Program-made: the position numbers and the translations under genes
Notes under the pieces: generated by a model
What the model was told of the DNA's origin: nothing
Database searches by the model: none
The model's input: only the letters and a program-made list of their open reading frames with translations
Shown here: positions 1 through 24,094 of the stretch, one piece after another
How positions within the stretch are numbered: position 1 is the stretch's first letter
How the letters are laid out: the number at the start of each line of letters is the position of its first letter
IMG/VR virus record: IMGVR_UViG_3300036828_000320
Coordinates: 1 to 24,094 of that record
Length of the DNA stretch: 24,094 nucleotides
Source of the DNA: a virus
Strand: one strand, 5' to 3'

Positions 1-1
1 G

Positions 2-316
2 CTGGTCGCCCAGGAGCAGTCGCTCGGAGGCCTCGCGCTCGGCGTCGAGTGGATCGGCGAGGACTACATACCGCCGTTCCCGTTCGGCCACACCAGATCG
101 CTGTTCGGCGCGCAGGCGCTGTTCACCGTCACGATCGACGACGTCGTCTCCTACGGCTGGGGCCCAGGGGGCCCCTGGGGCCCGCCGCCGAAACCGGCCG
201 CCCCGACCGACCCGATGCTCTGGCCCCAGGTCAAAGTCGCGAAGGCCGGCGTCGCCCAGCCCGTCCCGCCCCGCGAGCTGTCGCTCGCACCCACCCCACA
301 GGAGGAGGACCGATGA
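2..316 (+). CDS. C-terminus of an upstream tail/virion protein (partial)
   Basis: The frame starting at base 2 is open from the window edge to a TGA at 314-316 and gives about 104 residues without its N-terminus. It reads as a folded segment with motifs such as GVEWIGEDYIPPFPFGHTR, followed by a proline-rich tail (GPWGPPPKPAAP) ending in QEEDR. The stop overlaps the ATG of the tail sheath gene (ATGA), so it is the preceding gene of the same operon. Position directly before the sheath in tail modules is commonly taken by a small structural or completion protein, but I do not recognise the family. A competing open frame beginning at base 49 in the sheath frame is rejected, because this frame covers the same bases and the sheath has a better start at 313. 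Confidence 0.55.
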   Translation: MVAQEQSLGGLALGVEWIGEDYIPPFPFGHTRSLFGAQALFTVTIDDVVSYGWGPGGPWGPPPKPAAPTDPMLWPQVKVAKAGVAQPVPPRELSLAPTPQEEDR

Positions 317-1830
317 GCCGCCCCGGTACGTCAGTCGTCGTTTCCGACAACCTGCCCACCGCCGGCGCGCCCGTCGACACCGGCGTCGCGTTCCTAATCG
401 GCGAGGCCGCCCAAGGCCCCGTCGACGCGCCCGCGCAGATCCGCTCCCCGGACACGTTCGAACATGTGTTCGGCCCCCGGTACAACCCGCCGTTCCTCTA
501 CGACTCCGTCGAGGCGAGCTTCAAGGACGGCGTCAGCGTCGCCTGGGTCCTCCGCCTCGCCGACCCCGACGCGACCGTCGCGACCGGCGGCGACGGCGCC
601 GTCAACGGGTTCACCGTCGACGCCTCCAGCCCTGGCGCCTGGGGGAACGACCTGACCGTCGAGATCCAGGCACCCGCGGCGCTCGCCGCGATGACCGCCC
701 GGCCGCGGCTGGCGCTCGTCCCGCTGGAGAAGAAGAAGCCGCCGAAGGCCGAGACGCGCGCCCCCGGCGACCCGCTCGCCGTCGCCGTGCTGCAGAACGG
801 CGTCGCCGTCGAGCGGTCCGCCGCGAACCTGCTGACCGTCGCTGACTTCGCCGCCTGGGCGGAGACGTCCGAGTACATCGACGTCGCCGTCACCGACGAG
901 ACGCTCGCGCTCGCGCCGCTGTCGCTAGAGCTCGCGGGCGGCACCAGCGGCACCGAGCCCGTCAACGACCCGCTGGCGCTGCTCGACGCCGCGATGAGCA
1001 TCCCGCCGTCGCTCGGGCCCGGACAGCTGATGGCGCCCGGCAAGACCGACCCCGCCCAGCACGAGGCGCTGCTCCGCGCCGCCGAATACGGCAACCGCGT
1101 CGCGCTGCTCGACGCCGACCCGACGCTCGACGAGGCCGGCCTCGTCGCGCACGTCGCCGAGCTGCGCACCCTCGACGTCGACTACCGCGGCGCGCTGTTC
1201 GACCCGCGCGCCGTCGTCCCCGGCCGCGCCGTCGGGACGAACCGCACGATCCCGTGGTGCGGCGTCCAGGCCGGGCTGATCAACCTGCAGGACCTGACCG
1301 GCAACCCGAACCGCGCCGCCGCCGGCTACTTCGGCGTCAGCCGCTGGGCCGGCGCGCTCGAGCGCGAGTGGGACGACGACGCCCGCGAGCGGCTGATGCA
1401 CGCCGGCGTCAACACCGCCCGCGTCATCTACGACACCGTCCGCGGCTACGGGTTCCGATCCCTCGTCGACGAGACCGGCACCCGCCGCGGCTGGCTGCAG
1501 CTCTCGAACGTCCGGTTCGCGATGGCGATCCAGGCGCAGGCCGACGCGATCGCCGAGACCTACGTGTTCGAGGTCGTCGACGGCCGCCAGAAGACGCTCG
1601 CTCGGTTCCGCGGCGAGCTGGCCGGGATGCTGCTCCCGTACTGGCCCAGCGCCCTGTACGGCGACACGCCCGACGACTCGTTCCGGGTGCTGACCGACCC
1701 GCCGGTCAACACCGACGAGACCGTCGCCGCCGGCGAGATCCACGCCGTCATCGCCCTGCGGATGAACCCGTTCGGAGAGTGGGTCGAGATCCAGATCGTC
1801 AAGACCCCGATCACCCAAGCGCTCGCATAG
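313..1830 (+). CDS. Phage tail sheath protein (contractile tail)
   Basis: This 505-residue protein forms the contractile outer cylinder of the tail. The start at 313 is chosen because GGAGGAGG lies just upstream, it overlaps the previous stop as ATGA, and the protein then begins MSRPGTSVVVSDN, like other sheath N-termini. The family hallmark SPGAWGNDLTVEI is at about residues 106-118. The C-terminal domain has the usual pattern: YVFEVVDGRQKTLARFRGEL, then an insertion into the stack and a final strand ending GEWVEIQIVKTPITQALA, which fits the interlocking C-terminal arm of sheath subunits. Length is normal for simple phage sheaths (about 400-530). The tail tube gene follows after 14 bases with a GGGAGG ribosome binding site. 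The family assignment is strong; the exact phage group cannot be told. Confidence 0.93.
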   Translation: MSRPGTSVVVSDNLPTAGAPVDTGVAFLIGEAAQGPVDAPAQIRSPDTFEHVFGPRYNPPFLYDSVEASFKDGVSVAWVLRLADPDATVATGGDGAVNGFTVDASSPGAWGNDLTVEIQAPAALAAMTARPRLALVPLEKKKPPKAETRAPGDPLAVAVLQNGVAVERSAANLLTVADFAAWAETSEYIDVAVTDETLALAPLSLELAGGTSGTEPVNDPLALLDAAMSIPPSLGPGQLMAPGKTDPAQHEALLRAAEYGNRVALLDADPTLDEAGLVAHVAELRTLDVDYRGALFDPRAVVPGRAVGTNRTIPWCGVQAGLINLQDLTGNPNRAAAGYFGVSRWAGALEREWDDDARERLMHAGVNTARVIYDTVRGYGFRSLVDETGTRRGWLQLSNVRFAMAIQAQADAIAETYVFEVVDGRQKTLARFRGELAGMLLPYWPSALYGDTPDDSFRVLTDPPVNTDETVAAGEIHAVIALRMNPFGEWVEIQIVKTPITQALA

Positions 1831-1844
1831 GGAGGCGCGCAGAC

Positions 1845-2264
1845 ATGTCACTCAAACGGCAATACGACGTCACCGCCTGGATCGACCACATCGGTCAGCT
1901 CGGGACGTTCGACTCGCTGACCGGCGGAGGCGTCGACAGCGACGAGCTGAAATACCACCCCGGCGGGATGAACGAGGTCGTCTCGCTCGGCGGCCGCAGC
2001 GAGATCGACAACGTCGTGATCGGCCGGCTGTACGTGCTGACACGCGACCACAAGCTCTACCTCGCCGGAAGCCTGTTCCGCCCCGGCAAGGTCGGGATGG
2101 TCGTCACCAAGCAGCCGCTCGACCCCGACGGCAACGTCTGGGGCCGGCCGATCGTCTACATCGGCACCTACAAGCGCTGCACGCCGCCCGAGCACGACTC
2201 GACCTCCAGCGACCCGTCGATCATCGAATACGAGATGTCGCCCGCGTTCGTGGGGCTGGGCTGA
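1845..2264 (+). CDS. Phage tail tube protein
   Basis: This 139-residue protein is predicted to form the inner tube through which DNA passes. ATG 1845 has GGGAGG about eight bases upstream. Its size, position directly after the sheath, and features such as the N-terminal SLKRQYDVTAWIDHIG followed by a GG-rich loop, the strand-rich middle, and the conserved-looking RPGKVGMVV region match the T4 gp19/gpFII-like tube fold. Sheath-tube order is standard in contractile tails. A longer open frame extends upstream to 1254, but that part lies inside the sheath gene in another frame and is not coding. The stop TGA overlaps the ATG of the next gene (TGATG). Confidence 0.88.
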   Translation: MSLKRQYDVTAWIDHIGQLGTFDSLTGGGVDSDELKYHPGGMNEVVSLGGRSEIDNVVIGRLYVLTRDHKLYLAGSLFRPGKVGMVVTKQPLDPDGNVWGRPIVYIGTYKRCTPPEHDSTSSDPSIIEYEMSPAFVGLG

Positions 2265-2857
2265 TGGTCGAGATTCCCGACGAAGCCGCGGAGCTGCTGG
2301 AGCGGGCCCGCGCCGACGAGCTCGGCGAGGAGGAGGAGCCGCCAGCCTCGTCGAGCAACGGCCACGGCGCCGCCCCCGGCTCGCTGATCGCCGGCCTCCG
2401 CGCCCAGCAACGCCAGATCGCGAAGGGGCGCACGACGATCATCGAGTTTCCCCGAGGGCTGTGGGCCGGGAAGCTCGCCGCCCGCTACCAGCTGCTCGAC
2501 GAGCGGGCGCTGAACCGGCTCCGGCGCGTAACCCAGACCGCCGACGCCGACGAGCTGCTCGACGCGAACGCCGACGTTCTGATCAGCGCGTGCCTCGAAG
2601 TCCTCGCCCGCCGCGACACGTCCGAGCCGTGGGGGCCGATCATCGAAGGCGAGCGGCTGCGGTTCGACCGGCAGCTCGGCGAGGCGCTCGAACTGGACGC
2701 CGACACCGCCCGCCAGGTCCTATACGCCCTCTGCGGCGGGCGGATCGAAGGCGCCGGCGTCGTCAACTCACTCTCCGCCGACTACGTCTCCTGGTGGCAG
2801 GGCGCGACCCCGGAGGTGGTCGACGAGCTGGCGGGGGAATCCCGGCCGACGTCATAA
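2264..2857 (+). CDS. Tail assembly chaperone (gpG-like)
   Basis: This 197-residue protein sits between tube and tape measure genes, the fixed place of tail assembly chaperones, which hold the tape measure protein during tail assembly. It starts with a Glu/Asp-rich helix (EAAELLERARADELGEEEE), then a Ser/Gly linker, then a mostly helical body with GRTTIIEFPRGLWAGK and a long acidic-basic helix region. Near its end, at 2833-2839, lies a G GGG GAA run suited to -1 slippage; the -1 frame continues to 3036 just before the tape measure gene. This G/GT arrangement is known for lambda and most long-tailed phages. If no slippage occurs the protein ends with SRPTS at 2857. The assignment rests mainly on position and the frameshift arrangement, not on a sequence family I recognise. 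Confidence 0.75.
   Translation: MVEIPDEAAELLERARADELGEEEEPPASSSNGHGAAPGSLIAGLRAQQRQIAKGRTTIIEFPRGLWAGKLAARYQLLDERALNRLRRVTQTADADELLDANADVLISACLEVLARRDTSEPWGPIIEGERLRFDRQLGEALELDADTARQVLYALCGGRIEGAGVVNSLSADYVSWWQGATPEVVDELAGESRPTS
2833..2839 (+). other. Candidate -1 ribosomal frameshift site (G GGG GAA)
   Basis: In the frame of the gene at 2264 the codons are GCG GGG GAA TCC. A one-base backward slip at GGG re-pairs perfectly with GGG, while the Glu tRNA would move from GAA to GGA with a mismatch. After slipping, the next codons are ATC CCG GCC GAC, and reading continues in the -1 frame to the stop at 3034-3036. The site lies 18 bases before the zero-frame stop. G-rich slippery runs are known at this position in phage tail chaperone genes. 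Efficiency cannot be judged from the sequence. Confidence 0.55.
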
Positions 2858-3036
2858 CGACCGTGGCGACCGCCTGCCTGCTCGGACTGCCCGCTGACCG
2901 GCTGCTGTACGGCGGCGTGCTCGAACAGACGTTCTGGGGGCTCGTCGTCGACCGCGCCGTCGTCCTGAGCAACCTGCGGCGAGACAACCTGGCGCGCGCC
3001 ATCGCTAACGAGCTCGGTCGCCGGGGGCGCGCGTAG
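2839..3036 (+). CDS. Frameshift extension of tail assembly chaperone (GT-like)
   Basis: After the -1 slip at 2833-2839 the ribosome would add 65 residues beginning IPADVITTVATACLLGLPAD and ending NELGRRGRA, giving a fusion of about 257 residues. The segment is helical and basic at its end. Its stop TAG abuts the ATG of the tape measure gene at 3037 with no gap. In lambda the T domain of gpGT binds the tape measure protein; the same job is inferred here. An independent start at GTG 2863 is possible, but the nearest purine-rich run is about 24 bases upstream, too far for a ribosome binding site, so expression by frameshifting is the better explanation. No other start in this frame is better supported. 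Confidence 0.6.
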   Translation: MPADVITTVATACLLGLPADRLLYGGVLEQTFWGLVVDRAVVLSNLRRDNLARAIANELGRRGRA

Positions 3037-4752
3037 ATGCCTGACGTCAGCTCGACGCTGCAGATCCTCGTCGACGTCAAGAACGGCCAGGAGTCCGCCG
3101 GCCAGATTCGCGACGTCGGCTCCGCTGGCGAGGAGGCCGGCGCCGGCGCCGAGAAGGCCGCCGGCGGGTTCGGCGGGATGGCGAAGAAGCTCGCGATCGC
3201 CGCCGGCGGCGCCGTCGCCGTCAAGAAGGGGTTCGACTTCCTGAAGGACGCCGCCGGCGCCGCGGAGAGCCTCGCGAAGTCGACCGCCGGGCTGCAGCGC
3301 ATCACCGGGATGGACGCCCGCGCCGCCTCCGGCTGGGTCTCGATGGCGAAGGAGCGCGGCATCCAATCCGACCAGCTGAACAAGGGGCTGGTGATCTTCT
3401 CCAAGCAGCTCGTCGGCGCGCAGGGCTCCAGCAAGAAGTCCGCTGAGGCGTTCGACAAGCTCGGCGTCTCGGCCAAGGCGCTGAAGAACATGAAAACCGA
3501 GGACGCGATCGCGGCGGTCGCTGACGGGTTCAAGAAGATGCCAGCCGGCGCCGAGAAGGCCGCGCTCAGCCAGCAGCTCCTCGGCCGGTCGTCCCAGAAG
3601 CTGCTGCCGCTGTTCAACAGCGGCAGCGAGGGCATCGCCGAGCAGATGGCGATGATGAAGAAGTACGGGCTGACGATGGACGAGAGCGGCGTCCAGAAGG
3701 GCCTGGAGCTTGCGAAGGCCCAGCGCGAGCAGGCCGCCGCGACGAGCGGCCTCAAGGTCGCGCTCGGCACCGCCCTGCTGCCCGTCATGACCAGCATCGC
3801 GAAGGCGCTGACCCCGATCGTCGCCGGGTTCACATGGCTGACGCAGAACGTTCCCGGCTTCACCTACATCGTCATCGGGCTCGCCGCGGGCCTCGGCGCG
3901 CTCGTGATCGCCAGCACCGTCGCGAGCGCGTTCGGCGCGCTCGCCGCCGCGTTCGGACTCACGAGCGGAGCGCTGCTCGGCCTGATCGGCACGGCGCTGC
4001 TCGCCGCCGCCCCGTTCATCGCGATCGGCCTCGCGATCGTCGCTGTCGGCGTCGGCCTCGTGATCCTCTACAAGAAGGTCGGCTGGTTCCACGACGCCGT
4101 CGACGCCGCGTTCGGCGCGATCAAGTCCGCCGTCAGCGCCGCGTTCGACTGGATCGTCCAGGCCGCCAAAACCGCGTTCAACTGGATAAAGGGCAACTGG
4201 CCGCTGCTGCTCGGGATCCTGACTGGCCCGTTCGGACTCGCGATCGCGCTGATAATCACCCACTTCGGGAAGATCAAGAAGGTCGCCGGCGACGCGTTCG
4301 GCACCGTCCAGCGGCTCGCGTCCGACGCCTGGAACGGGATGACGAAGGGGATCCGCGCCGCCGTCGACACGATCATCAACCTGATCAACAAGATCCCCGA
4401 CGCCGCCAAGTCAGTCGTTGACAAGGTCAAAGGGTTCTTCGGCGGCATCGGCAGCGCCGCCGGCGACTTCGCGTCCAGCCTGAACCCCGTCAAGGGCCTG
4501 AAGGGCCTGCTGAAGGGACAGCACGGGCTGACGATGCCCGGCGCCGGAGGGCTCGCGCTCGTCGGCGAGGCCGGCCCCGAGCTGCTGCAGCTGCCAGGCG
4601 GCGCGCGAGTCACCCCGCTCGCAGCCGGCACCTCCCCGCCGGTCAGCGGCGCCGGCGGCGGCGGCGACATTCACGTTCACGTCGAGGTCGACGGCCGCGA
4701 GCTCGCGCACGTCCTCGCGCGCCAGACCGCCGACCGGCAGGCGATGCGCTGA
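3037..4752 (+). CDS. Tail tape measure protein
   Basis: This 571-residue protein sets tail length and is ejected with the DNA. It begins MPDVSSTLQILVDVKNGQES, typical of tape measure N-termini, followed by Gly/Ala-rich helices. Hydrophobic segments at roughly residues 260-350 (for example IVIGLAAGLGALVIASTVAS) look membrane-active, and amphipathic tandem segments rich in Ala, Phe and Trp follow (about residues 350-460). The C-terminus has the widespread tape-measure signature LVGEAGPELLQLPGGARVTPL, then a Gly-rich linker and a HVHVEVDGRELA strand pair. Using about 0.15 nm per residue, the tail would be about 85 nm, which is short. It follows the chaperone with no spacer and overlaps the next start (TGATG). 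Confidence 0.92.
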   Translation: MPDVSSTLQILVDVKNGQESAGQIRDVGSAGEEAGAGAEKAAGGFGGMAKKLAIAAGGAVAVKKGFDFLKDAAGAAESLAKSTAGLQRITGMDARAASGWVSMAKERGIQSDQLNKGLVIFSKQLVGAQGSSKKSAEAFDKLGVSAKALKNMKTEDAIAAVADGFKKMPAGAEKAALSQQLLGRSSQKLLPLFNSGSEGIAEQMAMMKKYGLTMDESGVQKGLELAKAQREQAAATSGLKVALGTALLPVMTSIAKALTPIVAGFTWLTQNVPGFTYIVIGLAAGLGALVIASTVASAFGALAAAFGLTSGALLGLIGTALLAAAPFIAIGLAIVAVGVGLVILYKKVGWFHDAVDAAFGAIKSAVSAAFDWIVQAAKTAFNWIKGNWPLLLGILTGPFGLAIALIITHFGKIKKVAGDAFGTVQRLASDAWNGMTKGIRAAVDTIINLINKIPDAAKSVVDKVKGFFGGIGSAAGDFASSLNPVKGLKGLLKGQHGLTMPGAGGLALVGEAGPELLQLPGGARVTPLAAGTSPPVSGAGGGGDIHVHVEVDGRELAHVLARQTADRQAMR

Positions 4753-5558
4753 TGGCCCAGGCCCTCACCGGCGAGCGCCGGCAGCCAGCCGTCCCGAGGA
4801 TCATCGGCGACCGCGCCGGCTGGCTGTGGGGCGGCCACCACGTCATCATCCAGAGCTGGGCCGGGCAGCTCGCCGTCGTCGCGCTGCTGCAGGACCACGG
4901 CGCTCACCCCGCCGGCACCGGCGTCAACTGGGACGTCATCGACCGCCCGAAGCTGCGGAGCATCACCGAGTTCAAGGGGCGGCGCAACCGCGAGCTGGAG
5001 CTACGAATCCTCGTCGAGGGCTGGGTCACCGCCGGCGCGACCGTCACCCTCGCCCAACCGAAGAAACCGACCAAGAAGCCAAGCAAGCCGCACAAGCCGA
5101 CCAAGCACCCGAGAGCGCCGCAGCACCACACCGGCCACGGCTACTTCATCGAGACGGCGCTCGCCGCGCTCGAGGAGATGGCGAGCACGCCGCTGACCGT
5201 CCGCGTCATCGGCCCCGTCCCCTACTGGGGGCTGCGCTGGGCGATCACCAGCCTCGAATACGGCGACAACTACCTCCGCGACGTCAACACCGGCCGGCGG
5301 ATGCGCCAGGAGCTGACCGTCCACCTGCTCGAATACATACGCGCCGACAACCTCGACCGGCTCCGCGGCAGCGCCCAACCCAAGCGCGTCCGGTTCTACT
5401 CAATCAACCGCGGCGACGACCTCCAGAAGATCGCTCACAAAACGCTCGGTAAGGCGTCCCGCTGGCAAGAGATCGCGAAGCTCAACGCCGGCATGCGCGG
5501 CGTCAAGCTCCCCGCCCGCTACAAGGTCGGCGCCCGGATCAAGGTGCCCGCGAGATGA
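4752..5558 (+). CDS. LysM-domain tail/baseplate protein (T4 gp53-like role)
   Basis: This 268-residue protein has an N-terminal globular domain of about 100 residues and a basic linker of Lys/Pro repeats (KPTKKPSKPHKPTKHP, about residues 103-122). A second strand-rich domain contains PYWGLRWAITSLEYGDN, and a C-terminal LysM module covers about residues 213-268 (YSINRGDDLQKIA, then ARYKVGARIKVPAR). LysM modules bind glycan chains or serve as structural domains in baseplate proteins placed after the tape measure gene in Mu/P2-like and actinobacterial contractile phages. The domain around residues 125-200 resembles a tail terminator or hub-connecting fold, but I cannot assign it. The ATG overlaps the tape measure stop, and the end overlaps the next ATG by four bases. 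Confidence 0.8.
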   Translation: MAQALTGERRQPAVPRIIGDRAGWLWGGHHVIIQSWAGQLAVVALLQDHGAHPAGTGVNWDVIDRPKLRSITEFKGRRNRELELRILVEGWVTAGATVTLAQPKKPTKKPSKPHKPTKHPRAPQHHTGHGYFIETALAALEEMASTPLTVRVIGPVPYWGLRWAITSLEYGDNYLRDVNTGRRMRQELTVHLLEYIRADNLDRLRGSAQPKRVRFYSINRGDDLQKIAHKTLGKASRWQEIAKLNAGMRGVKLPARYKVGARIKVPAR

Positions 5559-6058
5559 GTCCAGCCGTTCGGCAGCCACGCCGACGACGGCGCCCGCCCG
5601 CCAAGCTCGCCCCTGCCCGGCCGACGCGGGCGCTGGCGCTCGACCACCTCGCGATCCACGGCGACAAAGGCATCGCCGTCAGCCTCACCGCCGCGACAAC
5701 GCAGGCGGTCCACGAGGAGACGCTCGAAGGCGCCTCGACCGTAACGCTCACCGTCCGTGACTCCGGCCGCAAGCTCCTGCGGTCCACGATCGTCAGAACC
5801 AGGGCGACGCTGACGCTCGACCGCGTCGAGTACCGGCTGGTCAAGGTCGCCCGCGCCGGCAACCAGGTCACGCTCACGTTCGAGGACGTCGCCGCGAACG
5901 TCCTACGCGACTACAGCAAGCCGAAGAAGTCCAACCGCGCGAACGGAACCCGCGCGCAGTTCGTGCGGTCGCTCGTCCGCGAGCCGCGCGAAGCGCTGAT
6001 CCCGTTCCACTGCCCGGAGGTCAACGTCAAGCAGCCGATCGCGCCGGTCAAGAAGTGA
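5555..6058 (+). CDS. Baseplate hub protein, N-terminal part (late control gpD/gp27-like)
   Basis: This 167-residue protein opens with a very basic, proline-rich stretch (RQPRRRRRPPAKLAPARP). It continues with a beta-rich segment that resembles the first hub domain of gpD/gp27-like proteins in actinobacterial phages: EGASTVTLTVRDSGRKLLRS, then RATLTLDRVEYRLVKVARAG, then QVTLTFEDVAANVLRDY, and the TRAQFVRSLVREP turn. In related proteins I know, this domain is joined directly to the rest of the hub. Here the reading frame stops at 6058 and the rest is encoded from GTG 6055 in the -1 frame, so the hub is split in two genes with a four-base overlap. Whether the two parts are made separately or joined by slippage is unknown; no clear slippery heptamer is visible at AAGAAGTGA. 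Confidence 0.68.
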   Translation: MSPAVRQPRRRRRPPAKLAPARPTRALALDHLAIHGDKGIAVSLTAATTQAVHEETLEGASTVTLTVRDSGRKLLRSTIVRTRATLTLDRVEYRLVKVARAGNQVTLTFEDVAANVLRDYSKPKKSNRANGTRAQFVRSLVREPREALIPFHCPEVNVKQPIAPVKK

Positions 6059-7538
6059 CGACCTGGGCCGACCACATTCGCGCTGGGCACCTGACGGTCA
6101 AACACGTCCAGGCGAACGCGCACCAGGCGAACATGATCGCGATCATGGTTCTCCGCTGCAAGCTGAAGGGCGGCGACCTGGAGTCGATGGCCGGGACCGT
6201 CGCGACCGCGACGCAGGAGAGCACCTGCACGAACCTGCAGCACGCCGTCGACCACGATTCGCTGGGGCTGTTTCAGCAGCGCCCGTCGATGGGCTGGGGC
6301 CACCCGTGGCAGCTCACCAACCCCGCCTACGCCGTCGACAAGTTCCTGTCGCACTTCCTGCCGTACCGCCGCCGCGGGATCGGCTGGCTGGAGGCCTCCG
6401 ACCTGACTCAGGGATCGGCGCACTCCAGCGCGCCGGCGCAGTGGTACGGCGAGGCGCTGAACAGCGCCCGCTACTTCGCCGGCGCCGCCGCAGCCGCTGC
6501 CTCCAGCCAGGTCACCGCCGGCACCTCCAGCAACGGCGCGTCGAGCGGTGGGACGCCCTACACCCCCGGCACAACCAAAACGATCACCCGCGAGGAGCCC
6601 TACGAGTTCAGCCGCGGCACCGCCGACGCCCGCGAGGACAGCTGGACGTGCATCGGCCGGCTCGCTCAGGAAGTCGGGTGGCGCCGGTACATCGCCCGCG
6701 GCGCGCTGTGGTTCGTCTCCGAGGCGTGGCTCGCAACCCACCCGCCGGCGTACCGGCTGACCGAGGGCGCTCGAGGAGTCCTCTCGATCGAGTTCGACTT
6801 TGAGACCAGGTCGCGGGCGACGGAAGCGACCGTCAAGGTCACCGCCGGCCGCTACGCGCTCGCGCCCGGCGACGTCGTCGAGCTCGTCGGCGAAGGCCCC
6901 GCCGACGGGAAGTGGCTCGTCTCCACAACCCGCCGCGACCTCGTGTCCCCCGTCCACGAGCTGACGCTGAAGCGCCCCGACGCGAAGCTGCTGGAGCCCG
7001 CGCCGAACGTCACGCAGACGACCGTCACCGTCGGCGGCAAGGCCGGCACCGCCGGCAAGGCCGGCACCAGCGGCGTCGCCGTCGAGCGCCAGAACCCGAA
7101 CCACGCCGCCGTGACGAACCGGGCGGTCTGGGCGTACAACGCCGCCGTCGTAATGAGCAGCTGGAACCTCCCGTATGAGACCGGCGCAAACTCGCACCGC
7201 CTCCTGATCGGCCACCCGCCGACCGCCGACTGCTCCAGCGGCGTCTCCTGGGTCCTGCTGAAGGCCGGGTTCCCGCTGCCAGGAGGAGTTCGCGCCGGCC
7301 AGTGGGCGCCCGTCTCCGGCGCCTACGAGGGCTGGGGCGCGCCCGGCCCCGGCCGGTACTTCACGATCATGACCAACGCCGGGCACATCTGGATCCGCTG
7401 GAACGGCATCGGCCCCGCCTGGCGGTTCGATACCAGGGCGTTCAGCGGCGACTCGTACCGCGGCTCGTCGGGAGGGCGCAACCGCTTCACGCCGTGTCCG
7501 CTCGGCGGGTTCGTGCAACGACACTGGCCGGGGTTCTG

Positions 7539-7539
<1 letters not shown>
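6055..7539 (+). CDS. Baseplate hub with lysozyme-like and NlpC/P60-like wall hydrolase domains
   Basis: This 494-residue protein starts at GTG 6055, coupled to the upstream hub part. Residues about 20-145 form a lysozyme-like transglycosylase domain with candidate catalytic E55 in TATQES, followed by SLGLFQQRPSMGWG, a motif typical of actinobacterial proteins. Residues about 175-325 look like the second hub domain (gpD-like), with AREDSWTCIGRLAQEVGWR and LAPGDVVELVGEG. A Gly/Lys/Ala linker leads to an NlpC/P60-like cysteine peptidase at about residues 345-494, with C393 in ADCSSGVSWVLLKAG and H444 in NAGHIWIRW as likely catalytic pair. The protein would sit at the tail tip and cut both glycan and peptide bonds of the cell wall during DNA entry. 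The stop overlaps the fibre ATG. Confidence 0.82.
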
Positions 7540-9674
<2,135 letters not shown>

Positions 9675-9687
9675 AGGAGGGACTCTG

Positions 9688-9906
9688 ATGGCCCGCTTCA
9701 ACGTCACATTCATGCTCGACGCCGACGACCTCGACGCCGCCCGCGAGCTCGTCGGCACCTGGACCGTCACGCCCGGCACCACCCTATTCGGCCTCGTGCA
9801 GCTCGCCAGCCTCGACGGCCCGCCCGCGCAGATCGGCCCGACCGGCAACGTCGGCACCGCGCTCGCGACCGCCGCCGCGACACCCCCGCCCCAGGGCGCC
9901 GCCTGA
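9688..9906 (+). CDS. Small protein of unknown function between fibre and baseplate genes
   Basis: This 72-residue protein has one of the clearest ribosome binding sites of the window (AAAGGAGG, ending seven bases before ATG 9688). It starts MARFNVTFMLDADDLDAARE, which looks like a beta-alpha unit, continues with a Thr/Val/Gly strand region and ends in a low-complexity Ala/Pro tail (ATAAATPPPQGAA). I do not recognise the family. Position between the long fibre and the gp25-like wedge gene, and a strong start, suggest a needed structural or assembly role such as fibre attachment or folding. The stop TGA overlaps the next ATG (TGATG). Confidence 0.7.
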   Translation: MARFNVTFMLDADDLDAARELVGTWTVTPGTTLFGLVQLASLDGPPAQIGPTGNVGTALATAAATPPPQGAA

Positions 9907-10253
9907 TGGCCGAGATCGTCCCCCGCCACTTCGCCGTCCCATTCCGCTTCACCGTCGACCCGATGGGCGGCCAGGGCGCCGCGACAACCGTCCAGGGCAC
10001 GACCGCGGAGATCGCCGACTGTGTCGAGACGTGCGTCCGCACCGTCGCCGGCCAGCGCCTGACGCTCCCCAGCTTCGGCCGCCCCGAAACCCTGGAGTTC
10101 GCCGGCGACGACGAGCTGGCCGCCTCCCAGCTCGAGGTCGCGATCGACGACGCCGAGCCGCGCGCCCAGGCGATCGTCGACGGCAACTTTGACCTCGACG
10201 ACCCGGCCGTCCTGCGCCTGCAGGCGATGTACCAACTGGAGGAGATCCAATGA
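9906..10253 (+). CDS. Baseplate wedge protein, gp25-like
   Basis: This 115-residue protein fits the T4 gp25/P2 gpW family, a small wedge subunit that links the baseplate to the sheath. Seen in the sequence: an N-terminal strand region ending in a Thr-Val-Gln segment, then EIADCVETCVRTVAGQR followed by LTLPSFGRPETLEFAG, which matches the family pattern of a helix, a Gly-Glu/Gln-Arg turn and a P-x-FG motif. The C-terminus is acidic and carries the final helix LRLQAMYQLEEIQ. It precedes the gpJ-like gene and overlaps its ATG by four bases, the standard W-J-I order of contractile phages. Confidence 0.85.
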   Translation: MAEIVPRHFAVPFRFTVDPMGGQGAATTVQGTTAEIADCVETCVRTVAGQRLTLPSFGRPETLEFAGDDELAASQLEVAIDDAEPRAQAIVDGNFDLDDPAVLRLQAMYQLEEIQ

Positions 10254-11530
10254 GCATCTTCGCGCCGACGCTCGGCGGCTATGACCCCAACGCCTACGAC
10301 CCCGAGGAGGTCGTCGACCCGAACGCCGAGCTCGCCGAGCAGGACACCGGCTACACCGGCCCCGACATAGAAACCGACCAGGTCGTCATCCAGCAGGGCG
10401 TCTTCAACAGCCTCGCTGAGCGCGTCCCCGGCTGGGAGGCGCACGACGGCAACCCCGACGTTTGGCTGACCGAGGCGTTCTCGACGATCGCCGCCGAGCT
10501 GCGCGCGCAGGCCGCCGACGTTCCCGGCGCCGTGATCGTCACGTTCGGCACCGAGGTCCTCGGGATGCCGATCCGCGTCGAGACGCCAGCCGCCGGCTTC
10601 AGCCACTGGGTCGCCCGCGACGACCTCGGCTACCAGATCGAATCCGGCGCCACGATCACGATCGCGCGCACCGGCGACGAACTCGTTGGGTTCGAGGTCG
10701 TCGACGGCGCCGTGATCCCGAAGGGCCAGACCGAGGCGTTCGACGTTGTCGTCCGCGCCGTCGAGCCGGGCGCCGCCGCCAACGGCCTCTACGGCGCCTG
10801 CGAGATGAGCGACCCCTACTACGACTGGTGCGAGACCGTCGAGATCCCGACCGCGACCGGCCACGGCGACGACGGTCAGACGATCACCGAGTACCTGAAC
10901 AACCTGAGCAACCTGCTGCGGATGATGGCGTTCCGACCTGTGCTGCCATACGACTACGCGCTGCTGACGCTGCAGGTCCCAGGCGTCGGCCGGGCCGTCG
11001 CGATGGACGGCTACGAGCCGGCGGACGGCAGCTGGTACCACCAGCGGCAGATCACCGTCGTCGTCACCGACCCCGCCGGCGAGGCGATGCCCGACCCGAT
11101 CAAGGCTGACATTCGCGCGCTGCTGGAGGGCGCCCGCGAGGTCAACTTCCTGGTCCCCGTGATCGACGCCGTCTACGCCCCGACGGACGTCGGCTTCGAG
11201 GTCACCGCCTACTCGGGTCAGAACACCGATCAGGTCGAGGCGGTCTGCATCGACGCGATCACCCAGCTGCTCTCCCCGGCGCAGTATCGGCTCGGGACGA
11301 CCAGCCCAGGCACCGCCGCCGGCGAGGTGATCCCGCCGCCGCCGTCTGGCGGGCAGCCCGGCCGGATGACGATCCGGATCAACGAGATCATCGCCCTGCT
11401 CGACCGCTGCCGCGGCGTTGACTGGGTCGGCCCGGTCACGATCGACGGCGCCGTCGCCGACAAGGTTCTCGTTGGCCCGACGACGCTCCCGCGCGCCGGC
11501 GCGATCACGGGGACGGTCAACGCCGGATGA
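10250..11530 (+). CDS. Baseplate protein, gpJ/gp47-like (T4 gp6 homologue)
   Basis: This 426-residue protein is the main wedge subunit of the baseplate. After a 30-residue start rich in Pro/Asp it shows the J-family pattern: VIQQGVFNSLAERVPGWEAH, a helix with TEAFSTIAAELRAQA, then a GTEVLGMPIRVETPAAG strand region, and a conserved beta domain about residues 120-200 with VVRAVEPGAAANGLYG. The second half contains the RQITVVVTDPAG and VIDAVYAPTDVGFEV strands, with a C-terminal FQ-like domain around the RINEIIALLDRCRGVDWV helix. It lies between gp25-like and gpI-like genes with ATGA overlaps on both sides. Length is in the normal range for the family. Confidence 0.87.
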   Translation: MSIFAPTLGGYDPNAYDPEEVVDPNAELAEQDTGYTGPDIETDQVVIQQGVFNSLAERVPGWEAHDGNPDVWLTEAFSTIAAELRAQAADVPGAVIVTFGTEVLGMPIRVETPAAGFSHWVARDDLGYQIESGATITIARTGDELVGFEVVDGAVIPKGQTEAFDVVVRAVEPGAAANGLYGACEMSDPYYDWCETVEIPTATGHGDDGQTITEYLNNLSNLLRMMAFRPVLPYDYALLTLQVPGVGRAVAMDGYEPADGSWYHQRQITVVVTDPAGEAMPDPIKADIRALLEGAREVNFLVPVIDAVYAPTDVGFEVTAYSGQNTDQVEAVCIDAITQLLSPAQYRLGTTSPGTAAGEVIPPPPSGGQPGRMTIRINEIIALLDRCRGVDWVGPVTIDGAVADKVLVGPTTLPRAGAITGTVNAG

Positions 11531-12219
11531 CCCCGCCGCGCCCGCTGCAAGCGATCCTCCCGGCCGAGCCGCCCGTCGAGCTCGGCGACACCGGCCGCGA
11601 CCTGTACGCCGCGACGCTGCCCATCGCGTTCGCCGACGCCGAGAACGCCTGGGCGTGGGCGAACTTCGTCGGGGCGCTCTCGACGCTGCTCGACGTGATC
11701 GCCGAGATGGCCCGCGACGACGCCGACGGCAACGCCGGCTGGACCGCGCTCGGGTCCCCGAGCCGCTGCCCCGCCCCGTGGCTGCGCGTGCTCGCGCAGT
11801 GGGCCGGCGTCCACCGCTGGGACTCGATGACCGAGGAGGAGCTGCGCGACCTGATCGGCCCGCGCGCACCCGGCCTCTGGCGCGGCACGCCGGCCGCGAT
11901 GCGCGACGCCGTCAACCGCTACCTCCCCGCCGGCGCGCCGGTCTACTTCGTCGAACGCGCCGAGGGCGACCCCTACCTGCTGCGCGTCTTCACGTTCGAC
12001 TACATCGAGCACGACTCCGAGCAGGTCCACGCGGCGCTGACCGCCGCGAAGCCCGCCGGGCTGACGCTCGACTACCAGGTCCGCCACGGCCAGACCTGGG
12101 GGATGCTCAACCAGCGAGCCGCCAGCTGGGCCGAGGTCAACGAGACCTACGACAACTGGCAGGCCGTCTACGACGACGCGCCGCTCGGCGCCGGCACCGA
12201 CCAACAGGAGGAGCTATGA
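11527..12219 (+). CDS. Baseplate/tail protein, gpI-like
   Basis: This 230-residue protein follows gpJ as gpI does in P2-like order and probably joins wedges to the fibres. It begins with TPPRPLQAILPAEPPVELG, then helices with LYAATLPIAFADAENAWAW. The middle holds a motif common in gpI-type proteins (PAPWLRVLAQWAGVHRWD, then LRDLIGPRAPGLWRGTPAAM), the part that sits against gpJ. Its C-terminus has a YFVERAEGDPYLLRVFTFD strand region and a helix containing AALTAAKPAGLTLDYQV. ATG 11527 overlaps the previous stop by four bases; a GGAGGAG ribosome binding site for the next gene lies in its last codons. Confidence 0.8.
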   Translation: MTPPRPLQAILPAEPPVELGDTGRDLYAATLPIAFADAENAWAWANFVGALSTLLDVIAEMARDDADGNAGWTALGSPSRCPAPWLRVLAQWAGVHRWDSMTEEELRDLIGPRAPGLWRGTPAAMRDAVNRYLPAGAPVYFVERAEGDPYLLRVFTFDYIEHDSEQVHAALTAAKPAGLTLDYQVRHGQTWGMLNQRAASWAEVNETYDNWQAVYDDAPLGAGTDQQEEL

Positions 12220-12962
12220 GCATCACCGACGCCCGCCCGCCGCGAAACACGCCCAACCTCGGGCTGCCCGTCCCAGGCGACGACGACGCCGCCGACAACC
12301 CGACCGTCATCGGCAACCTCGCCGACGTCCTCGACCTGCTCGCCGCGCAGTTCTTCCACCCCGGCGACCTGAAGCCAACCGGCAGCACCCGAGTCCCCGG
12401 CGGCTGGCTGCTGTGCGACGGCGTCGCGTACCGCCGAGCCGACTACGACCCGCTGTTCCAGGAGATCGGAACCAGGTTCGGCGCCGGCGACGGCGCGACC
12501 ACATTCAACGTCCCCGACCTCCGCGGCCGCGTCCCCGTCGGCGCCGGCCAGGGCGCCGGGCTGACGAACCGCGCGGTCGGCGCCGCCGGCGGCTTCGAGA
12601 CCCACACGCTCGACACCAACCAGATGCCGGCCCATGCCCACGGCGTCAACGACCCGTCGCATTACCACAACATCGCCGACCCCAGCCACGCCCATCTGCC
12701 ATACGAGGCGATGGAGTACGCAGACGACCCCAACGTCGGGTTTATCCACTGGCGGATCTCCGGCCTCGGAACGGGCCTGACCGCTTCCTACGAGGCCGTG
12801 CCCTACCACTTCTACTACACCGCGCCGCGCACCCGAGGCGCCGCTACTGGGATCGGTATCTATGGCAACTACACCGGGATCAGCATCCAGAACGCCGGCG
12901 GCGGCGGCGCGCACAACAACCTGCAGCCCTGGCTCGCGACCAGCTGGCTGATCAAAACCTGA
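12216..12962 (+). CDS. Short tail fibre with phage collar domain
   Basis: This 248-residue protein starts at ATG 12216, with AGGAGGAG a few bases upstream and an ATGA overlap; the open frame upstream of that start lies inside the gpI gene. Residues about 45-110 form a phage collar domain (GGWLLCDGVAYRRADYDPLF and TTFNVPDLRGRVPVGAGQG). A His-rich segment follows (PAHAHGVNDPSHYHNIADPS, then HAHLP), with HxH pairs as in metal-bound trimeric fibres, and a C-terminal Gly-rich segment ends in NNLQPWLATSWLIKT, the usual end of collar proteins. It is related in domain type to the collar part of the long fibre at 7539 but not a simple copy. It likely forms a short receptor-binding or tail-tip fibre. 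Confidence 0.85.
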   Translation: MSITDARPPRNTPNLGLPVPGDDDAADNPTVIGNLADVLDLLAAQFFHPGDLKPTGSTRVPGGWLLCDGVAYRRADYDPLFQEIGTRFGAGDGATTFNVPDLRGRVPVGAGQGAGLTNRAVGAAGGFETHTLDTNQMPAHAHGVNDPSHYHNIADPSHAHLPYEAMEYADDPNVGFIHWRISGLGTGLTASYEAVPYHFYYTAPRTRGAATGIGIYGNYTGISIQNAGGGGAHNNLQPWLATSWLIKT

Positions 12963-12975
12963 GAGGACCACGACG

Positions 12976-13251
12976 ATGCAAGTCCCGCTCCCCGCCGGCC
13001 TGCCCTACGCCTACTCGCTGATCCCCGACGGGACCGTCGAGCTGACCGTCACCGGCGACGCGCCCGTCAGCTACGGCTACCTGACGACTCCCGTCGACGA
13101 ACCCGACGGCACCCTCGCGCCAGGCGAGGCGCCGGTCACGCTCGACACCCCCGGCTGGCTGCTCGCCGAGGCCGAGACCGTCGCCGAGCTCGTCTACTCC
13201 GACCCGCCGCCAGTCGAGCAGCCGCCCGACCCGCCGCCGCCGGAGCCGTGA
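12976..13251 (+). CDS. Small acidic proline-rich protein, unknown
   Basis: This 91-residue protein starts at ATG 12976, eight bases after a GAGAGGA ribosome binding site. It has strand-like segments (GTVELTVTGDAPVSYGYL, then PVTLDTPGWLLAEAE) and a C-terminal tail made almost only of Pro and Glu/Asp (PPPVEQPPDPPPPEP). No family is recognised. It sits between the second fibre gene and the lysis genes, so a virion decoration or fibre-related role is as likely as a lysis role. The last codons overlap the GTG of the next gene. Confidence 0.65.
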   Translation: MQVPLPAGLPYAYSLIPDGTVELTVTGDAPVSYGYLTTPVDEPDGTLAPGEAPVTLDTPGWLLAEAETVAELVYSDPPPVEQPPDPPPPEP

Positions 13252-13448
13252 ACAAGGGCCGCGTCTACCTGCTCGTGATCGCGGTCGCGATGCTCGTGGC
13301 CGCCGGCGTCGTGCTGGTCCTCAACCGGGACTTGCCGACCGAGCTGCTCGGCAGCATCGCGTTCCTCGGAGGCGCCGCCGTCCTTATCAACCTGATCCTC
13401 GACCTGACCGGCAACGGCGACGACAAACGGAAGGACGACGATGGCTGA
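13248..13448 (+). CDS. Two-helix membrane protein, holin candidate
   Basis: This 66-residue protein starts at GTG 13248 in a GTGA overlap. It has a basic N-terminus (MNKGR) and two hydrophobic helices, about residues 6-25 (VYLLVIAVAMLVAAGVVLVL) and 31-53 (LPTELLGSIAFLGGAAVLIN plus LILDL), and a highly charged end (DDKRKDDDG). Small two-helix membrane proteins with charged tails placed just ahead of the endolysin are the usual form of class II holins, which let the endolysin reach the cell wall. The holin role is inferred from topology and place only; a spanin-like or immunity role is not excluded. Confidence 0.62.
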   Translation: MNKGRVYLLVIAVAMLVAAGVVLVLNRDLPTELLGSIAFLGGAAVLINLILDLTGNGDDKRKDDDG

Positions 13449-13650
13449 CCCCGAATTCGACCCCGACCTCACCGAGCAGTTCAACATCGACGTGAAGCCC
13501 ACCCCCGAGCCCGACGAGGAGCCCGCCGACGCGCACCAGGGCCCGCTCGACCACGAGAACGACGCCCGCTACCTCGACCCCGTCGACCCGCGACGCCGCA
13601 AAGTCGAGCAGCTCCGCGGCCGCCCGTTCGCCGACGACCAGGAGGCGTGA
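13441..13650 (+). CDS. Small acidic protein in lysis module, unknown
   Basis: This 69-residue protein overlaps the holin candidate by eight bases and the endolysin start by one. It is strongly acidic in its first half (DPEFDPDLTEQFNIDV, then EPDEEPAD) and basic near the end (DPRRRKVEQLRGRP), with no membrane segment or signal peptide. It is likely disordered. The tight coupling suggests coexpression with holin and endolysin; similar small genes in phages sometimes act as regulators of lysis or are virion linkers, but nothing in the sequence decides this. Confidence 0.58.
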   Translation: MADPEFDPDLTEQFNIDVKPTPEPDEEPADAHQGPLDHENDARYLDPVDPRRRKVEQLRGRPFADDQEA

Positions 13651-14402
13651 TGGCGCTCAAACGAGTCTGGATCCCGAGCCCGAACTACTCCAGCCGCGGC
13701 GGCGCGAGCGTCCGCCTGATCGTCCTACACACAGCCGAAGGGGCCCGCACGATCGAGAGCCTCGGTTCGTTCTTCAGCAGCTCCAGCGCCGGCGTCAGCT
13801 CGCAGATCGGCGCCGATGACAAGGCCGGCGTCGTCGGCGAGTACGTCAGCCGCGCCAACAAGGCCTGGACCCAGGGCAACTTCAACCCGGTCGCGACGAG
13901 CGTGGAGCTGTGCGGCTTCGCGTCCTGGTCCCTCGACGAGTGGATGGGCAACCACGGCAACATGCTCGCCAACTGCGCCGCGTGGATCGCCGAGGAGGCC
14001 GCGCACTTCGGCGTCCCGATCACCCGGCTGACGCCGGCGGAGGCGCAAGGTTCCGGGCGAGGCGTTTGCCAGCACATAGACCTCGGAAGCGCAGGCGGCG
14101 GCCACGTCGATTGTGGCTCCGGGTTCCCGATGGATTACGTCCTCGACCTCGCTCGCGCCGGCGGCGCTCCGCCGACCCAACCCCCACCCGCAGTTCTAGC
14201 CCAGGAGGATCCCAACATGATCGCTGTCGGACAGATGAAAGACGGCCGCTTCGAGGTGTTCGTCGAGGCGTCGCCCGCGAAGGCCGGCCAGGCCGGCGAG
14301 GTGTTCCACGGCTGGAACGAGCGAGACGGCGGCTGGGCCGGCCAGCAGAAGGGCTCGACCGCCGCCCACTGGGAGTCGCTCGGCACCCCAGGCAAGGACT
14401 GA
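13650..14402 (+). CDS. Endolysin: N-acetylmuramoyl-L-alanine amidase with C-terminal binding repeat
   Basis: This 250-residue protein cleaves the amide bond between muramic acid and the peptide to lyse the host. ATG 13650 overlaps the previous stop; a GTG one codon earlier is the alternative. Residues about 20-165 are an Amidase_2/PGRP-type domain: IVLHTAEGA with H27, CQHIDLGSAGGGHVDCGSGFP region with H142, H152 and C155. H27, one of the later His and C155 are the probable zinc ligands. A Pro-rich linker (about 168-188) leads to a single repeat of about 60 residues (GQMKDGRFEVFVEA, then GWAGQQKGS and HWESLGTPG) that resembles PLL-type lectin blades and probably binds the wall. The linker codes for a strong internal ribosome binding site with in-frame ATG 14217. 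It is the last gene of the late block. Confidence 0.86.
   Translation: MALKRVWIPSPNYSSRGGASVRLIVLHTAEGARTIESLGSFFSSSSAGVSSQIGADDKAGVVGEYVSRANKAWTQGNFNPVATSVELCGFASWSLDEWMGNHGNMLANCAAWIAEEAAHFGVPITRLTPAEAQGSGRGVCQHIDLGSAGGGHVDCGSGFPMDYVLDLARAGGAPPTQPPPAVLAQEDPNMIAVGQMKDGRFEVFVEASPAKAGQAGEVFHGWNERDGGWAGQQKGSTAAHWESLGTPGKD
14217..14402 (+). CDS. Internal in-frame start: separate endolysin binding domain
   Basis: ATG 14217 codes for Met190 of the endolysin and is preceded by AGGAGG (14203-14208) with an eight-base spacer, which is a better ribosome binding site than that of the full-length gene. Translation from here would give a 61-residue protein that is exactly the C-terminal binding repeat without the catalytic domain. 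Several known endolysins (for example Lys170 of an enterococcal phage and CD27L-type clostridial enzymes) make such a second product, which assembles with the full-length enzyme. The same is inferred here from the placement in the interdomain linker. Confidence 0.6.
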   Translation: MIAVGQMKDGRFEVFVEASPAKAGQAGEVFHGWNERDGGWAGQQKGSTAAHWESLGTPGKD

Positions 14403-14462
14403 CGCTGCAGGCCCCCAGGCGCCGCGTCCCGGCCGCTGGCGCGCTCGGCCTAACGGTCAACG

Positions 14463-14477
14463 CGACCCGCAGGGTCG
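14463..14477 (+). terminator. Candidate hairpin terminator after endolysin
   Basis: CGACCC and GGGTCG form a perfect six-base-pair stem with a GCA loop, about 60 bases downstream of the endolysin stop and followed by GGCCC. There is no T-run, as is common in very GC-rich genomes. It lies where the late tail-lysis operon should end. Confidence 0.35.
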
Positions 14478-14531
14478 GGCCCTCGATCCCCGCTCGACGG
14501 CTGACGTGGCGCCAGGGCGCCTGAGCCGCGA

Positions 14532-14570
14532 TGTGATCGGTCACAACACCTTCACAATAAGCGGTAGGGT
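14532..14570 (+). promoter_or_regulatory. Possible promoter with overlapping operator dyad
   Basis: TGTGA-TCGG-TCACA (14532-14545) is a perfect five-base-pair dyad. A TAGGGT element at 14565-14570 fits the actinobacterial -10 pattern TAnnnT, and the dyad lies about 18-20 bases upstream, over the -35 position, where no good TTGACA match is seen. The stretch ACACCTTCACAATAAG is clearly less GC-rich than its surroundings. A promoter here would lead into the PAS/XRE regulator at 14689 and the early genes, and the dyad could be the operator of that regulator. Confidence 0.35.
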
Positions 14571-14614
14571 CCTCGACGCCGAGGCGGCGCGAGCGCTCCG
14601 CCGGGCATAACGGG

Positions 14615-14635
14615 CGAGCGGTCGCGGGCCGCTCG
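14615..14635 (+). other. Stem-loop in leader of regulator gene
   Basis: CGAGCGG (14615-14621) and CCGCTCG (14629-14635) form a perfect seven-base-pair stem with a seven-base loop. No T-run follows. It lies between the possible promoter and the regulator gene, so it may be an RNA leader hairpin or a weak terminator. Confidence 0.35.
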
Positions 14636-14644
14636 GGGCGCAAC

Positions 14645-14677
14645 CTCTCGCCACTGACCGGCCTCCTCGGGCGAGAG
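14645..14677 (+). promoter_or_regulatory. Hairpin enclosing the ribosome binding site of the regulator
   Basis: CTCTCGCC (14645-14652) pairs perfectly with GGCGAGAG (14670-14677) across a 17-base loop. The right arm overlaps the purine-rich ribosome binding site (GAGAGAGG, ending eight bases before ATG 14689). If formed in the RNA, the hairpin would hide the binding site and lower translation of the regulator. Confidence 0.4.
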
Positions 14678-14688
14678 AGGCTACGGCC

Positions 14689-15378
14689 ATGCAGCGACTC
14701 GTCGACGGATTCGATGATCCGGCCTACGTCGTCCGCAACGACCCCTGGCTGACAATCGAGTCGTGGAACCACGGCATCGAACAGAAGCTCCACCGGGCCG
14801 CCGAGGACGCGATCGGGCGGCCAGCCTTCGAGTGCCTGCGGCCGACGCTCGATCGCGTAACCCGAGCGCACCTGGAGGACGACCTCCGCCGGCGCCACTG
14901 GTGGATCGGAACGACGACGCTGCTCGACACCCGCGAGCGCCCCGTCGCGGCCTGGGGCATCTGCTGCCCGGTTCAGCGCGCCAGCCTGAGCGACCCGACG
15001 CTGCACTATCTGACAGTTCTGCCGCGCGGCATGATGACCGCGTCGTTTTTCCCGCTAATAGCGACCAGCAGCGCTCCCCAGGGTAGCGCCGCTCCCTTCA
15101 CCGACCTCGATAACGGGTGGCAGCTTCTCGACCTCGTGGACGGAGAGACCCCCAAGGAACGGCGCAAGCGGACGATCGGCGAGAACATCGCCCGGTACCG
15201 CGAGGCTAAGCACCTCTCCCGCTATGCGCTGGCGCGCGACCTCGGGATCGAGCGGAGCCAGCTGATCAAGTGGGAGACCGGAACGTGGGAGCCGAGCGCC
15301 GCGCACATCGCCGAGCTCGCTGACCTGCTCGGCGTCCCCGACTGGACGTTCTATATCCCGCAGGAGCGCGTCGCATGA
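14689..15378 (+). CDS. PAS-domain XRE-family transcriptional regulator
   Basis: This 229-residue protein starts at ATG 14689, eight bases after GAGAGAGG. Residues about 10-98 resemble a PAS sensor fold (VVRNDPWLTIESWNHGIEQ, then AIGRPAFECL and a final strand RPVAAWGICCPV). A middle segment (about 100-150) is not assigned. Residues 163-222 are a clear Cro/C1-type helix-turn-helix (IGENIARYREAKHLSRYALA, then RDLGIERSQLIKWETGTWEP and IAELADLLGV). It is the first gene after the only gap and heads the early-type block, the place of a phage repressor or early activator. The PAS part, with two adjacent cysteines C92-C93, suggests it senses a ligand or redox state rather than RecA-driven cleavage: no peptidase domain is present. 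Which genes it controls is inferred. Confidence 0.8.
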   Translation: MQRLVDGFDDPAYVVRNDPWLTIESWNHGIEQKLHRAAEDAIGRPAFECLRPTLDRVTRAHLEDDLRRRHWWIGTTTLLDTRERPVAAWGICCPVQRASLSDPTLHYLTVLPRGMMTASFFPLIATSSAPQGSAAPFTDLDNGWQLLDLVDGETPKERRKRTIGENIARYREAKHLSRYALARDLGIERSQLIKWETGTWEPSAAHIAELADLLGVPDWTFYIPQERVA

Positions 15379-15575
15379 CAACCGCCGTCTGGGCACTCAC
15401 CGGCGTGCTGCTGCTCCTCGCCGGCGTCATCGGCGCCGTCGGCTACGTCTGGGCGACCACCAGCCATCTCGACCGCCGGCTGTCCGAAGCCGAGGTCCGC
15501 GCGATCACCGGCGTCGACGACTGGTTCCGCTGGCCCGTGCTCGACAGCGAGCCCGACGGAGGCGAGCCGGCGTGA
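15375..15575 (+). CDS. Single-span membrane protein, unknown
   Basis: This 66-residue protein has one long hydrophobic helix near its N-terminus (about residues 4-27, VWALTGVLLLLAGVIGAVGY) and a charged cytoplasmic-type tail with SHLDRRLSEAEVRAITGVDD. It overlaps the regulator stop (ATGA) and the next gene (GTGA). Small membrane proteins next to phage regulators can act in superinfection exclusion, but this is only a possibility. No family is recognised. Confidence 0.6.
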   Translation: MTTAVWALTGVLLLLAGVIGAVGYVWATTSHLDRRLSEAEVRAITGVDDWFRWPVLDSEPDGGEPA

Positions 15576-16177
15576 GCGAGGACCTCGTCGCCGTCAACCC
15601 CGCGACCGGCGAGGTCCTCGAACAGCTCGACCAGCAGCCGCCCGAGCTGCTCGCTGAGGCGCTCGCCGCCGTCGACGCCCGCCTCGCCGAGGCCGACCGC
15701 TGGCGCACAGCGCTCGCCGGCGAGCTGCGCCGCCGCCTGAAGCTCCGCAAGACGAAGTTCACCGCGTTCGGCGAGTGGGAGGTCGAGGCGTCGGTCAAGC
15801 GAGCACGGAAGTGGGACGCCGACCAGCTCGAGGTCGTGCTGCGCGCGCTGGAGGCCGACGGCGTCATCCGCGCCGGCGACTGGACCGGCCTGATCACCCG
15901 CGAGCCGACGGTCTCCGGCCGGGCGGCGCTGGAGCTGCGCGGCCGCCTCGACGGCGACGCGCTCGCCGCCGTTGACGAGGCCTGGGCTTGGACGGAGAAG
16001 GCCGGGCCGCTGACCGTCACCCGGTCGGTGCAGCTAATCCCCGAGGACGTCGAGCAGGCCTCGCCGGGTTCTGACCGCCCGGCCCGCGCCACTCCCGGTC
16101 GCGACGCGAGTTCGGCGCCGGCGGGGCCTGCCCAGCTTCCTCGACCCACCCTCGATATGGAGGAGCTGTTCGCATGA
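15572..16177 (+). CDS. Unknown protein at head of recombination gene set
   Basis: This 201-residue protein starts at GTG 15572. It opens with DLVAVNPATGEVLEQLDQQP, a start often seen in phage proteins of replication or recombination operons, followed by a long predicted coiled coil (LLAEALAAVDARLAEADRWR, then GELRRRLKLRKTKF). A small globular region of about residues 60-150 follows, and a Pro/Ala/Ser tail ends LDMEELFA. The family is not recognised. Its place directly ahead of the annealing-protein-like gene, which it overlaps by four bases, suggests a helper role in recombination or host-nuclease inhibition; this is inference. A GGAGGAG binding site for the next gene lies near its end. Confidence 0.6.
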   Translation: MSEDLVAVNPATGEVLEQLDQQPPELLAEALAAVDARLAEADRWRTALAGELRRRLKLRKTKFTAFGEWEVEASVKRARKWDADQLEVVLRALEADGVIRAGDWTGLITREPTVSGRAALELRGRLDGDALAAVDEAWAWTEKAGPLTVTRSVQLIPEDVEQASPGSDRPARATPGRDASSAPAGPAQLPRPTLDMEELFA

Positions 16178-17088
16178 CCAGCACCGCGCTCGAACGCGCG
16201 CCCACGAACGGGACGACCGCGCTGTTCCCCGGCACCACCGCCGCTGAGATCCTCGACGTCGCCCGCGACGCCGCAACCCGCTTCGCCGACGTCGTCGAGA
16301 AGCAGCACATGAAGCGGCGGATCGGTAGTAGCGACCACATTCAGATCGAGGCGTGGCAGACGATCGGCGCGTTCACCGGCGTCGCTGCCGTCAAGGACGA
16401 GATCACCCGCCTCCGCGGAGGCGTTGAGCAGCTCCCCTGGCCCGAGCTCGCGCAGCTCGGACCCGAGCCGCCCGTCCCCGAGCGCGAGCCGACGAACCGG
16501 GACAGCCCCCAGCACCGCGAGTGGGAGCTGGCTGACGAGCTGCGCGCCGAGTGGGAGATCCTGCGGCGGCTGCACGCCCAGCGCGCGCTCGGCCGCGCGT
16601 TCGGGTTCCGGACGTCGTTCGACGCCGTCAAGAACGGCACCGAGCTTGGCTGGGGCGAGGGCAGCGTCGACCGCACCGAGCTGCAGTGGGCGCCGAAGCC
16701 CGACCACGAGCTGCGGTCGATGGCGCAGACACGCGCGCAGTCTCGCGCGCTGTCCGTCCCGCTGAAGTGGACGGTCAAGCTGGCCGGCTACGAGACGACG
16801 CCCGCCGAGGAGTTCGACGGCGACGCCCCCGCCGGCGCGGCTGCTGGGCCGCCGCCGCCGCCGTGGGGCAAGACCGTCGACGACGACAAGCAGCTCGACG
16901 CCGCCGCCGAGGTCGTCAAGGCGATCGCCCCGGAGATCGACGGCGCGAAGTTCATCGTCGACATGGGCGCCTACTTCGACGGTGTCCCCGAGGCGAACCT
17001 GAAGCTGCTCCGCGCCCTCTGGCGCCGGATCGACGAGGCCCGCACGCCCGCGGACGAACCCGTGACCGACGCGGAGGTCGTGCCATGA
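16174..17088 (+). CDS. Putative single-strand annealing/recombination protein (ERF/RecT-type role)
   Basis: This 304-residue protein starts at ATG 16174 after a GGAGGAG site. The core (about residues 50-215) has HIQIEAWQTIGAFTGVAAV, a coiled region with WELADELRAEWEILRRLHAQ, and ELRSMAQTRAQSRALSVPLK followed by LAGYETTPAEE. The last motif, a helix with Q-T-R-A-x-S-R-A-L, is typical of a group of phage recombination-associated proteins found in actinobacterial elements, comparable to ERF and RecT families. A Pro-rich linker (GPPPPPWGK) and a small C-terminal helical domain (about 230-295) follow. The next gene looks like a phage SSB, the usual partner of annealing proteins, so a role in recombination-dependent replication is likely. 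The exact family is uncertain. Confidence 0.6.
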   Translation: MTSTALERAPTNGTTALFPGTTAAEILDVARDAATRFADVVEKQHMKRRIGSSDHIQIEAWQTIGAFTGVAAVKDEITRLRGGVEQLPWPELAQLGPEPPVPEREPTNRDSPQHREWELADELRAEWEILRRLHAQRALGRAFGFRTSFDAVKNGTELGWGEGSVDRTELQWAPKPDHELRSMAQTRAQSRALSVPLKWTVKLAGYETTPAEEFDGDAPAGAAAGPPPPPWGKTVDDDKQLDAAAEVVKAIAPEIDGAKFIVDMGAYFDGVPEANLKLLRALWRRIDEARTPADEPVTDAEVVP

Positions 17089-17609
17089 GCCCCGCAGTCG
17101 ACTACGGGAAGCTCCGCGGCGAGGGCGGCGCCGTCGCCGACCACCCCGCCGACGGGCTGCACATCGCCCGGCTCGAGCGCGCCGTCCTGCAGGACACCAA
17201 GCGCGGCCAGCAAGTCCTGACCGAGTGGTCCGACCCGGACAACGTGATGTGGACCAGCTGGAACCGATTTGACCCCGACCAGTTCGGGATGCCCAGGACG
17301 CAGAAGCTGCTAGACGGGCTCGGCGTCGACCGCGCCAAGCTGACCGACGACGACGCGCTGAGCCAGGCGCTCGCTGACGTCGAGGGCGGCACCTACCAGG
17401 TCCGGACCCAGTCGCGGAAGGCCGAGCGGCGGCTAGGCGACGAGGCCGACAAGTGGTTCACCGACACGTTCGTCGAGCAGACCGTCAGCGGGCGCCAGCA
17501 GGCGCTGACGGACATACCGGCTGACACCACCGGGCTGCGGGAACCCGCTGCGCAGGGGGCGACGGCGAAGCCCGCGTCGGACTTCGACGACGACGACATC
17601 CCTTTCTAA
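17085..17609 (+). CDS. Putative phage single-stranded DNA-binding protein (DUF669-like)
   Basis: This 174-residue protein starts at ATG 17085 (ATGA overlap); upstream extension of the frame lies inside the preceding gene. It contains PADGLHIARLERAVLQDTKR, then a strand region with QVLTEWSDPDNVMWTSWNRF, and the sequence GTYQVRTQSRKAERRLGDEA, similar to the DUF669-type ssDNA-binding proteins placed beside recombinases in many phages. The C-terminus ends in DFDDDDIPF, nearly the conserved acidic tip of bacterial SSB, which recruits partner proteins. Together with the annealing-like gene this makes a recombination pair. An independent check would be a structure prediction for an OB fold. Confidence 0.65.
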   Translation: MSPAVDYGKLRGEGGAVADHPADGLHIARLERAVLQDTKRGQQVLTEWSDPDNVMWTSWNRFDPDQFGMPRTQKLLDGLGVDRAKLTDDDALSQALADVEGGTYQVRTQSRKAERRLGDEADKWFTDTFVEQTVSGRQQALTDIPADTTGLREPAAQGATAKPASDFDDDDIPF

Positions 17610-17626
17610 GCGACCGCGGCTACCCC

Positions 17627-17866
17627 GTGGGCACCTACCCCTGGCTCGTTCGCCGAACCTGGCGACGGCTCGAACAGCGCACCGGCTGGCCGCCGGCCTA
17701 CCTCAACCGGGACCACATCGGCAGCTACTGCCCCGTCGGCTGCGGCGGCACCGTCGCCGTCCAGTTCCTCGACAGCCCGCCGCGGCTCCGGTTCGAATCG
17801 GCGCGCGGCGAGGACTGCTGTTCGAGCGGCTGCCCCGCCGCCAGGATCAGCGAGGCGCTGCGATGA
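17627..17866 (+). CDS. Small zinc-ribbon protein, primase-type zinc motif
   Basis: This 79-residue protein begins at GTG 17627 without a clear ribosome binding site, 17 bases after the SSB-like gene. It has a basic helix (LVRRTWRRLEQRTGWPP) and the pattern CPVGCGG, strands, then CCSSGCPAARISEALR. A Cys pair, strand pair, Cys-x-x-x-Cys and then I-x-x-A-L is the layout of the zinc ribbon at the N-terminus of phage primases (CHC2-like). Here it stands alone, without a following TOPRIM domain. It may be a stand-alone zinc module working with the next gene, to which it is coupled by an ATGA overlap, or a remnant. Function is inferred only from the motif. Confidence 0.6.
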   Translation: MGTYPWLVRRTWRRLEQRTGWPPAYLNRDHIGSYCPVGCGGTVAVQFLDSPPRLRFESARGEDCCSSGCPAARISEALR

Positions 17867-18705
17867 CCGCGACCCGCGAGGAGTTCACCGCCGAGGACTT
17901 CGAGCGCCACGAGCGGCGCAAGCACTGGAACAACAAGCGGAAGGACGGGTCGATCCCGAGCCTGACCGACGAGATCCTCGACGACCCCGAGTGGCTGCGC
18001 GACTGGCTGACCGCGGCGCTGCGCCCCCGCCCCGGCTGGCGCGTCCTCGACTTCACCCACGGCGACGACGACGACACGCCTTGCATGCTAGAGCTCGGGA
18101 ACGGCCAGGAGCGCGCCAAGTACCGCTGGCGGACGCTGGGCAAGCTGAGCGCCTCGCCCGAGCGGTTCGACAAGTCCATCTCCGCGACCACGAGTGGGCA
18201 GCTGCGCCCGCCGCAGCTCTCGAAGAAGGAACACGGCGACGTGATTCGGGCGCTCTGCACGCTGCGGCCGGCGATCGTCGCACAGAGCGAGCCCGACCAG
18301 GCGAAGGACTGGCTGTTCAACGTGCTCGACGTCACCCGCTCGATCGAGGGCCACACGCTGCTCGACCTCGCCGGGCAGCGCGACGCGCTGGCCGCGCTGA
18401 AGTCCTACCGCGAGTTCAGCTTCCTCGACACGGTGGCGATCTGTCGGCGCCCCGAGGATCCGTGGCCGTGGCAGCCGGCGTGCCTGATCGACCGGGAGAC
18501 CGGGGCGATGGGCCTGCGGCCGCTGGAGGCGCTGACGGTGCTGCGGCACCTTCACCGCATCCAGCCGCTGCACATTCGCGTTCTGACCTACCGCTGGCGG
18601 GAGATCGGCGTCGAGTACCGCCACTTCGACCCCGGCCGCCAGCCCGGCCGCCGGCACCTGAAGGGGTGGCTTTACCTCGTCCCACCGAACCCGAGGGCTG
18701 CCTGA
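17863..18705 (+). CDS. Unknown protein of replication region
   Basis: This 280-residue soluble protein starts at ATG 17863. It opens with a charged helix (TATREEFTAEDFERHERRKH) and contains a middle strand region (RVLDFTHGDDDDTPCMLELG) and a basic segment rich in Trp/Arg. The second half has leucine-rich helices (HTLLDLAGQRDALAALKSYR, then LEALTVLRHLHRIQPLHIRV) and a basic end, GRQPGRRHLKGWLYLVPPN, which might bind nucleic acid. I do not recognise a family or a nucleotide-binding motif. Its neighbours (SSB-like protein, zinc ribbon, then the inverted-repeat cluster) suggest a role at replication initiation, but this is a guess from position. Confidence 0.6.
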   Translation: MTATREEFTAEDFERHERRKHWNNKRKDGSIPSLTDEILDDPEWLRDWLTAALRPRPGWRVLDFTHGDDDDTPCMLELGNGQERAKYRWRTLGKLSASPERFDKSISATTSGQLRPPQLSKKEHGDVIRALCTLRPAIVAQSEPDQAKDWLFNVLDVTRSIEGHTLLDLAGQRDALAALKSYREFSFLDTVAICRRPEDPWPWQPACLIDRETGAMGLRPLEALTVLRHLHRIQPLHIRVLTYRWREIGVEYRHFDPGRQPGRRHLKGWLYLVPPNPRAA

Positions 18706-18848
18706 TGGCCGTCCCCGCGTCCCCGCCGTTCCCCGCCGCCCTACGCGATCGCGCGCGCACGTGCGCGCGTTCCTCCGGAAGGGATTGGCGGGGACGCGGG
18801 GATTGTGCAGAACTGTCACAAAGTCGGGTTTCGGGGGCCGGCTGGTGA
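18705..18848 (+). CDS. Doubtful small ORF covering the inverted-repeat cluster
   Basis: An ATG at 18705 overlaps the previous stop and reads 47 codons to TGA 18846-18848, which overlaps the next GTG (18845). The overlaps on both sides copy the pattern of the real genes around it. The product (MAVPASPPFPAALRDRARTC, then basic and Ser-rich) looks unordered, and its codons are constrained by the large inverted repeat in the DNA. I think the segment is more likely a structured DNA or RNA element that happens to stay open, or a translated coupling leader. Confidence 0.3.
   Translation: MAVPASPPFPAALRDRARTCARSSGRDWRGRGDCAELSQSRVSGAGW
18712..18802. repeat. Perfect 16-base-pair inverted repeat with 59-base spacer
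   Basis: TCCCCGCGTCCCCGCC (18712-18727) is exactly matched by GGCGGGGACGCGGGGA (18787-18802). Pairing continues inward after a mismatch (TCCC 18730-18733 with GGGA 18781-18784). The spacer itself holds an 18-base palindrome at 18752-18769. This is the strongest inverted repeat I found in the window and could be a replication origin element, a protein-binding dyad or a large RNA hairpin. Confidence 0.8.
18752..18769. repeat. 18-base perfect palindrome in centre of larger inverted repeat
   Basis: CGCGCGCACGTGCGCGCG reads the same on both strands, centred between 18760 and 18761. It lies near the middle of the spacer of the 16-base-pair repeat at 18712-18802, so the whole segment could extrude as a cruciform or fold as a branched RNA. 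Confidence 0.8.
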
Positions 18849-18863
18849 CGACCGACCGGCCCC
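18834..18863. repeat. Inverted repeat around the GTG start of the next gene
   Basis: GGGGCCGG (18834-18841) and CCGGCCCC (18856-18863) form a perfect eight-base-pair stem whose 14-base loop contains the GTG at 18845. In RNA it would place the start codon in a hairpin loop and could limit translation. Directly upstream, TTGTG (18803-18807) and CACAA (18817-18821) form a weaker third dyad. Confidence 0.6.
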
Positions 18864-18967
18864 TATACGCGCTGCTCGCGGTCGTGTTCTGGAACGCGCT
18901 GGCGTTCGCCGCCGGCTGGGCCGGCGAGCAGCTGCTCCACCGCTGGCGGACCAGGAGGCCGCGGTGA
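18845..18967 (+). CDS. Very small single-span membrane protein
   Basis: From GTG 18845 the frame codes for 40 residues: a short charged start (MTTDRP), one hydrophobic helix (LYALLAVVFWNALAFAAGWA) and a basic end (HRWRTRRPR), a typical N-out/C-in small membrane protein. A longer version from 18761 would run into the inverted-repeat cluster and adds only a basic, unordered region, so the short form is chosen. The stop overlaps the next GTG (GTGA). Function unknown. Confidence 0.5.
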   Translation: MTTDRPLYALLAVVFWNALAFAAGWAGEQLLHRWRTRRPR

Positions 18968-19101
18968 CGCTCTACCGAGGCCAGACGACCGGCTACCGCC
19001 GGGACGGCCGCAGGATCTACGTGTTCGTCCGCGGTGGCCGCTGGTGGCTGCACGTCGAGCTGCTGCGGCGTGCCTGGTCGTGGCGCTGGTGGGAGCCATG
19101 A
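18964..19101 (+). CDS. Tiny basic Trp/Arg-rich protein, unknown
   Basis: A GTG at 18964 overlaps the preceding stop and gives 45 residues: VTLYRGQTTGYRRDGRRIYV followed by a segment with seven Trp residues in about 20 positions (RWWLHVELLRR, then WSWRWWEP). It is strongly basic and may form a small beta sheet. The stop overlaps ATG 19098. The unbroken chain of overlapping starts is the main reason to believe it. No family is recognised. Confidence 0.5.
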   Translation: MTLYRGQTTGYRRDGRRIYVFVRGGRWWLHVELLRRAWSWRWWEP

Positions 19102-19322
19102 CCGAGCGCACCTACGCCGACGCGATCGGCCACCTCACCGAGGCGATCGCCGTTCTCAACCGCCCCGGCGAGGGCCTCGGCGTCGCTTGGGGCCTGCAGC
19201 GCGGCCAGGCCGGCTGGTTCCACGTTGTCAAGGCTCGCGACGAGCTGGAGTGGCTCCGCGACCAGCTGATCTGGCACGACCAGCAGGAACGCGACCGGCT
19301 GGCGGGGCGAACCGATGCCTGA
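19098..19322 (+). CDS. Small helical protein, unknown
   Basis: This 74-residue protein starts at ATG 19098 (ATGA overlap). It looks all-helical: TYADAIGHLTEAIAVLNRPG, a turn with Gly, then KARDELEWLRDQLIWHDQQE. It lacks cysteines and membrane segments. It overlaps the next gene by eight bases. No family recognised; it is probably a small accessory protein of the early operon. Confidence 0.6.
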   Translation: MTERTYADAIGHLTEAIAVLNRPGEGLGVAWGLQRGQAGWFHVVKARDELEWLRDQLIWHDQQERDRLAGRTDA

Positions 19323-19554
19323 CCTCTGCCGCAGCTGCAAGGCGCCCGTGATCTGGGCGATCACCGAGGCCGGCAAGTGGACGCCGCTGAACGCCGAACC
19401 CGACTCGCGCGGCGAGTGGCGCATCTTCGGCGACACGCCCCGCGCCGTCCACGCCCCGCCCGAGCGCCGCGCCGAGCTCGCCGAGACCGGCCAGCTGTTC
19501 ACCCCGCACTGGGCAACGTGCCCGCACGCCGACCAGCACCGGAGGCCCCGATGA
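19315..19554 (+). CDS. Small zinc-binding protein of a common phage type
   Basis: This 79-residue protein has CRSCKAPVIWAITEAGKWTP at its start, a two-Cys knuckle followed by the I-W-A-x-T-E-x-G-K-x-x-P-L-N/D pattern that I know from many actinobacteriophage genomes. A second site follows near the end (HWATCPHADQHR). C5, C8 and the late Cys/His residues would bind one zinc ion. Function of this family is not known to me. It overlaps the next ATG by four bases and lies in the early operon just before the mIHF-like gene. Confidence 0.68.
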   Translation: MPDLCRSCKAPVIWAITEAGKWTPLNAEPDSRGEWRIFGDTPRAVHAPPERRAELAETGQLFTPHWATCPHADQHRRPR

Positions 19555-19871
19555 CAGTCAACACCTACCAGCGCCAGGCGTCGCTCGACCGAGCGAACCA
19601 GACGAAGGCCGAGATGGTCCAGCTCCGCAACCGGATCCGCGCCGCCGGCCGCGACGACGGCGCCCGGCTCGCCGCCGAGGCCGTCCTGCAGGCGACCAGC
19701 TCCCTGCGGTTCGCGCCGCTGCTGACGTCGATCCCCGGCGTCGGCGAGACCGCTTCTAACCGCATGCTGCACGTCGCGCGGATCAGCGCGGCCGCCCGCG
19801 TCAACTCGCGGTTCGTTGACCGGCGCCGGCGGATGCTGCTCGCCGACCTGCTCCTCGGACGGGCCGCCTGA
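19551..19871 (+). CDS. H2TH/mIHF-like DNA-binding protein
   Basis: This 106-residue protein starts at ATG 19551 (ATGA overlap; the frame upstream is inside the previous gene). After a basic helical N-terminus (TYQRQASLDRANQTKAEMVQ) it has the segment SSLRFAPLLTSIPGVGETAS followed by NRMLHVARISAAARVNSRFV and an Arg-rich helix (DRRRRMLLADLLLG). The order leucine helix, S-x-P-G-V-G turn, helix, I-x-x-x-x-R-V and final helix is that of mycobacterial integration host factor and related helix-two-turn-helix proteins. It would bend phage DNA for recombination, replication or gene control. I am fairly sure of the fold type, less of the exact role. Confidence 0.58.
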   Translation: MTVNTYQRQASLDRANQTKAEMVQLRNRIRAAGRDDGARLAAEAVLQATSSLRFAPLLTSIPGVGETASNRMLHVARISAAARVNSRFVDRRRRMLLADLLLGRAA

Positions 19872-20278
19872 TGGCGGCGTTCGTCACGACCGTCGCCCTG
19901 GCGATCACACCGATGCTCGACACGCTCGACGAGCTCGCGGGCTGCCCAGCGCCGGCGCCGGCGCACCACCACCAGCGGCCGCGGCCGCGGCGCGACCCGC
20001 CGCCGCCGCCGATGCAACAGGCGCTCGCGAGCTACTACGCCGACCCGCCCGGCTCCGCGAACGCCTGCGGGTTCGTCGCCCAGCTCGGCGTCGCCTCCAG
20101 AACGCTGCCGTGCGGCACCCACGTCCGGTTCTGCGCCGCGAGCTGCGCGACCGCGACCGTCGACGACCGGGGGCCCTACATCTACTCCCGTCTCTGGGAC
20201 CTGTCGGTCCAGCTCGCGCAGGCGATCGGCTTCGACCTCGGCGCCGGCGTCGCCCCGGTCAAGTGGGCGATCACATGA
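19871..20278 (+). CDS. Exported RlpA-like double-psi beta-barrel protein
   Basis: This 135-residue protein has a hydrophobic N-terminus (AAFVTTVALAITPML) that may be a weak signal peptide, then a His/Pro/Arg-rich linker (residues 26-48). The last part (about 50-135) is an RlpA/3D-type barrel: QALASYYADPPGSANACGFV, GVASRTLPCGTHVRFC, VDDRGPYIYSRLWDLS and GFDLGAGVAPVKW. The DRGP motif with D99 and the later D110-L-S match the conserved residues of RlpA, a septal lytic transglycosylase that cuts bare glycan strands. Extra cysteines (C66, C81, C88, C92) could form disulfides outside the cell. Its place in the early region, far from the endolysin, is odd. It could alter the wall early or block superinfection. 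Confidence 0.72.
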   Translation: MAAFVTTVALAITPMLDTLDELAGCPAPAPAHHHQRPRPRRDPPPPPMQQALASYYADPPGSANACGFVAQLGVASRTLPCGTHVRFCAASCATATVDDRGPYIYSRLWDLSVQLAQAIGFDLGAGVAPVKWAIT

Positions 20279-20301
20279 CAACCACGACGGAAGGAGGGCG
20301 C

Positions 20302-20838
20302 ATGCGCTCAACCAAGGTGGGCGCCCTCGTGGCGCTCTGGCTCGCCGCGATCGTCGCCGCGAACCTCACACTCACCCACTTCGGGCCCGGCTGGATCCTC
20401 CCCAACGCCTTCTTCCTGATCGGCCTCGACTTCATCACCCGAGACCGCCTCGCCGACTTCTGGGGCACTACCCGCTGGCTGAAGATGGCGCTGATGATCG
20501 CCGCCGGCGGCGCGCTGTCCTACTGGCTGAACCGCAACGCCGCCCAGATCGCGTTCGCCTCCACCGTCTCGTTCTGCGCCGCCGAGCTGGTCGAGGCGAT
20601 CGCCTACCACCTCCTCCGGCGGCAGCCCTGGGCCGACCGCGCGCCGAAGGCGGCGCTGCTCGCCGCCGCCGTCGACTCGGTCGTGTTCCCCACGCTCGCG
20701 TTCCACCAGTTCGTGTTCACCGTCAGCTTCGGCCAGTTCTGCGCCAAGCTCGCCGGCGCCACGTTCTGGACGTGGGTCATCGCCCGAACCGTCCCCGCCC
20801 CCGCCGTCGCGCCAGTCGTGCCCGTGGAGGCGCTATGA
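20302..20838 (+). CDS. YhhQ/VUT-family queuosine precursor transporter
   Basis: This 178-residue protein is all membrane helices. The start at 20302 is chosen because AAGGAGGG lies just upstream; ATG 20275, overlapping the previous stop, would add nine polar residues. The VUT (COG1738) pattern is visible: ALVALWLAAIVAANLTLTHF, GPGWILPNAFFLIGLDFITR followed by DRL, FASTVSFCAAELVEAIAYHL, and AAAVDSVVFPTLAF with D125. YhhQ carries preQ0 and preQ1 into bacterial cells, and phages with 7-deazaguanine DNA are known to carry YhhQ genes. The next two genes, QueD-like and DpdA-like, support that this one brings in the base precursor. It overlaps QueD by four bases. Confidence 0.8.
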   Translation: MRSTKVGALVALWLAAIVAANLTLTHFGPGWILPNAFFLIGLDFITRDRLADFWGTTRWLKMALMIAAGGALSYWLNRNAAQIAFASTVSFCAAELVEAIAYHLLRRQPWADRAPKAALLAAAVDSVVFPTLAFHQFVFTVSFGQFCAKLAGATFWTWVIARTVPAPAVAPVVPVEAL

Positions 20839-21143
20839 CCACCGTCGCGCGGCTCTACCGCTTCCGGGCGACGCACTCGCTGCCCGACTTCGCGCCGCCC
20901 TGGTGCTTCCCGCACCAGCACGACTACACCGTCGAGGTCGTCGCCCAGGGCGGCGTTGACACCGACGTCCTCGACCGCCGCTGGGCCGACACCGAGCTGC
21001 ACGGCACCGACCTCAACGAGATCGCCAACCCGTCGACCGTCGAGCACCTCGCCGAGCGGTTCCTTGACGAGATGCCCGCCGCCGTATTCGCCGTCACCGT
21101 CTGGGAGGACCAGGCGCGCTGGGGAAGGGCCGAGCGACCCTAA
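20835..21143 (+). CDS. queD: QueD-like 6-carboxytetrahydropterin synthase
   Basis: This 102-residue protein is slightly shorter than usual QueD (about 120). It shows the 6-pyruvoyl-tetrahydropterin synthase pattern: RFRATHSLPDFAPPWCFPHQ followed by HDYTVEVV. H14, H27 and H29 are the probable zinc ligands and C24 the catalytic cysteine. LNEIANPSTVEHLAERFLDE fits the second half of the active site, and E91 in VTVWED fits the pterin-anchoring glutamate. QueD converts dihydroneopterin triphosphate to 6-carboxytetrahydropterin, the first dedicated step to preQ0. It overlaps the transporter gene and abuts the DpdA-like gene. QueE, QueC and FolE are not seen in the window, so later steps would need the host, another part of the phage, or import. 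Confidence 0.8.
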   Translation: MTTVARLYRFRATHSLPDFAPPWCFPHQHDYTVEVVAQGGVDTDVLDRRWADTELHGTDLNEIANPSTVEHLAERFLDEMPAAVFAVTVWEDQARWGRAERP

Positions 21144-21851
21144 GTGCTGCACTACCACGTCACCCCGATCACCCCCCGCGAGCGGCTGCTGAGCATGGCC
21201 GGCCACTGCTTCTGCGTCAGCTTCGCCGACCCGCGCGACCTGCAGACCTGCCACGAGATCGGCCAGTCCGTGATGCTCGACAACGGCGCCTACTCGATCT
21301 GGAAGGCCGGCCGCGGCCGCGTCGACGTCGCCGCGTTCGCCCGCTGGGTCGAGCCGTGGCTCGACTTCAAAACGAGCTGGTGCGTCATCCCCGACGTGAT
21401 CGACGGCAGCGAGGACGACAACGACCAGCTGCTCCGCGAGTGGTTCGGCTACCGGCTGCCGTGGGACCAGTGCGCGCCGGTCTGGCACCTCCACGAGCCG
21501 CTCGAGCGGCTGCGGCGCCTCTGCAACGGCTACCCGCGCGTCTGCCTCGGATCCTCCGGCGCCTATGCGACGCCCGGCGACGAGCGCTGGCGCTGGCGCG
21601 TCACCGAGGTCATGAACGAGCTGTGCGGCGCCGGCGCGCCGCCGTGCTGGCTGCACATGCTCCGCGGGCTGACCGTCGCCAGCTCCTACCCGTTCGCGTC
21701 AGCCGACGGGATCGGGTCGCTCGGCAAGAACTGGAACCGCAACGGGCGGCGGCTCGACAGCGCCCGCGAGGCGCAGCGCATCGACGCCCAGCAGGGCCTC
21801 GCGCGCTGGCGCCCGGTAGCGCTGCCAACCGAACTGGAAGGAATCGCATGA
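21144..21851 (+). CDS. dpdA: DpdA-like DNA guanine transglycosylase
   Basis: This 235-residue protein starts at GTG 21144 directly after the QueD stop. It looks like a short TIM-barrel of the tRNA-guanine transglycosylase superfamily: SVMLDNGAYSIWKAGRGRVD with D46, CVIPDVIDGSEDDNDQLLRE with D84, APVWHLHEPLERLRRLC, then CLGSSGAYATPG, HMLRGLTVASSYPFASADGI with D188 and a GKNWNRNGRR end. The order D-N-G-A, P-D-V, H-x-H/E, L-G-S and S-A-D-x matches phage DpdA proteins, which exchange guanine in DNA for preQ0 or a related base. D46 or D188 would be the nucleophile. The end resembles the phage type (DpdA2 and relatives) more than the longer bacterial DpdA. Next to QueD and YhhQ-like genes, DNA rather than tRNA is the likely substrate. 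Confidence 0.72.
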   Translation: MLHYHVTPITPRERLLSMAGHCFCVSFADPRDLQTCHEIGQSVMLDNGAYSIWKAGRGRVDVAAFARWVEPWLDFKTSWCVIPDVIDGSEDDNDQLLREWFGYRLPWDQCAPVWHLHEPLERLRRLCNGYPRVCLGSSGAYATPGDERWRWRVTEVMNELCGAGAPPCWLHMLRGLTVASSYPFASADGIGSLGKNWNRNGRRLDSAREAQRIDAQQGLARWRPVALPTELEGIA

Positions 21852-22690
21852 CCCTACGGTCGTTCAGCTACGGCGCCGGCACGCAGTCGACCGCGGCGCT
21901 GGTGCTCGCCGCCCGCGGCGAGATCGACTTCCCGCTGTTCATGTTCTCGAACGTCGGCGCCGACTCTGAGAAGCCAGGGACGATCGAATACGTCCACACG
22001 GTCGCGGCGCCGTATGCGGCCGCCCACGGGATCGAGCTAGTCGAGGTCAGCCGCGTCGAGGGCAAGGGAGAGCACACCGGCGAGTCGCTGCTGGAGCACA
22101 TGGTTCGGCTAGAGAAGGGCTACCCGATCCCGATGCGGCTCGCGCCCGCCGGCATCCCCAGCAAGCGCGTCTGCACCCACAAGTTCAAGATCGACGTGAT
22201 CGCCCGCGAGCTCGAACGCCGCGGCGCTAGCAAGACGGACCCGGCGTGGGTCGGGCTCGGGATCACAACCGACGAGATCGAGCGGGCCCGCTCCGAGTTC
22301 GACCCGCGCAACCCGACGCAGCGGCGCTGCTACCCGCTGCTGGACCTGCGGCTGCATCGCAGCGACTGCGAGCGGATCATCGCCGAGGCCGGGCTGCCGC
22401 AGCCAGGGAAGTCGTGCTGCTGGTTCTGCCCGTTCCACCGCACCGAGGACTGGCGCAAGATGCGCCGCGACACGCCCGAGCTGTTCGAGAAGGCGTGCGG
22501 CGTCGAGGAGCTGCTGCAGGAGCGCCGCAAGAAGCAGCAGGCGGAGGACCCGAGCCGCGGCACCGTCTACCTGACCTCCGCCGGCGCGACGCGCGGGAAG
22601 ACGCTCCGCGAGCTGCTCGCCGACGACGAGCAGATGACCTTCGACGACGAGCTGTCGGACGCCTGCGACGGCGGCTATTGCATGACATGA
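21848..22690 (+). CDS. PP-loop ATPase, PAPS-reductase-like phage family
   Basis: This 280-residue protein starts at ATG 21848 (overlap with DpdA; GGAAGGA upstream). It begins LRSFSYGAGTQSTAALVLAA, a PP-loop nucleotide site (S7-Y-G-x-G-T-Q-S-T15) like that of PAPS reductase, DndC and other adenine nucleotide alpha-hydrolases, and continues FPLFMFSNVGADSEKPGTIE. Conserved cysteines are C109 (KRVCTHKFK) and the cluster C190-C191-W-F-C194-P-F-H-R, which may bind zinc or a metal cluster. The end GACDGGYCMT-like (ACDGGYCMT) is typical of a phage family I know from actinobacterial prophages. It may activate a substrate with ATP in the modification pathway, in place of QueC, or add sulfur or another group to DNA or RNA. 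The family is clear, the reaction is not. Confidence 0.72.
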   Translation: MTLRSFSYGAGTQSTAALVLAARGEIDFPLFMFSNVGADSEKPGTIEYVHTVAAPYAAAHGIELVEVSRVEGKGEHTGESLLEHMVRLEKGYPIPMRLAPAGIPSKRVCTHKFKIDVIARELERRGASKTDPAWVGLGITTDEIERARSEFDPRNPTQRRCYPLLDLRLHRSDCERIIAEAGLPQPGKSCCWFCPFHRTEDWRKMRRDTPELFEKACGVEELLQERRKKQQAEDPSRGTVYLTSAGATRGKTLRELLADDEQMTFDDELSDACDGGYCMT

Positions 22691-22914
22691 CCAGCGAGAA
22701 CGACTTCCGCAGCTCCGTCCATCCGGTCGAGCGCCAGGAGCTAGCGAAGCGGTTGAACGAGCTGGAGCGCGTCGTGCCGATCTACCGGCAGGCGCTGGAG
22801 ACGATCGCGAACGCCGAGGCGTCGGGCGCGTGGGGCCGGACCGCCGACCGGGCGCTCCGCGAGGCGCTCCGCGGAGGCCAAAGCGAAACATCAACCAATC
22901 GGAGGGACAAATGA
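22687..22914 (+). CDS. Small charged helical protein, unknown
   Basis: This 75-residue protein starts at ATG 22687 (ATGA overlap). It has a heptad-like helix (VERQELAKRLNELERVVPIY, then RQALETIANAEASG) that could form a coiled coil, and a polar basic end (GGQSETSTNRRDK). Its last codons carry the GGAGGG ribosome binding site of the next gene. No family recognised. Confidence 0.6.
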   Translation: MTSENDFRSSVHPVERQELAKRLNELERVVPIYRQALETIANAEASGAWGRTADRALREALRGGQSETSTNRRDK

Positions 22915-23564
22915 AGATCACCCAATACATCAACGCCGAGAAGGCGATCATCAGCGCTGACGGCAGTGGCATCCGCCAACGGTGGCTCTACGGCCTGCGA
23001 CTGCTACGCGACCCGCAGGCCATGTCGCCGAACGGCGACGGCGTCAGCCAGAGCCTCCGTCACGGCATCACCGAGGTCTTGCTTGACGTCGCCGAGAAGC
23101 ACGGACTGAAGCTCTCGGCGCGCGAAATCCGCTACCGCGTGCAGTGCGCTCGGACCTATCCAACGGAGTCCCAAATCGGCAGCGCGGCTGCCGATTTCAG
23201 GACCTGGAGAGACCTCTGTGACGCCGGTTTCCCGACCTACGAGGCGGAGCCCGAAGAACCGGCCGCCGACCACCGCACCCAGGCCGAACGCGACCACGCT
23301 CGCGCCCGGCAACTGCTGCTCGAGGTCGGCCCGCAAGGGCACCTGTTCCCACTCGACGAGTTCGAGCCGACCGAGGTCACGCTACGGGAGCTCGTGGCAT
23401 ACGCCGACGAGCAGGACCAGATAACCGAACGATTCGCCGCACGCGGCCGCGAACGCCGCGCATACCTCAAAGACCTCCTGCAGGCCGTCGACTACAACGT
23501 CAACACCACCTGGCAGGACGCCCACCAGGCCGCTTACGCCGACCAGGAGCCGGTGCCTGCGTAA
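22911..23564 (+). CDS. Unknown protein, phage early-region type
   Basis: This 217-residue soluble protein has a very clear start (GGAGGGACAA before ATG 22911). The N-terminal half holds GIRQRWLYGLRLLRDPQAMS and AEKHGLKLSAREIRYRVQCA followed by RTYPTESQIG and a DFRTWRDLCDAGFP helix, a pattern I associate with phage proteins of unknown role that sort tyrosine/tryptophan-rich helices. The second half is charged and helical (RTQAERDHARARQLLLEVGP, EQDQITERFAARGRERRAYL), possibly a coiled coil. Its first part is less GC-rich than the neighbouring genes. The coding sequence contains a perfect 11-base-pair hairpin at 23173-23197. Function unknown; the place between modification genes and a resolvase suggests DNA metabolism. 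Confidence 0.65.
   Translation: MKITQYINAEKAIISADGSGIRQRWLYGLRLLRDPQAMSPNGDGVSQSLRHGITEVLLDVAEKHGLKLSAREIRYRVQCARTYPTESQIGSAAADFRTWRDLCDAGFPTYEAEPEEPAADHRTQAERDHARARQLLLEVGPQGHLFPLDEFEPTEVTLRELVAYADEQDQITERFAARGRERRAYLKDLLQAVDYNVNTTWQDAHQAAYADQEPVPA
23173..23197. repeat. Perfect 11-base-pair hairpin inside a coding region
   Basis: AAATCGGCAGC (23173-23183) pairs with GCTGCCGATTT (23187-23197) around a GCG loop. The A-run on one side and T-run on the other give it the look of a short bidirectional terminator, but it is in frame within the gene at 22911. Confidence 0.65.
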
Positions 23565-23866
23565 TGAGCCATCGAGGCGTCGACCGAGATCGCCGCGTTC
23601 GCGATCTGCTCGCCGGCGAGGACTGGTTCGCCGTCTGCGCCCGCGGCAGCCACGGTGCCGCCGACGTCGTCGCGATCCGCGTCGGGTCGATCCCGCGAGT
23701 CGTCCAGGTCAAGTCGACCGCCCAGGGGCCCTACGAGCGATTCGGCCCGGCCGAGCGCGCCGAGCTGTCCTACGCCGCCGAGCTCGGCGGCGCTCAGGCG
23801 CTGCTCGCGTGGTGGCCGCCGCGCGGCAAGCTGCGGTGGATCCCCGAAGCCGAGTGGCCGCGATGA
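23564..23866 (+). CDS. Putative Holliday junction resolvase (PD-(D/E)xK nuclease)
   Basis: This 100-residue protein starts at ATG 23564, overlapping the previous stop by one base. It matches small Hjc-like resolvases: GVDRDRRVRDLLAGEDWFAV, CARGSHGAADVVAIRVG with D34, and RVVQVKSTAQGPYERF with Q48-V-K50, followed by a helix with AERAELSYAAELGGAQALLA and a final strand WIPEAEW. The catalytic set would be an N-terminal acidic residue, D34, Q48 and K50; Q in place of E is a known variant in this nuclease superfamily. It would cut branched DNA from recombination-dependent replication before packaging, which suits the annealing and SSB-like genes upstream. Confidence 0.72.
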   Translation: MSHRGVDRDRRVRDLLAGEDWFAVCARGSHGAADVVAIRVGSIPRVVQVKSTAQGPYERFGPAERAELSYAAELGGAQALLAWWPPRGKLRWIPEAEWPR

Positions 23867-24072
23867 CCAGCCGCGCGCTTCCGATCCTCTCGCCCTGCGC
23901 GCACGCCGGCTGCCGCCGTCTCTGCCACCTGCGCTACTGCCCCGAGCACGCCGGCGACGAGCACCAACTCGACCTCGAGCGGCTGCGCGACGAGGCGATC
24001 GTCGCGGTCGACCTCTGGCGCGATCGCGTCGCCGAGCTGGACGAGCGCCTCGGCGTCCGCCGGCACGAATAA
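23863..24072 (+). CDS. Small zinc-finger protein
   Basis: This 69-residue protein starts at ATG 23863 (ATGA overlap). Its first part has CAHAGCRRLCHLRYCPEHAG, with C12, C17, C21 or H22 and C26/H29 able to hold one zinc ion, similar to the short zinc knuckle found at the front of phage HNH nucleases (C-x4-C-x-n-C-x2-H). The rest is a charged helix (DEHQLDLERLRDEAIVAVDL, then RDRVAELDERLG), without an HNH motif. It could be a stand-alone DNA-binding helper of the resolvase. It is the last complete gene of the window. Confidence 0.62.
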   Translation: MTSRALPILSPCAHAGCRRLCHLRYCPEHAGDEHQLDLERLRDEAIVAVDLWRDRVAELDERLGVRRHE

Positions 24073-24094
24073 GCGGTTGCGTATATTGCGCCCG
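24073..24094 (+). promoter_or_regulatory. AT-richer spacer at window end, possible promoter fragment
   Basis: After the last stop the 22 remaining bases hold two copies of TTGCG separated by TATA (24077-24090). TATATT in this stretch could be a -10 element of a gene beyond the window. Too little sequence is present to decide. Confidence 0.2.

Follow-up and report, generated by a model that had tools for sequence, protein, structure and literature searches.

The endolysin gene of IMG/VR virus record IMGVR_UViG_3300036828_000320 (a stretch of 24,094 nt, analysed over its whole length and hereafter called the window) possesses a ribosome-binding (SD) sequence and an in-frame start codon at the junction between its amidase domain and its tail. 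This tail is one four-stranded blade of the PLL-lectin propeller family, and the junction signal recurs in related genes. We consider it probable that the gene encodes a two-product 'Type II' endolysin, in which free blades would close a propeller around the enzyme-borne blade. The wider proposal, that a natural β-propeller is never encoded whole and that separately translated blades close a ring with one enzyme-tethered blade, seven being the favoured number, is finely balanced and leans slightly towards doubt.

A predicted internal start site between amidase and tail

The original prediction placed AGGAGG, an eight-base spacer and an in-frame ATG in the linker between the amidase and the tail, and this arrangement was read directly in the sequence (Table 1). 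The internal SD and ATG are separated by ATCCCAAC and lie in a proline-rich linker, between Amidase_2 and a 61-residue C-terminal domain. Across the window, the pattern AGGAGG-N4-10-ATG occurred eight times against 0.6 expected from shuffles, with two of the matches (300 and 303) representing one start and one match lying on the minus strand. Besides the match at 14203, those on the plus strand were located ahead of plausible gene starts, as judged by eye against the ORF list, suggesting that this phage starts genes with such signals.

Table 1 Coordinates of the endolysin gene, its two start sites and the adjacent small gene in the window.
Feature	Position	Strand	Basis or detail
66-aa protein, hydrophobic N-terminal half, just upstream of endolysin	13248..13448	+	Sequence
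SD of full-length start, AGGAGG, spacer 4	13640..13645	+	Sequence
Endolysin gene, full-length product 250 aa	13650..14402	+	ATG 13650, stop 14400-14402
Amidase_2 domain, residues 19-126	13704..14027	+	Pfam PF01510, E 1.8e-6
Internal SD, AGGAGG	14203..14208	+	Sequence; conserved in relatives
Internal in-frame ATG, Met190 (codon 190)	14217..14219	+	Frame of ATG 13650
Nested frame, predicted free product 61 aa, one PLL-type propeller blade	14217..14402	+	Translation, profile, model

The internal site had also been described as stronger than that of the full-length start. This held for its spacing, which is better, but not for the SD itself, as both starts share the same hexamer and the same computed pairing energy (−10.3). 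Local RNA structure (MFE, 70 nt) was also more favourable at the internal site, at −12 kcal/mol versus −21.9 kcal/mol at the full-length start. By mean unpaired probability, the start codon was less open at the full-length start (0.19 versus 0.64 at the internal site), whereas the SD region was more open there (0.69 versus 0.40).

Taken alone, the window gene provides no evidence beyond chance. An equally good site arose in 75–79% of its synonymous shuffles (P about 0.75–0.79), and the amino acids of this gene nearly force its internal site. For the window gene by itself, the site may thus be a coincidence at the protein level, whereby acidic linkers (QEE, EED) kept for the sake of the protein happen to be encoded as AGGAGG ahead of Met, Leu or Val. 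Given that this single gene was indistinguishable from chance, relatives were gathered, and the case for a non-chance signal rests on them. A separate blade transcript from an internal promoter was considered and rejected, since no promoter-like or terminator-like site occurred in 13000–14700 (sigma-70 consensus only).

Conservation of the junction signal across related genes

Relatives were collected through two IMG/VR protein scans (best 80 of 89 and best 80 of 406) and one scan of genome contigs. Together with the window locus, these gave 162 loci with a match and, once identical genes were merged, 107 distinct complete genes, among them that of the window (L081) and one from Crossiella (L082). 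The proteins resemble each other over the amidase, and 16 selected ones aligned to the window protein with 41–65% identity across the aligned part. The end of the amidase was fixed by hand at residue 160 for L127, L135, L142 and L157. Tails were assigned by motif and by eye to classes bearing our own names (PGB by motif): two PLL-like blades (42 genes), PGB-type (19), other (17), WWD (13), GYW repeats (6), one blade (4) and none (6). No separate tail gene was recognised by eye downstream of the six tail-less genes.

With an energy cut-off of our choice (dG ≤ −8), an in-frame SD-start was detected within the 39-codon linker region of 61/107 genes and within the amidase region of 1/107, the latter region (codon 30 to amidase end) being about three times the length of the former. 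Four of the site-bearing genes had a strong SD-start downstream of the site. Relative to synonymous shuffles (300 per gene), the site was present in 32/42 two-blade genes (13.1 expected), 12/13 WWD genes (5.2 expected) and 12/17 genes of the 'other' class (7.3 expected). It was found in three of the four one-blade amidases (1.95 expected), with the match in L142 lying inside the blade, away from the junction. The PGB class had the site in 1/19 genes (1.6 expected) and the tail-less class in 0/6. GYW genes, in which starts occur at the tail with mostly weak SDs, had it in 1/6 (1.7 expected), and this result counts against the generality of the signal.

Kinship among the genes was handled by thinning alone. 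At 70% tail identity, 0/100 shuffles reached the observed mean for the two-blade (18 genes), WWD (10) and other (16) classes, compared to 85/100 for PGB (8 genes). At 50%, the two-blade (7 genes) and other (14) classes were still above shuffles; WWD, reduced to two genes, showed no excess (15/100 shuffles reached the observed value). Retention of the SD-start at the domain junction in related genes, the conservation check set for the original prediction, was therefore upheld as a class-wide excess over shuffles that preserve the protein. The same excess argues against a protein-level coincidence, as do the confinement of two-blade start codons to the first tail position and the occurrence of linkers of other residues (PKEIEPM, PPEGTV) that also spell the signal. 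As an account of the relatives, coincidence appears very improbable.

The codon at the tail start was equally constrained. In 42/42 two-blade genes, the first tail residue was both the best site and a start codon (ATG 22, TTG 17, GTG 3). Leu at this position was encoded by TTG in 17/17 genes, whereas TTG makes up 27% of Leu codons in the same 17 genes, which is the behaviour of a start codon, unlike that of a structural leucine. Outside the PGB and no-tail classes, 80 genes had enough upstream sequence for comparison; in 61 of them, pairing was better at the internal SD than at the full-length SD (means −9.6 and −6.7, respectively). An SD-like pause, in which ribosomes are held back at AGGAGG to let the amidase fold before the tail is made and the start codon is incidental, would suit an inter-domain position. 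However, such a pause has no need of the fixed start codon found in every two-blade gene, and PGB-tailed genes also have a two-domain junction yet mostly lack the site. We give this explanation hardly any credence.

The signal also accompanied tail domains and enzymes of unrelated kinds, which the original prediction had not noticed. Searching with the single blade retrieved ten loci with an M15/VanY-like domain fused to the blade. Pfam VanY was run on L164, L167 and L174 and matched all three (E 2.1e-11 to 3e-13), the remaining seven being assigned by likeness. One further gene, L163, is truncated and joins the blade to an enzyme without a Pfam match; a GH19-like reading of this enzyme, suggested by resemblance, was set aside, as Pfam gave nothing. 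Together with the four amidases, these made up a set of 15 one-blade genes. An SD-start (≤ −6.5, again a cut-off of our choice) lay exactly at the blade in 11/15 of them against 4.6 expected (P = 7e-6 assuming independent genes, an assumption that does not fully hold). Regarding the remainder, L171 and L173 have an ATG at the blade, but the SD ahead of it is weak (−5.5). An SD is absent at this place in L142, and L172 lacks both SD and start codon, its aligned Val being GTC. As the site was kept on one-blade genes across three enzyme types, the signal follows the blade and not the enzyme.

A signal that travels with tail modules across enzymes might also be a relic of fusion, the tails having once been separate genes whose SD and start codon are now useless leftovers; gene fusion has been mentioned as one way in which these sites may have arisen (PMC12203907). 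A relic would be expected to decay, however, and SD strength remained above shuffles in diverged genes (two-blade genes thinned to <50% identity: 7/7 with the site versus 2.5 expected). The invariant TTG at Leu likewise speaks against a relic, as does the failure to see a separate blade gene at the loci checked. No standalone blade gene was recognised among the blade loci, all 12 listed frames extending upstream of the blade, and tblastn with the one-blade tail and one two-blade tail returned no annotated phage records carrying the blade. A fusion relic is, in our view, quite unlikely.

The tail of the WWD genes (L041, L043-L045, L054, L057, L059, L133, L138, L147, L155, L156 and L160) is a Trp-rich domain with 31 invariant columns in 12 sequences, and a strong SD-start occurs at the first residues of the domain in 12/13 genes. 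The GYW tail (L056, L061, L062, L064, L073 and L151) consists of short GYW...DG repeats, begins with KGR[NK]MIA in 5/6 genes and has an ATG at the junction in 6/6, with a strong SD in 1/6. L082 (4986-5816, Crossiella genome) encodes Amidase_2 and a helical-looking tail, with GGAGG followed by ATG at the junction (−10.2). It is likely a prophage gene with the same layout as the window gene and another tail type.

The propeller blade and its proposed assembly

The description of the tail as a 61-residue PLL-like repeat was confirmed by a profile of six one-blade sequences, which matched PLL/PHL lectins with a best E of 1.6e-16, a value that combines seven weak stretches, and the structural model was compatible with it. 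This model comprised four strands (pLDDT 87.7). Its best VIA-align rows were PHL and PLL (Z 5.1 and 5.0, barely above unrelated rows) and Foldseek gave no match at E ≤ 0.001; we attribute these weak structural matches to the unit being so small. For the two-blade tails, the profile matched PLL/PHL lectins at 2.3e-17 and the model (pLDDT 94.0) matched PLL lectins by Foldseek (E 2.3e-4) and by alignment (Z 11.3 over 90 residues, rmsd 2.4). Two-blade relatives also aligned with chains of the Ralstonia lectin RSL (Z about 8).

In PLL lectins, which have seven blades, the sites for sugar lie between neighbouring blades (PMC6943638). The tail of the window endolysin holds one blade of 61 aa, not the seven of a complete PLL lectin chain. 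The blade was matched in 8 of 396 genomes from the phylum of the Crossiella genome. Among the listed ORF rows of cellular relatives, 9/16 contained seven blade-like stretches, no more and no fewer (a count that includes two overlapping cuts of one contig), suggesting that cells often hold seven blades per chain. The other rows contained 1-6 stretches, some of them cut at the locus end. The phage genes of this family, in contrast to these often seven-bladed cellular chains, carry one or two blades plus a predicted internal start.

The central claim of the original prediction, an internal start yielding a free binding domain, is supported at the level of sequence by the junction SD-start kept in relatives, and the internal site is very probably translated. 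Ribosomes would initiate at 13650 to produce amidase-linker-blade and, independently, at the AGGAGG-ATG of 14203/14217 to produce the blade alone. Because PLL ligand sites form between neighbouring blades, the free blades would most likely associate with the enzyme-borne blade, completing a closed propeller. The resulting multivalent ring, predicted to bind the cell wall, would bear one or few amidase domains. Assembly of such a ring is a reading that we favour marginally. A count of seven, equating to one full-length to six free chains, is preferred tentatively, this being the blade number of PLL lectins and of many cellular relatives; two-blade relatives would have six or eight blades per ring. 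The suggestion that a one-blade domain would benefit from overproduction is in keeping with the inter-blade sugar sites of PLL lectins (PMC6943638).

Alternatively, the internal start may be used and the free blade made, with no ring forming, so that the short product acts on its own (e.g. as a competitor for sites on the wall) or arises as an unfolded by-product. The two-product endolysin LysJavan488 is described as forming no complex (PMC9430671). Furthermore, an isolated artificial WD40 blade was reported to be an unfolded monomer and mixed constructs failed to co-assemble (PMC6805158), a cautionary result that speaks against the ring. Yet internal starts between enzyme and binding domain are reported to give complexes (PMC9430671), a lone PLL-family blade has no neighbour with which to form an inter-blade site, and the junction site is rare with PGB-type tails (1/19). 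A free blade without a ring therefore seems rather unlikely.

Two-product endolysins provide a precedent for the proposed ring, as does the multi-chain lectin RSL. Internal starts were predicted in 51.5% of surveyed endolysin genes (PMC9430671), showing that the mechanism is already known, and the name 'Type II' for such enzymes is taken from PMC12203907. Complexes formed by such enzymes have stoichiometries of 1:3 (Lys170, LysIME-EF1), 2:2 (CTP1L, CD27L, CS74L) and 1:5 (LysP7951) (PMC9430671). As in Type II endolysins, a single gene encodes one catalytic domain and has an in-frame start between enzyme and binding domain, and the predicted short product is the binding domain. Judged from its sequence, the catalytic domain (Amidase_2) is followed by a C-terminal domain of predicted binding type (PLL-type blade). 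The in-frame start and its SD lie between the two, and the site is kept in place in relatives, with L142 and L172 as exceptions and a weak GYW class.

The window gene differs from known Type II endolysins in that its binding-type domain is one PLL-type propeller blade, of which additional copies would serve to complete a fold. Here, the signal also accompanies several unrelated tails on one amidase family, and some relatives use TTG as the predicted start. LysA (Gp2) of mycobacteriophage Ms6 is an endolysin of an actinobacterial phage with a confirmed internal start, but its short product retains a catalytic domain (PMC9430671), whereas the binding domain alone is predicted here. The PLL/PHL lectins of Photorhabdus share the same four-stranded blade; PLL has seven blades in one chain (PMC6943638), as opposed to one blade per chain, on an enzyme, in the window gene. 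RSL is a six-bladed propeller made from three chains and, like the proposed ring, is closed by several chains. As described in PMC11883740, it is a homotrimer with no enzyme attached and apparently no internal start, and each chain carries two blades' worth instead of one. In the literature searched, judged by titles and the starts of abstracts, no propeller-tailed endolysin was found. The absence of a known case for an amidase with a single lectin blade, as originally stated, thus held within this literature, where internal-start endolysins are known and the one-blade propeller version appears to be new.

If the ring forms as proposed, the single-blade ancestor postulated for propellers would have a living counterpart, and the ring would be a hetero-oligomeric propeller of a type not achieved with engineered WD40 blades. 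Extra copies would then provide missing parts of a fold, beyond added valency, and the single-blade idea could be tested directly on one-blade endolysins from nature. The junction signal, in which an SD precedes a start codon at the first residue of the tail, may further flag oligomer-forming binding domains of uncultured phages, which would be relevant to the expression of such endolysins.

Phage context and neighbouring genes

The 66-aa protein encoded just upstream of the endolysin is a holin candidate by its look only, and had no Pfam or PHROG match. At 313-1830, the window encodes a tail sheath protein whose identity to the sheaths of Gordonia and Arthrobacter phages is 28-29%. On this sequence match the phage is contractile-tailed, and its host is probably an actinobacterium.

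Three adjacent genes at 20302-21851 matched Vut_1 (a transporter; E 1.8e-8), PTPS (E 1e-4, marginally over the cut-off) and the queuine tRNA-ribosyltransferase PHROG (E 2.7e-45, covering 11-207 of 509), respectively. This gene set is reminiscent of 7-deazaguanine DNA modification in phages. A small DPBB_1 protein (lytic transglycolase in Pfam wording; E 3.3e-8) is encoded at 19871-20278, far from the lysis genes.

Follow-up and report, generated by a model that had tools for sequence, protein, structure and literature searches.

The window analysed here is the whole of IMG/VR record IMGVR_UViG_3300036828_000320, a stretch of 24,094 bases that represents a fragment of a phage only. Its GC content is ∼71%, and genes for a tail sheath, tail tube, tape measure, tail fibre and endolysin are present, in agreement with the GC-rich, contractile-tail carrier described in an earlier note on this DNA. 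The features that concern us are the following:

19871-20278, just 5' of the module: DPBB lytic-transglycosylase-like (RlpA-type) protein (Pfam DPBB_1, 3.3e-8)
20302-20838, plus strand: VUT / COG1738-like transporter, short phage form, 178 aa (phrog_4899, Vut_1)
20835-21143, plus strand: QueD-fold (COG0720/PTPS) protein with an altered active site, 102 aa (PTPS, AlphaFold2, Foldseek)
21144-21851, plus strand: predicted short singleton-type DpdA (TGT-fold DNA guanine transglycosylase), 235 aa (phrog_887, hhalign, AlphaFold2)
21848-22690, plus strand: PP-loop (PAPS-reductase-like) protein, 280 aa (phrog_424, PADLOC SspD)
23564-23866: Hjc-like Holliday junction resolvase, a weak match (19.7 bits, under the curated cut-off of 21.1)

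That the three genes at 20302-21851 are real is confirmed. All lie on the plus strand; the transporter and QueD-like genes meet in an ATGA overlap, and the GTG start of the DpdA gene abuts the TAA stop of the QueD-like gene. Because their GC3 is 95-96% with a GC2 of 47-52%, we take all three to be coding. The range of GC3 is 94-96% when the PP-loop gene, whose start codon overlaps the DpdA stop and which is translationally coupled to DpdA, is counted as a fourth. Coordinates, coding GC3 and family matches all agree with the compact 7-deazaguanine module of three overlapping or abutting genes that the earlier note had proposed. Its observation that QueE, QueC and FolE are missing from the window also holds, in that profile searches of this 24-kb fragment found no match to QueC, FolE or radical-SAM families. 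Clues to the host point in two directions, since close relatives of the DpdA occur in Actinomycetota MAGs but also in one Rhodospirillales MAG.

The third protein matches phrog_887, 'queuine tRNA-ribosyltransferase', at 2.7e-45, and aligns over nearly its whole length with gp38 of Pantoea phage MED16 (hhalign probability 100, E 8e-56, 32% identity); a search of phage records also matched it to phage 7-11, and 102 phage records hold relatives. Its earlier description as a TGT-type, DpdA-like enzyme is borne out by these matches. All 40 of the DpdA sequences compared have D46, D84, H115, G136, H171 and D188, and this set of Asp, His and Gly residues, which includes the three aspartates previously singled out, is common to the window protein, MED16 gp38 and the proteins of Salmonella phages SEN1, SW9 and 7-11 (phrog_887). 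The AlphaFold2 model is a confident TIM barrel (pLDDT 91.8). Archaeosine TGT (1J2B) is second of its 925 PDB matches (E 4.8e-3, TM 0.51), a position to be read in the light of generic TIM barrels scoring alike, while among viral models (BFVD) its fold matches include many phage queuine tRNA-ribosyltransferases. Membership of a family that has no TGT-like barrel, the outcome that had been named as fatal to the original reading, did not emerge from the phrog_887, PDB, BFVD or hhalign comparisons. By phmmer, PDB sequences returned nothing useful for DpdA, nor for the QueD-like protein alone. We also considered DpdA2 of the nt-1 type but preferred the MED16/7-11 type. Among the viral models, an uncharacterized Vibrio phage nt-1 protein, R9TGF0, which is probably DpdA2, resembles the window fold only weakly (E 0.012, TM 0.46, rank 28); DpdA2 has been treated as a separate, highly diverged group (PMC8306585). 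As judged by sequence comparison, the third protein is a short singleton DpdA of phrog_887, of the MED16/7-11 type.

We are nevertheless cautious about its activity. Past D188, the presumed nucleophile (21705-21713, residues 188-190), the window protein has Gly-Ile, where Ser189 is found in 37 and Thr190 in 34 of 40 relatives, and this is its difference from the MED16, SEN1, SW9 and 7-11 type. Furthermore, dN/dS between the window DpdA and its relatives is 0.52-0.55, compared with 0.29 among those relatives. Given the divergence after D188 and the raised dN/dS, activity of this DpdA is not assured. The family is tied to 7-deazaguanine in DNA and, by analogy, the window enzyme would place 7-deazaguanine in the DNA of its phage. 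In the relatives for which DNA has been analysed, dADG makes up ∼0.13% of guanines in MED16 (PMC8306585) and ∼0.02% in phage 7-11 (PMC6884629); most enzymes tested cut MED16 DNA, with dADG having no noticeable effect on restriction (PMC8306585). Neither large-scale guanine replacement nor escape from restriction, both of which the earlier note had invoked, is established for this DpdA subfamily.

The first gene had been called a YhhQ-like transporter, a description that stands at the level of the family but not of the equivalog. The protein matches the C-terminal half of the Pfam Vut_1 profile (1.8e-8, 35.3 bits, cut-off 27.2) and phrog_4899 (1.7e-32), but is under the equivalog cut-offs of both TIGR00697 (17.5 vs 50.95) and PRK11212 (15.5 vs 252). 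Its dN/dS is 0.13-0.17. Its nearest relatives come from a single metagenome, where they occupy loci L008 and L144 (85-86% identity) and L143 (87%, by tblastn). At L008 and L144 the transporter overlaps DpdA directly, with no QueD-like gene in between, while at L143 (4001-5142) the next gene encodes a TGT-like protein from a different family, phrog_15826, in place of the short DpdA. Since the type of enzyme is swapped at L143 yet the pairing is kept, transporter and transglycosylase go together, and we regard a pairing that outlasts such a swap as good evidence for the transporter serving the transglycosylase. The pairing is recurrent. In 136 comparison loci, which are partial, related by descent and chosen by similarity to the window DpdA, the transporter is present in 40, 38 of which have it within 400 nt of DpdA; conversely, 66 of 73 loci seeded with the transporter carry such a transglycosylase. 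A VUT gene also adjoins the same type of DpdA in Flyfo siphovirus Tbat1_6, Pectobacterium phage PEAT2, Rhizobium phage RHph_N3_2 and Pseudanabaena phage Pam5, although in these pairs, unlike the window, the QueD-like gene is absent. Hutinet et al. described YhhQ homologues in some DpdA phages, with no clear pattern (PMC6884629). Within the present sample, coupling of transporter to DpdA is specific to the short DpdA family.

For the middle gene, read previously as a QueD-like enzyme, the fold, the zinc triad and the Glu were upheld, but the protein is without the Asp-His pair of QueD and fails the TIGR03367 cut-off. The protein is barely above the cut-off of Pfam PTPS (1e-4, 22.7 bits against 22.4) and far below that of the QueD equivalog TIGR03367 (17.5 vs 89.25 bits). 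Of three QueD-type profiles, that of canonical QueD is nearest (19.0 bits, hhalign 95%). Its AlphaFold2 model (pLDDT 91.7) has E. coli QueD as its best PDB match (Foldseek E=2.6e-6, TM ∼0.83). In an alignment of 19 sequences, the window protein and 18 relatives, the zinc triad of H14, H27 and H29 is invariant. The pterin-anchor Glu, E91, is kept, and C24 is present as the earlier note had said, but two residues before the first zinc His, where E. coli QueD has three. The Asp-His pair of QueD, present in almost every other sequence of the 19, has become His-Gly in the window protein alone. A loop of ∼15 residues, which in its relatives connects the first two strands to the first helix, is deleted. 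Together with the protein of L071, it is the most degenerate of the aligned homologues. At the sensitivities used, searches of 2.9 million viral contigs, 84,980 genomes and 50,697 phage records yielded no close homologue.

Two further assignments of the middle protein were tried and rejected. There is no match to phrog_17812, the phrog_17812-group profile giving 8.2 bits where the best shuffle gave 6.0, and the protein lacks the RDIE / SCE / EDG motifs of that family. As a Cys-less mini-QueD it scores 9.6 bits, on par with shuffles.

With its Asp-His pair lost, its Cys shifted and the QueD equivalog cut-off failed, this gene does not support the de novo capacity for preQ0 that had been ascribed to it. 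Within COG0720, function is known to shift with one change in the active site, and experts could not assign its short or motif-less members (PMC5041015). Our conclusion is that the middle protein has the QueD fold but probably a changed function, and is probably not a working CPH4 synthase. A caution that follows for phage genomes generally is that short QueD annotations should not be equated with de novo capacity.

The joint presence of transporter and QueD-fold gene at DpdA had been remarked on as unusual, and the comparison loci agree: the QueD-like gene is present in 18 of the 136, and both together in none. After clustering DpdA at 80% identity, 97 loci are left, with the QueD-like gene in 15, the transporter in 34 and both in none, for which the chance is ∼8e-4 if the two are independent; as the loci are incomplete, selected for likeness to the window and of common descent, this figure is indicative only. 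Transporter and QueD-fold gene do co-occur in phages that carry more of the pathway (L185, L211). The transporter, QueD-fold protein and DpdA of the window are thus a rare grouping of known parts.

Among known systems, MED16 is reported with dpdA alone, to which the window adds the transporter and the QueD-fold gene; MED16, SEN1, SW9 and 7-11 are like the window in having no QueE, QueC or FolE in the record. Caulobacter phage DMCA resembles the window in carrying a short QueD-fold gene (6-carboxytetrahydropterin synthase) directly 5' of DpdA, but it has no transporter, and its QueD-like protein keeps Asp-His and has lost the Cys, the reverse of the window protein; its complete genome has no radical SAM gene. 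An analogous trio is found in Faecalibacterium phage Roos, where orf77-orf79 (L218 7031-8899), all annotated as hypothetical, encode in a row a QueD-superfamily protein, a phrog_887 transglycosylase and a VUT protein. The Roos QueD-like protein belongs with phrog_17812 and has RDIE-like and SCE motifs, which are absent from the window protein, and Roos has a full-length VUT protein and a transglycosylase of 303 aa where the window has a short VUT protein and a DpdA of 235 aa. Enterobacteria phage 9g, Vibrio phage nt-1 and L185 share with the window a DpdA-family enzyme and a QueD-fold protein, L185 having a transporter also, but they carry QueE, FolE and QueC, a complete preQ0 pathway of which the window record has none.

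The PP-loop protein encoded immediately after DpdA matches phrog_424 (1.1e-31) and PADLOC SspD (5.9e-12). We rejected it as a hidden QueC, as it is without a PF06508 match and its best match is to SspD/PAPS reductase. The family is present in only 13 of the 136 DpdA loci, and in six of these is within ∼220 nt of DpdA. It is a possible fourth member of the module.

The coupling of the transporter to DpdA points to salvage, and the reading that we favour, with somewhat more belief than doubt, is that of a salvage-fed module for 7-deazaguanine modification of DNA. The transporter would supply the infected cell from outside with a precursor base of queuosine (preQ0, preQ1 or a similar compound), and the short DpdA would swap a small fraction of the guanines in phage DNA for 7-deazaguanine by the base-exchange mechanism of TGT. 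The QueD-fold zinc protein would more likely handle a 7-deazaguanine or pterin intermediate that comes from the host or the medium. Against such a module, the record is a fragment, and QueE, QueC and FolE may lie outside it. DpdAs of the MED16 and 7-11 types give very low modification, with no measured benefit, and the transporter, going by its sequence, fails the cut-off for a queuosine-precursor transporter.

The competing explanations differ chiefly in what they make of the middle gene. Were it a functional QueD, as in the earlier note's model, it would make CPH4 and so raise the preQ0 pool of the host, the transporter importing extra precursor. A fold best matched by E. coli QueD, the retained zinc histidines, nearby Cys and anchor Glu, and the proximity of the canonical QueD profile are all in keeping with this, as are the complete isolate genome of DMCA, in which a QueD-fold gene adjoins the same DpdA without QueE, and loci L024 and L031, in which canonical QueD and QueE lie beside DpdA. 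We nonetheless think it unlikely, given that the Asp-His pair is lost, the Cys-to-His spacing shortened, the ∼15-residue loop absent and TIGR03367 failed, and that QueE and QueC are absent from the record. The same degeneration, extreme among the 19 aligned sequences and shared with L071, could instead mark the QueD-like gene as a decaying passenger, with the transporter and DpdA alone mattering; its absence from the nearest relatives, L008 and L144, and the failure to find a close homologue in the contigs, genomes and phage records searched fit this idea. A decaying gene would hardly be expected to keep an intact frame, a GC3 of 95%, translational coupling to the gene upstream, the zinc triad and Glu, and a confident predicted fold, and we regard it as distinctly doubtful that this one is merely being carried along.

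It has also to be asked whether DNA is the target. An auxiliary metabolic module that feeds queuosine in tRNA, or another RNA, would suit a host that has TGT but cannot synthesise the precursor. Two Actinomycetota MAGs with a related prophage DpdA have cellular TGT, no PTPS and no full-length match to QueC, so that a phage there would need import, although MAGs may be incomplete; the Rhodospirillales MAG with a close DpdA relative has the precursor pathway. The TGT fold family does act on tRNA in cells, but among the nearest relatives for which measurements exist, the link is to modified DNA (PMC8306585, PMC6884629), and the window DpdA belongs to a phage-only profile family and lacks the C-terminal portion that tRNA TGTs have (235 aa vs ∼350-380). 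A role in RNA modification seems to us very improbable.

Salvage-fed modification of DNA would bear on the source of the modified base in phages with dpdA only, and of dADG in MED16 and 7-11, which have no known enzyme for it (PMC6884629, PMC8306585). The step that is missing there, be it tailoring or supply, might be performed by QueD-fold proteins that have an altered active site and a fixed place next to DpdA. We offer as a speculation, and one rather unlikely to prove right, that such neighbours of phage DpdA have taken on a new task and modify a 7-deazaguanine base that is already complete, either before DpdA inserts it or afterwards; hydration of preQ0 to the amide and loss of the carboxyl group from CDG are examples. 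Import, tailoring of the base by a QueD paralog and insertion by DpdA would then be all that such a salvage pathway needs to put a tailored base into DNA. Isolates carrying such QueD-fold/DpdA neighbours exist in Caulobacter phage DMCA and Faecalibacterium phage Roos.

Two related QueD-fold families were met alongside. Members of phrog_17812 (L216 6899-7273, L218 7031-7339, L220 5881-6273, L222 8995-9342, L226 3995-4378 and L227 3992-4363) have no annotated function, being listed as hypothetical, and no Pfam family, but form a paralog within the QueD superfamily (hhalign 95% vs canonical QueD). In 7-deazaguanine gene clusters of phages, among them Cellulophaga phage phiST, Acidovorax phage ACP17 and Xanthomonas phage X1, the family adjoins transglycosylase, QueD, QueE and FolE genes. 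It is possibly DpdL, a decarboxylase of CDG that was described in 2023. The second family, a Cys-less mini-QueD of ∼100 residues, conserves the zinc triad, Asp-His and the Glu. It lies directly 5' of a short DpdA in 14 of 14 loci found with mini-QueD as the query (L229-L242), with QueE directly upstream of it in 11 and neither FolE nor QueC within 3 kb. If mini-QueD is active and the host provides FolE, mini-QueD and QueE together would yield CDG. The mini-QueD also precedes DpdA in L041, L048, L053, L062, L068, L069, L071 and L002 (DMCA), directly in all but L041.
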